From positions 124,001 to 188,000 of the forward strand of contig JABACD010000003.1 of NCBI GenBank assembly GCA_014237855.1: 64,000 bases of DNA, in the 5' to 3' direction. Shown here piece by piece: positions 1 through 64,000 of the stretch. This DNA comes from Planctomycetota bacterium (GTDB lineage: Bacteria > Planctomycetota > UBA1135 > GCA-002686595). The position numbers and the translations under genes were made by a program. Under the pieces are notes generated by a model, which did not search any database, was not told the DNA's origin, and was given only the letters and a program-made list of their open reading frames with translations. Positions within the stretch are counted from its first letter, which is position 1. Every line of letters begins with the position of its first letter.

Positions 1-787
1 ATCCCTGGTCGATCAGGATACTGGCTGCCGCCGCACACACTTCGTAGTTGAGCCGGGGGAAGTAGGGCCTGCCAACGAAGGATGCAAGGCGCTCAACCAT
101 CGCTGTGTCCTCGTGTCCGGTCTGAGAGACGAGGTCGACGGCCTCGATGGCAAAGCGTGGTCCCTCGGTGATGTGATACTCGAGGAAGGCCTCTCTTCTG
201 CTCTCGCTGAAGGAGACCTCGGGGCCATCTATCTGGACTTTGATGTAGCCCCGCTGGTAGTACAGCCTCTCCATGGAGGAGCGGGCTGAGCTGGCCTCGT
301 CCGCCACGTAGTAGAGTTCCCCAAGGCCAAAGAGGCGGGTGGTTGGGCCACCGAGCAGGCTCCTGAGATCTCGATTGGAGATCCTCTCATTGCCGGTCAG
401 GCGCACGTCCGCCACAGTGCAGCGTGGTCCCTCATTGATGCGGAAGCTAACCAGGGGGAGTTCGCCTGCTGTGGTCGAGAGCTCGTAGGCGACCTCGGTA
501 AACGGGAAGCCACGCCCACGATAGAAGTTCTCGATGGAGTAGGCCGCGTCGTCTATGAAGGAGATCTGGAAGCCAGCAGCCTCGAAGTCCGAGAGGTCCT
601 CCTTTGCTGCAATTTGGAGGAGACCTCTAGAGAAGGAGCTCACGCCCTCAAACACGAGGCGGTAGTTCTTCGGAGTCTTCATCAGTTGAGTCTTCAGACC
701 CTTGAACTCATCGGTCGAGCGGCAGCCCATCAGGCAGAGGAGCCCTGCAAGCAGCAAGAGTCGCGCGATTCGGTTCTGACGACTCAT
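1..787 (-). CDS. TamA/BamA-family outer-membrane protein, lipoprotein type (TamL-like), 3' part missing
   Basis: The reading frame starts with ATG at 787 and runs off the window, so about 262 N-terminal residues are visible. The first 22 residues form a signal sequence ending in a lipobox (L-M-G-C, Cys22). The rest looks like consecutive POTRA domains, with the recurring pattern 'Y...GY/F....V' and 'I.EGPR' (for example INEGPR near residue 118 and ITEGPR near 205). The beta-barrel lies outside. The start codon shares one base with the stop of tamB upstream (TGATG), so the two are probably translationally coupled. TamA with TamB forms the translocation and assembly module that bridges inner and outer membranes; the lipidated version is known as TamL, mainly from Bacteroidetes. 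Family membership is firm from context and POTRA pattern; the lipid anchor is inferred from the motif. Confidence 0.8.
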   Translation of the reverse strand, partial: MSRQNRIARLLLLAGLLCLMGCRSTDEFKGLKTQLMKTPKNYRLVFEGVSSFSRGLLQIAAKEDLSDFEAAGFQISFIDDAAYSIENFYRGRGFPFTEVAYELSTTAGELPLVSFRINEGPRCTVADVRLTGNERISNRDLRSLLGGPTTRLFGLGELYYVADEASSARSSMERLYYQRGYIKVQIDGPEVSFSESRREAFLEYHITEGPRFAIEAVDLVSQTGHEDTAMVERLASFVGRPYFPRLNYEVCAAAASILIDQG

Positions 788-3700
788 CAGCGAAACCGGA
801 AGACGAGGCGTACGCCGAAGTTGTAGTCCTCATAGACATCGCGTTCTCCTGCGAGGAACAGATGCTGCTTGTTGCGCACCTCGCGGGGTAGACCTGCCTT
901 GTCCGTCAGCCGAAAGGCCAGGTCCACTGTTTCGACTCCGTTCTTGCTGACATCGGTGCCGTAGCTGAACTCGACACGCTCGAGGAGGTTGTCCTCGTTG
1001 ATTGGACCGTCATCGGCGAACCAGCGTGAGACCGTGTCCCAGGCAAGGTAAATGGCCACGGTGTTGGCAGTATTGAGGGCGTCGTTACGATCTGCGTCCT
1101 CTGGCAATCTACCCGTGAGAACCAGTAAGAACAGGTCTTCCTGGGAGAGTGAAGGTGTTGACGTGAAGAGAACATCGGCGTCGTCGTAGTCGCCACTGAT
1201 CGTTCCGCGAATGTCATAGCCGAGCATTCGAGTTCGGCAGACGATCTCGACAGTTGGTACGAACGGGTTCTCCTCGTTGAAGCGAACTGTTCCGCCTGTG
1301 AGCTCGAGCCGTGTGGCTGGAAGCTTCAGAAAGGTCTGGTCGAGGAAGACAGATCCGGTCAGCACTGGGACGAGGCCCGTCCCGCCCAGCCGGAGGTGTG
1401 GGCGCATGCTCCCGCTGACGACCGAGTTACGGACATCGAAGGGAAACCTCGAAGAGAGCTCTACATCGAACCTCATGTCTTTCAGCGGGGACTCTCGCAG
1501 TGCGAAGAGCTGAAAACCGCGTACGCCACTGGCCGTTGGTCCTGGCCTCAGGTCGAGGAACTGCGTACTTGGTGAGTAGTGTCCCTTGGTCAGCGCGACT
1601 CGCCCCGAAAGCAAGAGGTCATCGGCAGATCCACTGACGTTGAGCTGAGTGTCGGCACGAACGCTTGTCTTGGGGTCTCTGAAGAGCAGCAGGTTGTCCC
1701 CGCTGATCTCAAGGTCGACGAGGGTTGAATCCCCATTGAAGCTCGCGCCTCCACTCACCTCGAATGGGGCTGCACCAAGAGTCCCTGTGAGATTTGCGAC
1801 GCGAACCTCACCGCCCTCAAAGGCCAGCTTGCCCTGTAGCGCTTCGATTGTAGGGAGTCCACCGTCTAGCCGAACGCGAGTGTCTGCTACCTCTAGCTCA
1901 CCCTTCAGCTCCGGATCCGTCAGAGGCCCGTCGATGCGCACGGTGCCAGACACCTGACCACGTCTCAGGCTTCTGGCTGAGGCAACGTATCGCTCCAGCA
2001 GGGGGGTGATCTTCTCGAAGTCGAGGGATCCGAGCCGCAAGAGCGCACTGACGCTGGCCTGTTCACCTAGCTGCTGGGGTGCTTCGAGCCATCCAGGTAG
2101 ATCCAGTGGAGCAATGAGCTGACCAGTCAGGTCCATCTCCAAGAGCTCTCCAAACGCGATCTGTAGACCCTCGCATTCAAGACCCTTGTCGAGGGAGATG
2201 GAGCCCCAGACTCGACCGTGGTCGATGTCAGCCGGGTGGTAGAGCTTCGGTAGTCGGAGCTCCTCTCCTTCCAGCTCTATTCTCCCCTGCAGTGCTCGCC
2301 AGCTGCCGAAGAGCCTCCCCTTGGTCGTGATCTGACCCTCGTACTGATCGTCTGCGAGGGAGATAGGGGCGGAGAGGTCGAGCTCCATCTCAAGGGGAGC
2401 CTCGCCAAACCCGAGGCCGGGATAGAGCTGCAGAGGCAGGCTTCCACTGACGACTGCATTGATCTCCTCATGGTTCAAGACCCTGGCTGAGGTCACCTGA
2501 AGGATCTCACCGTCGTAGCTGACATCCCACTCCAGGTCCAGGCCGCCAGTCCCCGGCAGGGCCAGCTTGCTCACGGTTCCCCTTGTCTCAAAGCTCAGTT
2601 GCTGACCTTCGAGTCGCGCATGAGCCTCGAAGGCGCCTGTCTCGATCCGTGGCCAGTCCTCCTCGGTCTGTTGATCGAGCACCTCGGGATGCATTGCCTG
2701 AACATCAAGCTCGACCTCGATCACGTTCTCATTCCAGCTTCCCTCCAAGAAGAGAGCGCCGGCTTCACCGGTGAGAGAGAGGGGGGAGATCTCGCCTGAG
2801 CTGGCTGCCACCAGGATTGCGGCTGGTTGCTGGAGGTACAGGCCGCGTCCACGACGGGTGAGCTTGAGCTCCTGGAGATCAATGGCCATCTCGTCTTCAG
2901 CCAGACGGATGCTCATACGCGCATCGATGTCTCCAAGCCGTGATGAACTCTGGAGCCGGCGCACCTCGAAGTCCCCGCTATCGTCAGAGGATCTCAGGTC
3001 CAGCTTGAGTTCCCCAAGCTGGACTCCTTCGATGACGAGCCCAGTGCCGTTCAGGGTCACCTGACCATTGAGTTCTGGCCAGGTCCCGCGGAAGTCGATT
3101 CGACCATCCATGACGCCTGACCAGTCGGATCGACCGAAGAGATCGCCAAAGGACTCCAGTGAGGTGACGTTGGCCTGACCCTTCAGCTCGAGGCTGGGCA
3201 AGGACTCGGGTCCTGGCTCGATCCAGGCTCTACCGGAGTCCAGCATGATCTCTCCGGCACTGCTGGTGATCTGCCCCTCGATCAGGTTGAGGTAGGCGTC
3301 TTCCAGCTCCGCCGCGAGAGCGATTCGGTGCGGGATGGTCTGGGCGGGTTCCTGTTGAAGTGCACCTAGAGGCTCCAGAAGCTGCGTGATGTCCTGGATC
3401 TCCACTCGCAGCTTTCCACGAGATCGCTCGAGCCAGTTGCTGGCCCCGGTTCCACGGAGCGGCAGGTTGGCGTCCTCGAGCCAGAGCTGGTTCTCCTCGC
3501 TCTGCTCCAGGAAGAGTGTCTCGACGAACAGGGTCGAGCTTCCCATTCGAATGTTTCCACGGGAGCTGTCGATTCGCCACCCGCCGGCTTCGACACCCTC
3601 CATCTCGAATTGCAGCAGCGCGGTGCTGTCGAGAGGGTCGTTCAGATCCAGGGCTCCACTGGAGCTGAGACTGACCCCGCCCCGTGGCTCCATCTCGAGA

Positions 3701-4545
3701 TCGATGGGCAGCTGAGCGGCGAGCTCCTGCAGCTCCAGCTCGGGTAGCTCCAGGTCCCATGTGAGACTGCCATCCTGTAACTCGAGCTGAACCTGTCCCT
3801 GAGTGCGGCCGACCAGCAATTGCAGGCGAGCGTCCAGCTCACCGACCCCAAGCCGGGAGAGGTCCAGGGTCGACTCCCTGACAAGAGGTCTTTGATCAAC
3901 CAGGATCTCCAGGTCCCGGATACTCCGGGCGCTCCAAGAGCCGTTGAGTTCGACCTTGCGATCCTGATGATCTGCGGAGGCCTGCAACCTGCCCGTCTCG
4001 TCCAGGACCAGCGAGCCATGTGTCACCTCGATCGTCTCCTGATCATCCCGGTGAACCCTGACCTGCACCTCATCCAGGTTCACGACCGGAAGGGAGCTGG
4101 GGAGTTCGAGCATCAGTGGGGCGTCGGGCTCCGTATCCGGTGCATCGACGCTGGTGTGCAGGTCGAGCTCTACCTCGATGGCACTTCCTTCAACCAGTTC
4201 CAGTCCGGAGAGGTCTCCAGCGAGTAGCTTCCCGGAAAAGTCGACTCTCAGCTCTTCAGCGGAGAGGTTATTCAGAGTTGCCGTGGGGCTCGCGTCCCGG
4301 AGGCTGAAGCCCTGCAGGTGTAGAGCACTCCAGTCCGCACGCTGGACCCTTGTGATTCCAAGCTCGAACTGCGTGAATCTCGCGACGATTGGTGGCGCAG
4401 CGAGCTCCAGAAATGACGGCAGCCAGTAGGGCAGTGTGCCCAGCAGTGCCGCAGCGAGGAGCAACAGCACGACCAGACTTCGACGGACCTTGCGCCATCG
4501 GCGCGAGGGGGCCTTGGGGGCCGGGGACTGGCTGGGGGAGTGCAA
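787..4545 (-). CDS. tamB: TamB, translocation and assembly module inner-membrane component (DUF490)
   Basis: A 1252-residue protein with one N-terminal membrane segment (about residues 23-45, rich in V/L/A after a basic stretch) followed by a very long region of repeating short beta strands, as expected of the AsmA/TamB bridge proteins that span the periplasm. The last 350 residues have the TamB C-terminal (DUF490) character, with 'GG.VRFNEENPF.P' and 'LFLLVLTGRLP' motifs and a terminal strand ending in FRFR that resembles an outer-membrane interaction strand. TTG at 4545 is the first possible in-frame start after an upstream stop. Length matches E. coli TamB (about 1259). The gene overlaps the TamL-like gene by one base, which supports joint function in outer-membrane protein assembly or lipid transport. 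Confidence 0.92.
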   Translation of the reverse strand: MHSPSQSPAPKAPSRRWRKVRRSLVVLLLLAAALLGTLPYWLPSFLELAAPPIVARFTQFELGITRVQRADWSALHLQGFSLRDASPTATLNNLSAEELRVDFSGKLLAGDLSGLELVEGSAIEVELDLHTSVDAPDTEPDAPLMLELPSSLPVVNLDEVQVRVHRDDQETIEVTHGSLVLDETGRLQASADHQDRKVELNGSWSARSIRDLEILVDQRPLVRESTLDLSRLGVGELDARLQLLVGRTQGQVQLELQDGSLTWDLELPELELQELAAQLPIDLEMEPRGGVSLSSSGALDLNDPLDSTALLQFEMEGVEAGGWRIDSSRGNIRMGSSTLFVETLFLEQSEENQLWLEDANLPLRGTGASNWLERSRGKLRVEIQDITQLLEPLGALQQEPAQTIPHRIALAAELEDAYLNLIEGQITSSAGEIMLDSGRAWIEPGPESLPSLELKGQANVTSLESFGDLFGRSDWSGVMDGRIDFRGTWPELNGQVTLNGTGLVIEGVQLGELKLDLRSSDDSGDFEVRRLQSSSRLGDIDARMSIRLAEDEMAIDLQELKLTRRGRGLYLQQPAAILVAASSGEISPLSLTGEAGALFLEGSWNENVIEVELDVQAMHPEVLDQQTEEDWPRIETGAFEAHARLEGQQLSFETRGTVSKLALPGTGGLDLEWDVSYDGEILQVTSARVLNHEEINAVVSGSLPLQLYPGLGFGEAPLEMELDLSAPISLADDQYEGQITTKGRLFGSWRALQGRIELEGEELRLPKLYHPADIDHGRVWGSISLDKGLECEGLQIAFGELLEMDLTGQLIAPLDLPGWLEAPQQLGEQASVSALLRLGSLDFEKITPLLERYVASARSLRRGQVSGTVRIDGPLTDPELKGELEVADTRVRLDGGLPTIEALQGKLAFEGGEVRVANLTGTLGAAPFEVSGGASFNGDSTLVDLEISGDNLLLFRDPKTSVRADTQLNVSGSADDLLLSGRVALTKGHYSPSTQFLDLRPGPTASGVRGFQLFALRESPLKDMRFDVELSSRFPFDVRNSVVSGSMRPHLRLGGTGLVPVLTGSVFLDQTFLKLPATRLELTGGTVRFNEENPFVPTVEIVCRTRMLGYDIRGTISGDYDDADVLFTSTPSLSQEDLFLLVLTGRLPEDADRNDALNTANTVAIYLAWDTVSRWFADDGPINEDNLLERVEFSYGTDVSKNGVETVDLAFRLTDKAGLPREVRNKQHLFLAGERDVYEDYNFGVRLVFRFR

Positions 4546-4624
4546 GAATGAGATGGCGGAAGGCTGCGAATTCTAGCTCCTTGCGTGAGAGGGATCTTCC
4601 TCTCGCAATGAATCGCAATGAAGA

Positions 4625-6493
4625 CTAACAGTCGCCCAGGAAGTCCAACCATCGGAGGGACTCCGCCAGGCCGCCGGGACGGTTGCGGGAGACCCACAGA
4701 GCCGAATGATGATCCCTGAGTCGGTCGAGATCGCGGCGCAATCGCTCGCGCGCATGGGGGGGCAGCTCGGCGAGCCCGTGACCCACCGGCAGTTCGATGC
4801 GCTCTCGGGCCAAGGACTCCGCCAGGGCCAGCATATCCCGGGCCAGCTGGGCCTCCGCGGTGAGGATGTCCGCATCGGGGCGGTCGGAGCGGGCGTCAGG
4901 GAGCTCTTGTAGCACTGCCTCGAGGTGGGCCCTGGCCGCGTCGAGACCTGTTCGCGTCAATCCGACAACGCGCGGATGGGGGAAGGGGCTGTCAGCGAAG
5001 GTCGTGGCGAAGAAGAGGGCATGACCATTCTCGCAGTCGTCCTCGAGGAGGTCGGTGACACGCCCAAGCTCGATCCAGGTGCGTCCCATGATCCCAGCTC
5101 GGTCCTCGAAGGCATGGCGATCCAGCAGCCTTCTAGCCCGTTCCATGTCGATCTCTCCGGTCGAATCCACGTTCCAGCTGAAGGCGGCCCCGCACAGGTA
5201 GCCCAAGAAGGTGGTGGGAAGGGGTTGGAGATGCCCTCGGTCGCCCCAGTCGGTGACCAGAAGGCCCTGCGCGCCGTGGGCGCGAGCCTGGACCGCAGCC
5301 GCCTTGAGATTGCCAAGGGCGTTGGTCACCCGGCCACCAAAGGAGTTCCAGGCGCTGGTCCCCGGGCAGACGTGGAAGCTCAGTCCGCTCTCTGCGAAGG
5401 CCGGCAGGCGCTGTTCGAACGGAAAGTCAGCCTCGTAGCCCCAGACCATGGCTGTGGCGTCCGAGGGCAGATCTGCGATGACCTCCGGCTTCTCCAAGAC
5501 GATGTCGCCCCAAAACTGAACACGCCGACCGTGGGTCGCCGCTAGCTGGTGGACAGCAAGGAGGTGCTCGAGGTACACGCGATGCTTGCCGCGGCTCGAG
5601 CAGGCCGCCGCGCTGCGACCCTCGCCCAGATCAAAGGTCTCGTCCAGCCCCACGTTGATCGTTGTGGAGGAGAAGCACGGCAGCAATTCTCCGTAGAGTC
5701 TGTCGAGGAAGGCGAGTGCCTTCGGGTCGCAGGCGGCCAGGCTGAAAGGCTCTGGAGTGCGGCTGAACGGGTGCTCGACGCCCTCGGGCACCTCGGCCAG
5801 TTCTCGCCAGGGCTCGTGCCGCATCCAGGCGTGAAGGTGACCGAAGCTCTGCTGGTTTGGAACCAGCTCCACGTGCCTGGCCCGGCAGAAGGCGTCGAGC
5901 TCACCGATCTCCTGCGCGGTGTAGGGGCTGCGGTTCGCGAGGACCTGTCCGGCAAAGGAGTAGGCGAAGTCAGCTTCCATGTAGAGCTGGAGCCTGTTCA
6001 GTTTCCAGCTGGCCAGGCGCTCGATCAGTTCGAACAGGGTCGCGAGAGTCGGGCGCTTGTCGCGAGCAACGTCAATGGACACCCCACGCTCGGGCAGGTC
6101 CGGAGCGTCGTTGATCTGGACCCCGGGAACGGAGTCGTCTTCCCTACTCCAGTCGACCGCGCGTAGCCACTGCGCCAGGGTGCTCAGCCCATGATCGAAG
6201 CCTGCTGCGGTTGCCGCACGGAGCACGACTCCTGATGGATCGACCCGAAGTGAATAAGCCTCAGCCGCAAGACTCTCTTCAGGGAGCAATCTGATCTCGG
6301 CCAGGCTCCGGTCCTCGACGATCGAGAGTTCAGCCTCGAGTGACGCCAGGGCACGCTGAACTCGCTCGAGGGCAGGGGTTCGGCCTGAGATTGCTCCCTG
6401 CAGGTAGACTCCGACCTGGCGGCTGGGCTCCCAGCTGTCCTGGGTCCGGTGGATGTCCCTGGGGGGAGGCAGGAGCAGGGGATCAAACGGCAT
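4625..6493 (-). CDS. Glycoside hydrolase family 20-like beta-N-acetylhexosaminidase
   Basis: About 622 residues from the ATG at 6493; a GTG at 6544 would add 17 residues but has no better ribosome binding site. The N-terminal 130 residues have the alpha/beta form of the GH20b domain, followed by a TIM barrel with 'RGVSIDVARDKRP' (strand 1), 'LNRLQLYMEADFAY', 'VPNQQSFGH' and the acid/base region 'NVGLDE' (Asp284-Glu285), equivalent to the catalytic D-E pair of GH20, although the usual H.GGDE is reduced to GLDE. GH20 enzymes remove terminal N-acetylhexosamines by substrate-assisted catalysis. No signal peptide is evident, so it may act in the cytoplasm on imported sugars. The gene has no obvious partner; it sits 79 bases upstream of tamB on the same strand. 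Substrate unknown. Confidence 0.75.
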   Translation of the reverse strand: MPFDPLLLPPPRDIHRTQDSWEPSRQVGVYLQGAISGRTPALERVQRALASLEAELSIVEDRSLAEIRLLPEESLAAEAYSLRVDPSGVVLRAATAAGFDHGLSTLAQWLRAVDWSREDDSVPGVQINDAPDLPERGVSIDVARDKRPTLATLFELIERLASWKLNRLQLYMEADFAYSFAGQVLANRSPYTAQEIGELDAFCRARHVELVPNQQSFGHLHAWMRHEPWRELAEVPEGVEHPFSRTPEPFSLAACDPKALAFLDRLYGELLPCFSSTTINVGLDETFDLGEGRSAAACSSRGKHRVYLEHLLAVHQLAATHGRRVQFWGDIVLEKPEVIADLPSDATAMVWGYEADFPFEQRLPAFAESGLSFHVCPGTSAWNSFGGRVTNALGNLKAAAVQARAHGAQGLLVTDWGDRGHLQPLPTTFLGYLCGAAFSWNVDSTGEIDMERARRLLDRHAFEDRAGIMGRTWIELGRVTDLLEDDCENGHALFFATTFADSPFPHPRVVGLTRTGLDAARAHLEAVLQELPDARSDRPDADILTAEAQLARDMLALAESLARERIELPVGHGLAELPPHARERLRRDLDRLRDHHSALWVSRNRPGGLAESLRWLDFLGDC

Positions 6494-6672
6494 ATCGGAG
6501 ATGTTGCAGGCCTGGTTCACGATTGTCGATGGTGCACCTGGCACTTGGCAAAGGGAGAGAGTTCAATCTCGTCCTCTCCCAGGACGTCCAGGCTGGGACT
6601 CCCATGCGGGGGACCCCTGGTGATGATTGTTCCGAGGGGGGTCTTGTAGCCGTCAGTTCAGGAGCTTGAATC

Positions 6673-7035
6673 TTGCGGTCCCACCCCCTCCTGCCTCCTG
6701 AGATATCCGTGACTTCCCTGCGCTTCGACACACCGACCGCCCGACTCCGCTCCGTGGCCTTCCTCGAAGGACTCTCCTACGTGGTCCTCCTGTTCGTGGC
6801 GATGCCCCTGAAGTACCTGGCGGAGCAGCCGCAGGCTGTCCGTATCACCGGATCACTACACGGCTTCCTGTTCATCTGGTTGGCCTGGGCCACCCTGCTC
6901 GAGATGAAGGGCCGTGGAAAGCCCTTCAGCTGGGGGGTGCGTATCGGCATTGCCTCACTGATTCCCTTCGGTACCTTTTTTCTGGACCGCACGTTGGGCG
7001 AGGATGACGAGCGCTACCGGGCCGACCATTCCTGA
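6673..7035 (+). CDS. DUF3817 small integral membrane protein
   Basis: A 120-residue protein with three hydrophobic segments and the hallmark sequence of the DUF3817 (YdzA-like) family: 'LRSVAFLEGLSYVVLL' followed by 'MPLKYLAEQPQAVRI.GS.HG'. The conserved Glu in FLEG and His in the HG motif are both present. The TTG start at 6673 has an AGGAG 8 bases upstream; a GTG at 6709 would give a protein starting nearer the family's usual N terminus. Function of the family is unknown; it is a compact inner-membrane protein widespread in bacteria. It lies divergent from the GH20 gene and just upstream of a small unknown gene in the same direction. Confidence 0.8.
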   Translation: MRSHPLLPPEISVTSLRFDTPTARLRSVAFLEGLSYVVLLFVAMPLKYLAEQPQAVRITGSLHGFLFIWLAWATLLEMKGRGKPFSWGVRIGIASLIPFGTFFLDRTLGEDDERYRADHS

Positions 7036-7075
7036 GACCCGATCACCAGAGGGAGCTTCCGAGGAACCCAAGCTG

Positions 7076-7417
7076 ATGTTCGAACGCCTGATCGAGATGA
7101 TTGAGAGCCACGCGACCTACGGCCCCGCGATGTCGCGAGCCGTGATGCAGGGAGCGCCAATTGTGCTCAACTATCACACTCATACCGGGGAGAGCACCTA
7201 CTGCGTTTCCATCTGTACGAAGATGGGCTTTCCAGTTGCCTTCTTCGAGGACATGGATGGTGGGCTTGAGGAGCTGGTGCACGTCCGTGAGTTTGGTCGC
7301 ACCGAGCAGGAGTGCGTGCCCTTGACGAGTCAGCTCAGTGCCGAGCTGCAGGGGCACTACAAGCTGAGCGCTGCGCCTGAGCTCTTTCTCAACGGGAAGC
7401 CACTCCCTGCAAGCTGA
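7076..7417 (+). CDS. Hypothetical cytoplasmic protein, 113 residues
   Basis: I do not recognise this protein. The frame is open from 7004, but that would overlap the DUF3817 gene; ATG at 7076, preceded by GAGGA about 10 bases away, gives a compact product beginning MFERLIEMIESH. It is acidic, has no signal or membrane segment, and contains two cysteines (in YCVSICTK) and a histidine pair (NYHTHTGES). A C-terminal 'AAPELFLNGK' resembles a small alpha/beta fold. It sits 40 bases after the DUF3817 gene and may be cotranscribed with it. Coding is supported by the high third-position GC and by a long antisense frame that is weaker. Confidence 0.6.
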   Translation: MFERLIEMIESHATYGPAMSRAVMQGAPIVLNYHTHTGESTYCVSICTKMGFPVAFFEDMDGGLEELVHVREFGRTEQECVPLTSQLSAELQGHYKLSAAPELFLNGKPLPAS

Positions 7418-7513
7418 GAACCGCGCTGAACCCAGTGGGATTGGCAGGTTTGGCCACCATGGGATAGAACTAAGTGGGCCCCTCGATTCCCGAATCACCA
7501 CTCTCCTGCTCCA

Positions 7514-9169
7514 ATGCGCCACCTGACCCTCAACGCTGCCGCTCTATTCCCCTTGCTGGCCCCTCTGCTGGGGGCTCAGGGCTCGGACAGTCTCGTCTAC
7601 TACGACTGGGTCGATGAGCTCGGGGTCCTGCGCGGCGGCCACACCTGGGTGACCACGGGTGCGATGAATGGACTGCCCCCTGTTCCTGCTAGCCAGGTAA
7701 GTACGCTGGCCCTCTCGAGCGGAGGTCCGAGCGAAAACCGTGTGGACCTCGTGTTCGTTGGGGATGGTTACACGGCCTCCGAGCTAGGTAGTTTTCAGAA
7801 CCACGTCGACTCGCAGTCAGCCGCCTTCTTCCAGATGGAGCCCTTCAAGCGGTATGAGTCCTACTTCAACGTGCACCGAGTTGATGTGATCTCGAATGAC
7901 TCTGGCGTTGACAACGACCCGACCCAGGGGATCACTCGAGACACTGCACTCGACATGGCCTTTTGGTGCAGCAACATCGAGCGTCTGCTGTGCGTGAATG
8001 TCGGCAAGGCCTACAGCTTTGCCAACCAGGCGCCTGACGTGGACTACGTCGTGGCCGTTGCCAACTCGAGCAAGTATGGAGGAGCTGGATACCCCACGAA
8101 TAACCTGGGTACGGTGGCGGGGGGGAACTCTTCAGCCAGTCAGGTACTGATCCACGAGCTGGGACATGCAATGGGAAACCTGGCAGATGAGTACACCTAC
8201 GGTGGACCCCAGGTCTACAGCGGCCCCGAGCCGAATGCGCCCAACTCTTCCAAGCAAGACGCGACGATGATGGCCAGCACGGGTCAGAAGTGGGCGACCT
8301 GGCTGGGGGAGAGCTTTCCGAGCTTTGACGGGCTTGTCTCGACCTTCGAGGGTTCCTCCTACAGTCAGCTCGGGGTCTATCGACCGTCGAACAATTCCTG
8401 TATGAGAAACCTGAATCGTCCCTTCAACATGCCCTCGGTCGAGTCGCTTCTGATCGAGATCTACAAGCGGGTGGACCCTATCGACGACTCCTCGAGTGAG
8501 GCGCTTCAGTATCAGGGCGATGAGGTGCTCTTCGTCACAGCGATGGACCCAGTTGGCAGTGCGAACTCGCTGGAGATTCAGTGGTTCCTCGACGATGTGC
8601 CGATCATCGGGGCAACAGGCCCTCAGCTGGATCTCTCGACTCTGTCTGTCCTTGGATCGCATGAGGTGCGGGTCGAGGTGGTTGACAGCACCACCTGGGT
8701 CCGCGACGAGTCTGCTCGCAGTGAGTGGATGACGGGGGGGCGTTCCTTCGATGTCGGCAGCTCTCCAGTTACCAGCTACTGCACGACCTCACCGAACTCG
8801 ACGGGGCTGGGCGCGGTCATGGGCTGGACTGGTTCGACGAGTGTTGTGGCCAACGACCTTCAGCTTCAGGTCGTCTCGTCCTCGCTGGGTACTCCGGGGG
8901 TCTTCTTCTACGGGCAGAACCAGGTCAGCCAGCCCTTTGGCGATGGTGTGCGTTGTGTCGGAGGAGGCATCTATCGCCTGGGGCCCATTTTTTCCGATGG
9001 CAACTTTGGCTTTGCCGAGCAGTGGCTCGACCTGACCGATCCTCCGCAGCCAGCCGGCCAGATCAACGCAGGCTCGACCTGGAATTTCCAGTTCTGGTAT
9101 CGCGACCCCCTGGCCGCGGGGTCCGGCTTCAACCTATCTGACGCGCTCAGCGCGATCTTTCTACCCTGA
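7514..9169 (+). CDS. Secreted M64-type zinc metallopeptidase with C-terminal shared module
   Basis: A 551-residue exported protein. Residues 1-21 are a signal peptide ending near 'LLGAQG'. The catalytic region has 'VDLVFVGDGYT' (about residue 75) and the zinc motif HELGHAMGNLADEY, with His214, Glu215 and His218; this combination of 'GDGYT' with HExxHxxxxLADEY is typical of the M64 (IgA peptidase) family. A middle stretch (about 315-410) looks like an Ig-type beta domain. The last 130 residues (from residue 422) are a beta-rich module also found at the ends of the matrixin (33395) and subtilase (59727) of this window. Probably acts outside the cytoplasm on proteins; substrate unknown. ATG at 7514 is the only start consistent with the signal peptide. 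Confidence 0.85.
   Translation: MRHLTLNAAALFPLLAPLLGAQGSDSLVYYDWVDELGVLRGGHTWVTTGAMNGLPPVPASQVSTLALSSGGPSENRVDLVFVGDGYTASELGSFQNHVDSQSAAFFQMEPFKRYESYFNVHRVDVISNDSGVDNDPTQGITRDTALDMAFWCSNIERLLCVNVGKAYSFANQAPDVDYVVAVANSSKYGGAGYPTNNLGTVAGGNSSASQVLIHELGHAMGNLADEYTYGGPQVYSGPEPNAPNSSKQDATMMASTGQKWATWLGESFPSFDGLVSTFEGSSYSQLGVYRPSNNSCMRNLNRPFNMPSVESLLIEIYKRVDPIDDSSSEALQYQGDEVLFVTAMDPVGSANSLEIQWFLDDVPIIGATGPQLDLSTLSVLGSHEVRVEVVDSTTWVRDESARSEWMTGGRSFDVGSSPVTSYCTTSPNSTGLGAVMGWTGSTSVVANDLQLQVVSSSLGTPGVFFYGQNQVSQPFGDGVRCVGGGIYRLGPIFSDGNFGFAEQWLDLTDPPQPAGQINAGSTWNFQFWYRDPLAAGSGFNLSDALSAIFLP
8777..9166 (+). other. C-terminal secretome module, copy 1 (on M64 protease)
   Basis: 130-residue C-terminal segment beginning 'SYCTTSPNSTG' and containing 'FYGQ', 'QPFGDG' and 'FWYRDP', and ending 'LSDAL.AIFLP'. 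It lines up with the ends of two other exported proteases here. Probably a beta-sandwich; role (cell-surface attachment, sorting or stability) not known to me. Confidence 0.7.
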
Positions 9170-9414
9170 GTCGGCTTACCCGGGGCTTTCTGGTGCTCGG
9201 GGGTGGCAATCGAGAAATGCTTCAAGGGGGACGCCGCAAGGCAATCGGATGTCCGATGCGAACCGGCTGAGGAATGAGGGCTGCCGGCGCGGTTTGGCCA
9301 GCGACTTCTGGGACAGGCTTGACCTTGGCCTCGGCTCTGGCGAGGCTCACGGCCATGATCCTCGACGGTCTCTCCACACTCTCTCCAGACTCGCGAATCA
9401 ACAGCGGTACTTGA

Positions 9415-10959
9415 ATGTCGGCACTCGGTGAGAGTGAACTGCGTGATGTCCTCCTGGTGAGGGCCTTTGAGCAGGGTGATACCCAGGGCGAGCTCTTGAG
9501 CCCGCGAGAACGGGACGTTGCGAGTCGAGAGACTCGTGCCGAGCTCAAGCGCACCGATGCCCCCTTGGATCCGGTCGAGTTTCTCACTCTTCGCGCCTCC
9601 AGGCTACGCGCCCGCATCGAGCGCTCCTTTCCGGCGGCGGCTGGCGTCATGGTCGCCTCCTCCCGGCGAGGGGTGTCGATCTGGATCGTCCTGGTCGCCT
9701 CCATTCTTCTCGGGTTGGGGATCGATCGCCTGGGGGCAACAGGCTCGATCGATCTGCTTTCCTTTCCGATACTCGGGTTGCTGTCCTGGAACCTGCTGGT
9801 CTACCTGATGCTGTTCATCTCGGACCTGAGAGGCACCCCCACGCAATCTAGCGGCGAGGGTCAGGCCAGCCGTGCGGCGGCTGAGGGCCTGGTGGCCCGG
9901 GGAATCCTGTGGTGGTCATCTCCGGAGCGTGTCTGGCGAGGTGCGCGAGCAAGCAAGGAGGCCGGGGGAGAGGTGGCGATCTGTCTCCAGCGATTTCTCC
10001 GCGACTGGTATCGCGTCGGGGCACCCCTGCACCTCGCCCGGGGCTCGCGCCTTCTGCACACTGCAGCCGCGGGAGTCATGATCGGTGCGATCGGCGGACT
10101 CTATCTCCGCGGTCTGGTGCTGCACTTCGAGGCGAGCTGGGGTAGCACCTTTCTGACTGCGGAGGCCACCCACTCGATCCTTGCCTTCCTGTTTGCGCCC
10201 GCGGCTTTCTTGCTCGGGGACCCCGTACCGGGAGTCGAAGAGATCGCGAACATGCGTGCTCCAAAGGGCTCCGGGCCGGCAGCGCTTTGGATTCATTTCT
10301 ATGCGGTCACCGGGGCCCTCCTCGTGATCCTGCCACGAGGACTCCTCGCTGCACTCAGCTGGCGGCAGTCCCGCCGACTCGGGCGGGCCCTGCCATTCGA
10401 CCTGGAGGGAGATGCCTACTTTCTCAGGCTGCTGGCGGTGGACAGGGGCCTGGGGAGCCGGGCCCTGGTCCAGGCCTACAGCTATCACCCGAGTGCTCGC
10501 TCGTCCGAGGGACTGACGACCCTGCTGCTTGATGTTCTGGGAGGTCGCACGGGAATCGAGCGGCTCGAGCCGAGTGAATATGGTGATCCTCCGAGAGAGC
10601 TGCCGGAGGATATAAGCGGTGCAGAGCTCTGTCGGGTGGTGGTGTTCACCATGGCTCAGTCACCGGAGCACGAGGTGCATGGCGAGTACCTGGCTTCCCT
10701 GGTCGAGGAGCTGGAGTCCACAACTGGGGAGCACAGCCTGCTGGTTGTGCTGGACAAGGGTCCGTTCCTCGAGCGGCTGCCCCGGGATGAAGAGGGCAGC
10801 GCACGACTTGCCGAACGAGAACGCAGCTGGTCGCGGGTGCTCAAGGAGGTGGGCCTGGAGGGGGTAGTGGTATCACTTGACGGACTGGCAGATCCGGCTG
10901 GCCTCGAGCGCGCACGGCAGGTCACGCGTCACTTCGCGAGATCGGGTGAGAGCGCATGA
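9415..10959 (+). CDS. DUF2868 membrane protein, partner of the DUF3482 GTPase
   Basis: 514 residues starting at ATG 9415. The N-terminal 85 residues are charged and cytoplasmic, followed by hydrophobic segments at about residues 84-103, 108-128, 218-238, 248-266 and 297-318, and a soluble C-terminal domain (about 395-514). This arrangement and the 'R..RA.RLRARIERSFPAA' region match DUF2868, which in many genomes is encoded directly before a DUF3482 GTPase. That is the case here: the stop overlaps the start of the next gene by 4 bases (ATGA). Likely an inner-membrane component whose activity is coupled to the GTPase. The biochemical role of the pair is not known. Confidence 0.8.
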   Translation: MSALGESELRDVLLVRAFEQGDTQGELLSPRERDVASRETRAELKRTDAPLDPVEFLTLRASRLRARIERSFPAAAGVMVASSRRGVSIWIVLVASILLGLGIDRLGATGSIDLLSFPILGLLSWNLLVYLMLFISDLRGTPTQSSGEGQASRAAAEGLVARGILWWSSPERVWRGARASKEAGGEVAICLQRFLRDWYRVGAPLHLARGSRLLHTAAAGVMIGAIGGLYLRGLVLHFEASWGSTFLTAEATHSILAFLFAPAAFLLGDPVPGVEEIANMRAPKGSGPAALWIHFYAVTGALLVILPRGLLAALSWRQSRRLGRALPFDLEGDAYFLRLLAVDRGLGSRALVQAYSYHPSARSSEGLTTLLLDVLGGRTGIERLEPSEYGDPPRELPEDISGAELCRVVVFTMAQSPEHEVHGEYLASLVEELESTTGEHSLLVVLDKGPFLERLPRDEEGSARLAERERSWSRVLKEVGLEGVVVSLDGLADPAGLERARQVTRHFARSGESA

Positions 10960-12374
10960 GTGACGTCTCTCGAAGCCTCTCGCTCTCGATCCTGTCGCAC
11001 ACCAATGTCGGCAAGACGACGCTGGCCAGAACTCTCCTGCAACGGGATGTGGGGGAGGTTCTGGATCAGGCTCACGTGACCTGGGAGGCCACAGCCCACA
11101 CATTGCTCGAGACCTCCACAGGGGACCGTCTGACCCTGTGGGATACGCCTGGCTTTGGAGATTCGGTACGACTGCTGCGTGAGATGGAGGCCGCCGAAGA
11201 TCCTCTGAACTGGATCGGAGAGTCCGAGCTCGACAGAAATCTCGATCGTGCACGCTGGTCTTCCTTCCAGGCTGTGAAGAGCGTCAGCGAGAACTGTGAC
11301 GTGGTCTTGTACCTCGTCAATGCCTCGGAGTATCCGCAGGACGCTGGCTATGTACCCGCCGAGATGAAGATCCTCAGCTGGATCCAGAAGCCAGTCCTGG
11401 TCCTTCTCAACCAGACGGGGCCTCCTCGCGAGGGTGACGCCGGCGCAGACGTTGTCCGCTGGCGGGAGCACCTCGCCAGCTGGCCGATCGTCAGGAAGGT
11501 CATCGGCCTGGATGCTTACACCCGCTGCTGGGTCGAGGAGGGCTTGCTCTACGAGGAGGTGCGTGACGTGCTGGACGGCGAGCTGCGAGAGCTCGCCCAG
11601 CTGTTTGTCACCACCTGGAATGCTCGTTGCCAGGAGACCCTGCGCCAGGCCATGGAGCTCTTCGCCGTCGAGCTGACAAGAGCGGCAAGGGACGAGGAGG
11701 CGCTGGTGGAGGGTGCCTGGGGCAATGACAAGAAGCAGGCCACACGTGCCCTGGCAGCTCGCCTCGAGGAAGGTGTGGCTGGGGTGGTCGATCGCCTGAT
11801 TTCGCTGCACGGTCTGGATGGTCGTGCCACGATAGATCTCAGGACGGTGCCGGCAGACTTCGCCACCAGTGCGGAGAAGCTGGCTCCCAAGAAGCTGGGT
11901 GTCATCGGCGGCGCTGCCAGCGGTCTCCTGGGTGGACTGTGGGCCGATATCGCCAGTGGTGGTCTCTCCTTTGGCTCTGGCATGGTCCTGGGTGCGATCC
12001 TCGGCGGGCTCGGGATTGCTGGTGGGGCGAGGGCCGTCAACACCGTGCGTCGTGGCGATGGGGCCAGCGTGCGCTGGTCCGAGGAGGTCCTGACCCGCAC
12101 GGCCGAGAACATGCTCCTGCGCTACCTGTCGGTCTCGCACTTTGGCCGCGGCCGGGGGATCTGGCGCGAGCGAGAGGTGCCCAACTTCTGGAAGAAGAGT
12201 GTCGGTGAGTCCATCGCCAGCCGTCGCGTGTACCTGAACGGACTGTGGAAGGAGATTCGTCTGAGCGCTGCAGAACAGCCAGGCCAGCGAGCTGGCCTGG
12301 TGGCGATGCTCTCAGGTTGTGCCCGTGAGGTCCTGGCAAGATTCTATCCAGACTCGGATCATCTGCTCGGCTAG
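10956..12374 (+). CDS. Membrane-associated GTPase with DUF3482 domain
   Basis: 472 residues. A TrmE/Era-type G domain occupies about residues 8-190, with a P-loop SHTNVGKT (14-21) in which the usual leading Gly is Ser, switch II DTPGF (63-67), and a G4-like LNQTG in place of NKxD. The remainder is the DUF3482 region, with helices and a glycine-zipper hydrophobic stretch (about 312-355, GGAASGLLGG and GAILGGLGIAGG) that could insert into or span the membrane. The start overlaps the DUF2868 gene by 4 bases, implying coupled synthesis. Such pairs are widespread but uncharacterised. The gene ends convergently with the next, sharing the four bases CTAG as stop codons on both strands. Confidence 0.85.
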   Translation: MSDVSRSLSLSILSHTNVGKTTLARTLLQRDVGEVLDQAHVTWEATAHTLLETSTGDRLTLWDTPGFGDSVRLLREMEAAEDPLNWIGESELDRNLDRARWSSFQAVKSVSENCDVVLYLVNASEYPQDAGYVPAEMKILSWIQKPVLVLLNQTGPPREGDAGADVVRWREHLASWPIVRKVIGLDAYTRCWVEEGLLYEEVRDVLDGELRELAQLFVTTWNARCQETLRQAMELFAVELTRAARDEEALVEGAWGNDKKQATRALAARLEEGVAGVVDRLISLHGLDGRATIDLRTVPADFATSAEKLAPKKLGVIGGAASGLLGGLWADIASGGLSFGSGMVLGAILGGLGIAGGARAVNTVRRGDGASVRWSEEVLTRTAENMLLRYLSVSHFGRGRGIWREREVPNFWKKSVGESIASRRVYLNGLWKEIRLSAAEQPGQRAGLVAMLSGCAREVLARFYPDSDHLLG

Positions 12375-13618
12375 TTGCTGAGGCTCGCCTGGGTCTGTCT
12401 CGCGCTGCGCAGCCAGTAGCGAATCTCCGCTGGTCTGGGCGCGACACCAGGGCCGCGGCCGCTGCGGCTCAGCTCGTTCTCGACGGTGTTCGAGTCCATG
12501 GCGGCCAGTTGGGCGATGGTGTTCACGTGGATCGAAGAGAGCCAGGCGACGCCGCGCTCGCCCATCAAGGCCACCCTGGCCAGCTGGAAGCTCTCCACCT
12601 CCGAGAAGTCCTCGCGATTTGCCTTGGTCGAGCGCACCAGAAGCTGATCGACGGCCAGGATGGCCGGGAGGCTCACCAGTACTGCCATGATTGCCCAGCT
12701 GTGCTGGCGTCGGCGTGAGACGCATCTTCGCGCCATCTCGGGCTCCCACTCGGGAATCCAACCAAGGGCCACCAGGAAGCGAGAGAAGGTGTAGCACTCG
12801 AGGGCAAAGGGAGGGAATCCGAGAAATCCCAGCACGGGCATTTCAAAGAGCTTGAGCTCCTCGAAGAAGGGCACCGTGTAGATCCACTTGGCACTTGCCC
12901 AGAAGTTCCACGTCTCCCAGCAGAGGCCACAGATGGCGCCGGCCAGGAAGATTCGCAGGGGTAATCCTGGTCGCCCTTCTGCAAGGTGGGACCAGATCGA
13001 GGTCTGGTTGCGTTGCGCCAGCCAGGGTTCGAGCAGAAAGAACGTGGCTCCCCAGATCAGCGGGTAGCAATAACGTGGGAATACCAGTGGCAGGACGAGG
13101 AAGAGGACCCCGATACCAGTCATGACCTGCCGACGCCGAGCGGTCACGCGCCAGATCTCAGGCTTGCACCTCAGCCTGTCTTTGGTCCCAAAGGTCCCGA
13201 TGAAGTCGGCGGTCTCGAAGATCCCTGGTAGCACGGTTGCGAAGGAGACGAAGATGCCGAGGTAGCGGCTCAGTGGAGCCTCGGGCAGGCCCACGTAGTA
13301 CCAGTTCTCGAGTCGGAGGTTGATCAGCTCGAAGAACAGCCAGAAGGCCGTGGACCAGGGCAGGAGCAGGAAGAAGGCCCGTGGGCGAGTCAGCAAGATC
13401 GAGCTGCCACGACGCAAGTAAGTCAGTCCGTCCAGCGCGAAGATGTAACTCCACCAGGCAAAGACGAAGAACCAGCTGCTGAAGGGTTCGACTCCCCCGC
13501 CAAGTCCTGCCAGGGCAACGGAAAATACCCCGAGGGCTCCGAGCACCAGGCCCTTGGCGACCGACCTTCGTGTGGCCTCAGCCCCGGGAGGTGTCGGGGC
13601 CTGGACGGAGAGTTCCAT
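12371..13618 (-). CDS. Polytopic membrane protein of unknown function
   Basis: About 415 residues from ATG 13618 (the frame is open to 13936, but the extra 106 residues are Arg/Ser/Pro-rich and do not look coding). At least eight hydrophobic segments are visible, for example around residues 22-40, 44-60, 75-95, 108-125, 160-180, 215-235 and 293-312. Aromatic motifs 'GLCWETWNFWASAKWIYTVPF' type (split by Trp every few residues) and 'ENWYY' stand out. Most of the length is membrane-embedded, with a C-terminal soluble tail of about 90 residues rich in charged residues. I do not recognise a family. It converges on the DUF3482 GTPase with a CTAG stop shared by both strands. Confidence 0.75.
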   Translation of the reverse strand: MELSVQAPTPPGAEATRRSVAKGLVLGALGVFSVALAGLGGGVEPFSSWFFVFAWWSYIFALDGLTYLRRGSSILLTRPRAFFLLLPWSTAFWLFFELINLRLENWYYVGLPEAPLSRYLGIFVSFATVLPGIFETADFIGTFGTKDRLRCKPEIWRVTARRRQVMTGIGVLFLVLPLVFPRYCYPLIWGATFFLLEPWLAQRNQTSIWSHLAEGRPGLPLRIFLAGAICGLCWETWNFWASAKWIYTVPFFEELKLFEMPVLGFLGFPPFALECYTFSRFLVALGWIPEWEPEMARRCVSRRRQHSWAIMAVLVSLPAILAVDQLLVRSTKANREDFSEVESFQLARVALMGERGVAWLSSIHVNTIAQLAAMDSNTVENELSRSGRGPGVAPRPAEIRYWLRSARQTQASLSN

Positions 13619-13919
13619 GTGTGTGCCATCGGCTGGCTCGTGTTCGGGGCGTGAGCCGGATCCCCGACTTTGGGCCGGCGGGGTGAATCGGAGGCCGGCT
13701 CGTGCATGGAGGCCCAGGCGACCAGCGCCCGAAGGGCCTGAACGCGATGCTGATCTCAAGCCCGTGTGCCAGCAGAGGGAGAGAAGCTGCACTCTCCCGG
13801 GTTCGTTGGTGTTCAGGGATCTTCGGGGCGGGTGGTACACTTCGGCGATCCTGACCTGACTCGTGGATCGCCACCGCGCACCGCGAATGCTCTCAGTCTG
13901 CCCAAAGTCCAGGAGAAAC
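13619..13919. other. Intergenic region between two divergent genes
   Basis: No gene is convincing here. The minus-strand frame upstream of the membrane protein is open but low-complexity. An AGGAG at 13911-13915 is the ribosome binding site of the amidoligase gene that starts at 13920. The region must hold promoters for both divergent genes, but I see no clear -35/-10 pair. Confidence 0.5.
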
Positions 13920-15836
13920 ATGGGTGAGCACGACATTGCCGACCATCACAACCCCGAGGCCCAGCGTGGGTTCGTACGTGCCTTGCTCGCGGACGTCCAG
14001 GCCCTGGAACGGATCATTGAAGATGGCCTGATAGAGAGTGGGATTCGCCGCATTGGGGCGGAGCAGGAGCTCTTCCTGGTCGACTCGGCGATGCGTCCCA
14101 TGCGTGTCTCGGAGCGCGTGCTCGAGGTCCTTGATGATGGAGCATTCACCACCGAGCTGGCCCAGTTCAATCTCGAGGCCAACCTTCTACCTTCGGTGAT
14201 GGGGGGGAGCTGCCTCTCTGACATGGAGAGTGAGCTGTTGGAGTGCCTTGATCGGGTCAGGCACGCCGCGGGAGAGTGCGATGCCCGGGTCTTGATGATC
14301 GGCATTCTTCCCACCCTCATGCGCGAGCATCTGGGCCTGGATTACATGACGCCCAACCCTCGCTACTTCGAACTCAACCGGGCCATGAGTGAACTCTGCC
14401 ACGGTGAGTTCAACACGCTTATCAAGGGCCTCGATGAGCTCAAGCTGACCCATGACAATGTGATGCTGGAGGCCTGCAACACGAGCTTCCAGATTCACTT
14501 CCAGGTCAGCGCGGAGGAGTTTGCTCCGCTCTACAACATTGCACAGGCTGCTACTGGACCTGTCCTGGCCGCCGCGGTCAATTCACCGCTGCTCTTGCGG
14601 CACAGGCTCTGGCACGAGACCCGAGTGGCCTTGTTTCAGCAATCTCTCGATTCCCGTTCCCGCGCTCAGAAGGAGCGTGGAGGAGCTCAACGCGTGAGCT
14701 TCGGTGATCGCTGGGTGAAGGACTCCGTGCTTGAGATCTACCGCGAGGACATCGCGCGCTTTCGCTCCTTGATTCGAGGGCTGGAGCAGGAGTCGCCACT
14801 GGAGTTGCTGGATCGTGGAGAGATGCCCAAGCTTGCGGCGCTCTGCTTGCACAACGGCACGGTCTACCGCTGGAACCGCCCTTGCTATGGCGTCAAGGAC
14901 AACGTGGCCCATCTTCGCATCGAGAACCGTGTGCTCCCTGCTGGTCCGACAATCCTCGATGAGGTGGCAAACTCAGCCTTCTTCTTTGGACTGATGAGTT
15001 CGCTGGGTGAGGAGTACGGTCCCATCCACGAGTGCATGGCCTTCGATGACGCCAGCGGCAACTTCATGGCGGCTTCACGCTACGGTCTCAAGGCCAACTT
15101 GCACTGGATCGAGGGAAAGGTCTACCGAGCGGACGAGCTGATTCTGGACCAGCTCTTGCCGCTAGCGCACTCGGGACTCGAGCGCCAGGGCATCGAGAGC
15201 GAGGATCGAGACCGCTATCTCGGCGTGATCGAGGAGCGGGTCAGCGCCGGCAGGACCGGTGCTCAGTGGGCCCTCGACTCACTCAATGGCATGGAAGGTC
15301 AGGGCACGATCGGCAGTCGGATGCGTGCCATCTGCAGCTCTCTCCACGAGCAGCAGTGGACCGGGCGCCCCGTCCATGAGTGGGAACCAGCCAGCTTGCG
15401 AGAGGACCATGACTGGAGAGCGGATTACAGGACTGTTGAGCAGGTGATGAGCACGGATCTCTTCACGGTGCACCCCGATGACCTGGTCGATCTGGCCGCC
15501 AGCGTGATGGACTGGGAGCACCTGCGGCACGTTCCTGTGGAGGACAGCAAGGGGGAGTTCGTGGGGCTACTGTCCCACCGGGCCATTCTGCGGCTGGTGG
15601 CGCGAGGTGGAGCCAGTGGCAAGCCGGAGGCCGTCTCCGTGGGCGAGGTCATGCACGCAGACCCCTTCACCGTGACCCCCCAGACCCGTAGCCTGGATGC
15701 CATCCTTCTCATGAGGGAGAAGGGAGTGGCCTGCTTGCCTGTTGTGAGTGCAGGCAAGTTACTCGGCATTGTTACTGAGCACGATTTCATCAGTATCGCG
15801 GCTTCTCTGCTCGAAGAGAAGCTGAGAGAGTCCTGA
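13920..15836 (+). CDS. GCS2-type glutamate-cysteine-ligase-like amidoligase fused to two CBS domains
   Basis: 638 residues from ATG 13920, chosen for the AGGAG 4 bases upstream (the frame is open from 13863). Residues about 20-480 form a GCS2 carboxylate-amine ligase: 'RRIGAEQELFLVD' near the start carries the metal-binding Glu pair, followed by 'ELAQFNLEANLLP', 'NTSFQIHFQV' and 'IENRVLPAGPT'. GCS2 enzymes join a carboxylate to an amine with ATP; classical members make gamma-glutamylcysteine. From about residue 505 two CBS domains follow ('VEQVMSTDLFTV' and 'VGEVMHADPFTV'), which normally bind adenosine nucleotides and regulate enzymes. The downstream gene encodes an AstE/AspA-like hydrolase, suggesting a small amide- or peptide-metabolite pathway. 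Exact substrate unknown. Confidence 0.85.
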   Translation: MGEHDIADHHNPEAQRGFVRALLADVQALERIIEDGLIESGIRRIGAEQELFLVDSAMRPMRVSERVLEVLDDGAFTTELAQFNLEANLLPSVMGGSCLSDMESELLECLDRVRHAAGECDARVLMIGILPTLMREHLGLDYMTPNPRYFELNRAMSELCHGEFNTLIKGLDELKLTHDNVMLEACNTSFQIHFQVSAEEFAPLYNIAQAATGPVLAAAVNSPLLLRHRLWHETRVALFQQSLDSRSRAQKERGGAQRVSFGDRWVKDSVLEIYREDIARFRSLIRGLEQESPLELLDRGEMPKLAALCLHNGTVYRWNRPCYGVKDNVAHLRIENRVLPAGPTILDEVANSAFFFGLMSSLGEEYGPIHECMAFDDASGNFMAASRYGLKANLHWIEGKVYRADELILDQLLPLAHSGLERQGIESEDRDRYLGVIEERVSAGRTGAQWALDSLNGMEGQGTIGSRMRAICSSLHEQQWTGRPVHEWEPASLREDHDWRADYRTVEQVMSTDLFTVHPDDLVDLAASVMDWEHLRHVPVEDSKGEFVGLLSHRAILRLVARGGASGKPEAVSVGEVMHADPFTVTPQTRSLDAILLMREKGVACLPVVSAGKLLGIVTEHDFISIAASLLEEKLRES

Positions 15837-15877
15837 GCCGGGCTCTCACGCTGACGCTGTTGGCCAACCAAGCACAG

Positions 15878-17104
15878 ATGAGCCCCCTTCGAACGACGAC
15901 AGACCCCGATCATCCTGATCCTCCTGGTCAGGAAGGGCCTGCGGCCGGCGATGGGCTGGAACGGCCCAACCTCGACTCTCACCTGATCGGGGAGTACAGC
16001 ACGGGGCGGCCTGGGCCCCTGATCATCTTTGTGGGCGGAGTGCATGGCAATGAGCCCGCGGGAGTTCTGGCGCTGCAAGAGGTCCTGGAGGACCTGCGGG
16101 CAAGGTCACGGCCGCTGCGGGGGCGACTCGTTTGCCTCGCGGGCAACCTGGAGGCCCTGCGCCAGGGGCAGCGCTACATCGAGAGAGATCTCAATCGCGT
16201 CTGGGCCCATGGTGATACCCGTCCAGAAGAGCTCGCTGATCTGCACGAGGCCCGTGTACGCGAGGAAATGGAGAAGCTCATCGAGATCGAGATAGCTGGC
16301 GTCAGCGGGCCTGTGATCCTCGTGGACCTTCACTCGACCTCGGCTGGCGGGTCACCCTTCTCCATCATTGGTGATACCCGTCAGAATCGTCGCATTGCGA
16401 TGGCCATGCCCGTTCCAGTGATCCTCGGGTTGGAGGAGTCAGTTGACGGAGCCTTGCTGGGGTTCTTTGGTGAGCGCGGACATGTGGCTGTTGGGTTCGA
16501 GGGTGGCCAGCACGATGACCCCGCAACGATCAGGAACCACGTTGCTGCGATCTGGCTGAGCCTTGTCAGCGGTGGCTCCTTGGCCCGCTCAAAGACCCCG
16601 GAGGCGATTGCCGCCTACAACCTCCTGCGCGCAGCGGGGCGAGGCAATCCCGGCGTCATCGAACTGCGGTACCGACATCACGTGGAGGCCGAGGACGAAT
16701 TCGTGATGCGCGAGGGGTTCTCGAATTTTGATCCCGTCTCCGAGGGTGATCTGCTAGCGAAGGACATCTCTGGTCCGATCTACAGTCGGGAGGACGGGCT
16801 GATGCTCCTTCCGCTCTACCAGGGCCAGGGTCAGGATGGGTTCTTCATCGGACGGGAGGTACGCCGCTTCTGGCTCCGGGTCTCGAGCTGTCTTCGCGTC
16901 CTCCGACTGGGAGCCTTGATTCACCTGATGCCTGGTGTTCACCAGGTTGACGGCGAGGTGGAGACACTCGAGGTGGACCCGGCGGTTGCGCGCTGGTGGG
17001 TCGTGGAGGTCTTCCACCTGCTCGGTTTCCGGCGAGTGCGCTCCGTTGGGGGCAAGCTGCGCTTCAGTCGCCGTGTCGAGAGTGTCCCGATTCGCGGCCG
17101 CTGA
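15878..17104 (+). CDS. Succinylglutamate desuccinylase/aspartoacylase-family zinc hydrolase
   Basis: 408 residues from ATG 15878; a TTG at 15860 is possible. The M14-like fold is shown by the zinc motif GGVHGNEPAG (His and Glu ligands, about residues 53-62) and the third ligand in 'LVDLHSTSAGGSPF' (about 150), with 'RDLNRVW' between. After the catalytic core comes a C-terminal beta domain ('IELRYRHHVEAEDEFVM..GFSNFDPVSEGDLLA') usual in the family and a longer tail of about 90 residues. These enzymes cleave N-acyl or amide bonds in small molecules. It follows the CBS-amidoligase by 41 bases in the same direction, so it probably hydrolyses or trims the product of that enzyme or a related compound. 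Confidence 0.85.
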   Translation: MSPLRTTTDPDHPDPPGQEGPAAGDGLERPNLDSHLIGEYSTGRPGPLIIFVGGVHGNEPAGVLALQEVLEDLRARSRPLRGRLVCLAGNLEALRQGQRYIERDLNRVWAHGDTRPEELADLHEARVREEMEKLIEIEIAGVSGPVILVDLHSTSAGGSPFSIIGDTRQNRRIAMAMPVPVILGLEESVDGALLGFFGERGHVAVGFEGGQHDDPATIRNHVAAIWLSLVSGGSLARSKTPEAIAAYNLLRAAGRGNPGVIELRYRHHVEAEDEFVMREGFSNFDPVSEGDLLAKDISGPIYSREDGLMLLPLYQGQGQDGFFIGREVRRFWLRVSSCLRVLRLGALIHLMPGVHQVDGEVETLEVDPAVARWWVVEVFHLLGFRRVRSVGGKLRFSRRVESVPIRGR

Positions 17105-17119
17105 ATACCCGCTTGTAGC

Positions 17120-17141
17120 ACGGCCGAGAGCTGGAGGCCGT
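17120..17141. terminator. Hairpin between convergent genes
   Basis: Perfect 6-base stem ACGGCC/GGCCGT with a 10-base loop in the 48-base gap between the hydrolase and the sugar transferase. There is no T-run on either side, so it may not act as an intrinsic terminator. Confidence 0.3.
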
Positions 17142-17152
17142 CTGCCTGTCCC

Positions 17153-18691
17153 TCAGGTTCCGCGCCTGAGAAGGATGATCTTGATCGTGTTGAACAGGAT
17201 CGAGAGGTCGAAGAGGAAGGACTGGTACTTGATGTAGAACAGGTCGTACTGGAGCTTCTGGAGGGCGTCCTCGACGGTATTGCCGTAGGGATAGTTGATC
17301 TGCGCCCAACCGGTCAACCCAGGCTTCAAGATGTGGCGCTGACGGAAGTAGGGGATCTTCTGGGCCAACTCGTCCACGAAGACCTGCCGCTCAGGGCGGG
17401 GACCGATCAGGGACATGCTGCCGGCCAGAACATTGAAGAGCTGAGGTAGCTCATCCAGGCGAGTCTTGCGCATGAAGCGGCCCACTGGTGTGATCCGAGG
17501 GTCGTCCTCCGTGGCCCAGACCGGCCCAGTACGACTCTCGGCATCCACGTACATCGAGCGAAACTTGATCAGCGTGAAGGGGCGTCCATCCCGGCCCACG
17601 CGCTCCTGAGAGAAGAGTGCAGGTCCCGGGGAGGAGAGTCTGACCGCGATGGCGGAGATGATCATCACCGGCCACAGCACGAAGAGCATGATCAGCGAGA
17701 GTGTGCCGTCCATCAGGGTCTTGAGCAGGTCGGCCCAAGGGTGGCGCGCAAAGCCCTCATTGAAGATCAGATAGGAGGGGCGCAGGGACTCCACGGATAT
17801 CTTCCCCGTGACGTTCTCGAAGACACTGTCGTAGTCGCGCACGGGGATGCCGGCCAGTCGGCAACGTAGCAACTCGTCGGTCGGTAGCTTGCCCCGTCGA
17901 TCTGCCAGCGCCACGACTATCTCGTTGATCTCAAGCTTGCCCACCAGCTCGATCAGAGCTCCCTGCTCAGCTACTGAGTCCTTGATGGCCAGGCCTGCCT
18001 CGCTGATGTGAACCTCCTGCAGGACGAGGTCTCTTGTCTCGGTCTGCCCGGGATCGAATGCTGTTCCGGGCTGGGCCTGCTGTTCCGAGATGATGCCCGC
18101 GATCTCGTAGCCCGAAGCTGCGTGCTCGCGCATTTCATTGGCGAGGCTGTGGGCCGCCTTACTTGAGCCGAGGATGAGAACTCGCTCGTAGAATCGAGCC
18201 TTGTGCAGCAGGCCATGGAAGAAGGTCCGCCAGGTGAAGAGCAGCGGGAAGCCAACCAGCATGGCGAATACCAGTGTCCGCACCTTCTGTGGCAGGGAGA
18301 GTCCTGGGAAGTCGAATGCATTACCCAGCTTCCAAACGTGAGCGAGGACGACCACGAAGAGCGACACGAAGAGTGCCGAACCCATCGAGCTGACGAAGCG
18401 TCGCGCCCTGTCGTAACGGGAGAGCGAGACCCTGAACTCGTAGAGCTCATTGAAGGAGATGGTGAACTGCACCAGGACCGCGAGCAAGAAGGCCGAGATG
18501 TAGCAGTGCCAAAGGGCCGTCTCGGTACTCATCGAGATCCGCGCTCGAGCCAGGGCACGATGCACCTCCCGCGATGGTTCCCAGAGGTGGTGGCCTCCCG
18601 CCAGGGCAAAGACGGCCCACAGGATCAGCATCTCGCTCAGGATGAGCAGAGCCTTGCGGACGGGGAGGTAGTGACTGAGGACGCGAAGCAT
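17153..18691 (-). CDS. Exopolysaccharide polyprenyl-phosphate sugar-1-phosphate transferase (EpsB/WcaJ type)
   Basis: 512 residues. Four hydrophobic segments lie in the N-terminal 160 residues, followed by a Rossmann-like cytoplasmic domain ('ERVLILGSSKAAHSLANEM', about 172-190) and, after a membrane re-entry near residue 335, the bacterial sugar transferase domain: 'SPGPALFSQERVGRDG', 'FTLIKFRSM', 'KTRLDELPQLFNVL', 'SLIGPRPE' and 'KPGLTGWAQINYPYG'. These are the hallmarks of the WbaP/WcaJ family, and the N-terminal layout resembles the EpsB form linked to exosortase-type polysaccharide loci. It loads the first sugar phosphate onto undecaprenyl phosphate at the inner membrane to start exopolysaccharide synthesis. 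No other polysaccharide gene is adjacent. Confidence 0.9.
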   Translation of the reverse strand: MLRVLSHYLPVRKALLILSEMLILWAVFALAGGHHLWEPSREVHRALARARISMSTETALWHCYISAFLLAVLVQFTISFNELYEFRVSLSRYDRARRFVSSMGSALFVSLFVVVLAHVWKLGNAFDFPGLSLPQKVRTLVFAMLVGFPLLFTWRTFFHGLLHKARFYERVLILGSSKAAHSLANEMREHAASGYEIAGIISEQQAQPGTAFDPGQTETRDLVLQEVHISEAGLAIKDSVAEQGALIELVGKLEINEIVVALADRRGKLPTDELLRCRLAGIPVRDYDSVFENVTGKISVESLRPSYLIFNEGFARHPWADLLKTLMDGTLSLIMLFVLWPVMIISAIAVRLSSPGPALFSQERVGRDGRPFTLIKFRSMYVDAESRTGPVWATEDDPRITPVGRFMRKTRLDELPQLFNVLAGSMSLIGPRPERQVFVDELAQKIPYFRQRHILKPGLTGWAQINYPYGNTVEDALQKLQYDLFYIKYQSFLFDLSILFNTIKIILLRRGT

Positions 18692-18778
18692 GGAGGGTAG
18701 GGAACTCCATCGACCACGGAGCGGTTCTGGTTGAAGGGTCTGCGGACCTGACTCGCTGAAAAGTGCCGGGAAAGGGGC

Positions 18779-20092
18779 TCAGTGCCCGCGGAGGCGAGCA
18801 ATGTAGGCCTCGAGCTTGTCTGGGGCGCTCGGCAGAGCTGCTGAGAGCTTGCGTGATCCCTCGGTCGTGACGAGGTAGTCGTCCTCAATCCGAATCCCCA
18901 GCTCCTCCTCGGCGATGTAGAGACCGGGCTCGATGGTGACGATCATGCCTGCCTTGAGCTGGCCTCGAAAGCCGGGTACGTCGTGCACTCGCACGCCTAG
19001 CTGGTGACCCAGGCCGTGCTTGAAGTGCTGCCGGTGGCCCTTCTCCTCGAAGTATTCGACCACCAGGTTGTGCAGCTCACGCATGCTTACCCCGGGCTTC
19101 AGGGAGGCGACGGCCAGCTGCTGTGCCTCCCACACGAGCGTGTAGATCTCGCGTTGCCGAGGCGTGAAGCGCCCATTGATCGGAATTGTCCGGGTCACGT
19201 CTGCGCTGTAGCCATGGTACTTGGCGCCCACATCCATGAGCAGCAGCTCGCCGTCCTTCAGCTGGCGGTTGTTGGCCCGATAGTGCAGGTAGCAGCCGTT
19301 CGGTCCCGAGCCACAGATTGACGGGAAGGCCAGGAACTCCGCACCGCGTCGACGAAAGCCACCCTCGATGGCGGCCTCCGCCGTGTACTCCCAGGCACCG
19401 GGTCTGGCAACCAGGATGGCATCTGCGATCGCTGCCAGGGTGATCTCCACGGCAGTCTCGACGGCGGCCTGTTCAGCGGGGGTCTTGACGGCCTGGAGCG
19501 CGTTGAGTGCCTTACGAGCCTTCTTGACCTCGATCCCGTTCTCGACAAGCTCTTCGATGGTCAGATCGTCGAGGGCGTGGACTCCGTCGTCGCCAGCGAG
19601 ATCGGCCAGGGTCTCGTAGGTGAAGACCTCCAGTTCATGGACCTCGCCGAAGCTGGAGTCCTCATCAAGGTCCTCTGGGTTGAGTCTGGGACCTTCCCAG
19701 AGTTCTTGCATCGGGGTCTGCTGGGGCATGTACAGCGCATCGCGCTTCAGCTCGCCATCGCGAATGACCAGCAGCAACTTCGTGTCCGCCCGCTTCAGTC
19801 CAGTCAGGTACTGGAAGTCAGGGTCCGGGTCGAAGCGCCCCTTGGCCTCCTCACCAGCTTGCACCAGGAGTATTCCATCTCCAATTTCACTGGCCAGGGC
19901 TACCCTTCGAGCGCGGCAGACCTCGTCGGTAGAGGGGTTGGGGACGGAGGGAGCCCCGGGGGGCAGGAGTGCGGGGTCGGCCACCGCTCCATGGCTCGCC
20001 GGCTGGATTGTCTCGTCGGAGTCCGTCTTCCGTTCGTGGCCGGTCAGGAAGGGGGCGAGGGAGGCGATGGTGATCAAGAGTAGGGTCATCAT
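18779..20092 (-). CDS. Exported Xaa-Pro aminopeptidase (M24B)
   Basis: 437 residues with an N-terminal hydrophobic signal (about residues 2-17), an N-terminal creatinase-like domain (about 60-190) and the pita-bread catalytic domain. The metal ligands are visible in 'LMDVGAKYHGYSADVTRT' (two Asp), 'HGLGHQLGVRVHD' (His), 'TIEPGLYI' (Glu) and 'GIRIEDDYLV' (Glu). M24B enzymes remove an N-terminal residue before proline. The signal-like N terminus suggests periplasmic action, which is less usual than the cytoplasmic PepP. The start ATG overlaps the stop of yraN by 4 bases (ATGA). Confidence 0.9.
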   Translation of the reverse strand: MMTLLLITIASLAPFLTGHERKTDSDETIQPASHGAVADPALLPPGAPSVPNPSTDEVCRARRVALASEIGDGILLVQAGEEAKGRFDPDPDFQYLTGLKRADTKLLLVIRDGELKRDALYMPQQTPMQELWEGPRLNPEDLDEDSSFGEVHELEVFTYETLADLAGDDGVHALDDLTIEELVENGIEVKKARKALNALQAVKTPAEQAAVETAVEITLAAIADAILVARPGAWEYTAEAAIEGGFRRRGAEFLAFPSICGSGPNGCYLHYRANNRQLKDGELLLMDVGAKYHGYSADVTRTIPINGRFTPRQREIYTLVWEAQQLAVASLKPGVSMRELHNLVVEYFEEKGHRQHFKHGLGHQLGVRVHDVPGFRGQLKAGMIVTIEPGLYIAEEELGIRIEDDYLVTTEGSRKLSAALPSAPDKLEAYIARLRGH

Positions 20093-20625
20093 GGCAGTGC
20101 ACGAGTATACGCTGGGGCACCAGGCTCCAACACTCGGGTGGCCGGGAGGACCTCGATCCGCTGTCCATCACGGGCGACGAGGACCTCGATCAACCTGACT
20201 TCTGGCCTCAGGTTTCGACGGCCCGCGAGGAGTCGTGCGGCCCGAAAAAGACGGCGTTTCTGTGAATCGGACAGGGAGAGCCCAGGGCGCCAGCGGAGGT
20301 CCCAGCGGGGCGCCAGCCCTCTGGGGGGGTCTGGCGGCGTCCAGCTCAGGCGCGCGGTCTTGACCTCGACGACCAGTGAAGCACGAGAGGTCGTCGCCCA
20401 GATGTCGACCTCCCCTGCGCTGGTGCGAACTCGTCGCCCGCGCAGCCGCCAGCCCTCCCGTTGCAGGGCTCGAGCTGCCAGCTGCTCCCCGGCCAGGCCG
20501 AGCTCGGCACGGCTGGCGATCCACAGGCGCAGGGCCAAGTGGGGCAGGTGCCGAAAGCTCCAGCTTCGAATCGCGGAGGATAGAACTCCCACGCAGGACA
20601 GACCGAGATGGGAACAAACGGTCAC
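20089..20625 (-). CDS. yraN: YraN/UPF0102 family putative endonuclease
   Basis: About 178 residues from GTG 20625. The core of the UPF0102 family is present: 'RAELGLAGEQLAARALQREGWRL' then 'AGEVDIW' and 'SLVVEVKTA', giving the E-x-D...E-x-K arrangement of the PD-(D/E)xK nuclease fold. Compared with typical YraN (about 120 residues) it has an N-terminal extension of about 35 residues and an insertion after the catalytic Lys rich in Pro/Trp/Arg. Family function is unknown; it is suspected to act on Holliday junctions or other DNA structures. Lies between yajC and the M24 peptidase on the same strand and overlaps the latter by 4 bases. Confidence 0.85.
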   Translation of the reverse strand: MTVCSHLGLSCVGVLSSAIRSWSFRHLPHLALRLWIASRAELGLAGEQLAARALQREGWRLRGRRVRTSAGEVDIWATTSRASLVVEVKTARLSWTPPDPPRGLAPRWDLRWRPGLSLSDSQKRRLFRAARLLAGRRNLRPEVRLIEVLVARDGQRIEVLPATRVLEPGAPAYTRALP

Positions 20626-20701
20626 GGGCAGGGCCCGGGGAAGAAGTCAATCGCCGTACGCCGGGACAGATGAGTGGAGTCCCGGTTGCGCGGTTCGCTG
20701 G

Positions 20702-21145
20702 CTACTTCGAGTTCTTGACAGCCTCGCTGGAAGAGTCAGAGCTGTCTTTTTGGCTCTCAGCTTGCTGGGGCACCAGGGTCTTGTCGTTCTTATCAGGTGC
20801 ATTCTTCTTGCCCTCGTCCTCATCGACCTTGCCCTGGATCGCGGCGACGGCGAACTTGACTCGAACCCCATCGGCGATCTGGAGAGTGATCACCTCGCCT
20901 TGAACCTGGGTAATGGAGCCGTACATCCCGCTGGTGGTCATGACCTTGTCGCCCTTCTTGAGTGCCTCGACCATCGAGTTGCGTTGCTTCCGCCGCTTGC
21001 GCTCGGGTGCAATCATCACGAAGTAGAAGATCGCCGCGATTCCGAGCATCGGCCAGATGAAGCTCGGCTGATCTACGGGGGGAGCTTCTTCCTCGAGAGA
21101 GCTGGTGATGGGGAGGAGGAGGAGGCTGAGACTGAGGAGGTTCAT
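20702..21145 (-). CDS. yajC: YajC, Sec translocase accessory subunit
   Basis: About 147 residues from ATG 21145 (the frame is open to 21184, but this start gives a normal length and a hydrophobic beginning). A membrane segment at about residues 33-50 ('IWPMLGIAAIFYFVMIAPE') is followed by the family signature 'RKRRKQRNSMVEALKKGDKVMTTSGMYGSI..V.GEVITLQIADGVRVKF'-type region (broken here for length) that forms the small beta domain. The C-terminal 45 residues are charged, rich in Lys, Asp and Ser. YajC binds SecDF/SecYEG at the inner membrane. secD and secF are not next to it here. It is divergent from mnmA. Confidence 0.92.
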   Translation of the reverse strand: MNLLSLSLLLLPITSSLEEEAPPVDQPSFIWPMLGIAAIFYFVMIAPERKRRKQRNSMVEALKKGDKVMTTSGMYGSITQVQGEVITLQIADGVRVKFAVAAIQGKVDEDEGKKNAPDKNDKTLVPQQAESQKDSSDSSSEAVKNSK

Positions 21146-21280
21146 GGTGGAAGTGGTTGCGCTGTCCTTCGGGGCGCTGAGCATAGTACGAACCCGGCTC
21201 GGATAAGACCTCTTGCCATCATCATTATTCGTCCATCGGCTTGGAGGCTACAATCCGGAAGGATCCAAGGGACCTCAATC

Positions 21281-22414
21281 ATGACCGAATCCAGAGCCGA
21301 ACCACGCCCGCGCTTCGTCGTCGCCATGAGCGGCGGAGTCGATTCCTCCGTCGCAGCCTGGATGATGGGAGAGGAGGGGTATGAGGTCGTGGGCCTGTTC
21401 ATGCGTAACGGGGTCAAGGTGGAGGAGAGCGAGTCGCGCAAGAAGTCGTGTTGCTCCACCTCAGATGCCCGCGATGCTCGGATGGTCGCCTCAAAGCTGG
21501 GGCTGGCCTTTCACTCGATCGACCTGGGCAAGGAATTCAGGGACATCATCACCTACTTTCTGGACGAGTACGCAAAGGGACGGACTCCCAACCCCTGCGC
21601 AGTCTGCAACCGAGACCTGAAGTTCGACGAGCTTCTACGATTTGCAGATGAGCTGGGTGCCGAGGGAATCGCAACCGGCCACTATGCCCGGCATAGCATC
21701 ATCGATGGCCGCGTTCAGATCCGACGTGGCGTTGATCGCAGTAAGGACCAGTCCTACCAGCTGTTCTGCGTGGCCGAAGAGAACCTCATGCGCACACGCT
21801 TGCCCCTCGGAGGATTGCAGAAGTCCGAGGTGCGGGCGATGGCCGGAGAGGTCGGGCTGCGCACTGCCTCCAAGGCGGATAGCCAGGAGATCTGCTTCGT
21901 ACCCTCGAACGACTACAGGGAACTCCTGGACAAGGAGGGGCGCGAGCTGCACCCGGGAAGGTTCGTTGATACTGCCGGCCGCGTGATCGGCACCCACAAG
22001 GGCACTGAACACTTCACCATTGGCCAGCGACGTGGCCACGGTATCGGCGGAGGCAAGGTCCTCTACGTGGTTGAATTGAACCCCGAGGAAGGCACGGTCG
22101 TTCTGGGGGAGCGCAACGAGGCGCAGTTTGACTCGATGAGTGTGGCACAGCTGAATTGGATCGGAATTGACGTCTCCGCTGGTGACGAGCTGCGCGCCGA
22201 TGTTCAGCACCGCTACCACTGCACCCCGGCACCGGCGACGATCGAGGTCCTGGGGGCCGAGGCGCGAGTGCACTTTGATGAGCCACAGCTTGCAGTGACC
22301 TCGGGGCAGGGCGCGGCCTTCTACGAGGGGGACCAGCTCCTCGGCGGTGGCTGGATCTCGAGTACCCGGCGGGTAGCTGGGGCGGGTGTACCGGGGGATC
22401 GCGCTCGAGGTTGA
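21281..22414 (+). CDS. mnmA: tRNA-specific 2-thiouridylase MnmA
   Basis: 377 residues from ATG 21281; a much longer open frame upstream is an artefact. The PP-loop 'VAMSGGVDSSVAAWMM' opens the protein, followed by 'GLFMRNG', 'CCSTSDARDARMVASKLG', the catalytic 'NPCAVCNRDLKF' Cys and, later, 'DSQEICFVP' with the second catalytic Cys. The central 'TIGQRRGHGIGGG' and C-terminal beta barrel are complete. MnmA thiolates U34 of tRNA for Lys, Glu and Gln using sulfur relayed from IscS. A TACAAT element about 30 bases upstream of the start is a possible -10. Its stop shares one base with the next gene (TGATG). Confidence 0.96.
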   Translation: MTESRAEPRPRFVVAMSGGVDSSVAAWMMGEEGYEVVGLFMRNGVKVEESESRKKSCCSTSDARDARMVASKLGLAFHSIDLGKEFRDIITYFLDEYAKGRTPNPCAVCNRDLKFDELLRFADELGAEGIATGHYARHSIIDGRVQIRRGVDRSKDQSYQLFCVAEENLMRTRLPLGGLQKSEVRAMAGEVGLRTASKADSQEICFVPSNDYRELLDKEGRELHPGRFVDTAGRVIGTHKGTEHFTIGQRRGHGIGGGKVLYVVELNPEEGTVVLGERNEAQFDSMSVAQLNWIGIDVSAGDELRADVQHRYHCTPAPATIEVLGAEARVHFDEPQLAVTSGQGAAFYEGDQLLGGGWISSTRRVAGAGVPGDRARG

Positions 22415-25095
22415 TGAGCTCTCGTCACCTGTCCTGGATTCGTGGAGCCCTGACGGTGAGTGGCTTCCTGGCTCTCGGCATCGGGGCCTGGCGTTCTTTT
22501 CCAGCCGAGGAGCGCAATGTTCCTGCGGCTCCCGGATTGAGTGTGGTGCTCTTCGATGTCTCTGCCGGCACGACGCGGCTGCGACCGGCCCACGGAATCT
22601 GGGCCCGTCGGCGGCTGAGGGAGGAGGCGCTGAAGGCGGAGGAGGCAGGCGAGGACCTGGGTCTGGGCCTCTACGCCGCCGACGTGAGGCGCCTGGGCCT
22701 CGAGCCGGCCAAGAACTGGCTCGATCGGCTCGAGGGGCGCGCTGGTGAGACCCTTGCCCTGGGGACACACGGGAGCTCCAGTCTTGGTTCAGAGCTCGAC
22801 GCGGGCCTGGCTCTCTTCGAGGAAGAGCTCCTGCGACAAGACCGCGTGGGCGCGCGACTGACCGTCTACGGCCAGCGTGACTACAGCGGTGCCGACCCGC
22901 ATCCACGACTCGCGCTCCTGCAAGAGGCCGGGGTTCGCATCGACTGGAAGCCGCTGGGCGAGTCGGCGCTGGTCGACCTGGGAATCGAGGGAATCGACCT
23001 GCCCTTGCAGCCCGAACCCGGTGCTCCGCTGGTGGGACGATTTCAGCTGGCCCTCGCACCGGGTGGACGATCACGCCAGGAGCTCCAGGACTCCCTGGAG
23101 TTCGAGCTGGTGCTACTCATCCAGGGTGACGGCGACTTGCTCGAGAGGCGCGTGCCCTTGCAGCTTCCGACTGATATCGACAGGCGTGAGGGGTACGTGC
23201 GTTGGAGTACCCGGGTCGATCTCGGACCGGCCTCACCGGGGGTCAATCGAGTTGCAGCCGCAGCCCAAGTCCGCCGGCGGAGCGATGGGGTGGAGGGCGA
23301 TCCGATCCCCGAGAACAACCAGCGCTCAGCAGAGTGTCGAGCTGGCTCGACCTTGATCGTGGCGGCGGTCGCTGCGCCCGAGCGCCTGGATGATCTGCGG
23401 GCCTGGATAGGCTCGGATCCACGGCGCTGGCCTGGGTTCCAGTTTCAGTTTCTCACGCCCTCCGAGCTGGTCGAGCATCTGGGAACCCTGGACTTGCTCC
23501 TGACCTTCGACCTCTCGCCCCTGGAGCTTCCGAGCGAGCTGGTGTCGGAGTTCGTGCGCTCCGGAGGGGGCTGGTTTGCTTGCGGTGGCTGGGGCTCACT
23601 TCCGGGCTGGGGGTCCTCATCCTCCGAGAGCTCCGCCGATTCACTGGCAAGCCTCCTGCCCCTGATCCCCGAGCCTGAAGGCCGCTCGCCCCGGGATGTG
23701 ATCTTCCTGGTCGATGGCTCGGGCTCGATGGCTGGCCCTGCATTCAGGGGGGTGCAGCAGGCGCTTGCACGGCTTGTGCTCTCGGTGGCACCTGAGGATG
23801 GCTTGTGGATTCGATTCTTCACGGGCTCCCTCATGGAGGCCCTCGATCTGAGAGCTGGCTCGCAGGGTCCCTCGGAGGCCCTGCAGGATTTGTTCTCCCT
23901 GCGAGTTCCGGGAGGGCCGACAGCGATTCTCTACTCGCTGGATCAACTGGTGGCGGAACGAGCTGACGCGGATCGGCCCAGCTTGATCTTCCTGTTGAGC
24001 GATGGGCGAGACGATGTCTCCCACGATGTGGCCGTCCGCGCAGAGGCCATTGCCGAGGGTCTCTCCCAGGGGGAGTCTCGTTGGCTGGTGGTCGCCGCCG
24101 GGGATGATCCTGATCGTGCTGTCCTGGAGGCCTTGCTCTCGCCCGGGGAGGTCCTGCTCGAGGCGGGCAACATGGGGGAGCTGGACGAGCTCTTCCAGCG
24201 CGAGGTGTTTCGTGGGCGCGTCCGCGAAGGGGAGCTGGAGCTCACGCCATCGAGTGGCGGGCAGCTGGAGCCGACGACCGAGCTGCTGGAGTCCTGGAAC
24301 GACAGTCCCGGTGCCTGGCCGTTGCACCGGCGCTACCTGCGCTGCACCGCTCGGCCTGATGCGGATGTCCTGCTTCGTTCGGTCGAAGAGGGAGAACCCC
24401 TCCTGGCCTGGAGACGCGAAGGAACCGGATCGGTCGCCGCCTGGGCGAGCTGCACCCTGCCCGAGTGGGCGCCCGCCATGAGCCTCGCCGATGCACTCTT
24501 CGCCCCGCTCTGGAGGCTTCAGGCGGAGAGGAAGGAGGGGCTGCCCGAACTACGCATGGAGGTCGAAGACGGAGAGCTCGTGCTCTCGGGAGTGCCGCAG
24601 GATTGGCCGGCTCGGGTCCAGGCCGAACTCCATGCCCAGGTGTGGGGGCAGACTCCTGCTGAGCCCTTGGCCGACGAGTTGCTCGGTGAGGCAGTGCTCT
24701 GGCCCCGGGCGCAGGTACCCGGTGGAGATCCTCGAGGCCATCGGCAGGGGCGCTTGCCCGTGGGCCTCGAGCGAGGCGTTCCTGGAGTACCTCTGCACGT
24801 CCTACTTCGAGGGGGGGGCGCGGGGAAGATCTTGGGGCAGGTGGGGCTGAACCTGCCCTGCCCCGCTGAGCTCGAGCCAGGCGGCGGAAAGCTGCTGGAG
24901 ATTCCCACCAGGGGTGATCAGAGCCCTGCTGCTGGGCCGAGAAGTGCCCGGGTGCCCGACCCTCACGCCTGGGCATGGATCGTGGGGGGGCTCTGCGCCC
25001 TGGTGAGCGCTGCCCTGACCGGGGCGTTGAGCAGTGGCGCAAGTGGTCCTCGAGGCTCCAATTCGACTCTGGAGCATCAAGGAAGGCCTGAGTGA
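22414..25095 (+). CDS. Membrane-anchored von Willebrand A protein with GATase-like domain; probable local frame damage
   Basis: 893 residues from ATG 22414, which overlaps the mnmA stop by one base. There is a hydrophobic segment near residues 10-25 and another near 855-875. A glutamine-amidotransferase-like region without catalytic triad (about 310-400; 'LLTFDLSPLELPSEL' and 'SGGGWFACGGWG') precedes a VWA domain (about 425-590) with the MIDAS residues D-x-S-x-S in 'FLVDGSGSM', the Thr in 'GGPTAI' and 'LSDGRDD'. Similar large VWA proteins are common in Planctomycetes and usually function outside the cytoplasm. Between about 24705 and 24820 the annotated frame has poor third-position GC while the +1 frame reads 'RRYPVEILEAIGRG' and on to 'YFEGG'; the frame seems to return at a run of eight G at 24811-24818. 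See findings. Confidence 0.75.
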   Translation: MSSRHLSWIRGALTVSGFLALGIGAWRSFPAEERNVPAAPGLSVVLFDVSAGTTRLRPAHGIWARRRLREEALKAEEAGEDLGLGLYAADVRRLGLEPAKNWLDRLEGRAGETLALGTHGSSSLGSELDAGLALFEEELLRQDRVGARLTVYGQRDYSGADPHPRLALLQEAGVRIDWKPLGESALVDLGIEGIDLPLQPEPGAPLVGRFQLALAPGGRSRQELQDSLEFELVLLIQGDGDLLERRVPLQLPTDIDRREGYVRWSTRVDLGPASPGVNRVAAAAQVRRRSDGVEGDPIPENNQRSAECRAGSTLIVAAVAAPERLDDLRAWIGSDPRRWPGFQFQFLTPSELVEHLGTLDLLLTFDLSPLELPSELVSEFVRSGGGWFACGGWGSLPGWGSSSSESSADSLASLLPLIPEPEGRSPRDVIFLVDGSGSMAGPAFRGVQQALARLVLSVAPEDGLWIRFFTGSLMEALDLRAGSQGPSEALQDLFSLRVPGGPTAILYSLDQLVAERADADRPSLIFLLSDGRDDVSHDVAVRAEAIAEGLSQGESRWLVVAAGDDPDRAVLEALLSPGEVLLEAGNMGELDELFQREVFRGRVREGELELTPSSGGQLEPTTELLESWNDSPGAWPLHRRYLRCTARPDADVLLRSVEEGEPLLAWRREGTGSVAAWASCTLPEWAPAMSLADALFAPLWRLQAERKEGLPELRMEVEDGELVLSGVPQDWPARVQAELHAQVWGQTPAEPLADELLGEAVLWPRAQVPGGDPRGHRQGRLPVGLERGVPGVPLHVLLRGGGAGKILGQVGLNLPCPAELEPGGGKLLEIPTRGDQSPAAGPRSARVPDPHAWAWIVGGLCALVSAALTGALSSGASGPRGSNSTLEHQGRPE

Positions 25096-25175
25096 GGTCG
25101 ATGACGGAGGTATCTCCGCTCACCCCCAGCCCCGCGCAGGCTCTTCAGCGCGAGGCCCGGACCTGGACCCACTTC

Positions 25176-25778
25176 ATGAGTCGAACCCTGATCACCGCCC
25201 TGTTGCTGCTACCCCTGACCTCCTGCGTGACCGTGGGAGGTGAGAGACCCACCCATGAGGCCAATCTGGGCCCCTGGGTTGAGGCTTCGCCTCAGCTGCA
25301 GCTGAAGATCGAGCAGCAGGTCCAGCGACTGCCCTGGTCCCATGGAATCGAGCGAATCGAGATCATCCAGTGGTTTGCCGAGGTCGGCGAACCGGCCTAT
25401 CCCGCCATGCTCGAGATGGTTCTGGATCCCCGCTCGGATGTGGCCGGAGCGGCTCTGGCGGCTCTGGGTGCGACCAGGGACGCTCGGCTCGTCGAGCCCC
25501 TTCGAAAGCTACCCTGGCCAGAGATCGACCAGCCTGACCTGGCTCTCGAGCGAGCGAGAACCTTGCTGCGCCTGGGGGACTGGTCCATGCTGCCTCATCT
25601 GATCGAGGGTCTCGGTGACGAGCGGGTCATGATCCGGGCGCTGTGTGGCCAGGCTCTCTTCGAGGCCACCCACGAACGCTTTGGATTCGACGCCAATGCC
25701 CCGATCGTGGAGCGCGAGGCCTCCATGGAGCTCTGGTGGCAGTGGTGGGAGCGGCGCCGGCAGGATCCCTTGCGCTAG
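25176..25778 (+). CDS. HEAT-like lipoprotein
   Basis: About 200 residues from ATG 25176; the frame is open 84 bases upstream but this start gives a proper lipoprotein signal with lipobox L-T-S-C. The mature part has short helical repeats of HEAT type ('DPRSDVAGAALAALGATRDARLVEPL', 'GDERVMIRALCGQALFEAT' style, quoted in parts) and ends with 'FGFDANAPIVERE....WWQWWERR'. This ending matches the C terminus of the HEAT protein at 26323 ('FGFDPN....RIKAWSSWWEKAR'), so the two are related. Likely a scaffold anchored in a membrane. Its stop is shared as CTAG with the convergent TPR gene. Confidence 0.75.
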   Translation: MSRTLITALLLLPLTSCVTVGGERPTHEANLGPWVEASPQLQLKIEQQVQRLPWSHGIERIEIIQWFAEVGEPAYPAMLEMVLDPRSDVAGAALAALGATRDARLVEPLRKLPWPEIDQPDLALERARTLLRLGDWSMLPHLIEGLGDERVMIRALCGQALFEATHERFGFDANAPIVEREASMELWWQWWERRRQDPLR

Positions 25779-26194
25779 TCCTTTTCCGGGCCCGAGTGGG
25801 CGCTCTGAGTGCGAATGTGCTCCAGAAGTGCGCGGAATCGCATCTCTCCTCGGAGGGAGGAGAGATCCTCGTCACTCTCCATGAAGTCCGCATCCTCGTA
25901 GCCCAGCCGCACAGCCAGCTCGAGGCTTTCCAGAGCCGCCTCGATGCGGCCGAGGAGGGACAAGGAGCAGGCGAGGTTGTAGTGGGCCGTTGAATCGGTT
26001 GGTAGGAGCTTTACAAGCCTCCTGTCCACCTCAAGACCTCGATCCCAGAGTCCGCGGATCGTGTAGATCTGGCCCAGTTCGGCCAGAGCGCTCACATTCT
26101 CCGGGTGTCGGGAGAGTTCCACCTCCAGAAACTCCTGGAGGAAGTGCCCTCCGAGCTCGTCGAGTGTTTGGCGCAGATCTTGCGAGACTTCCAT
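25775..26194 (-). CDS. Tetratricopeptide-repeat protein, 139 residues
   Basis: Two to three TPR units are visible: 'HPENVSALAELGQIYTIRG' and 'PTDSTAHYNLACSLSLLGRIEAAL' with the usual W/L-G-Y-A-A-P-like spacing. A C-terminal extension contains 'MESDEDLSSLRGEMRFRALLEHI', a pattern typical of TPR proteins that end with 'D.DL..LR.DPRF..L'. It is cytoplasmic (no signal) and probably a protein-interaction module. The gene converges on the HEAT lipoprotein; the stops overlap in CTAG. Confidence 0.8.
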   Translation of the reverse strand: MEVSQDLRQTLDELGGHFLQEFLEVELSRHPENVSALAELGQIYTIRGLWDRGLEVDRRLVKLLPTDSTAHYNLACSLSLLGRIEAALESLELAVRLGYEDADFMESDEDLSSLRGEMRFRALLEHIRTQSAHSGPEKD

Positions 26195-26322
26195 TGGCCT
26201 CCAGGCCCCAATGGGTGCCCCGAGACCAATAGTTATACTCGATCAAGATCTTTCGTGCGGTTGGAGTCCAAGATCGACTATGTAGATACCCAAGGATTCT
26301 CGCTCGCCATGAAGTCCGGCCC

Positions 26323-27468
26323 ATGACCACCGGAAGCTCCGAGTCGACCACGCCCATGAAAATCAACTTTTGTGATCTCTGCAACGAGTCAGTCCCCGAG
26401 TCGCATCTCTCGAAGGGGAAGGCCTTCCTGCGCCAGGGGCGGGTGATCTGTGTCACCTGCGAGGCTGCGATGACCTCGGAAGACGTCAGGCCCGAACTGC
26501 TTGCAAGGCCCCCGGCTTTCGGTTCTTCCATGCAGGCTGCCCCAAGGCCACCGGCTCTGGCTGCGGGCACAAGGACGGAGAGCTCCCTTCCAGGGTGGGT
26601 TGCGGTTGTCGCCCTGCTCTTCGCCGTAGGGAGCACCTGGTACTTCGTGGGAGAACTCAATTCCGCAGAGGAGCTTCGCGGGGAGCTGGAGGCCAGCTTC
26701 GATTCGGAGCTCCAATCGCTCGGGACCGATCTCGATGCCATCAGCCTGCGTGCTCAGCAGCGCGAGAGTGAGCTGGAGGCCAGGCTGAGTTCAGGGTTTG
26801 GCGCCCGACACTCCGAACTGGAGTCGGATCTACAGGGGCTACGCGACGAGCTGAAGCTGGCCCGCGAGCACCAGCAGACAATCGACGGCGAGCTGACCCG
26901 ACTGGCCAAGGTCCAGCGAGAAAGTGAGATCGAGGGTGGTCGACGTCTGGACGATCTCCTGGCCCAGTCGCTCAAGTCCCGGAAGGCCCTGGACAGCCTG
27001 GCGATGCGTGTGAAGGAGAACGAGGAGGCTCAGCTGGCTGCAGTACCGGTCTCGTCACCGCAGGTCCATCCTGCCAGCTCCTCTCGCTACGCCTCGCAGT
27101 TTGCTGACCTGAGAAGCGATACGGCAGGGACTCGCTGGAATGCGGTGCAATCCCTCGGGGAGACCGGTGACCCGGAGGTCGTGCCGGAGATCTTGCCACT
27201 GCTGAACGACAGTGATGTGTTCGTTCGAATGGCCGTCGCACGAGTCTGTGGAGACCTGGCGTCGCCGCTCGCCGTGGAGCCGCTGATCGTCAGCCTGGGA
27301 GACGAGGAGCCCGTCGTTCGGGAGGCCGCCATGGTTGCCCTGCGCATCATCACGGGGCGAGACTTCGGCTTCGACCCCAACGGGAAGGCCTCCGAGCGGG
27401 CCAAGCGAATCAAGGCCTGGAGCAGCTGGTGGGAGAAGGCCAGGTCCCAGTTCCTCGGCGACCTCTAG
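26323..27468 (+). CDS. Zinc-ribbon/coiled-coil/HEAT membrane protein
   Basis: 381 residues. The N terminus carries two CxxC pairs ('FCDLC' and 'VCVTC'-like 'ICVTCEA', about residues 17-20 and 45-48) that could bind zinc, then a single membrane segment at about 90-108 ('GWVAVVALLFAVGSTWYFV'), a long heptad-rich coiled coil (about 113-235), and HEAT repeats (about 250-345; 'GDPEVVPEILPLLNDSDVFVRMAVARV' style). It ends with the 'FGFDPN...RIKAWSSWW' motif also seen in the neighbouring lipoprotein at 25176. The layout suggests a membrane-anchored scaffold. The ATG at 26323 gives the full zinc ribbon; a second ATG at 26356 is also possible. Confidence 0.75.
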   Translation: MTTGSSESTTPMKINFCDLCNESVPESHLSKGKAFLRQGRVICVTCEAAMTSEDVRPELLARPPAFGSSMQAAPRPPALAAGTRTESSLPGWVAVVALLFAVGSTWYFVGELNSAEELRGELEASFDSELQSLGTDLDAISLRAQQRESELEARLSSGFGARHSELESDLQGLRDELKLAREHQQTIDGELTRLAKVQRESEIEGGRRLDDLLAQSLKSRKALDSLAMRVKENEEAQLAAVPVSSPQVHPASSSRYASQFADLRSDTAGTRWNAVQSLGETGDPEVVPEILPLLNDSDVFVRMAVARVCGDLASPLAVEPLIVSLGDEEPVVREAAMVALRIITGRDFGFDPNGKASERAKRIKAWSSWWEKARSQFLGDL

Positions 27469-27490
27469 CGCAAGGCCTGGAAATCTCGGA

Positions 27491-27512
27491 CTCCCGGGGA
27501 CCTGCCCGGGAG
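27491..27512. repeat. Perfect inverted repeat after the HEAT gene
   Basis: CTCCCGGG and CCCGGGAG separated by six bases, 22 bases after the stop at 27468. No T-run follows, so its role (RNA end or attenuator) is unclear; it sits just before the intrinsic terminator at 27532. Confidence 0.5.
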
Positions 27513-27531
27513 ATTTGAGCGCCGGTCAGGA

Positions 27532-27563
27532 CCCCAGATAGGAATCCATCTGGGGGGTTTTCT
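27532..27563 (+). terminator. Intrinsic transcription terminator
   Basis: Perfect 8-base stem CCCCAGAT/ATCTGGGG with an 8-base loop, directly followed by GGTTTTCT. This is a rho-independent type terminator for the HEAT-protein transcript; it lies upstream of fumC, which has its own space for a promoter. Confidence 0.75.
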
Positions 27564-27676
27564 CCTGCCCAGGGCGGGTTGGATATGACTGGAGATGGTG
27601 AGCGGAGTAAAGTACGCGGCTGTATGCACAGGGATGGAACCAGTGCATCCAACTCCCTCCAGCCCCTGCAAGACTG

Positions 27677-29098
27677 ATGACCACCCGTACCGAAAGTGAT
27701 TCCATGGGCCCGATTGAGGTTCCGGAGTCGGCCCTCTACGGCGCACAGACCCAGCGATCACGCGAGAATTTCAAGATAGGCGGGCAGACCTTCACGCGCC
27801 CCATGATCCGTGCGCTGGGCATCGTCAAGAAGTGTGCGGCCATGGCGAACATCGAGCTGGGAGAGCTGGAGGTGCTTGAAGCTCCCCAGCAGGAGGCGCT
27901 CCTCTCAGCTGCGGATGAGGTCATCCAGGGGGAGCTCGATGATCACTTTCCCCTGGTCGTCTGGCAGACAGGCTCGGGTACCCAGTCGAACATGAACGCG
28001 AACGAGGTGATTTCCAATCGTGCGATTCAGATCCTGGGTGGCGAGTTGGGAAGCAAGGTACCGGTCCACCCCAATGATCACTGCAACCGTGCTCAGTCCT
28101 CGAACGATACCTTTCCGACTGCCATGCACATCGCCGCAGCGGAAGAGACTGTCAATCGATTGCTGCCGGCCTTGAGTGCGCTGCAAAAGTCGCTGGAAGC
28201 CAAGTCCGAGGCGTGGAACGAAACCGTGAAGATCGGGCGAACCCATCTTCAGGATGCGACCCCGATCACCGTGGGGCAGGAGTTCTCGGGCTACGCTCAG
28301 CAGCTGCGGGATGCACGGCGTGCAATCAAGAGCGCGCTGCCCGCGGTCTTCGAGCTGGCCCAGGGCGGCACCGCCGTGGGGACCGGACTGAACACCGACC
28401 CGCGCTTCTCCGAACTGGTGGCCAAGAAGATTGCGGAGGAGACCGGCCTGGCCTTCGTCACTGCACCCAACAAGTTCTCGGCGCTCGCAGGGCACGATGC
28501 GCTCGTGTTCTTGCATGGCACCTTCAGGGTGGCCGCGGCGGCCCTGATGAAGATTGCCAATGACATCAGATGGCTGGGTTCGGGCCCACGGTGTGGTCTG
28601 GGTGAACTCAAGCTTCCTGCAAACGAGCCTGGCTCGTCGATCATGCCAGGAAAGGTCAACCCGACCCAGTGCGAGGCGATGACGATGGTCTGCACTCAGG
28701 TCATGGGCAACGATGTGACGGTTGGTGTTGCAGGCAGCCAGGGCAACTTCGAGCTGAACGTCTTCAAGCCGGTCATGATCCACAACGTTCTCGAGTCGAC
28801 ACGCATCCTCGCCGATGCCTGTGACTCCTTGCGGGAGAAGTGCATTGATGGCCTGGAGCTCGATGCTTCCCGGGTAGATGCCCTGATGAAAGAGTCGCTG
28901 ATGCTCGTGACAGCCTTGAACCGTCACATCGGCTATGACAACGCCGCGAAGGTGGCCAAGAAGGCCTACACGGACAACATCACGCTCCGTGAGGCGGTGA
29001 TCTCGATGGGATTTCTCAAGGGAGAGGAGTTCGATAGCGCCGTGGTCCCTGCGGAAATGGTCGGTCCTCGGGAAGCCTCCACCCCTTCTGGAGCCTGA
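27677..29098 (+). CDS. fumC: Fumarate hydratase, class II
   Basis: 473 residues, the usual length for FumC. The family features are all present: '[16 protein letters not shown]' near the start, '[18 protein letters not shown]' (about 95-112), '[21 protein letters not shown]', '[20 protein letters not shown]' in part, and the C-terminal signature '[13 protein letters not shown]' (about 316-328). FumC interconverts fumarate and malate in the TCA cycle; it is an iron-independent cytoplasmic tetramer. Monocistronic, with a terminator just upstream and about 95 bases to the next gene. Confidence 0.97.
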
Positions 29099-29194
29099 GC
29101 GCGACGGGAACGGGAACCGGCCAACGGCCATCGGCCTGCCACGTAGGGACCTCGATCAAGGTGACGTGGACCAACGCGAAGTAGCCTTCGACCC

Positions 29195-30538
29195 ATGCGG
29201 GAACTCATGACAAGTACTTCCAGTCGCTCTTTCGGTGCAATGATCCTCAGCTTGGGGGCCGCAGGAGCCCTCCTCGGGTGCACGCCGGCTGGAGATGACC
29301 AGGATCCGGTCGGAGGTGCGACCGAGTCGTCGGACTCGGCGATCCCTGGCGACATCGAGTTGCAGCCGCCTGGCGTTCCGGCACGCCTGTCGAACAGCAC
29401 GCAGCAGGAGATCTCGGGGGGCGGAGTGATGGCCCCAAGGGTTGTGGATCAGCCGGAGTTCGATGGGGTGGCCATGGAACGCATGACTCCCGCCCAGGAG
29501 GGGCTTCCCGACCTCTCGTTGGAGCGCCTGGACCCGCTCGAAACCTGGAACGGTGTTGAGGTTGAGTTCTACGAGGAGTTATGGCCGGACGGCCAGCCGC
29601 GACTGCAAGGTCATAGGAGCATGGGGAGTGGGGGGCTCTGGATTTCCCATGGTCCGGAGTGGAGGTGGTTTGATAACGGGCAGCTCCAGCTACGACGAGT
29701 CTACGAGCAAGGTAGTGCGACCGGGCCCTATCAGGTTTGGTTCGAGTCTGGGATCCCGAAGGCCGAGGGCGAATTCCTCGAGGATCAGGCCCACGGACCC
29801 TGGCTACGCTGGAATTCCAAGGGCAAGCTCAAGTCCATGGAGACCTGGGACCGGGGTAAGGCGGTGGGGGTCCACTGGACGCTTCACGGAAAGGAGAGAG
29901 TCGAGACCAGGGTCGAGTGGAAGGATGGGAAGAAGCACGGGATCGAGCGGAGCTGGAGCAAGCGCGGATTCCCGTTGAGCGAATTCGGCTGGGAGAATGG
30001 ACGCCGTGAAGGACAACGCCGGCAGTGGCACCCCAAGGGCCAGATAGCGAGCATCATCGATTTCAAGGACGGCAAGCGGCAGGGACTCATGCAGGAGTGG
30101 TTTCCGAATGGCCAACCTCGCCTGGCGGGTCAGAGCGAGGACGACAGGCGCGCAGGCGAGTGGCGCTCCTGGTCAGCCGATGGCGTCTTGCTGCTGATCG
30201 AGAACTACAAGGCAGGAGAATTCGACGGCGTGCGAAAGGTCTGGACAGGCGACAACCTCCAGGTCTTCGAGGGCAACTACAGGGAAGGAGTTGAGCACGG
30301 CTTGCAGCGCACCTGGTACACCGGGGGGAATCCCAAGGAGCTGAAGAACCTTGTGGATGGGATCCCGAATGGACCGATGAAGACCTGGCACCCGAACGGA
30401 AAGATGGCCAGTGAGGGGGAGATGAAGGCCGGGAAACGTGAGGGCCCCTGGACACTGTGGAGTGTGGAGGGAGCGGTGCTCGAGGGTTGGAGTGGACTCT
30501 ACTCCGAGGGCACGCTGCTGCCGAAGAGCGAGGACTGA
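29195..30538 (+). CDS. MORN/YwqK-repeat lipoprotein
   Basis: 447 residues with a signal peptide ending in lipobox L-L-G-C (Cys29). After a linker of about 80 residues comes a series of roughly 10-12 repeats of about 23 residues with the form 'G.W..W..NG......Y..G...G' (e.g. 'GPYQVWFESG', 'GPWLRWNSKG', 'GPMKTWHPNGKM'). This is the MORN-variant repeat of the YwqK family, annotated in Bacillus as the antitoxin of a deaminase toxin, but in many Gram-negatives found as exported proteins of unknown role. The alternative start at 29207 would shorten the signal by four residues. It is followed after two bases by a JAMM gene, so the two are almost certainly cotranscribed. Confidence 0.85.
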   Translation: MRELMTSTSSRSFGAMILSLGAAGALLGCTPAGDDQDPVGGATESSDSAIPGDIELQPPGVPARLSNSTQQEISGGGVMAPRVVDQPEFDGVAMERMTPAQEGLPDLSLERLDPLETWNGVEVEFYEELWPDGQPRLQGHRSMGSGGLWISHGPEWRWFDNGQLQLRRVYEQGSATGPYQVWFESGIPKAEGEFLEDQAHGPWLRWNSKGKLKSMETWDRGKAVGVHWTLHGKERVETRVEWKDGKKHGIERSWSKRGFPLSEFGWENGRREGQRRQWHPKGQIASIIDFKDGKRQGLMQEWFPNGQPRLAGQSEDDRRAGEWRSWSADGVLLLIENYKAGEFDGVRKVWTGDNLQVFEGNYREGVEHGLQRTWYTGGNPKELKNLVDGIPNGPMKTWHPNGKMASEGEMKAGKREGPWTLWSVEGAVLEGWSGLYSEGTLLPKSED

Positions 30539-30540
30539 GC

Positions 30541-30978
30541 TTGCGATTCAGTCTGCCCCGGAGGCTCGAAGTAAAGCTCCAGAGTAGGCTCCAGGAGGCG
30601 CTGCCAGGGGAGACCTGCGGGTTGCTTCTCGGCACCCGGTCCAGCGGTCTCTGGGAGATCAGAGCCCAGGTGCCCTCGAGGAATCTTGCTCCGCCAGCGC
30701 AGCCGGGTAGGGGGGGGCGATTCCGTCTTGATCCCGTGGTGCAGCTGCAGGCCGAGCGTAGAGCGCTTGCAGGCGGCATCGAGGTGATCGGTTGCTACCA
30801 TTCCCACCCGGGAGGCCAGGTGCGGCCTTCGATCCTGGACCTGCAGGGCATCCCAAGGAGCTGGATCCAGGCGATCCTGTTACCGGGAGGTCCGGCGAGA
30901 GTCTGGTCGGTGGGTGCAGGGATGGAGCCGGTTCCCCTCCAGCGGACCGAAGTCTCGTCAGACCAGGGCAGCAGGTAG
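30541..30978 (+). CDS. JAMM/MPN+ zinc metallopeptidase
   Basis: About 145 residues from TTG 30541, chosen because a GAGG lies 7 bases upstream and the preceding gene stops two bases before. The complete JAB1/MPN+ catalytic set is seen: the Glu in 'PGETCGLLLG' (about residue 22) and 'HSHPGGQVRPSILD' (about residue 84; H-x-H...S...D). This is the fold of RadC, of proteasomal deubiquitinases and of small bacterial peptidases that trim ubiquitin-like or ThiS-like proteins. No ThiS/ubiquitin-like, E1-like or cysteine-biosynthesis gene is adjacent; instead it is between two MORN-repeat genes. Cytoplasmic, no signal. Substrate unknown. Confidence 0.85.
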   Translation: MRFSLPRRLEVKLQSRLQEALPGETCGLLLGTRSSGLWEIRAQVPSRNLAPPAQPGRGGRFRLDPVVQLQAERRALAGGIEVIGCYHSHPGGQVRPSILDLQGIPRSWIQAILLPGGPARVWSVGAGMEPVPLQRTEVSSDQGSR

Positions 30979-31154
30979 AGGCAGGGGTGGGCCAATTATT
31001 GGACCCTTGGACCCCAGCTCGGCCTTGGAATCAGAACGGACCTCCAGACGGGCCGGATGACTGACGAATGAGAGGAGGCCGCTAACTCCGCGTCTGGCTT
31101 GGCGTATGCTGTGCGCCCGGCTCGGCCAAGACTTACCAACGATCCCTGTTCACC

Positions 31155-32237
31155 ATGCTTACACTCCCCCTCCCGGGCAGCCAGGCGAGCTTGCTCGCGG
31201 CGCTCCTCCTCGGATTGACGCCTCTTGGCGTGCTGCTGTGCCGCTCTCCCCAGACGAGCTCTGTCGATGGTGAGGGCTCGAGCTTGGCTCAGGAAGAGTC
31301 AGCTGAGGGATCCCGGGGAGAGCTGATGACCATCTTCCACTCCAACGGGACCAAGTCCCGCGAGGGGCACATCTACAAGGGGCGTCGTGACGGAGTCTGG
31401 AAGGCCTGGCACGACAATGGCAAGCCTCTCTACGAGGGGCATGTCGACAGCTACCGTCGTGTTGGGGTCTGGAAGTACTGGCGTCAGGATGGCTTCCGCC
31501 GCTCGGAAGGCTCCTGGCTCGTGGGGAAGCGTCACGGCTTCTGGCGAAGCTGGTGGAAGAACGGCGGTCCGCTGAAGGAGCAGGGCGAGTTCTATCTTGG
31601 CGAACGCAACGGCGAGTGGGAGTTCTGGTTCGAGGATGGCTCTCCCCGCTCCAGTGGATCCTTTGCGCTGGGTAACCGTAGCGGCAGCTGGGTCTCCTAC
31701 TCGCCAGACGGCAACAAGCTGGCCGAGGGCTCCTATCTGCGCGGCAAGAAGCATGGTGATTGGACGCGCTACCATGCCAACGGGGATGTCTACTGGAAAG
31801 GCAGCTTCTACAGGGACAAGGAAGACGGAGACTGGAGCTACTGGTTCGAGGGCGGAGAGCTGGACGGCAAGGGGTCCTATGCGCGGGGCACTCTGGTCGG
31901 TACCTGGGTAGGCTTCTTCGATACGGGCCAGAAGAAGTACGAGTGTCAGTACTCCAGTGGCAAGCGCAATGGGATCTACCGACAGTGGCACAAGAATGGC
32001 CAGAAGTGCGTTGATACCACCGTGGTGAATGGAAAGCTCACGGGAGAGGTGACCTTCTGGACGCCGGATGGAACCGTGGATGACAAGCGCAGTGGTACCT
32101 ACGTCAACGGCAAGAAACCTGGTGACGATGACAAGGAAGCCGGACCGGAGCTACTGGGCGGCGAAAAGGCACGTCCCAAGCCTCAGATTCGGATCGGAGA
32201 CGCTCCTGAGAAAGAGGAGCAGCAAAGCAACAACTAG
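31155..32237 (+). CDS. MORN/YwqK-repeat protein, exported
   Basis: 360 residues. A hydrophobic N-terminal signal or anchor (about residues 11-28; ends VLLC, which is not a good lipobox) is followed by an acidic linker and about ten MORN-variant repeats from residue 55 to 310, clearly seen as 'G.W..W..NG' units (e.g. 'GVWKAWHDNGKPLYEG', 'GEWEFWFEDG', 'GDWTRYHANG'). The C-terminal 50 residues are charged and low-complexity. It is a paralogue of the protein at 29195, with the JAMM gene between them. Repeats of this type form elongated beta solenoid-like surfaces; the role is unknown. Confidence 0.85.
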   Translation: MLTLPLPGSQASLLAALLLGLTPLGVLLCRSPQTSSVDGEGSSLAQEESAEGSRGELMTIFHSNGTKSREGHIYKGRRDGVWKAWHDNGKPLYEGHVDSYRRVGVWKYWRQDGFRRSEGSWLVGKRHGFWRSWWKNGGPLKEQGEFYLGERNGEWEFWFEDGSPRSSGSFALGNRSGSWVSYSPDGNKLAEGSYLRGKKHGDWTRYHANGDVYWKGSFYRDKEDGDWSYWFEGGELDGKGSYARGTLVGTWVGFFDTGQKKYECQYSSGKRNGIYRQWHKNGQKCVDTTVVNGKLTGEVTFWTPDGTVDDKRSGTYVNGKKPGDDDKEAGPELLGGEKARPKPQIRIGDAPEKEEQQSNN

Positions 32238-32308
32238 GTCGAGCGAGACTCCCAGAAACCCTACTCCCTCGATATAGCTACAAGCCTCAGCACATCTCGC
32301 TTACAGAC

Positions 32309-33358
32309 ATGACACTCCTCTCCCATCTCATCGTTCTACCCTTGATCCTGCCCGGCGCTGCCAAGCAGGAGCTTGTCTGGTCCCCTGCGCCCGAGCTCAA
32401 GCTGAGTCGGGTGATCGAGACCAAGCACTTTCTCGTCGCAGAGCTTCAGAGTATCACCCAGCAAGGCGAACGAATGATCTCGCAGCGTGGGTTCGAGCTC
32501 AAGACGACCCAGAATCTGAAAGTGACCGACACCATGATCGAGTGTGATCCGGAGCGCGTGACCAAGCTGCGGCGTCATTACACGACGGCGGATTTCGAGG
32601 CGTTCAGTACAGTCTCCAGGGGCAACAACAGTCCCATTATTCGCAAGCTGAAGGGGGCTTCGGCACTTGCGGACTCCAGTGTTGTCTTCACCTGGGTGCC
32701 GGAGGACGATGGCTACGGGCGATACTACGACGCAAGGGAGGGGGCCGAGGAGCTGCTGCCGAACCTGACGGTGGATCTCTGCATGCAGTCCCTGCTGCCT
32801 GCAACACCGGTCGAACTGGGAGACAAGTGGAAGCTCGAGCCCTCGGCGTTGCGTGATGTCCTTGCCCAAGGTGGTCAAACGGACATGGAGCTGGCCAACA
32901 ATGTTGGCGCAGTGACCTACCGTCTGATGCGCATCGGAGTGGGTCTGAGGATCTCTCAGATCTTTGGCGAGCAGGAGTCGGGAGAGGTGACCGGTCAGCT
33001 GGTCGGTCTCGAGGAGAGTGAGGACGGGAGGAGCCTCGCGCTGATCAAGCTCGAGTTTGATGTGGTCTTGGAGCGCAACATGCTTGAGTTCGCTTCTCGG
33101 AGCCTGGCACTGACCGAGAGCGTGCTGGGGGTCGAGATTGACAAGGCACAGGCCAAGCTCGAGCTAAAGGGCTCGGGGATGGTGCGCTGGGACCTGACGG
33201 GCAAGCACCTCCTTGACATCACGGATCTGCGTGCTGACGAGCGCATCAGTGTCACGTTGGTCAAGGCTCGTGAGGGGGAGGAAGGGCCTCAGCTCGAATC
33301 TCAGGAGCTCGTCATGAGCGGCTTCTTGATGCACTCGGTGTCGGTCGCCGAGGAGTAG
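32309..33358 (+). CDS. Hypothetical exported protein, 349 residues
   Basis: Not recognised. A signal peptide (about residues 1-18, ending PGAA) is followed by a soluble beta-rich protein. It contains 'LKVTDTMIECDPERVTKLRRHY' type segments, a loop 'DGYGRYYDAREGAEELL', and a middle portion 'ELGDKWKLEPSAL' that resembles the 'VKVGDTW' step found in some secreted proteins of unknown function, then 'SGMVRWDLTGKHLLDI'. That combination (pairs of beta sheets with 'VGDSW' and 'G.L.WD') is reminiscent of DUF6263-like exported proteins, but this is only a resemblance. It follows the second MORN gene by 71 bases in the same direction and may belong to that cluster. Confidence 0.65.
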   Translation: MTLLSHLIVLPLILPGAAKQELVWSPAPELKLSRVIETKHFLVAELQSITQQGERMISQRGFELKTTQNLKVTDTMIECDPERVTKLRRHYTTADFEAFSTVSRGNNSPIIRKLKGASALADSSVVFTWVPEDDGYGRYYDAREGAEELLPNLTVDLCMQSLLPATPVELGDKWKLEPSALRDVLAQGGQTDMELANNVGAVTYRLMRIGVGLRISQIFGEQESGEVTGQLVGLEESEDGRSLALIKLEFDVVLERNMLEFASRSLALTESVLGVEIDKAQAKLELKGSGMVRWDLTGKHLLDITDLRADERISVTLVKAREGEEGPQLESQELVMSGFLMHSVSVAEE

Positions 33359-33359
33359 T

Positions 33360-33378
33360 CGCAGGGCGATTGCCTGCG
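33360..33378. terminator. Small hairpin between convergent genes
   Basis: CGCAGG/CCTGCG stem of six bases with a 7-base loop in the 36-base gap between the hypothetical exported protein and the matrixin gene. No T-run; weak candidate for a bidirectional terminator. Confidence 0.3.
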
Positions 33379-33394
33379 GCGGCGCGCGTGCCGA

Positions 33395-34747
33395 TCACGG
33401 GCAGAAGCTCACCTTGACCGCGTTCGAGAGTCCCACTCCAAAGCTATCGCCCGGATCCACGTACCAGAGCTGGTAGTGGTGGGTCTGGCCAACCATGGCT
33501 GGGCTGATCGGCAGGGGTAGCTGAACGTCCCCGAAGAATCCGAAGACAAAGGTCTGGTCTCGGACGAACGGCCCCTTGGAGTAGAGCGTGCCACCCATGA
33601 AGGGTGTGGCTGCTTCGGTTTGGCCATGAAAGAGGATTCCGCTCGAGCTGCCATATCCGCCAAGAGTGACGAAGAGCGAGAAGTTGTCGATGGCCAGGCT
33701 AGGGGACCCGCTGAACTCCAGCAGAGAAGAGGTGCCCAGGGAGTTGACCTTGGCCGTGCCGTAGGACTCGACCAGCGGACACTCACCGAGGAGCAGGTCG
33801 GCTGGATAGGCGTTGGATAGGCGGTCACCCGTGTCTCCTGGAGTGCGGACGAGGAGGTCGCCACTGCCCGCTCCAGGCGGAATCGATAGATCGAGGCGAG
33901 TTCCAGACTGGGTGGAGGTGAGGTTCTGGACCATCACCGGGGTGCCGTCTCCTTGTCCCGCTGGGGTGAACCAGACTTGATTGCCAGAAGCGGCGAAGTT
34001 TGTCCCGTGAATCGTGAGCTGTCCTCCAAGCACATCGAAAGCGGAGATGTGTGGCTTGGCGGGCGAACGCACGCCGTAGAGCGCCTGAACTCCGGCGATG
34101 TCGTCCGCCGCCAGACTGCGCTTGTCGTAGAAGTTCCCGCTGCTACCAGGGAACATCGTGTTGTCGAGGCTGTTCGTGCTGTGGTCCAGGCCCAGTGCAT
34201 GACCGTACTCATGGGTCGCGACGCCCTGCAGGTCCTTGTGGTCGCTACCACCGGGCGGGGCGCCCGGGCCGTCGTGCCAGATGGTGGGGGCGCGGTAGAA
34301 GCGGATTCGCCAGCCGTCATTGATGGGCAGCTCGGTGAATGCCAGAACGCCACCACTGTTGCCCGTGATCTCGGAGAAGACGTTGTCGTCGGTGCCGCCG
34401 GGGTCTGGAGCAAGACCCTGGAAGGTGGAGTCGAAGTTGGCACCGCCCGAGCCGAGGTCGCCCGGCTGATGCTGGTCTCCTCCGCCATCTCTACGGGGCT
34501 CGCTGCCCCATTCTGCGACGGCTGCCCAGATGGCTCGCACGGCGCCCGTCTGGCCGGGGAAGGCCAGGCTCGGGGTCGTGTTGTCGTTCGCCTCGGGGTC
34601 GTTGAAGTTGTTGTGGACCCGGAAATCGCGCTGGCCGAGGTCGAGCATGCCTCCCAGGAAGTTGTAGGCCTTGCCGGAGCCCGAAGTGCACAGGAGGGCC
34701 CCACCCGCGAGGGCGACGCTGGGAGCCAAGAAGCTGCGAAATCTCAT
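33395..34747 (-). CDS. Secreted matrixin-type (M10A) metalloprotease with C-terminal shared module
   Basis: About 450 residues from ATG 34747, which opens a signal peptide (to about residue 25). The catalytic domain contains HEYGHALGLDH (His179, His183, His189), the M10 zinc motif, followed by a Met-turn-like 'NTMFPG' and 'SLAADDIAGVQALYG', the standard end of bacterial matrixins. An IPT/TIG-like beta domain follows ('SAFDVLGGQLTIHGTNFA', about 235-320), and the last 122 residues are the module shared with the M64 protease and the subtilase of this window. Likely exported and active outside the cytoplasm. The gene is divergent from htpG. Confidence 0.88.
   Translation of the reverse strand: MRFRSFLAPSVALAGGALLCTSGSGKAYNFLGGMLDLGQRDFRVHNNFNDPEANDNTTPSLAFPGQTGAVRAIWAAVAEWGSEPRRDGGGDQHQPGDLGSGGANFDSTFQGLAPDPGGTDDNVFSEITGNSGGVLAFTELPINDGWRIRFYRAPTIWHDGPGAPPGGSDHKDLQGVATHEYGHALGLDHSTNSLDNTMFPGSSGNFYDKRSLAADDIAGVQALYGVRSPAKPHISAFDVLGGQLTIHGTNFAASGNQVWFTPAGQGDGTPVMVQNLTSTQSGTRLDLSIPPGAGSGDLLVRTPGDTGDRLSNAYPADLLLGECPLVESYGTAKVNSLGTSSLLEFSGSPSLAIDNFSLFVTLGGYGSSSGILFHGQTEAATPFMGGTLYSKGPFVRDQTFVFGFFGDVQLPLPISPAMVGQTHHYQLWYVDPGDSFGVGLSNAVKVSFCP
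33398..33763 (-). other. C-terminal secretome module, copy 2 (on matrixin)
   Basis: 122 residues beginning 'SYGTAKVNSLG', with 'ILFHGQ', 'TPFMGGTLY', 'YQLWYVDPGD' and 'GLSNAVKVSFCP'. It aligns with the ends of the proteases at 7514 and 59727. Confidence 0.7.
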
Positions 34748-34910
34748 GTTGGAGGCGGTGAGGTTGGTTCCCGAGGGGCGGACTCGGGGGCGTTGGCCCC
34801 ATTTCGGGGGCAACTATCGAATCCTAGCCCAAGATTGGCCGCTTGTCGGGGATTTCTCCTGCGAGCAAGGTCTCGCACGGAGACCTCGAAGGGGGGTTGC
34901 CGCAGGGAGG

Positions 34911-34937
34911 GCGGGGAAGGAAAATCTTTCCCCCCGC
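34911..34937. repeat. Imperfect inverted repeat upstream of htpG
   Basis: GCGGGGAA and TTCCCCCCGC arms about 80 bases upstream of the htpG start, separated by 9 bases with a two-base bulge. It could be a regulator site or an RNA hairpin. It is not a CIRCE element. Function is a guess. Confidence 0.3.
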
Positions 34938-35016
34938 ATCTGGCCCATTCCTCGCCGCGGAGGGATCCCCGGGCCTGTCTCAGATCTGTGGCCGAACTGG
35001 CCCTAGCACCGTCCGA

Positions 35017-36879
35017 ATGATGAACGCCGCACCCGAATCGAAGCAATTCCAGGCCGAGGTCCAGGAACTCCTGGACCTGATGATCCACTCCCTCTACACG
35101 CACGAGGAGATCTTCCTGCGTGAGCTCGTCTCCAACGCCAGCGATGCTCTGGACAAGCTGCGCTTCGAGGCTCTCACGGATGCCGGTCTCTATGACGAGA
35201 GCGAGGAGCTCTGTATTCGCCTGGAGGCCGACGAGTCGGAGCGTGTCCTGTGTGTCATCGACAACGGGATCGGAATGAACCAGGACGATCTTGTGAATGG
35301 GCTCGGCACCATCGCCAGTTCTGGAACCCGCCGCTTCTTGAAGGAGATTCGCGAGCGGGGCGACGAGGGATCGCCCGAGCTGATTGGCCAGTTTGGTGTC
35401 GGCTTCTACTCGGGGTTCATGGTCGCCGAACGAATGGTCGTGGAGACGCGCAAGGCTGGCGAGGAGGCTGGCTGGCGTTGGAGTTCGGAGGCAGATGGAA
35501 CCTACACGATCGAAGAGGTCGAGGGGCTCGAGCGTGGAACCCGGATCGCGCTGCACCTCAAGGAAGCCGGAGAGGACGGCGCTGACTTCACGAATGACGC
35601 AAAGCTGCGCCAGCTGGTGAAGAAGTACTCCGACTTTGTCGAGTACCCGATCAAGCTGGGGGACGACACGCTCAACTCGATGAAGCCGATTTGGACACGT
35701 CCCAAGTCAGAGGTCACCGAGGAAGAACACGCCGAGTTCTATCGGCACCTCTCGAGGGACTTTGCGCCTCCGCTTGAGACGATCCACTTCAAGGCGGAAG
35801 GGACGCTCGAATACACCGCCCTGCTCTATCTTCCCTCGCAGCGTCCGTTTGATCTCTTCGGAGGAGAGCAGAAGCACAAGTCGCAGATTTCCCTGTACGT
35901 CAAGCGCGTGCAGGTGAGTGACGAGTGCGAGGACCTCTTGCCTACCTGGCTGCGCTTCGTGCGCGGGGTTGTGGAGGCCTCAGATCTGCCGCTCAATGTG
36001 AGCCGGGAGATCCTGCAATCGAATCCCCACGTGCGTGCGATCCAGAAACGACTCACCAAGAAGGTGGTCAGCACTCTTGAGGGCCTCCTGAAGGATGAGC
36101 GCGAGAAGTACGAGGGCTTCTGGGAGTCCTTTGGCGCAGTTCTCAAGGAGGGGGTCTGCTCGGGAGGCAATGAGGAAGACCGCCTCTCCAAGCTGTGTCT
36201 GTTCCGTACGGACACGATCGACGGCTGGAGCACTCTCGATGCCTATGTGGCTCGATGCCCGGAGGGTCAGGACGCGATCTACTATGTCCTCGGAAGTGAC
36301 CATGAATCGCTTGCCGCGACTCCGCACCTGGAGGCGTTCAAGAAACGCAACTACGAGGTGTTGTTCCTCACGGATCCCATTGATGAATGGTTGATTGACT
36401 CCCTGACCGAGTATGACGGAAAGAAACTCCGCTCAGTGCACGCGGCGGATGTCGGCTTCGAGACCGAGGAGGATGATCTCGCGGGGACCAAGGAGGACTA
36501 CGAGGAATTCTTGAAGACCCTGGCCGATCACCTGGGTGATGGCATTTCTGAGGCGCGCTTGACGGGCCGCCTGACGGATTCTCCGGGTGTGCTCGTCAGC
36601 GAGGCTGGTGCTCCGCGCCCTCACATGGAGCGCATGATGAAGGAGATGCACGGCCAGGAGGGTGCGACCAGCAGGATCCTGGAGATCAATCCAACCCATC
36701 CCTTGATCGCTCGAATGATGAAGATGCACGCTGCAGGTGCAGATCGTGCACAGCTTGATGACTATGCGGACTTGCTCCATGGTCAGGTCCTGCTGGCAGA
36801 GGGGTCCAGCGTGCCCGACCCTGCGCGCTTCTCGAGACTGTTGAGTGATCTGATGATTGCGGTTGGAGATGCCGACTGA
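35017..36879 (+). CDS. htpG: HtpG, Hsp90-family chaperone
   Basis: 620 residues from ATG 35017 (a longer frame upstream is not coding; ATG 35020 also possible). The GHKL ATPase region has '[17 protein letters not shown]' (the catalytic Glu and Asn), 'IDNGIGM', '[12 protein letters not shown]' and '[14 protein letters not shown]'. The middle domain with '[11 protein letters not shown]' and the C-terminal dimerisation domain ('[10 protein letters not shown]') are complete. HtpG folds or protects client proteins in the cytoplasm. An inverted repeat lies in the 269-base upstream region; no CIRCE element was found. The next gene starts 11 bases inside the end of htpG. Confidence 0.96.
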
Positions 36880-37504
36880 GAGCTCGGGCCGTCGAGCCCG
36901 AGTGCTTGTGGTGCTAGGCGGGGCCCGCAGGGGCGGGCTCGGTCAGCGCCTCCTTGACCTTGCGCGAGACGAGCTCTCGAGCCTCGACTGCGAGGTGCGG
37001 GTTCATGACCTGCTTGCCGATGGGTTTGACCCCGTCCTGCGTCTGGAGGATGGACAAGCCCACGCCCTGCCCTGCGATCCAGCAAGTGATGCGCTCACGG
37101 CTCGTTACCAGGAGGACGCGATCTGGTCCGAGAGCCTGGTCTTTGTCCATCCAGTCTGGTGGTTTGCACCCCCAGCGATTCTCAAGGGGTGGATTGATCG
37201 GGTCCTGGTCCATCAGGTGGCCCTGCAGCAGCAGCCCGACGGCCCTCCCATCGGGCTCTTTGGTGGCAAGAAGATGCTTGTCATCCAGACCTTCCTGACG
37301 GGGCGAGCCATCGATAGGGTCAGCTTCCTCGGTGTAACGAGCTTCTTCTGGAAGCGGGTCGTGGGCTTGCCCCTCGGAATCCAGAAGGTCACTCGGCTCG
37401 CTCTCTACGGGGTCGATAAGCTGGACGAGACCAGGCTGTCTCGTTTCGAGTCGCGGATCCGCCGTTCGCTTGGAGCACTCGTGGCTGGATCCTCGAGAGG
37501 CTGA
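36869..37504 (+). CDS. NAD(P)H dehydrogenase (quinone)-type flavodoxin-fold protein
   Basis: About 211 residues from ATG 36869. It has the KefF/NQO1 flavodoxin fold: 'VLVVLGGARRGG.GQRLLDLA' at the N terminus, 'D..W.ESLVFVHPVWWFAPPAILKGWIDRVL' (quoted in parts; about 95-125), the FMN-binding 'P.WW...PA..K.W.D' motif, and 'KKMLVIQTFLTG'. Such enzymes reduce quinones or related acceptors with NAD(P)H using a flavin and protect against oxidative damage. The start lies 11 bases inside htpG, so the gene is probably translated by coupling from that transcript; a methyltransferase follows after 7 bases. Confidence 0.85.
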   Translation: MPTESSGRRARVLVVLGGARRGGLGQRLLDLARDELSSLDCEVRVHDLLADGFDPVLRLEDGQAHALPCDPASDALTARYQEDAIWSESLVFVHPVWWFAPPAILKGWIDRVLVHQVALQQQPDGPPIGLFGGKKMLVIQTFLTGRAIDRVSFLGVTSFFWKRVVGLPLGIQKVTRLALYGVDKLDETRLSRFESRIRRSLGALVAGSSRG

Positions 37505-37511
37505 AGGTGCC

Positions 37512-38186
37512 ATGAAGATCTCCTCGCGCTTGGCTCTTGGTCTGTACCGCTCACGTCTCGTGGCCCGTCTCTTGTTCGGTGGGCCGCTGCCGGCGCTGGG
37601 TGCCGGGGATCGTTACTTTGATGTCACGACCCTGGCTCTCCGACAGCGAGTTCGGGAGCGCGTTGCTGCTGGCTCCAGGGTGCTCGAGATTGGCACCGGG
37701 AGCTTTGCGATCCTTGCGCGTTGGATGTGTCGAGAGCTCGACGCACGGGTCTGCTGTACGGAGATCGATGCCACCACAGCAGGGCGTGCAAGGGCCTGTG
37801 TCGAGCTGGAGGGCCTGGATATCGAGGTCCATGAGGGATCACTCTTCGCGAGCCTGGAGGAGTCGACCGATCTGGTGATCTTCAATCCACCTTACTTGCC
37901 GCGGGCGCTGGGCTTGGCCCGCGGACTCTCTGACCTGCATCGTCGGCAGTGGGACGGAGGTCCCGATGGCACCGCTGTCTTGCGGGAGTTCCTGGCTGCC
38001 CTGCGCGGACGGGGCGAGGGCGCCTGCGCGCTGGTGGGGCTCAACGAGCAGCACGTGAGCACACGCCGTGTACGAGACCTCGTCGAGGAGCTTGGTGGGC
38101 TCGAGCTGATGGAGAGCAGGCACCAGTCCTGGTTGCCCGGGGTTGTCCATGAGCTGCGCGTAGCAGCCTCCGCCAACTCGAGCTAG
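37512..38186 (+). CDS. Class I SAM-dependent methyltransferase (HemK-like, NPPY motif)
   Basis: 224 residues from ATG 37512. Rossmann motif I 'VLEIGTGSFAIL' (about residue 57), acidic motif II 'CCTEIDATT', and the catalytic 'IFNPPYLP' (about residue 119), which defines N-methyltransferases such as the release-factor methylase HemK/PrmC and small-molecule or RNA relatives. It lacks the N-terminal helical domain of true PrmC, so the substrate may differ. Seven bases after the flavoprotein gene. Ends on CTAG shared with the convergent carbamoyltransferase. Confidence 0.8.
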   Translation: MKISSRLALGLYRSRLVARLLFGGPLPALGAGDRYFDVTTLALRQRVRERVAAGSRVLEIGTGSFAILARWMCRELDARVCCTEIDATTAGRARACVELEGLDIEVHEGSLFASLEESTDLVIFNPPYLPRALGLARGLSDLHRRQWDGGPDGTAVLREFLAALRGRGEGACALVGLNEQHVSTRRVRDLVEELGGLELMESRHQSWLPGVVHELRVAASANSS

Positions 38187-40003
38187 TCGAGAGGTGGCTT
38201 GCGCAAGATGAAGTCGCCGATGGCAAGTACATCAAGGCCGGTGGAGTAGAAGACCCTGAGGGCATCCCGTGGGGAGCTGACGATCGGTTCTCCTGCAAAG
38301 TTGAAGGAGGTGTTGATCAGGGCGGGTAGGCCTGTGCGATCACGGAACTCACACAGCAGCTGGTGGAAGAGCGGGGTGGCTGACTCCGACACGGTCTGTG
38401 GTCGTGCACTGCCATCCACGTGAGTGGCCGCGGCGAGGTCCTTGCGTTTCTCCTCCTTGACCTGAAACGCAGTGGTCATGAAGGGAGCCTTGGTGCAGCC
38501 TTCGAAGTAGTCTGGAGCATCCTCGGCCAGAATCGAGGGGCAGAATGGACGCCAGGGTTCACGACCCTTGACGGCCAGGTTGAGCCTGTCCGACACGTTC
38601 TCGAGATAGGGTGAGGCCAGGATGGATCGTGAGCCCAGGGCTCTGGGACCGAACTCAGCTCTGCCCTGAAACCATCCCACCAGTTTTCCTCTGGCCAGTT
38701 CCTCCGCAACACTCGTGGTGATGTCGCTCGACTCGTACGCAGGAACCTTGCAGTGCTGGAAGAAGTCACGCAATTCAGCGTTGCCAAACTCCGGACCGTA
38801 ATTGACGTGTTCGAGTGGGCGTTGGATCTTGTCTCCGGCGGCTTCGGCCACGGCCATGGCTGCCCCCAGGGCACTCCCTGCGTCGTTCGAGGCGGGCTGC
38901 ACGAAGACCCCGTCGAACTCGTCCGTGCTCAGCAGGGCACCGTTGAGCTTGCAGTTCAGTCCGACACCGCCAGCGATGCACAGGTTGCGATGGCCGCCGT
39001 GCTTGTGAGCGGCACGCTTGGCCAGTTCCCTGACGACGTGTTCCAGCCTGGCCTGAACGCCCCAGGCGAGATCCACGTAGGCGGGATCCAGGTATCTTGG
39101 GGGAGGGCCTTCTGCGTTCTGGCTGTCCTCCAGGGCCGAGACCGGGGTCAGCTTGGGATCATGGCTAGTGATCAGCTTGACCAGCTTGTCGGTGAAGCGC
39201 TCGGCATGGCTGTGTACCCCAAAACGAGTGAAGGTTGGATCAACCCGATAGCCGCTATCGTCGAGGGTCAAGACGGGTTCCAGTCGTTCGACCCAGGGAT
39301 TCCCGTCAGCCCTCGCGTGGCCCAGGCCCGCGAGGCCCATCAGCTTGCCCTCGTGCCGATAGGGGAGGAAGCCAAAGTAGGCTGTGAAGGCAGCGTAGTA
39401 CCAGCCCAGTGAGTGAGGGATGGGCGTGCTCTCCATGATCTCGACCTTGCCCGCGCGTCCAACTGCAATCTGAGTGCAGATGTCCTCGCCGGAGCCGTCC
39501 AGGGTCAGGATCAGGGCCTCGTCGAAGGGTGAGGCGAAGAAGGTCGAGTAGGCGTGGCACAGGTGGTGTGGCACGAACTCGATCTTTGGCATGGCTCCCT
39601 TGATTCCTCTCTCTCGCAACCCGAGCTGAATCTCTCGCTCGAGACGGCCCGGCGTGTACTTGAGTACGTTCAGCAGGGCGCTGGAGAGAGTGGAGGAGTG
39701 GTTCAAGGAGCGGCCACCACCCGACTGTGCTCGAGAGCGATGGCGCGCATACTGGCCCGCGAGCTTCTTGAGCATCAAGAACGGATACTTGTGCGTATCC
39801 CAGGCGAAGGCAATTCGATCGACATCCCCGAGGTCGAGCTCGGCGTGCGAGAGGCAGAATTGAACGGCCCGTCCGGGGAACTGATCGGGAGAGGTCTTGA
39901 CCCTCGAGAAGCGCTCCTCTTCACAGAAGGCAACTAGCTCGCCGTCCCGAAGGAGGCAAGCGGCAGGATTCATGCCGAACCCAAAGATGCCGAGCACATT
40001 CAT
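38183..40003 (-). CDS. NodU/CmcH-family carbamoyltransferase
   Basis: 606 residues. The N-terminal ASKHA-type domain has 'CEEERFSRVKTS' near residue 30 and 'FVPHHLCHAYSTFFAS' with 'LTLDGSGED' (about 140-165), and the C-terminal domain has 'EFGPRALGSRSILASP' and 'LINTSFNFAGEPIVSSP.DAL' (about 520-585). Members transfer a carbamoyl group from carbamoyl phosphate to hydroxyls of sugars, antibiotics or Nod factors. The neighbouring glycosyltransferase 107 bases upstream on the same strand suggests modification of a glycan or glycolipid. Stop shares CTAG with the methyltransferase. Confidence 0.9.
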   Translation of the reverse strand: MNVLGIFGFGMNPAACLLRDGELVAFCEEERFSRVKTSPDQFPGRAVQFCLSHAELDLGDVDRIAFAWDTHKYPFLMLKKLAGQYARHRSRAQSGGGRSLNHSSTLSSALLNVLKYTPGRLEREIQLGLRERGIKGAMPKIEFVPHHLCHAYSTFFASPFDEALILTLDGSGEDICTQIAVGRAGKVEIMESTPIPHSLGWYYAAFTAYFGFLPYRHEGKLMGLAGLGHARADGNPWVERLEPVLTLDDSGYRVDPTFTRFGVHSHAERFTDKLVKLITSHDPKLTPVSALEDSQNAEGPPPRYLDPAYVDLAWGVQARLEHVVRELAKRAAHKHGGHRNLCIAGGVGLNCKLNGALLSTDEFDGVFVQPASNDAGSALGAAMAVAEAAGDKIQRPLEHVNYGPEFGNAELRDFFQHCKVPAYESSDITTSVAEELARGKLVGWFQGRAEFGPRALGSRSILASPYLENVSDRLNLAVKGREPWRPFCPSILAEDAPDYFEGCTKAPFMTTAFQVKEEKRKDLAAATHVDGSARPQTVSESATPLFHQLLCEFRDRTGLPALINTSFNFAGEPIVSSPRDALRVFYSTGLDVLAIGDFILRKPPLD

Positions 40004-40110
40004 GAGCTAGAGGTGGGGGCAGTTGCGGCCAATCTCCAGACCTTCGACAGTCTTGTGGTATCGACCGCTCACAAGCTTACGGTCTCCAGTCGAATCTCGC
40101 ACGGCTGCGT

Positions 40111-41367
40111 TCAGTTCCCCGCCAGTCTGTGTGCTCTCTCGTACTCTTCCAGATACTCGTCGGTCATACGAGCTATGGAAAAGTGCTCTTCCAGCCTTGC
40201 TCTTCCCAGCTTGCCAAGTCGGCTGCGCAGCTCGCGATCACGCAGAAGGTCCGCGATACAGCTTGCGAATTTCTCAATGTGGTACGGATTGGCAACGAGT
40301 CCCCACTCGCCATGCCCCACGACTTCAGGGCATCCCCCAAAGGATGTGACGACCACTGGCTTCTCGAACTCCATGGCCTCCAGGCTGAGCATCCCGAAGG
40401 TCTCGAAGCAGATCGAGGGTGAGACCATGACGTCCAGTACTCCGTAGGCGCAGAGCAGCTCATCGCCCTCCAGCCAGCCGGTGGGTACGACCAGGTCCTC
40501 GACACCGAGCGCTCTGGCGTGAGGCTCGAATCCTCGATAAGCATCCTCCCTTCCCAGGACCAACAGGCGTAGGTTTGGGAAGTCACCACGAAGGTGAGCG
40601 AGCATCTCGAAGAGCTGCTTGATGCCCTTGAGCTCGTGGAGGCGACCGCCCATTGCTATGACCTGCTTGCCCTCGAGCCCGAGGCGCGTGCGAAAGGCCT
40701 CGACCTGTGCGTTGCTCGGTAGTCTGGGCTGGAGCCGAATGGCATTGTGGATCGTGCGGTCGACTCGGATGCCATTGGCTTGCACCGCCTTTCCTAGCTC
40801 GTCCGAGACGACGGTGAAGCGGTGTACATCGTTTTCAAGCACCTTGCGAATGGCAGCGTTACGTCCCGGCCTGAAGCGGAATCGCTGGCAGGGGATGCAC
40901 TTGCGCCAGTCAGCAGCGTAGTCCTTGCGGGCCCAGTCGTGTTCCTTGCCACCGTGGAAGCAGTCGAGCTTCTGGTAGCAATAGGTCATGGAGTCGTGCG
41001 AGGTGAAGACCACGCCCGCGCCTTGCTCCCTCGCCGCGGTCAGAGAGGCGTAGGAGAGGTTGGAATGAATCAGATGGGAGTGAACCACATCAGGTTTCCA
41101 CTCCTGGAGCCGCCGCTGGACCTGGGCCACGACGCCACGATTGTTGAGTGAGACCCACGAGCGAAATCTCGGCGGGTAGCTCGAGTGGATGCGGTAGACC
41201 TCGCTACCGCCCATTTCGGCCATTCCGGCCTCCCGCCGGTCCACCGTGGTGGAGATCACGGTGGTCTCGTGGCCTCGCGAGCGCAGTTCCTCGGCCTCCT
41301 GGTACATCAGCCGGATCGAGGAACCTATCCGCGGGTCGCAGAGGTCATTGAGGAAGAGGATTCGCAT
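40111..41367 (-). CDS. GT4-family glycosyltransferase
   Basis: About 418 residues from ATG 41367 (the frame is open upstream). It has the GT-B fold: N-terminal 'RILFLNDLCDPRIGSSIRLMYQEAEELRSRGH' pattern (in parts), 'DVVHSHLIHSNLS', a cysteine-bearing segment 'CFHGGKEHDW....CIPCQRFRF' (possibly structural), and the C-terminal donor-binding 'GGRLHELKGIKQL' and 'SPSICFETFGMLSLEAMEFEKPVV', including the E-x7-E motif. GT4 enzymes use nucleotide sugars in polysaccharide or glycolipid synthesis. Followed by a carbamoyltransferase, likely in one pathway. Confidence 0.9.
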   Translation of the reverse strand: MRILFLNDLCDPRIGSSIRLMYQEAEELRSRGHETTVISTTVDRREAGMAEMGGSEVYRIHSSYPPRFRSWVSLNNRGVVAQVQRRLQEWKPDVVHSHLIHSNLSYASLTAAREQGAGVVFTSHDSMTYCYQKLDCFHGGKEHDWARKDYAADWRKCIPCQRFRFRPGRNAAIRKVLENDVHRFTVVSDELGKAVQANGIRVDRTIHNAIRLQPRLPSNAQVEAFRTRLGLEGKQVIAMGGRLHELKGIKQLFEMLAHLRGDFPNLRLLVLGREDAYRGFEPHARALGVEDLVVPTGWLEGDELLCAYGVLDVMVSPSICFETFGMLSLEAMEFEKPVVVTSFGGCPEVVGHGEWGLVANPYHIEKFASCIADLLRDRELRSRLGKLGRARLEEHFSIARMTDEYLEEYERAHRLAGN

Positions 41368-41484
41368 TACAGCGTGAGGATACACCTTGTAGGGTCGCCC
41401 GGCGTACAGCGCGGGGGATAGAATCCCACCCATTCGAGGTGCCCTCACCTCTCTTCCCTGGACCCCGACGAACTCAGGAACTGA

Positions 41485-42666
41485 ATGACGTATCTCGGAT
41501 CCATGCGCGTGCTGGCGCTGGTTATTGCCCTGCAGCAGGCCACATTTGCGCAGAGCGAAGACCCTCACGAACGTCCAAGGTCGACGGCGGCTCGTGAACT
41601 ATTTCTGGTCAACTGCGCCAGCTGTCATGGGGAGCGGGGAGACGGGGAGGGCGTGACGGACCTGGACAGGAAGGCGCGGAGCTTCAAGGAGGGAGGATTC
41701 TCCTACGGCAACACTCCGGGGACTCTGCGGCGCACCATCTCGAGTGGGATCCCAGGGACCCCCATGCCTGGCTTCGGCGGGGCATTGAAGGAGAAGCAAA
41801 TCGCCGACCTCGCCATGTATGTCCTCGAGCTGGGGCCCGGCCTTCCGCCAGAGCCCAACAACACGGAACTGGTGGTCGGGGAGCGTCCGCTGGTCGTCCG
41901 TGGAATGCTGCCGCCGATTGCCGAGGGAGCGCTGGCCCATCCGCGGGGGCTGCTGATCGGCCGGCCCGATGGCTTCAGCTTCGAGTACCGTGCAGATGAT
42001 GTCCGACTCCTTGGGGTCCGGCAGGGGCGATTCGTGGATCGGACGGACTGGATCGGACGCGGTGGGACAGCACTCAAGCCCCTAGGCAAGGTGGTTGCGC
42101 TGGTGGGGGGTGGAGATCCTGGAGCCTCCTTCTCTCGGGTTGACGAGGGCACGGCTACGCCTCTGAGAGCTGAACTGGTGAAGACCCGGATTGCTGGCCC
42201 TGGGACTGGCGCCAGGGTGTATCAGCCGGAGATTGTTTGCCACCTCTCCGCGCCGACGGGTGAAGTTGTCGCTCGTCTGGTGGAGAGGGCTTCTCCGGTC
42301 ACGCTTGGCATCGGTGCAGGCTACAAGCGGGAGTGGTACATCACGGCTCTCGCCGACTCACTGCAGCTGAAATTGAACGGCCCTGATCAGGCAGACCTCA
42401 CCTTCCTTGGGGGTGAAGCAGACGGCCTTGAGGTCATGCGCCGGAAGCTCTCCGGGATCGGCGTGGAGTACACGGTTGTTGTTCGCCGGGGCAGCCCCTC
42501 AGGAGCTGAGTGGAGCTGGGAGCAGAACGGGAAGAGTGGCATCTTCCTCAAGCGCCATGAGCACGCTGAGCTCAGTGTCTGGGTTATTCAGGTGACTGAG
42601 CAGGACTTGAGGGAGTTTGGAGAGGACCGAATCGGTCGTGAGCTCAAGGAGGCCTTCAAGTCATGA
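41485..42666 (+). CDS. Exported c-type cytochrome with large C-terminal region
   Basis: 393 residues; ATG 41485 has an AGGA five bases upstream, and a signal peptide covers about residues 7-22. One cytochrome c domain (about 34-115) carries C-A-S-C-H (Cys44, Cys47, His48) and a likely distal Met in 'GTPMPGFGG' (Met94). The remaining 275 residues are not recognised; they look beta-rich. The stop overlaps the following gene by 4 bases, encoding a sorbosone-dehydrogenase-like protein, so this cytochrome probably accepts electrons from it or a similar dehydrogenase in the periplasm. Confidence 0.8.
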   Translation: MTYLGSMRVLALVIALQQATFAQSEDPHERPRSTAARELFLVNCASCHGERGDGEGVTDLDRKARSFKEGGFSYGNTPGTLRRTISSGIPGTPMPGFGGALKEKQIADLAMYVLELGPGLPPEPNNTELVVGERPLVVRGMLPPIAEGALAHPRGLLIGRPDGFSFEYRADDVRLLGVRQGRFVDRTDWIGRGGTALKPLGKVVALVGGGDPGASFSRVDEGTATPLRAELVKTRIAGPGTGARVYQPEIVCHLSAPTGEVVARLVERASPVTLGIGAGYKREWYITALADSLQLKLNGPDQADLTFLGGEADGLEVMRRKLSGIGVEYTVVVRRGSPSGAEWSWEQNGKSGIFLKRHEHAELSVWVIQVTEQDLREFGEDRIGRELKEAFKS

Positions 42667-45323
42667 GAGAGGAACTACTTGCTCTCGTTGCTCTCGCGTG
42701 CGGAGTGCAACCGGTCGTGGCGCTTCAGTCCGAAGCCGACTACTGGACAGTCGACTACCTCACACCTCCATCCGGAGAGGTATTGGAGGTAGGAGGGATT
42801 GACTTCTTGCCTGATGGTCGGCTGATTGTCTCGACGCGCAGGGGCCAGGTCTGGATCATCGACGATCCCTTGGCGGAGGATCCAGCCGATGCCGGCTTCA
42901 CGCTCTTCGCCGAGGGGCTCTGGGAGGGCCTGGGGCTGAACGTGCACGATGGCGAGATCTTCGTGCTACAGCGAACAGAGCTCTCTCGTTTGGTCGACAT
43001 CGATGGTGACGACATCTGCGACGAGATCGAGACCATCTGCAACGACTGGGGAGTGTCCGGCAACTACCATGAATTTGCCTTTGGGTTGCCCATCGATGAC
43101 GAAGGAAACTTCTATGTCTCGTTGAACGTTTCCTTCTTCAGCCCGGAGTGGTGGCACGGGAAGTCTCCTGTGTCCTATCGTGGATGGGTGTTGAAGATCC
43201 GCCCGGATGGGCAGATGGAGCCCTTCGCGTCCGGTGTTCGTTCTCCCTGCGGCCTGGGTCTCAACAGCGAGGGGGATCTCTTCTACACGGACAACCAGGG
43301 CGACTGGATGCCGGTCTGCCCGATCTTCCACGTCAAGAAGGATGCCTTCTACGGCCATCCTGCTTCGCTCGACTGGACAGAGCAGTACCTCGAGAGCCAG
43401 ACCCTCGCTTCGGACAAGGTGCCTCCGGCTCGTCGTCGCCAGAACGCTGCATGCTGGATTCCCTACGACTGGTCGCGGTCGACCGGAAACCTGGTGATGG
43501 ATGAGACCGGAGGGAAATTCGGTCCCTTCGAGGGTCAGATGATCCTGGGTGAGGTGACCAATGGCCTGATTCTGCGCGCTCAGCTCGAGAAGGTGCGTGG
43601 CGAGTACCAGGGGGCTTGCTTCATCGTACGCAGGCAGGTGGGCTCCACCTGTCGCGTGGCCTTCGCCGAGGACGGGACGCTGTTTGCTGGCCTCACCAAT
43701 CGTGGCTGGGGTGGCATGAACCCCGCGGATGGAGTCGCAAGGGTTCGTTGGACGGGGAAGACTCCCCTGGAGATGAAGGAGGTCCACCTGCTGCAGCGCG
43801 GCTTCGAGGTGACCTTCACCCAGCCGCTCGATCCGGAAAGATTGCCTGCCCCGGAGGATCAGAAGGTCTTCGATTATGACTATGACTACTGGTGGGAGTA
43901 TGGGTCACCGGAGCGCGATCACTTCGATATCCCCGTGGAGTCGCTGTCACTCTCGGAGGATGGCCTGGTCCTGACGATGACGGTGGGGGAGCTGGCGCCG
44001 GGACGCGTCGTCAGAGCCCGGTTGTCTGGAGTTGTAGCCGCCGATGGCACGCCTCTGCTCCACGAGGAGTTCGCCTACACCATCAACCAGCTACCCGAAG
44101 GGCCCCTGAGTGAGAAGCAAGTGGTCAAGGTCGTACCTCCACCTCCGGCTCGCGAGTCCGAGGAAGCTGGATGGCTGCGGTTGACCTGGGGCGATGCCAC
44201 GGACCTGTGGGAGAGCTCCGGATGGGAGCTGGTCCATGCCGAGATCGATCCGAGTGATCAAACGCGCTTCACGACCTCGCCCGGAAACAGCGCCCTGTGC
44301 AATACCGGTGACGAGGTGCCCTCGGACTTCGTCTCCAAGGTCGAGCTGGGTGATGTGCAGCTGCGCATGGCCTTCATGCTGCCGGAAGGCTCCGACTCGG
44401 GAGTCTTCTTCCAGGGACGCTACGAGTTGCAGCTCTCGGATACTCCCGACAGGAGTGAGGCCCTTTCGACCGACTGCGGGGCCCTGTCGGGCGGCGACGA
44501 CTTCGACGGGGTTCCTCCTGAGCGTGATGGATACAGTGCTGCAGGCGTCTGGCATGACCTCGAGGTCTTCTTCAGGGCCCCTCGATTCGACTTGCAGGGG
44601 AGAAAAATCGCCAACGCTCGCTTCGAGAGGGTCAGCATTGACGATGTCGTCGTGCAGGAGAATGTGGAACTGCCGGGGCCGACACTTGGTGGCTGGAAGG
44701 GCGAGACTGCACTTGCGCCCTTGCGAATTCAGAGCACGGGGTCTCACATTGCCATCGGAAATGTGCAGGTCAAGACACTTGAGTCGGAGCGAGAGCCAGG
44801 TGCTGACAAGGGATGGGTGCCGCTCTTTGATGGAGACCTGGAGGGATGGACGACCATCGGAGATGACGCATGGACTGTCGAAGACGGCGTCATGGTCGGC
44901 AGCGGTGAGCGATCTCATCTCTTCAGCCCACGTGGAGACTACACCGACTTCGATCTACGGGCAGAGATCAAGATCAACGATGGCGGTAACTCCGGGCTCT
45001 ACTTCCGAGTGGCGCAAGGGCCTGGCTGGCCTGCGGGCTACGAGGCCCAGATCAACTCAAACTTCGCTGACCCCCAGAAGAGCGGAAGCCTCTACAACTT
45101 GAGTCCACTCCTGGTTCACCTGGTCTCTCAGGACACCTGGTTCGATTACCGCATCTCCTGTCGCACGAACGCCGCGGGCACCCGTGTTCGAATCTGGATC
45201 AACGATGTGCTCGTCAACGATTACCTTGATAGAGCTGAGACGTACAAGGCTGGGCACATTGCCCTTCAGCAGCACCACCAGGGGTCGGTAGTGGAGGTTC
45301 GAAAGCTGGAGATACGAGAGTAG
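42663..45323 (+). CDS. Sorbosone/glucose dehydrogenase-like beta-propeller with two DUF1080 domains
   Basis: 886 residues with an N-terminal signal (about 1-20). Residues about 25-370 resemble the PQQ-dependent sorbosone dehydrogenase propeller ('GGIDFLPDGRLIVSTRRGQVW', 'YHEFAFGLPIDDEGNFYVSLN', 'GVRSPCGLGLNSEGDLFYTDNQGDW' in parts). After a linker there are two DUF1080 (3-keto-disaccharide hydrolase/LamG-like) domains, at about 500-705 and 716-885; the second begins 'WVPLFDGDLEGWTTIGDDAW' and contains 'NSGLYFRVAQGPGWPAGYEAQI'. DUF1080 proteins are abundant in Planctomycetes and linked to breakdown of sugars. The start overlaps the cytochrome gene (ATGA). Probable periplasmic carbohydrate oxidation. 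Confidence 0.82.
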   Translation: MREELLALVALACGVQPVVALQSEADYWTVDYLTPPSGEVLEVGGIDFLPDGRLIVSTRRGQVWIIDDPLAEDPADAGFTLFAEGLWEGLGLNVHDGEIFVLQRTELSRLVDIDGDDICDEIETICNDWGVSGNYHEFAFGLPIDDEGNFYVSLNVSFFSPEWWHGKSPVSYRGWVLKIRPDGQMEPFASGVRSPCGLGLNSEGDLFYTDNQGDWMPVCPIFHVKKDAFYGHPASLDWTEQYLESQTLASDKVPPARRRQNAACWIPYDWSRSTGNLVMDETGGKFGPFEGQMILGEVTNGLILRAQLEKVRGEYQGACFIVRRQVGSTCRVAFAEDGTLFAGLTNRGWGGMNPADGVARVRWTGKTPLEMKEVHLLQRGFEVTFTQPLDPERLPAPEDQKVFDYDYDYWWEYGSPERDHFDIPVESLSLSEDGLVLTMTVGELAPGRVVRARLSGVVAADGTPLLHEEFAYTINQLPEGPLSEKQVVKVVPPPPARESEEAGWLRLTWGDATDLWESSGWELVHAEIDPSDQTRFTTSPGNSALCNTGDEVPSDFVSKVELGDVQLRMAFMLPEGSDSGVFFQGRYELQLSDTPDRSEALSTDCGALSGGDDFDGVPPERDGYSAAGVWHDLEVFFRAPRFDLQGRKIANARFERVSIDDVVVQENVELPGPTLGGWKGETALAPLRIQSTGSHIAIGNVQVKTLESEREPGADKGWVPLFDGDLEGWTTIGDDAWTVEDGVMVGSGERSHLFSPRGDYTDFDLRAEIKINDGGNSGLYFRVAQGPGWPAGYEAQINSNFADPQKSGSLYNLSPLLVHLVSQDTWFDYRISCRTNAAGTRVRIWINDVLVNDYLDRAETYKAGHIALQQHHQGSVVEVRKLEIRE

Positions 45324-46126
45324 ACCAGCGGGTAATCCCTGGCATCGAAGAGGGGTTGTGGCTCCCTTCGGTTCAGTGAGCTCAGTGACTCGATCCGAAC
45401 CTCGACCGGACCCTTCTCCTGGCGTTCGAGTCTCTCGGAGAGGTCGTGAGCAAATTGCAGGGCCATGTCGGGGCGGCTGCCCATACGGCTCCGTTGTTTC
45501 GAGGACAGGTACTCGTGTAGGTCGATGGTCAAGCGCCTGCCATTTCTGGCGTTGGTGATCCAGAAGCTGACCTTTCTGGTGTCCTTGTCTCTCAGCTTCA
45601 TGTGCCATGCAAGGTGATTCCCCTCCTCGGTCCAGTGGGTCCTCCGTAGCCAAAGGAGATGAGTGCCGTACCGCTCCTGAGTAGGCTTCCAATCAGGGGG
45701 ATGTCGCTACGGTCAGCAAGCCACTCGTTGAGAGGGGCTCCCTGAAGCCAGTCTGCATTCAGCCTTGCGATCCCCGCCGTGGGAGTACATCAGGCAGATC
45801 TTGAATCTCAGTAGCCACAGGGGCCAGGAAGGTAGGACGCTCGATCGGACCGCCGGATTCCTACAAGCGTCGAGAGAGCGGGCGCGGTGCCCAAACATCC
45901 AATCCCCTGGCCAGGCCTCTACTCACTCGAAGCCGAAGTGCTTGAAGTGGATGTTGCGGGTGATGTAGTGCGAGCGAATCCAGCCATTCTCGAAGTTGCG
46001 CCAGACCTCCCAGAAGAGAATGGCTCCAAAGCCGATGCGGAGGACCGCCATCGAGGCGATATCCACGGGGGCGAAGAGGAATTGCTGCCAGGGCTTGGCT
46101 GGCTGGAACTCCTTGACCCGTCCCAC
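45324..46126 (-). pseudogene. Decayed vitamin K-dependent gamma-carboxylase (HTTM) gene
   Basis: Reading the minus strand from GTG 46126, the first 67 codons match the start of HTTM/VKGC proteins: 'FAPVDIASMAVLRIGFGAILFWEV', 'NGWIRSHYI' and 'FKHFGFE' (in parts), then TGA at 45925-45923 where the family has Trp ('FGFEWV..WPG'), and the frame continues with 'EAWPGDWMF'. A stretch is missing, then 'LPSWPLWLLRFKICLMYSHGG', a one-base shift at a GGGG run, and then 'IARLNADWLQGAPLNEWLADR' (in part). After another gap and shift the C-terminal part is 'HWTEEGNHLAWHMKLRDKD', 'PDMALQFAHDL' and 'EVRIESLSSLNRREPQ'. It ends at the neighbouring gene. About 265 of the expected 450 or more codons remain. HTTM proteins carboxylate Glu residues or act as membrane enzymes; this copy cannot. 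Confidence 0.85.
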
Positions 46127-46128
46127 AC

Positions 46129-46947
46129 CTATCCCAAGGCTGCTGCTGCTCGTGCGGCTTCCTGGACACCCCGAGCGAGTACGCTTCGCAGCTTGCCGTC
46201 CTCCAGGGCCATGAGTGCTGAGATGGTACAGCCGGCGGGGGTCGTGACCTGGTCCTTCAGTTCAGCCGGGTGCTTCCCGGTCTCGAGCACCATGGTTGAT
46301 GCGCCGAGGACCATCTGTGCTGCAAGCTCGGTTGCTGTCTTACGCGGAAGTCCGACCATCACTCCTCCCTCGGCGAGAGCATCGATGATCACGTAGACGA
46401 AGGCTGGCCCTGAAGCCGAGAGTCCCGTCACAGCGTCCATGTGTTCCTCGTCGAGTGATAGGGCCCGGCCCAGGGGCTCCATGATGGACAGGGCTGTCTT
46501 CACGTCATCGGGACTGGCATGGGCTCCGGGTGACACGACGGTCATCCCCTTCTGTACCAGGCAGGGGGTATTGGGCATGGCGCGGGCCACGCGCAGGCTG
46601 CACCCAGCAGCCTCCTCCAGCTGAGCCGTGGTGACCCCGGCGCAGATGGAGAGCAGGAGCGGTCCCTGTTCGAGAGCTCCCCCCTCGGCCAGCTCACGGA
46701 CAACCTTGCAGGCAGACCTCGGCTTGACACATAACAAGATCACGTCGGCCTCCCGCGCCGCCTCGATGTTGTCGGTACTGACCGGGTAGGTCGAGTCCGC
46801 GGAGAGGCGCTCCGCACTCTCGTCGTGGCGGACAGTGGCTCGCAAGGAGGAGGGCTGGATGGCGCCTGCCTCGAGGAGTCCGTCTGCGAGGGCGCGCCCC
46901 ATGGTTCCCAGTCCCAGGATGGTGAGTTTACAGTTGTTCAGCATCAT
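46129..46947 (-). CDS. proC: Pyrroline-5-carboxylate reductase
   Basis: 272 residues, the usual length of ProC. The N terminus is a Rossmann fold with 'TILGLGTMGRALADGLL', followed by 'VILLCVKP', 'ICAGVTTAQLEEA', 'RAMPNTPCLVQKG', 'ALSLDEEHMDAVTGLSASGPAFVYVII' (in parts) and the C-terminal dimerisation helices with 'LKDQVTTPAGCTI.AL..LE'. It reduces pyrroline-5-carboxylate to proline with NAD(P)H in the cytoplasm. The start overlaps the stop of the upstream ABC transporter gene by 4 bases, so it is translated from the same transcript, a neighbourhood without obvious functional link. Confidence 0.95.
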   Translation of the reverse strand: MMLNNCKLTILGLGTMGRALADGLLEAGAIQPSSLRATVRHDESAERLSADSTYPVSTDNIEAAREADVILLCVKPRSACKVVRELAEGGALEQGPLLLSICAGVTTAQLEEAAGCSLRVARAMPNTPCLVQKGMTVVSPGAHASPDDVKTALSIMEPLGRALSLDEEHMDAVTGLSASGPAFVYVIIDALAEGGVMVGLPRKTATELAAQMVLGASTMVLETGKHPAELKDQVTTPAGCTISALMALEDGKLRSVLARGVQEAARAAAALG

Positions 46948-48764
46948 TCGGTCTCCGCGGTTGGCGTCGGTGCGGCATCACTGTACTGCAAGCGGTGCAA
47001 CTTCCAGTAGGTTCCCTTTCTTGCTAGCAGCTCCTCGTGGCTGCCTTCCTCCACGAGTCTGCCCTTGTGCATCACCAGGATGCGATCAACGTCCCGGATC
47101 GTGGAGAGCCTGTGAGCAATGATCAGGGAGGTGCGATTCTCCATGACCCGCGTCACGGCCCCCTGCAGGAGGTGCTCCATCTCGGAGTCCACATTGGAGG
47201 TGGCCTCGTCGAGGGCCAGCACCTTGGGGGCCACAGCCAGGACCCGAGCGATCGCGATCAGCTGGCGCTCCCCGGAGGACAGGTTGGCCCCCCGTTCTCT
47301 GACTGGCTCGTGGTATCCACCTGGCATGCGGCGCGTCACCCTGTCCAGGTGCAGCTCATCGGCTGCCCGGGCTGCACTCTCCACGCTGATTTGGGGGTGT
47401 CCCAGCCGGATGTTGTCGAGGATGTCACCGGCGAACAGGAAGACATCTTGAGGCACGATGCCTACCCTCCGACGCAGATCATCAAGGGCGTACTGGCGTA
47501 CATCAATGCCGTCCAGCTCGATGCTCCCTTCTTGGATGTCGTAGAGCCTCGTCAGAAGCTTGAGGATGGTCGTCTTGCCTGCACCCGTCGCACCGACGAA
47601 GGCCACACGCTCACCGGCAGCTACATCGAAGGAGAGGTTGCGAATCACGGGCAGGTCGTCCCCGTAGCCAAAGCTGACGTTCTTGAAGGAGATCACGCCG
47701 CGAGTCTGATCGGGAGCTTGCGGATTCTTGGTCTCAGGTATGTGCTCCTCCGTATCCATCAGCTTGAAGATACGATCGCTCGCTGTCATGGCATTTTGCA
47801 TGACCGTGTACTTGAGACTCAGATCGTTCAGTGGACCGAAGAAGTTGTCCATGTACTGAAGAAAGGCCACCAGGGTTCCAAGGGTGACTCCTGTGCTGAA
47901 GTGATCCTCTCCGGGGTCGATTCCAAGCCCCTCGAGTGCCAGGCCTCCGCCATACCAGAGGATCAGCCCGATTGTGATCGAGCTCAAGAGATCTGTCACT
48001 GCGGAGAGTACCGACTCCCAGGTGACGCTCTCGAGTTGCGAATCACAGAGCTCGTCATTGATCTCGTCGAACCTATCGCGGGTGCGTTTTTCGCGGCGAA
48101 ATGCCTGCACCAGTGGCATTCCGGTGGATTGCTCGTGGATGTAGGCGTTCAGAACTGATCGCTTGGTGACCATGGAGCTGTAAGCCTCTCGCACTCGGAT
48201 ACGGATCCAGAGTGTGATTGACAGCAGGACTGGGACCACGACCAGGGTCACCATGGTGAGCTTCCAGTTCATCCAGAAGAGGATCACCAGGATCCCAGCG
48301 AGATTGATCAGGTCACCCAGGATGGTCACAACGCCAGAGGCGAACATCTCGTGCAGTGACTCGATGTCCGTAGTGACACGTCCGATCAGGCGCCCGATCG
48401 GTGTGCGATCGAAGAAGGAGGCTGACAGCCCTTGCAGATGCTTGAAGACAGCCTTGCGGAGCTCGATCAGCGCATTCTGTCCGGCCAGCTCGAGGGTGTA
48501 GGTCTGCAGGGCACGGCAGATGAGCTCGCCGATGATCGCGAGCGCAACCCCTCCCAGGAGCCAACCGAAGCCGCTCATCTGGTTGGGTCCGATGTAGCCG
48601 TCGATGGCAAGCTTGAGCAGCCATGGCCTTGCCAGACCAAAGGCCGAGGTCAGGAGCAAGAGGGCAAGGGAGAGCCATAGCCAGAGCTGGTAGGGAGCTA
48701 CGAATGCCCACAGCCGTCGAATCAGCCGCGCGTCGTAGATCACTCCCTCTCGATGCTCGCTCAC
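46944..48764 (-). CDS. ABC exporter half-transporter, subunit with intact Walker B Glu
   Basis: 606 residues: six membrane segments in the first 310 residues (type IV/ABCB exporter fold) and an ATPase domain with 'VGATGAGKTTIL' (Walker A, about residue 395), 'LSSGERQLIAIAR' (signature, unusual) and 'KVLALDEATSNVD' (Walker B with catalytic Glu, about 516), and an H-loop 'LIIAHRLST'. The partner gene at 48761 has a normal signature but a degenerate Walker B. That division is diagnostic of heterodimeric exporters such as BmrCD/TmrAB. The two genes overlap by 4 bases. Likely exports drugs, lipids or peptides; substrate unknown. Confidence 0.92.
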   Translation of the reverse strand: MSEHREGVIYDARLIRRLWAFVAPYQLWLWLSLALLLLTSAFGLARPWLLKLAIDGYIGPNQMSGFGWLLGGVALAIIGELICRALQTYTLELAGQNALIELRKAVFKHLQGLSASFFDRTPIGRLIGRVTTDIESLHEMFASGVVTILGDLINLAGILVILFWMNWKLTMVTLVVVPVLLSITLWIRIRVREAYSSMVTKRSVLNAYIHEQSTGMPLVQAFRREKRTRDRFDEINDELCDSQLESVTWESVLSAVTDLLSSITIGLILWYGGGLALEGLGIDPGEDHFSTGVTLGTLVAFLQYMDNFFGPLNDLSLKYTVMQNAMTASDRIFKLMDTEEHIPETKNPQAPDQTRGVISFKNVSFGYGDDLPVIRNLSFDVAAGERVAFVGATGAGKTTILKLLTRLYDIQEGSIELDGIDVRQYALDDLRRRVGIVPQDVFLFAGDILDNIRLGHPQISVESAARAADELHLDRVTRRMPGGYHEPVRERGANLSSGERQLIAIARVLAVAPKVLALDEATSNVDSEMEHLLQGAVTRVMENRTSLIIAHRLSTIRDVDRILVMHKGRLVEEGSHEELLARKGTYWKLHRLQYSDAAPTPTAETE

Positions 48765-50647
48765 TGCTGGGCCTCCTGCTCGAGCTCAGCACGTAGCTTC
48801 TCCGCGATGGCGGCGGCGCTCTCGGATTGTTCCTGAAGGTCCCAGGTGGACCTGTACTGTCCACCGAGAGAGAGCAGCTCCTCGTGGGTGCCCCGCTCCA
48901 CGATCCTGCCCTCCTCGAGCACGATTATCTGATCTGCATGGCTCAAGCTGGAGAGGCGATGAGCGACCAGTACCGTGGTGCGTTGAGCGGCGAACGGCCG
49001 AAGGTGGTCAAGGATGGCGTCGGCGGTGTGAGTGTCGACAGCAGAAAGGGTGTCATCGAGGATCAACAGCCTCGGCGTGAGCAGGAGCACTCGGGCCAGC
49101 GCCGTTCGCTGACGCTGGCCTCCACTGAGGTTGACGCCGCGCTCCCCGATGAGCGTGTCGAGACCGTCCGGGAGCTGATCCAGGTCCTTTCCTAGCTGAG
49201 CATTGTTGAGTGCTTTGAGGACCTGCTCTTCTGTGGAGTGCTCTGCGCCAATAGCCACATTCTCCGTCAGGGACTCGTTGAAGAGGAAGGCCTCCTGGGG
49301 GACATAGCCGGTCTCTGCACGCAGCTCGTTCAGCGGGAAGCTGGTGATGTCGTGTCCATCTATGAAGACCTTGCCAGGAGCTACAGCCAGCTGGCGTGCG
49401 AGCACTCTGGCCAAGGTTGTCTTTCCAGAGCCGGTGTGACCCACGATCCCCAGGGTTGTGCCCGCAGGGATCTCGAGGTCGATGGAGTCGAGCACCTTGC
49501 GTTTCACATCGGCCTCACTTCCGACATGGCGGTCGTCCAGGCTTCCGCTGAGATGCGGCTGCTGGGACAGCGGTGGGTAGACGATCGAGAGGTCCTCGAT
49601 GCGTATGGCACCATGCTCCATGCGGGGAACTTCGAGAGGACTGGTGAGCTCCTGCCGCAGCTCGATCTCGCTATCGAGGATCTCCCTGACTCTTCCGTAG
49701 GCGGCCGTTCCACGGCGAGCCGAGCTGATGATAAAGCCGAGGATTCGGGTCGGAGCAGCCAGCCAGGCCAGGTAGGTGATCATCACCCCGAACTCACCAA
49801 ATGACATCTGCCCGGCTGCCACACGCTCTCCGCCAATTCCCATCACGAGTAGCAGGGACAGGCCGGCCAGCCCCATCATGGATGAGAACAGCAGGGCGCG
49901 AAGCCTGGTGACTTGTAGGTTCAATCGTCGGAATTCCTCGCAGCGCCTGGTGAAGCGCTCGAGGTCCTGACTCTCGAGCACCAGGGTCTTGATCACCAGC
50001 TGGCCGGAGAGGCTCTCGTCTACCTTCTCGGAGATCTCACCGAGTGCGTTCTGCGCAGCCCGTGCAGTGGTTTGAATCTTGCCCGCCAGTCTGTTCGCCA
50101 GGTACAGAAAGGCTGGGTATGGGATGATCGCGATCAGAGCCAGCTGAAAGTCGATGGCAAGCATCAACGGGATCGTGATCGCGTAGAGGGTGATTGTCTC
50201 AGCCAGGTACATGAAGACGGCCCCACCAAGCGACCGCACATACTCGCGGTCGTTGATGCACCGCGACATCAGCTGTCCAGCGGGGTTACGCCCGTAGAAA
50301 GATGGTGCAAGCTTCAGCATGTGGGCGAAGACCTGAGCCAGGAGATCTCGAGAGATCTTGCGGCTGGTGCCCAGGATCAGCAGCCGACTGACTGTCCTGG
50401 TAGGGGCGATCACCGCAGCTGAGACCAAGATCAGCAGCGAAGCGTGGAGAATCAGATCGCTGTACTGACTGAGCTCTGCTGTCGTTTCTGAGAGTTCCAG
50501 CTCCCGAAGCTCATCCAGCGTTGACCAGAAGTAGCGAGGGATTCGCAGCTTCAGCCAGATGCTGATGATGATGCACAGTAGCCCCACCAGGTACGACCAG
50601 CGGTACCGTCGCAGCAGGGGCCATAGGGGTCGGAGCGTTTCGAGCAT
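48761..50647 (-). CDS. ABC exporter half-transporter, subunit with degenerate ATP site
   Basis: 628 residues: transmembrane domain (about 1-320, six segments), then an ATPase domain with 'VGHTGSGKTTLARVL' (Walker A, about residue 402), 'LSGGQRQRTALARVLL' (consensus signature) and 'RLLILDDTLSAVD' (Walker B, about 529) in which the catalytic Glu is replaced by Asp. It is the first gene of the pair. The degenerate residue together with the LSSGE-type signature in the partner shows that only one of the two ATP sites is fully competent, as in known heterodimeric exporters. Starts 84 bases downstream of the ATL gene's stop on the same strand. Confidence 0.92.
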   Translation of the reverse strand: MLETLRPLWPLLRRYRWSYLVGLLCIIISIWLKLRIPRYFWSTLDELRELELSETTAELSQYSDLILHASLLILVSAAVIAPTRTVSRLLILGTSRKISRDLLAQVFAHMLKLAPSFYGRNPAGQLMSRCINDREYVRSLGGAVFMYLAETITLYAITIPLMLAIDFQLALIAIIPYPAFLYLANRLAGKIQTTARAAQNALGEISEKVDESLSGQLVIKTLVLESQDLERFTRRCEEFRRLNLQVTRLRALLFSSMMGLAGLSLLLVMGIGGERVAAGQMSFGEFGVMITYLAWLAAPTRILGFIISSARRGTAAYGRVREILDSEIELRQELTSPLEVPRMEHGAIRIEDLSIVYPPLSQQPHLSGSLDDRHVGSEADVKRKVLDSIDLEIPAGTTLGIVGHTGSGKTTLARVLARQLAVAPGKVFIDGHDITSFPLNELRAETGYVPQEAFLFNESLTENVAIGAEHSTEEQVLKALNNAQLGKDLDQLPDGLDTLIGERGVNLSGGQRQRTALARVLLLTPRLLILDDTLSAVDTHTADAILDHLRPFAAQRTTVLVAHRLSSLSHADQIIVLEEGRIVERGTHEELLSLGGQYRSTWDLQEQSESAAAIAEKLRAELEQEAQQ

Positions 50648-50731
50648 GGGTAGCTGGGCAGTGTCCCAAAGTCATGCTTCGAGGCGAAGGGCTGCTGTGG
50701 TGAATGAGTTCAGCCGGAGAGACTCTTCGCG

Positions 50732-51082
50732 TCAGGCCCGTTCGGGGATCCACCCGAATCGAGTCAAATCCACCCGTTGACCCTGTTCGAACTCGACACC
50801 TTCGTCCGCGAGCCGACGGAGCTGACGGCGTCCCTGGGGACTGTTGGGGTCGAGGCTCGAGCGTCCTGCAGAGTTGAGTACCCGATGCCAGGGAAGCCTG
50901 GTGCTCTCGGGCAGGTCACGCAGGATTCTGCCCACCAGGCGGGCGCGTCCTGACAGGCCAGCTTCCCGTGCCACCTGCCCATAGCTGGCGATTCTCCCGG
51001 ATGGGATTGAATCGACGGTCGCCAGGATTCGCTGGTGAGCCAGGTTCTGATTGGAGGGGGGGCCGGGGCTGTCGGGTGTCAC
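50732..51082 (-). CDS. Alkyltransferase-like (ATL) DNA-binding protein
   Basis: About 116 residues if started at GTG 51082; the frame is open to 51286 but the extra residues are Pro/Ser-rich and do not look coding. The winged-helix MGMT fold is clear: 'ILATVDSIPSGRIASYGQVAREAGL', 'RLVGRILR' and 'LPWHRVLNSAGRSS' (in parts). The MGMT active-site PCHR reads PWHR, so the methyl-acceptor Cys is replaced by Trp; this is characteristic of ATL proteins, which bind O6-alkylguanine and hand it to nucleotide excision repair instead of removing the alkyl group. Start codon uncertain. Confidence 0.8.
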   Translation of the reverse strand: MTPDSPGPPSNQNLAHQRILATVDSIPSGRIASYGQVAREAGLSGRARLVGRILRDLPESTRLPWHRVLNSAGRSSLDPNSPQGRRQLRRLADEGVEFEQGQRVDLTRFGWIPERA

Positions 51083-51380
51083 AAATTGCCAGTCTTGCAC
51101 CCCAGGAGGAGCGAGGCCAACCGGCGAGGGGAAGATTCCAGGGAAAATAGCAATTGAGGCGAACTTGGGCTCAGGACCGGCCATCCAACTTGGTGCTAGT
51201 GATTGGCCTCGCTGCGAGGGGCCAGGAGAGCGACACCTATCAGCGCTCTCTTTCGCCAAGCATGGGGACGCGCGTTCCCAATTCATTAGGAGGCGGGGAT
51301 CCCGGGGGGGGCTCCTCGCCTCCCCCTTCTTACCCTTCGAGCAGCTTCACCGACGTCCCGCTGAGGTCCTGGGGCCTGCG
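51083..51380. other. Intergenic region between two minus-strand genes
   Basis: Contains the possible N-terminal extension of the ATL gene and an inverted repeat (GGAGGCG at 51289 and CGCCTCC at 51317) around a GGGATCCC palindrome and a run of eight G. It lies downstream of the metallo-hydrolase gene and could end its transcript, but no T-run follows. Nothing else is visible. Confidence 0.45.
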
Positions 51381-52133
51381 TCAGGTGAGTTCCTGGACTC
51401 GAGATCCGGCCACGACATCGAGCTGACCCGCCTCGCTACGGATCCAGCACTTCGTCCCGCCATCGTAGTCTGGGGCCCGCAGCAAGAGCGTTACTGGCTC
51501 CTGGCCGAAGAGCGCAGGCTCCTCCCGAAGGCTGTCCTCCCCGATCCAGCTGCGCACGAAGAGGTTCTTCGTGAGCTCCTCGGCGACGGTGGAGGGCACC
51601 GTGTGTCCGGGGTAGATCACCGTCTCCGGCGGCAGGGCCAGCAGGACCTTGAGGATGGAGTGGCGCAGGTCCTCGAAGCAGGTGTGGCCGCTACCGCGCG
51701 TGCCGCCAACGGAGCCTCGAAAGAGGGTGTCGCCCGTGAAGACTGCCAGTCCACTGGCACCTGATACGAAGAGCGCCAGGTGTCCAGCCGTGTGGCCGGG
51801 GATGTGCAGCACCTGGAGCCTCAGGCCCCCGCACTCGAAGTCCTCACCGCCTCCGAGTTCCAGGTCAAAGCCGCCGCAGGCCTGGGCCTCTTCGCGGTGT
51901 CCACAGATCGGGATGGAGTAGCGATCGGCGTACTCGCTCAGATGCGCAATGTGGTCCGGGTGGCGATGAGTGACGAACAGACGCTGTGGGACGAGGTCGT
52001 GTGCCTCGATGGCTGCATGGATCGGACCCGTGGGGGTGCCGCCGTCCACCAGGACGGCCGCACGGCTCTGCTCGTCAGCAACGAGATAGGAGTTGGAGAG
52101 GTAGCGCGGGTCCTGGCTCGTGACCACCAGCAT
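51381..52133 (-). CDS. Metallo-beta-lactamase-fold hydrolase (glyoxalase II-like)
   Basis: 250 residues with the metal motif THRHPDH (about residue 55), 'HIPGHTAGHLAL' (second His ligand, about 112), 'FTGDTLFRGSVGG' (bridging Asp) and 'VIYPGHT' (His). This is the arrangement of glyoxalase II and related thioester or persulfide hydrolases. The last 60 residues form a small C-terminal extension. Five bases separate it from the M3 peptidase upstream on the same strand. Specific substrate cannot be told; a hydroxyacylglutathione-like role is only possible if the cell has glutathione or a similar thiol. Confidence 0.88.
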   Translation of the reverse strand: MLVVTSQDPRYLSNSYLVADEQSRAAVLVDGGTPTGPIHAAIEAHDLVPQRLFVTHRHPDHIAHLSEYADRYSIPICGHREEAQACGGFDLELGGGEDFECGGLRLQVLHIPGHTAGHLALFVSGASGLAVFTGDTLFRGSVGGTRGSGHTCFEDLRHSILKVLLALPPETVIYPGHTVPSTVAEELTKNLFVRSWIGEDSLREEPALFGQEPVTLLLRAPDYDGGTKCWIRSEAGQLDVVAGSRVQELT

Positions 52134-52138
52134 GGGGA

Positions 52139-54226
52139 CTAGGCGAGCCCTGAGTGCCTCAGGAGTGCGTCGGTCTTCGGCTCACGCCCTCGGAAGTCCT
52201 TGAAGACATCCATGGGCTTGCGGCTGCCGCCGAGGCCCAGCACGGTCTCTGCGAAGCGCTTGCCGGTGTTGACGATGGCTGCCTCGTCCTCCAGACCGGC
52301 CTCCTCGAAGGCGGCGAAGGCGTCAGCAGAGAGGACCTCGGCCCACTTGTAGGAGTAGTAGCCGGCAGCATAGCCGCCCGCGAAGATGTGTCCGAAGGAG
52401 TTGAGCGGGCGGGCTTCCGTGTAACGATTCCCGACCAGCGTCTTCTGGGCAACCCGCTCTTGGACGTTGATGGGGCTCTCCTCGCTGTCTGGGTCGAAGC
52501 TGCTGTGAAGCTCCAGGTCGAGTAGGGCAAAGTTGAGCTGCCTGCAGGTGGCCGTTCCGGAGTGAAATGTACGTGCTGCGACGATCTTGTCGAAGAGCTC
52601 CTTGGGCAGCGGAGCACCAGTCTCGTGGTGGGCCGTCATGCCCATGAGCGTCGGCTCGTGATAGCACCAGTTCTCCATGAACTGGCTCGGGAGCTCGACA
52701 GCGTCCCACTCCACATTCTCGATCCCAGAGACCAACCCACAATCGACCTGAGTCAGCATGTGCTGCAAGGCATGGCCGAACTCGTGGAACATGGTCTCGA
52801 CCTCTTCGAAGGTCAGCAGCGCTGGCTTGCCTCCAAGCGGCGGCGTGAAGTTACAGACTATGTAGGCGACCGGCAGGCGCGGTTGACCGTTCTCCTGGGG
52901 AAAGAGGCTGTTCTTGCCCAGCCCATCGTTCATCCAGGCGCCGCCGCGCTTGTCAGCAGATCGGGCGTAGGGATCCAGGAACAGGGATGCAATCTGGTCG
53001 CCCTTGGCGTCTCGAAGGACAAAGTAGGAGACGTCCTCGTTCCAACCAGGCACTGTTCCCGTGACGTCCTCCACGCTGGTCCCGAAGAGCTTCTTCGTCA
53101 GATTGAACAGACCATCAAGGACCTTCTCCATCGGGAAGTAGGGCCTCAGGTCTTCTTGAGTGAAGTCGAAGCGTGACTCTCGAAGGCGCTCTGCCCAGAA
53201 CGGGCTGTCCCAGGGCTGCATGTCTTCGGCGTCGAGCGCGCCCTGGGTACGGGCATGATCGATCATCTCCTGCAGGTCCCGTTGCGCTGCGGGGAAGCCC
53301 ACAACTCTCAGCTCCTCGAGCAGCTGGTGGACGGCGTTCACATCCGGAGCCATCTTGCTTGAGAGACTGACCTCAGCCCAGTTCTTGTAGCCGAGGATGG
53401 CGGCCAGCTCCCTGCGTTTCTGCAAGGTCTGGAGTATGAGTTCGCTGTTGTCCTGCTCTCCTGCGCTCGCCCGGGTGATGAAGGCCTTGTAGACCTGCTC
53501 GCGAAGGTCCCTCCGCCTGGAGTGCTGCATGAACGGACGGAAGCAGGGAAAGTCGAGGGTGATCCTCCAGGGGCCGGACTCGGGTGTGGCATCGGAGCTC
53601 TCGGAAGCCTGGGCTGCGAAGGCTAGCAGGCTGGGAGGCAATCCCTCCACCTGATCCTTGTCCGTGAGTTCAAGTCCAAAGGCCTTGGTCGAGTCGAGCA
53701 CGTTGTTCGAGAAGCGTGTGCTGATCTCGGCGAGCTCCTGCTTGAGCTGATTGAAGCGCGCCTTGGCCTCTCCATCGAGGCCGACACCGCTGAGCCTCGC
53801 GTCATGCAACAGGGAGTCGAGTCCGCGCTGCTGTCCCGGAGAGAGAGTCGACCATTCTTCGCCATTTCGGATCATCTCCAGCTTGTCGAAGATCTGCCTG
53901 CTCTGGCCGAGCTTCATGGAGAACTCGACGATGGACGGTTGCATCTTCTCGTACACCTCACGCAGGGCGGGAGTGTTCTGGACCCCCATGAGATGGGCCA
54001 CGAGCCCCCAGACGAAGTTCATGCGATCGCCGATCCGCTCGAGGGGATCGACGGTGCCTTCCCAGGTGGCGGGGGCCTTCTCTTCCAGTTCCTGGAAGGA
54101 GGTCTCGAGCTCTTCCAGCATGGCCGAAACACCCGGCTCCACGTGCTCTGCACGGAAGTCAGGAAAGCGGGCAATACCGGTCGGGGCCAGAAGCGGGTTC
54201 TCGGGCAGGGTGCTGGTTTCGGGCAT
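52139..54226 (-). CDS. M3-family oligopeptidase (oligopeptidase A/PrlC type)
   Basis: About 695 residues from ATG 54226, which has GAAGGA 8 bases upstream; a TTG at 54244 would add six residues. The thimet-oligopeptidase fold is recognisable and the zinc motif HEFGHALQHML lies at about residue 470, with the third ligand Glu about 25 residues later in 'IENVEWDAVELPSQFMENW'. The N-terminal 'NPLL' start and C-terminal 'FGHIFAGGYAAGYYSYKW' are typical of PrlC. It degrades short peptides, including cleaved signal peptides, in the cytoplasm. Divergent from lemA. Confidence 0.93.
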   Translation of the reverse strand: MPETSTLPENPLLAPTGIARFPDFRAEHVEPGVSAMLEELETSFQELEEKAPATWEGTVDPLERIGDRMNFVWGLVAHLMGVQNTPALREVYEKMQPSIVEFSMKLGQSRQIFDKLEMIRNGEEWSTLSPGQQRGLDSLLHDARLSGVGLDGEAKARFNQLKQELAEISTRFSNNVLDSTKAFGLELTDKDQVEGLPPSLLAFAAQASESSDATPESGPWRITLDFPCFRPFMQHSRRRDLREQVYKAFITRASAGEQDNSELILQTLQKRRELAAILGYKNWAEVSLSSKMAPDVNAVHQLLEELRVVGFPAAQRDLQEMIDHARTQGALDAEDMQPWDSPFWAERLRESRFDFTQEDLRPYFPMEKVLDGLFNLTKKLFGTSVEDVTGTVPGWNEDVSYFVLRDAKGDQIASLFLDPYARSADKRGGAWMNDGLGKNSLFPQENGQPRLPVAYIVCNFTPPLGGKPALLTFEEVETMFHEFGHALQHMLTQVDCGLVSGIENVEWDAVELPSQFMENWCYHEPTLMGMTAHHETGAPLPKELFDKIVAARTFHSGTATCRQLNFALLDLELHSSFDPDSEESPINVQERVAQKTLVGNRYTEARPLNSFGHIFAGGYAAGYYSYKWAEVLSADAFAAFEEAGLEDEAAIVNTGKRFAETVLGLGGSRKPMDVFKDFRGREPKTDALLRHSGLA

Positions 54227-54423
54227 GGAAAATTCCTTCTTCAATCTGCTCTCAGGGGGCGGGGAGGGGGAGTGTAGCCTCTGGGGCCGGGACGTGGCCT
54301 GGGCCGGTCAGGAAGATCCCTTATTGAGTGAATACTGCTCGTGCTACGGCATACTTCCAGTCCACCCTCGCGAGCCCGGATGGGCTGCCCACCCCGCAAC
54401 CAAGAGATGATGAGAGACCCGAG

Positions 54424-55053
54424 ATGAAGCAATCCCGCAGACGAGGAGCAATTCGAGCTGGCCTGGTAGTGCTGGGCGCCTTGCTGTTGCTAGTCCTGGC
54501 TGGAGGCGGCTGCGCTGCAGGGCGCTACAACGAGATGATCTCCGGTCAGGAGGTCGTCGACCAGGCGTTCAGCCAGATCGACAATCAGTACAAGCGTCGC
54601 TCGGACCTGATCCCTCAGCTGGTGACCACTGTCAAGGGCGCTGCCGAGTACGAGAAGGGAGTTCTGACGGAGGTGACCGAGGCGCGAGCCTCCGTGGGAA
54701 GCGTGCAATTGCCTGAGTCGGCCTCGGCCAACCCAGAGGCCCTGGGTGAGTACTTGAATGCCCAGCAGGGGCTCGGCTCGGCGCTCAGTCGATTGCTGGT
54801 GTCGGTGGAGCGGTATCCCGAGCTCCAGGCCACGGCCGCCTTCCGGGACCTGCAGTCGCAGATCGAGGGGACGGAGAATCGCATCGCAGTGGCTCGAGAT
54901 GATTACATCCGAGCGGTCAAGAGCTACAACACCAGTATTCGTCAGTTCCCCGGGAACCTGGTCGCCAGCATCGTTGGTTTCGAGAAGATGCCTCAGCTCC
55001 AGTCGACGACCAGTTCCGAGCGTGCGGTGCCGGCCATCGATTTCGGAGGCTGA
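54424..55053 (+). CDS. lemA: LemA family protein
   Basis: 209 residues from ATG 54424 (the frame is open 96 bases upstream). A single N-terminal membrane segment (about 13-34) precedes the all-helical LemA domain with 'YNEMISGQEVVDQAFSQIDNQYKRRSDLIPQLV' (in parts), 'KGAAEYEKGVL', 'YPELQATAAFRDLQSQIEGTENRIAVARDDYI' (in parts) and 'YN.SIRQFPGNLVA'. LemA proteins are membrane-anchored with the domain outside; role unclear, linked to envelope stress. The next two genes encode TPM-domain proteins and the stop overlaps the following start (TGATG), the conserved LemA-TPM-TPM order. Confidence 0.94.
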   Translation: MKQSRRRGAIRAGLVVLGALLLLVLAGGGCAAGRYNEMISGQEVVDQAFSQIDNQYKRRSDLIPQLVTTVKGAAEYEKGVLTEVTEARASVGSVQLPESASANPEALGEYLNAQQGLGSALSRLLVSVERYPELQATAAFRDLQSQIEGTENRIAVARDDYIRAVKSYNTSIRQFPGNLVASIVGFEKMPQLQSTTSSERAVPAIDFGG

Positions 55054-55817
55054 TGGTGCTGTCCAAGCTCTGCCTGATCCTGATCGGTTTCCTCGCCCTG
55101 CCCGTCTCGGCACAGGTCGAAGTTCCCAAGAATGACGGTTGGGTCACGGACCTGGGTGCCCTGCTCAGCGATCAGGAGGAGCAGCAACTTGAGGCCCTGA
55201 TGGAGTCCTACAAGCAGGGCTCCAGCCACGAGATCGCGCTCCTGACCGTCCCCGACCTGGATGGCCAGCCAATCGAGCGTTATGCCCTCGAGGTCGGTCG
55301 GTCGTGGGGGATTGGGGAAGAGGGCAAGAACAACGGTGCTCTGCTGGTCATCTCAAAGGGTGACCGAAAGATGCGCATCGAGGTCGGCCGTGGACTCGAG
55401 GGCGGACTGACGGACGCAATCTCGGGGCGCATCATTCGGGATGTGATGACTCCGGCATTCCGGAACGGGGACTTCCCCGGAGGAATCCTTGCGGGAGTCC
55501 AGGCGATGCATGCGGCCATCGGTGGCGACTATGCGCCGCTCGAAGAGAGCCGAGGAGGCCGCTCCTACCGACGTCGTCATGGTGGGAGGTTGGTCGGATT
55601 GATCGCCCTCCTCCTGCTGATCGCTCTCTCCAGGGGACGCGGTGGACGCGGTGGAGGCATGTCGATCCTGCCCTGGCTCTTGCTGTCGGGAGTCAGTGGC
55701 GGTCGTAGCCGCTCGTTCCACGCTGGAACTGGTGGTGGTGGCGGGCTCGGTGGTGGATTCAGCGGTTTTGGTGGTGGCGGAGGATTCTCAGGTGGAGGGG
55801 CCTCGGGAGGATGGTAG
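55053..55817 (+). CDS. TPM-domain protein (YgcG family)
   Basis: 254 residues with a signal peptide (about 1-20). The TPM domain (about 28-150) carries 'VTDLGALLSDQEEQQLEALM', 'EIALLTVPDLDGQPIERYA' and 'NGALLVISKGDRKMRIEVG.GLEG', the core of the family, which in some members is a phosphatase-like fold of photosystem or envelope function. After a membrane segment (about 180-195) the C terminus is a Gly/Ser-rich tail with repeated GGG.SGGG, as in many YgcG proteins. Start shares one base with the lemA stop. Confidence 0.92.
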   Translation: MVLSKLCLILIGFLALPVSAQVEVPKNDGWVTDLGALLSDQEEQQLEALMESYKQGSSHEIALLTVPDLDGQPIERYALEVGRSWGIGEEGKNNGALLVISKGDRKMRIEVGRGLEGGLTDAISGRIIRDVMTPAFRNGDFPGGILAGVQAMHAAIGGDYAPLEESRGGRSYRRRHGGRLVGLIALLLLIALSRGRGGRGGGMSILPWLLLSGVSGGRSRSFHAGTGGGGGLGGGFSGFGGGGGFSGGGASGGW

Positions 55818-55819
55818 GA

Positions 55820-56635
55820 ATGAACTTGCTCCAGAATTCAAGAGTCATGAGCTTGCTGTTGGTAGGGCCGCTTGACGGTTGGGTGGACGAAGAGGGAGGC
55901 CTCGCGTGGATCGTGGACTGGCTGCCCGAGCTAGGCGCGAGTCTGCTTGGGGTCATCTTCGCTGCCACGATCTTGAGGGCGATCTCACAGTCTGGCCGCT
56001 ACCGTGCCACCGGTGTGCTGGGCGAGAGCGAGCAGCGCGAGCTGGAGGATGAACTGGAACAGGCCGAGAGCCGAACCACGGGTGAGATCATCATCGTCGT
56101 GCTCGAGCGCTCCGACCGACATCCGGCAGCCCACTGGGTCGCAGGAGTCATGACCTTGCTTCTGGGTACCGCAGCCTCTGCGCCCTGGATGCCCTGGGAC
56201 CAGCCAGTTCTCTTCTTCGCCTTGCAACTTGCCTGGGGCTGCATCGGCGCCCTCGCGGCGCTGCTCATTCCCGGGTTCCGGCGACACTTCGTAACCGAGG
56301 AGCGTGCCAGTGAGACTGCCGAGGAGCAGGCCTTCCAGGAGTTCTATCGCTATCGGCTGCACCGCACGAAGGAACAAACCGGTGTGCTGATCTTCGTCTC
56401 GCTGTTCGAGCGCCGGGTCATTGTCCTTGGAGACGAGGGAATTGATGCGGTGTTGGATGCCTCTCACTGGGAGGAGACGGATGCCGCGGTCCTCGAAGGG
56501 ATTCTCGGCGGCGATCTCAAGGGCGGGCTGCACAAGGCCATTGAGCGCTGTACGGACGTGCTTACCCGGCACTTTCCTGCCGAGGGCGAGAATCCCAACG
56601 AGGTGCCCAATCACGTGATCGTGCGAGCGGAGTAG
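55820..56635 (+). CDS. Membrane TPM-domain protein
   Basis: About 271 residues from ATG 55820, chosen because GGGAGG lies 9 bases upstream; an ATG at 55811 overlaps the previous stop. An N-terminal membrane segment, two further hydrophobic stretches (about 105-125 and 130-150) interrupt a TPM domain: 'ESRTTGEIIIVVLERSDRHP' (about 80-98), then 'RTKEQTGVLIFVSLFERRVIVLGDEGI' (in parts) and 'GGLHKAIERCTDVLTRHFP'. This split form often follows YgcG-type genes in lemA loci. Membrane-bound with unknown role. Confidence 0.88.
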   Translation: MNLLQNSRVMSLLLVGPLDGWVDEEGGLAWIVDWLPELGASLLGVIFAATILRAISQSGRYRATGVLGESEQRELEDELEQAESRTTGEIIIVVLERSDRHPAAHWVAGVMTLLLGTAASAPWMPWDQPVLFFALQLAWGCIGALAALLIPGFRRHFVTEERASETAEEQAFQEFYRYRLHRTKEQTGVLIFVSLFERRVIVLGDEGIDAVLDASHWEETDAAVLEGILGGDLKGGLHKAIERCTDVLTRHFPAEGENPNEVPNHVIVRAE

Positions 56636-56948
56636 CGATGTAGAGAGCGGCCCTCCAGCTTGCGCCTGCTGGATCAGGACCTGGATTGGAGCCGCTGCTC
56701 TTGAGTTGGATCGGGAGACCTCTACCACGACGGTGGCTACTCGCTCCCAGGTCTTCGGGGTAAGGGGCTTTGTGGAGGTGACGATCTCGATGAAGGAGGT
56801 CTGGAACAGGGTGCTGCGCTGAGCGCCTTGACGACCCGGGTCGGTGTCGCCGAATAGGTTCAAATTAGAGTCCTCCACCAGCTTGCGAGGGAGGATTCGG
56901 GTCGCAGCGCTGGCTATACTCTGGATCAACTCCCAGCCCCCAGTCGAA
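56636..56948. other. Intergenic region upstream of ppdK with coding-like minus strand
   Basis: No complete gene is visible. On the minus strand a frame continuing from 56929 has codons typical of this genome over about 56700-56860 ('LFQTSFIEIVTS' and 'WERVATVVVEVS'), as if a gene fragment were left there; it runs into antisense of the TPM gene and has no homologue I can name. A TATACT (-10-like) lies near 56915, about 30 bases upstream of the ppdK start. Confidence 0.4.
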
Positions 56949-59702
56949 ATGCGCCAAGCTCCCTCGAAGACCAGATCCGGTCACCGCTACATCTACTACT
57001 TCGATGAGAAAGGCGCTGACGGCAACCGAGACATGCGAGATGTGCTGGGGGGCAAGGGGGCCAACCTCGCGGAAATGTGCTCGCTTGGCATGCCCGTGCC
57101 TCCGGGCTTCACGATCTCGACCGAGGTCTGCACGCACTTCTCTCAGACTGGCGGACAGTTTCCCAGGGGCCTACGCAAGGAGATGATCGATGTCGCCGAG
57201 CGCATGCAGGCTGCTCTCGGCAAGCGATTCGGGGATCCTGAAAATCCTCTCCTGGTCTCCGTGCGCTCAGGCGCGCGAGTGTCGATGCCCGGAATGATGG
57301 ATACGGTGCTGAACCTCGGGCTCAATGATGAGACGGTCGAGGGGCTCGCAAGACGATCTGGCAATGCACGATTCGCCTGGGACAGCTACCGGCGTTTCAT
57401 CCAGATGTTCAGTGACGTTGTGCTGGGGATTGGTCCGGCACCGGGTGAACACATCAGTCCTTTCGCTCGAGAGCTGGCAGCGATGAAGAAGGACCGTGGA
57501 GTCGAGCGGGCGATGAACCTCACTGCCGATGACCTGCAGGAGCTCGTCGCCATCTTCAAGGACATCGTTGCCCGGCGCACGGGGGAGGACTTCCCTGCAG
57601 ATCCGGTCAAGCAGCTCTGGGCGGCGATTGGGGCCGTGTTCGGGTCCTGGAACAATGACCGGGCTGTTGCCTATCGCCAGATGAGTAACATCCCGGGTGA
57701 ATGGGGGACGGCTGTCAATGTGATGGCGATGGTGTTCGGGAACCTGGGAGGAGACAGTGGCACCGGTGTGGCTTTCACCCGTGACCCATCGAATGGGGAG
57801 AAGCGCTTCTACGGGGAGTTCCTGATGAACGCGCAGGGGGAGGATGTCGTCGCGGGTCTGCGCACCCCCGAGCCCATTGAGAAGCTGGAGGAGCTGGCCC
57901 CCAAGGCCTACCGCCAGCTACTTCGTATCCAGAAGAAGCTCGAGCGGCACTACCGCGATATGCAGGACCTTGAGTTCACCATCGAGAGTGGACGCTTGTT
58001 CATGCTGCAGTGTCGGGCCGGGAAGCGCACTGGCTTTGCGTCCGTTCGGATTGCCGTCGACATGGTCAAGGAGCGCCTGATCTCAGAGGAGGAAGCACTG
58101 ATGCGAGTGGAGCCCGAGGCACTCAATCAGCTCCTCCAGCCGATCTTTGATGCCGAGGAGCTGAGCCAGGCGCATGAGGAAGGTCGGCTGCTGACTCGTG
58201 GACTGAATGCAGGACCTGGCGCTGCCAATGGAAAGGTGGTGTTCCATGCTGCGGACGCGGTCAGCTGGAAGAAGGCCGGGCACGATGTGATCCTGGTACG
58301 AGAGGAGACCTCTCCCGACGACATTCGCGGTATGCAGGCGGCCAAGGGCATCCTGACGGCACGGGGAGGCATGACCAGTCATGCAGCCCTGGTTGCACGA
58401 CAGATGGGAAAGGTGTGCGTCGCAGGAGCGGGTGAATGCGTCATCGATTACAAGGCATGCACTCTCACGGTGGGAGATGTGACGCTGGGAGAGGGTGATG
58501 AGATCAGCATCGATGGAAGCACAGGCGAGGTCTATCTTGGCTCAGTCCAGACCCGTCCTGCAGAGATCCTGCGAGCGATCCTTGGTGGAGACAAGGCGGC
58601 TACCAAGAAGTCGTCTGGCCCGATTGTTCAGGCCTACCACAAGATCATGGCCTGGGCGGACAAGTACAGGACCCTGGGGGTGCGCACCAACGCTGACCAG
58701 CCTGATCAGTGCAGGACCGCAATCGCCTTTGGCGCCGAGGGCGTGGGGCTGACTCGCACCGAGCACATGTTCTTCGAGGGCAGCAAGATTGATTCGGTGC
58801 GTGAGATGATCCTCGCAGCTGACGAGCAGGGAAGAGAGGCCGCTCTCGAGAAGCTTCTCCCACTGCAGCGCAAGGACTTCGAAGGGATCTTCACGGCCAT
58901 GGGGGACCGGCCAGTGACGATCCGGACCCTGGACCCTCCGCTACACGAATTCCTGCCGCATGACGCAGCCATGGTCGCTCAGCTGGCCAAGCAATTCGGG
59001 GTAACGCGCAAGTCCCTGTCGCTCAAGATCGAGAGCTTGCAGGAGGCCAATCCGATGCTCGGTCATCGAGGCTGCCGGCTTGGTATCACCTTTCCCGAGA
59101 TTACTCGAACCCAGGTGCGGGCGTTGTTCGAGGCAGCCTGCAATGTGGCCAAGCGTTCTGGAGTCACACCACATCCGGAGGTCATGATTCCACTTGTCGG
59201 AACGGCCAAGGAGCTCGAGTCTCAGGCAGCGATCGTTCACGAGGTGGCAGCAGAGGTGTTCAAGGAAAAGCAGCTATCGATTCGTTACTTGGTGGGGACG
59301 ATGATTGAGCTTCCACGGGCAGCCCTGACCGCTGGAGAGATTGCACGTCATGCTGAGTTCTTCTCCTTTGGTACCAACGACCTGACCCAGACGTCATTTG
59401 GCATCAGCCGAGACGATGGTGGAAGCTTCATTCCCGAGTACATCGAGAGCGGAATCTACGAGAGCGACCCGTTTGCAACTCTCGACGAGTCGGGTGTCGG
59501 GCGTCTGATGGAGATCGCCTGTGCCGATGGGCGTCGCGCACACCGTGGCCTCAAGCTCGGAATCTGTGGCGAGCACGGAGGCGATCCCGAGTCCATTCGT
59601 ATCTGTCATGACCTCGGACTGGACTATGTCTCTTGCTCACCCTACCGGGTACCCATTGCTCGCTTGGCGGCAGCCCAGGCTGTCATCTCTCGTTACTTCT
59701 GA
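56949..59702 (+). CDS. ppdK: Pyruvate, phosphate dikinase
   Basis: 917 residues from ATG 56949; the frame opens earlier but this gives the family start, a short leader before 'YYFDEKG'. ATP-grasp domain with 'LGGKGANLAEMCSLG' and 'SVRSGARVSMPGMMDT', the central phosphohistidine domain 'ARGGMTSHAALVARQMG' with His478, and the C-terminal PEP/pyruvate barrel with 'GICGEHGGDP' (catalytic Cys873). It interconverts pyruvate, ATP and phosphate with PEP, AMP and pyrophosphate, in glycolysis or gluconeogenesis. Complete length and motifs, monocistronic, convergent with the subtilase. Confidence 0.96.
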   Translation: MRQAPSKTRSGHRYIYYFDEKGADGNRDMRDVLGGKGANLAEMCSLGMPVPPGFTISTEVCTHFSQTGGQFPRGLRKEMIDVAERMQAALGKRFGDPENPLLVSVRSGARVSMPGMMDTVLNLGLNDETVEGLARRSGNARFAWDSYRRFIQMFSDVVLGIGPAPGEHISPFARELAAMKKDRGVERAMNLTADDLQELVAIFKDIVARRTGEDFPADPVKQLWAAIGAVFGSWNNDRAVAYRQMSNIPGEWGTAVNVMAMVFGNLGGDSGTGVAFTRDPSNGEKRFYGEFLMNAQGEDVVAGLRTPEPIEKLEELAPKAYRQLLRIQKKLERHYRDMQDLEFTIESGRLFMLQCRAGKRTGFASVRIAVDMVKERLISEEEALMRVEPEALNQLLQPIFDAEELSQAHEEGRLLTRGLNAGPGAANGKVVFHAADAVSWKKAGHDVILVREETSPDDIRGMQAAKGILTARGGMTSHAALVARQMGKVCVAGAGECVIDYKACTLTVGDVTLGEGDEISIDGSTGEVYLGSVQTRPAEILRAILGGDKAATKKSSGPIVQAYHKIMAWADKYRTLGVRTNADQPDQCRTAIAFGAEGVGLTRTEHMFFEGSKIDSVREMILAADEQGREAALEKLLPLQRKDFEGIFTAMGDRPVTIRTLDPPLHEFLPHDAAMVAQLAKQFGVTRKSLSLKIESLQEANPMLGHRGCRLGITFPEITRTQVRALFEAACNVAKRSGVTPHPEVMIPLVGTAKELESQAAIVHEVAAEVFKEKQLSIRYLVGTMIELPRAALTAGEIARHAEFFSFGTNDLTQTSFGISRDDGGSFIPEYIESGIYESDPFATLDESGVGRLMEIACADGRRAHRGLKLGICGEHGGDPESIRICHDLGLDYVSCSPYRVPIARLAAAQAVISRYF

Positions 59703-59726
59703 TGGTGCCTCTTTCCTCGACGTGGC

Positions 59727-62285
59727 CTAGTCGCAATAGGTGACGGTCAAACCGTTCGAGAGCCCGGTGCCGAAGCCTGCGAGATCACCGGGGTCCCTGA
59801 ACCAGACCTGATAGGACTCCTGGTCGCCAGGGGTCCTGGCCGAGAGGTCGAGGGCCCAGGCGGCGGCTCCCAGGGGGTCGGTGGTAAGCGGCGCGCCCCG
59901 CGTCAGCGGGGCCTGGACACAGAGTGTTCCGCCCTGAAAGGGGATCGAGGCCGTGTCTGAGCCCCAGAAGAGGAGCGCGGTCTTCTGCGGTACCGCCTGC
60001 GACACGGTCACGGTGAAGCCTGTGGATGAGATCAGCGCCACGCCGGTCGAGCCGATGGCCGGCATGCTCCCGGTCGAGGTCAGTTTGGCCGTGCAGTAGG
60101 GCTCTGGTGTCGGGCATGGGAGGGCTGGATCGATGCCACTGACCACCAGGGCGAAGCTGGCGTCGAGGGCCGGGGTCGGGACGTGTCCGTCCTGGTTGAT
60201 CTCGTCTGCGAAGACCTCCACCAGCCAGGTTCCTGCCTGGGCGTTCTGGACGAAGACGTTCTCGATCACGTCGATGGTGTTCGAGACCCCCCCCGAGGTT
60301 GACCAGTTACCCGAGAGCAGGCCCTTGTTTCCCCAGTACTCGGTGGAGTCGGGTGCGGTGAGCTTGAGGCTCAGGTCGTTGATCCGGTGCTGCGAGGCAG
60401 AGGTCGTGCCGGGAGGGTCGAGGAAGACCATCGTGGCCTTGAGGGCGGATTGACCTGGGAGCACGGAAACCTGATAGCTCGCAGCTCCTCCTTCGGAGAG
60501 GAGTTCGCTCTCATCGACGATGAGCATCGAGTCGCGGTTGTCATGGAGTGTCTTCACGTCCGGGATGCCCCAACCCTGGTGGGTTCGAGAGCGGTCGTGA
60601 TTCATTCCATTGAATGGGTACTGGGTTGCTGAGTTGATCAGGAGAGCGCGCACCGTGGATGCTCTGGCGCGCCGCTCGAAGACAGTTGTTCCCACAGGGA
60701 AGTTCCCGAAGATGCCCTCTGACCACATCTGTTGAACCAGGCCTACATATCCGGCGACGCACGCTGTTGCGGCACTCGTGCAGCAGAATGATCCATCGTA
60801 GTCGGTGTCGTTCTCGTTGTCGGTTGTCCAGATCGAGTCGTACCAGAAGCAGAGGTCGGGCTTGATGCGTCCGTCAGCAGCAGGGCCAGTACTCGCACCA
60901 CCGCTCCAGCTGTCGTCATCGAGTTGGGTGGTATTGTTGTGGTACAAGGCGCCAACAGAGATGACGTTCTTCGACCAAGCCTGAGAGAGCGATGCCTGGC
61001 TACCGAAATTCCCCTGAGCCTGGATGACGGTGATGTCCATGTCGAACAGGATGTTGTCCAGCTGATTCGACGTGCTGTTGTAGATCGTGGTCTGGGAACT
61101 GCCCCAGCTGTTTGATTGAAAGACCGCGTTGTAGGGAGCCTGCAGGAGCTCGGCGGTATGGGCGTAGCGATTGGCAAGGAAGGCAAAGTCAGCGAAGATC
61201 CCCTGACCTTCCGGCAGCAGCCCCCGGGCGCTTGGCTCTCCTGTTCCGTCACCGAAGATGATCCCCGTGGTCTTGGTACCGTGATCGCTCGATCCCTGGA
61301 CCGTCCCATGAATGATCAATGGGTGATGCTGGAAGGCTGCATGTGTCTGCCGCACATTTGTGTCGAGTACCTCGCCTCGTACACCTTGCCCGGTGAATCC
61401 CTCGAGGGACTCCAGATCATTGGCTCCTCCGGCGATGCGGACCTTGTTCATGGCCGCTTCTCGAGGTGCGACTCGATCGATGAACATGACCTCGTCGAGC
61501 GCAACGACCTGCAGCAACTGACTGCGATCGAGTAGAGCTTGCAGCTGATAGCCCTCAGAGAACTGCGTGACGATCCGGCCCCCGAGTCGCTTGATCTTCA
61601 GAGCTACACGTTCCTTCTGCGCGGGCCCTGACTCGAAGACCTGGACGCTACAGTGGATCGGTGAGTCCACAGAGCTCGACTTCAATCCGCTCAGAAGCTC
61701 TCGTTCAAGGCGGTAATTGGCCTGGTACGGCCCGATCCACCGGACGAATGGCAGGGCTTTCACCTGAATCGCTGTCTCTTCATCCATCCTGACGATTCGG
61801 GTGTGCGCTGGAATGAACTGGTACACCTTGGCGCCAAGCTGCTCGAGTTCGGCCCTGAATTCTGCCAGTGGTGGGCAGACGAACTGTACGAGGTGCAGGT
61901 TCCCAGACTCAGTCAAGTCCGGACGCTTGCAATCAGGTACTTCGTCGAGGGGGTCAAAGCGACCGCCCTTGAGGTGAATTCGGTAGTCCGCTTCCCGTGA
62001 CCTCTGGAAGCCGGTCGCTGCACGCTGGACCACGTAGTGCTGTGTTCCAGGTGTGCCCTCTTTCCAGAGACCGACAAGACCATCGCCACGAGGGAATTCG
62101 ATCACTCGCAGCTGACGTACCTCAAGTTTCGTCCTGCGGATCAGGTCTCCGTCCTTGCTACGTATTTCTTGAGTTCCCTCTCGAGTCAGCAGCCGTAGAT
62201 GACCAGTGTCGGATTCAAGCGATTGCTGGCCACCGAGGGTGGCAGCAAGCCACGTGAGCGCGAGCTGGGGCAGTGAGGTCTGCAT
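59727..62285 (-). CDS. Secreted subtilase (S8) with C-terminal shared module
   Basis: About 852 residues from ATG 62285 with a signal peptide (about 1-19). The N-terminal 270 residues contain a pro-region-like 'IQVKALPFVRWIGPYQANY'. The catalytic domain has Asp308 ('EVLDTNVRQTH'), His335 ('SSDHGTKTTGI'), Asn426 ('AQGNFGS') and Ser504 in 'CTSAATACVAG', where the usual GTSMATP reads CTSAATA. A P/homoB-like beta domain follows (about 600-720; 'VFVQNAQAGTWLVEVFAD'). The last 123 residues are the C-terminal module shared with the M64 and M10 proteases of this window. Exported; substrate unknown. Confidence 0.88.
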   Translation of the reverse strand: MQTSLPQLALTWLAATLGGQQSLESDTGHLRLLTREGTQEIRSKDGDLIRRTKLEVRQLRVIEFPRGDGLVGLWKEGTPGTQHYVVQRAATGFQRSREADYRIHLKGGRFDPLDEVPDCKRPDLTESGNLHLVQFVCPPLAEFRAELEQLGAKVYQFIPAHTRIVRMDEETAIQVKALPFVRWIGPYQANYRLERELLSGLKSSSVDSPIHCSVQVFESGPAQKERVALKIKRLGGRIVTQFSEGYQLQALLDRSQLLQVVALDEVMFIDRVAPREAAMNKVRIAGGANDLESLEGFTGQGVRGEVLDTNVRQTHAAFQHHPLIIHGTVQGSSDHGTKTTGIIFGDGTGEPSARGLLPEGQGIFADFAFLANRYAHTAELLQAPYNAVFQSNSWGSSQTTIYNSTSNQLDNILFDMDITVIQAQGNFGSQASLSQAWSKNVISVGALYHNNTTQLDDDSWSGGASTGPAADGRIKPDLCFWYDSIWTTDNENDTDYDGSFCCTSAATACVAGYVGLVQQMWSEGIFGNFPVGTTVFERRARASTVRALLINSATQYPFNGMNHDRSRTHQGWGIPDVKTLHDNRDSMLIVDESELLSEGGAASYQVSVLPGQSALKATMVFLDPPGTTSASQHRINDLSLKLTAPDSTEYWGNKGLLSGNWSTSGGVSNTIDVIENVFVQNAQAGTWLVEVFADEINQDGHVPTPALDASFALVVSGIDPALPCPTPEPYCTAKLTSTGSMPAIGSTGVALISSTGFTVTVSQAVPQKTALLFWGSDTASIPFQGGTLCVQAPLTRGAPLTTDPLGAAAWALDLSARTPGDQESYQVWFRDPGDLAGFGTGLSNGLTVTYCD
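59730..60098 (-). other. C-terminal secretome module, copy 3 (on subtilase)
   Basis: 123 residues starting 'PYCTAKLTSTGS' with 'LLFWGSD', 'IPFQGGTLCV', 'YQVWFRDPGD' and 'GLSNGLTVTYCD'. It matches the ends of the proteases at 7514 and 33395. Confidence 0.7.
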
Positions 62286-62355
62286 GAGGGTTGGGGCTAC
62301 GGGGACTGGGCCGGGACCAGGGCTGTTGTGATGGGCCAAGACCGATTGTGCGGCT

Positions 62356-62610
62356 GTGAGGACTCTTGTGCCCCTGGTCTTCCTCGTTCTTACCGTATCC
62401 AGCTGCGATCTTCAGGCGACTGCCTGCGGGGCGGCTGCGGGCAGTGGACCGTGCACATGCGGGGGGCCCAAGGGGGGGAGTCTCGCTGACCTCGGTGACG
62501 ATTCCTGGATCCGGAGGCCGCCTCCAGGGGCCCCGGAGCCACCTCACTGGGGCACGGAGGCGTATATCTCGATTCCGGGTCGTGGATGTGGGCCCAGAGG
62601 CCCGGATTGA
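62356..62610 (+). CDS. Possible small lipoprotein
   Basis: An 84-residue frame from GTG 62356 begins with a good lipoprotein signal (short basic start, hydrophobic core, lipobox V-S-S-C at Cys17). The mature part is Gly/Pro/Cys-rich with no known domain, five further cysteines and a Trp-containing segment. Divergent from the subtilase gene. No homologue is recognised; base composition alone could produce such a frame in this GC-rich DNA, so this is tentative. Nothing is visible in 62611-62800. Confidence 0.4.
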   Translation: MRTLVPLVFLVLTVSSCDLQATACGAAAGSGPCTCGGPKGGSLADLGDDSWIRRPPPGAPEPPHWGTEAYISIPGRGCGPRGPD

Positions 62611-62800
62611 CCAAAGAACCCGACCCGCAGCTGCCGATTGAGAGCCAATGGTCCTTTGGCCCACCAGCTTCCTGGAGGGTCTCGGAGTGGCCTGTTTCCG
62701 CGACCAGGCGTGATGCTCACCTGAAGGCGAGCCAAGCCCGACTTCCCAGTTTCCCATCCCTCTTACAGGTGCAGTTCATTTCCGACTGCAAGGACTGATC

Positions 62801-63349
62801 ATGACGAAGACGACTCTGGACGGCGCATTGATGCAGAGCATCTTCTTCCACGTCGCGGGCAACCTGGGCCTGATCGTCGATCGTGAGATCGAAGTCGAGA
62901 AGATCAAATCTGAGAGATCAGCTGAGCGAAAGTGTGGCGGGGAACAGATCCACATCTCCTTCAAGCTCGGATTTGAAGTCGACGGTGTGGTCCGTCACGG
63001 GTGCATACTCTTTCCCTTGCCCGAGGCATCGACGCTCGCCGCTTGCCTGATGATGCTACCTGAGGATGAGACGGATCGCGCTCGCCAGATGAGCGAGCTG
63101 GATGAAGCGGCAAAGGGGGCGATGATGGAACTGGGAAACCTTGTCGGTGGTGCGGTTGCCGAGGCGATGAGAGAGTCGAACCTGCAGAGCGTCAGAGTTG
63201 TTTCCGAAGGGTGCCAGGGAGTCAGGCCAGACGTCCCGCCCGCAATTCATGAACCGGCCGAATCTGAATTCGCCATCGGTCATGCCAAGGCGACCATCAC
63301 TGGTTATCCAGCTTTTTCCTGCATCGCGATGGTGCCCGTGTTCTGGTAG
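62801..63349 (+). CDS. CheX/CheC-like chemotaxis-phosphatase-fold protein
   Basis: 182 residues from ATG 62801 with AAGGA 6 bases upstream. The fold and motif of the CheC/CheX/FliY group are suggested by 'DEAAKGAMMELGNLVGGAVAEAM' (in parts): Glu110, Asn113 form the E-x-x-N motif that dephosphorylates CheY, and the region 'FPLPEASTLAACLMMLPED' precedes it. No CheY, MCP or flagellar gene is near, so it may serve another phosphorylation relay or be regulatory. The last 46 bases overlap the convergent methyltransferase gene. Confidence 0.6.
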   Translation: MTKTTLDGALMQSIFFHVAGNLGLIVDREIEVEKIKSERSAERKCGGEQIHISFKLGFEVDGVVRHGCILFPLPEASTLAACLMMLPEDETDRARQMSELDEAAKGAMMELGNLVGGAVAEAMRESNLQSVRVVSEGCQGVRPDVPPAIHEPAESEFAIGHAKATITGYPAFSCIAMVPVFW

Positions 63350-63969
63350 GAGGTCTCCTCCGGGCGAGTCGCCATTGCCCAGAGGTCGAGTTCCTGAGTC
63401 CAGAGCTGACCTTCTTGAAAGCCTGCGTTGCGCAGAGCCATCCCGAGGCTGCGCATCGTGAAGCCTGTGCGATGGGCCATGGCAGAGGCTCCTTTTGCCA
63501 GGAACGGTCGATACCCGTAGAGGATGTCGAGCGGTGTGACGGGGCCGGCGGGCGAGGTGTAGGCCGTTTCCTCCAGCTTGTCATCGGCGATCAGCTTGGC
63601 GACTGACTGGAGGTCAGGCATGGTGGCCAGCAGCATGCCCCCCGGTCGTAGAACCCGGAAGAACTCCGCGAGAGCCAGCGGGACCTCGTGAGCCTCGAGA
63701 TGCTCGAGGTTGTGGGATGAGAAGACCGCGTCGATGGAGGAGGACTCAACCATCGCCATGTCCGTGATGGAGGCAACAATGTCCGGCTCGACTGATGGAT
63801 CCAGATCCAGTCGGACCTCTGTCCATCCGGGGACCTGAAAGCTCTTGTGAAGGCCGCTTGCGGCCTTCGAGCCGCAGCCGACATGGAGTACTGTCAGGGT
63901 CTGTTGATCTGACCGGGGGCTCTCGATGGCCTGTTGGGGCGAGCACTGGTTGGTTTGGTTCTTGATCAC
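63304..63969 (-). CDS. SAM-dependent methyltransferase (type 11)
   Basis: 221 residues. Class I fold with 'VLHVGCGSKAASGL' (motif I, about residue 28), 'VRLDLDPSVEPDIVASITDM' (acidic residue of motif II; in parts), 'SHNLEHLEAHEVPLALAEFFRVLRPGG' (motif with His-Asn and the 'LRPGG' turn; in parts). The C-terminal part contains 'YGYRPFLAKGASAMAHRTGFT', which is common in methyltransferases of sugar or glycan pathways. Substrate unknown. Converges on and overlaps the CheX-like gene by 46 bases. Confidence 0.82.
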   Translation of the reverse strand: MIKNQTNQCSPQQAIESPRSDQQTLTVLHVGCGSKAASGLHKSFQVPGWTEVRLDLDPSVEPDIVASITDMAMVESSSIDAVFSSHNLEHLEAHEVPLALAEFFRVLRPGGMLLATMPDLQSVAKLIADDKLEETAYTSPAGPVTPLDILYGYRPFLAKGASAMAHRTGFTMRSLGMALRNAGFQEGQLWTQELDLWAMATRPEETSYQNTGTIAMQEKAG

Positions 63970-64000
63970 GGGTGCCTCGTGGGTGTGGGGACTCTCTGAA

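Follow-up and report, generated by a model that had tools for sequence, protein, structure and literature searches.

The vitamin K-dependent gamma-carboxylases (VKGC, GGCX) are characterized by two Pfam domains, HTTM (PF05090) and VKGC_lumenal_dom (PF22777). In the human enzyme the active-site base is Lys218. Excerpts of PMC9146348 name both His160 and Lys218 as essential for carboxylase activity. Pseudogenes of prokaryotes, including those left by failed horizontal transfers, are likewise well known, as passages of PMC522871 attest; at the level of titles and listings, the literature that we searched holds no VKGC pseudogene in bacteria.

The window, by which we mean the whole stretch of 64,000 nucleotides that was analysed (G000:C46:124001-188000), belongs to a draft genome of 5.31 Mb in 111 contigs, which is 93.7% complete with an estimated contamination of 1.81%. 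Its minus strand carries, between 46126 and about 45341, what is left of a bacterial relative of the animal carboxylase: a VKGC gene in three collinear pieces, with both the HTTM part and the lumenal domain (Table 1). Compared with a complete VKGC, the remnant retains pieces of both domains in the same order, but they are spread over two frames, the protein lacks about 40-50% of its length, the catalytic lysine is changed and the histidine segment is deleted.

Table 1. Coordinates of the remnant, its neighbours and the related features discussed in the text. Positions without a locus prefix are those of the window.
Feature	Position	Strand	Basis or remark
3-keto-disaccharide hydrolase/DUF1080 + DUF7133 gene, convergent, intact	42663..45323	+	abuts 3' end of pseudogene
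Pseudogene piece 3, VKGC lumenal domain	45326..45640	-	tblastn, profile matches
Deletion 2 junction, approximate, with another frame change	45640..45661	-	alignment, translation
Pseudogene piece 2, shifted frame	45640..45774	-	tblastn, human alignment, translation
Frame change at four-base homopolymer	45772..45775	-	CCCC on +, GGGG on coding strand
Pseudogene piece 1, N-terminal HTTM part	45776..46126	-	tblastn, Pfam HTTM, translation
Deletion 1 junction, approximate	45892..45893	-	alignment; ~59 codons missing vs C58 and G017
In-frame TGA at conserved Trp column	45923..45925	-	56 W, 1 F among 57 homologues
proC (pyrroline-5-carboxylate reductase), intact, immediately upstream of pseudogene	46129..46947	-	Pfam P5CR_dimer, 129 bits
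C-terminal domain found 126 times in the genome, examples in window	8750-9166, 33398-33838, 59736-60137		ends of matrixin and subtilase
Intact VKGC gene of contig C58	L006:1121-2632		504 aa
DCC1-like thiol-disulfide oxidoreductase gene	L006:2596-3087		overlaps end of C58 VKGC gene
Direct repeat of 214 bp on C58	L006:3324-3537, L006:5748-5961		copies 98% identical
Small Asp-rich protein	L006:3-608 (C58), L122:8629-9513, L119:8708-9304, L128:7007-7756		CPCGN motif
Intact VKGC gene of G017	L042:6910-8334		nearest intact relative of remnant

In profile searches of the open frames, the lumenal domain was matched at 65.2 bits and, in the shorter frame, HTTM at 31.8 bits, each above its Pfam cut-off of 27.7; in a scan of the remnant's own genome the lumenal domain reached 87.1 bits (E 3.6e-24), and the HTTM fragments 41.3 (the N-terminal piece), 27.4 and 22.1 bits. 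When the intact homologue on contig C58 was used as a tblastn query against window positions 45000-46950, collinear minus-strand pieces were returned with E-values of 1e-8 to 1e-16, corresponding to query residues 17-78 (47% identity), 135-186 (38%), 173-217 (47%, in another frame) and 379-477 (40%). Since the HTTM profile, the lumenal-domain profile and tblastn with an intact homologue all agree, we conclude that the VKGC ancestry of the remnant is not due to chance. An initial reading of the letters alone (below, the sequence-only reading) had recognized such fragments, in order and in several frames, and these searches bear it out.

For the comparisons by column we aligned the remnant with 57 homologues. 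Eight of these come from relatives and the remnant's own genome, and the other 49 from a set of 80 named loci, of which 51 were chosen and two then left out, the frame read being too short; L044, which is cut by a contig end, is included.

Piece 1 begins with a GTG two nucleotides past the proC stop, encloses the TGA as well as the junction of the first deletion, and ends at the frameshift. The first deletion removes C58 residues 75-133, among them His118, which aligns with human His160 (human residue numbers are those of the chain raised by 31, the offset taken from the alignment with the human enzyme). The frame is then off by one base at the homopolymer; this had been described as an insertion, and the offset is indeed there, but a single sequence fits an insertion and a deletion alike. 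In piece 2, an arginine stands in the column of human Lys218, where lysine is found in 57 of 57 homologues, a count that is partly the product of selection, since 49 of them come from a scan with two patterns, one of which requires that lysine; the other eight come from unbiased HMM and protein scans of relatives and of this genome. The second deletion amounts to 115 codons measured against the VKGC of G017 and 160 against that of C58, so that the internal loss totals about 175-220 codons, and at the C-terminus of piece 3 a further 20-25 codons or so are absent.

Thus the stop in place of a conserved tryptophan, the two or more internal gaps and the truncation where the remnant meets the DUF1080 gene, all of which the sequence-only reading had reported, are present. 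Its extent of 45266-46126 holds at the upper end only: the lower end shifts up by about 60-75 bases, to the limit of well-supported homology at 45341, and positions 45266-45323 are the coding 3' end of the plus-strand DUF1080 gene. The latter gene is complete; residues 23-885 of 886 align with a relative at 57% identity.

Interrupted by the TGA, two frame changes and two deletions, the remnant has no single open reading frame. Since several independent disabling lesions occur in a recognizable gene, we conclude that it is a VKGC-family pseudogene of the ordinary bacterial kind. With arginine at the Lys218 equivalent and the His160 segment deleted, it is predicted to lack carboxylase function, and no read-through should be able to restore catalysis.

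It is important to ask whether these lesions could be artefacts, or could be circumvented by the cell. The frame change falls on a four-base homopolymer in a fragmented draft genome, as one would expect of sequencing or assembly errors in a truly intact gene; such errors are nevertheless a very improbable cause, given the 175-220 missing codons, the occurrence of the stop and of the lysine-to-arginine change in the catalytic column as separate events, and the intactness of both neighbouring genes. The TGA, in turn, occupies the position of a tryptophan codon, and might therefore be read as an amino acid, with a programmed frameshift preserving the product downstream. However, the upstream ABC-transporter gene itself terminates in a TGA, which overlaps the proC start, and the RNA fold at the TGA of the remnant is not unusual (z -0.61), which also disposes of the idea of a selenoprotein. 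The deletions, moreover, persist under any code and the catalytic residues are lost, so that we regard recoding as refuted, with virtually no probability left to it. A last option is that one piece is still used: the frame 45266-45601 (111 aa) is open, has an ATG and covers most of the lumenal domain with a strong match (65 bits), and might be made as a small protein. Its start, however, lies inside the domain and the membrane part is missing, the last part overlaps the DUF1080 gene in antisense, and such a short form is found in no relative examined; we consider this use highly unlikely.

The sequence-only reading had spoken of advanced decay. This description suits the deletions but not the substitutions: of the 32 columns in which the homologues reach 95% conservation or more, the remnant retains 29, and of the 46 at the 90% level it retains 37 (the median among the other sequences is 0.978). 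Its G+C content by codon position (0.57/0.46/0.76) still follows the pattern of coding sequence. In relative-rate tests against the VKGC of G017, the remnant shows more unique changes with nine of nine outgroups (for example, 40 versus 28), with p<0.05 in one of the nine; against L065, p<0.05 is reached in three of six. Because the conserved columns are mostly kept, the G+C pattern is gene-like and the relative-rate tests are mostly not significant, we conclude that substitution decay is moderate and that the damage was done mostly by deletion.

We placed the remnant in a FastTree phylogeny with the 57 homologues, using the columns that it covers (about 264, from a broken sequence); the deeper nodes are weak. 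The remnant groups with the VKGC of the family member G017 (support 0.92), and these two with L065, a Planctomycetota assembly (0.96). The VKGC of G017, its nearest intact relative, is 50% identical over 264 columns and lies in a different gene neighbourhood; the only match shared with the window is a partial one to hsp90, about 6 kb away and in the other orientation, which we take as chance. Nor is there a conserved neighbourhood between the window and the 80 named VKGC loci, near which the window's neighbouring genes match only ABC-transporter or PPDK genes, at 26-44% identity, and one piece of 14 residues. Across 41 genomes, this one included, the lumenal domain occurs in seven and HTTM in 14; the family is patchily distributed in this bacterial family.

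In the window, two ABC-transporter genes and then proC precede the remnant. We found proC matches in 13 other genomes and compared 11 of these loci, leaving out the two weakest (G010 and G037). A VKGC gene beside proC is absent from all 11; a weak match at the locus L052 (E 0.083, 29%) was judged spurious. In G012, proC and a DUF1080 gene are likewise convergent neighbours, 43 bp apart. In G001, which is of the same genus, the segment between a glycosyltransferase gene and the second ABC gene is absent, proC included, and proC was not found elsewhere in that genome. When its locus (L060) was compared with window positions 37470-46947, the neighbours on either side proved conserved, but between them nothing matched the genes for the methyltransferase, the carbamoyltransferase and cytochrome c, the DUF1080 gene or proC. 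G001, the only other genome of the genus compared and 88% complete, has no VKGC, nor any match to the remnant.

From the decayed gene it had been supposed that the lineage is losing the enzyme. Contig C58 of the same assembly, however, carries an intact VKGC that matches HTTM at 305 bits and the lumenal domain at 143 bits, and that can be aligned with the human enzyme in each of these two parts. It belongs to the same family as the remnant, but is only 40% identical to it over 261 columns and groups elsewhere in the tree, with L119, L122 and L128 (support 0.96); this low identity and different position indicate that the two are distinct genes. A second HTTM protein, on contig C41, has no lumenal-domain match and resembles the remnant only at chance level.

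C58 is a contig of 6.3 kb, and its membership in the genome must be weighed. Its first frame bears a C-terminal domain of which this genome has 126 occurrences, and its GC3 of 0.726 is in keeping with the 0.71-0.80 of six window genes; on these grounds C58 seems to belong here. A binning error is possible, since it lies at a tetranucleotide distance of 0.205 from the window, within which the largest value is 0.156 (C41 lies at 0.171). If C58 were a contaminant, the whole lineage might after all be losing vitamin K-dependent carboxylase chemistry. The absence of VKGC from G001, the scarcity of lumenal domains among the 41 genomes, the lack of any VKOR homologue found in this genome and the slightly deviating composition of C58 would fit such a loss; yet we consider it unlikely in view of the repeated C-terminal domain and the GC3 value. 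Thus, because a distinct intact VKGC is present on C58, the genome has lost one of two VKGC genes, and not the enzyme family.

We are confident that a VKGC of the G017 subgroup, once the fourth gene of this run, following proC, has been pseudogenized, and was dispensable in a genome that still holds an intact VKGC on C58. The run was a tightly packed one of ABC, ABC, proC and VKGC genes, the last encoding a membrane protein. Given that proC stands without a VKGC neighbour in every relative examined, the gene probably arrived at this site in the present lineage; a gain followed by decay is the simplest reading, with horizontal transfer as the presumed route, although G012 could instead have lost the gene. 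It has been inactivated by the nonsense change, the one-base frameshift, the two internal deletions and the 3' truncation, perhaps being dispensable through redundancy with the copy on C58. In its stop, frameshift, deletions and absence from this place in relatives, the remnant resembles the ordinary prokaryotic pseudogenes and failed transfers treated in passages of PMC522871, though here the transfer itself is presumed; nothing notable sets it apart from them. Taken alone, the remnant matters little, as one more pseudogene. It does illustrate that the presence or absence of a VKGC gene cannot be equated with that of a pathway unless a second copy has been looked for, and the intact copy on C58 is the more useful object for studying the role of VKGC in bacteria.

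Next to the intact C58-type VKGC, and next to each of the three VKGCs closest to it, lies a small, Asp-rich and apparently secreted protein. These proteins share a C-terminal domain, 41-46% identical, which is common in this genome, and it is Asp and not Glu that abounds in their acidic stretches; as L119, L122 and L128 are closely related, the pairing amounts to about two independent cases. It is conceivable that one subgroup was exchanged for another, that is, that the proC-linked VKGC died while the C58 type stayed, with the paired acidic protein as its partner or substrate, but we regard this as a long shot. The C-terminal domain that recurs throughout the genome is about 130-160 residues long and may serve for sorting or anchoring; in the C58 protein, where it was compared with Pfam, it matched no entry.

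The DCC1-like gene that overlaps the end of the C58 VKGC has relatives about 1 kb or less downstream of VKGC genes in four named loci (L112, L116, L129 and L135). The direct repeats on C58 flank a frame of 642 aa of unknown family, and part of the region also matches contig C18 at 84%.
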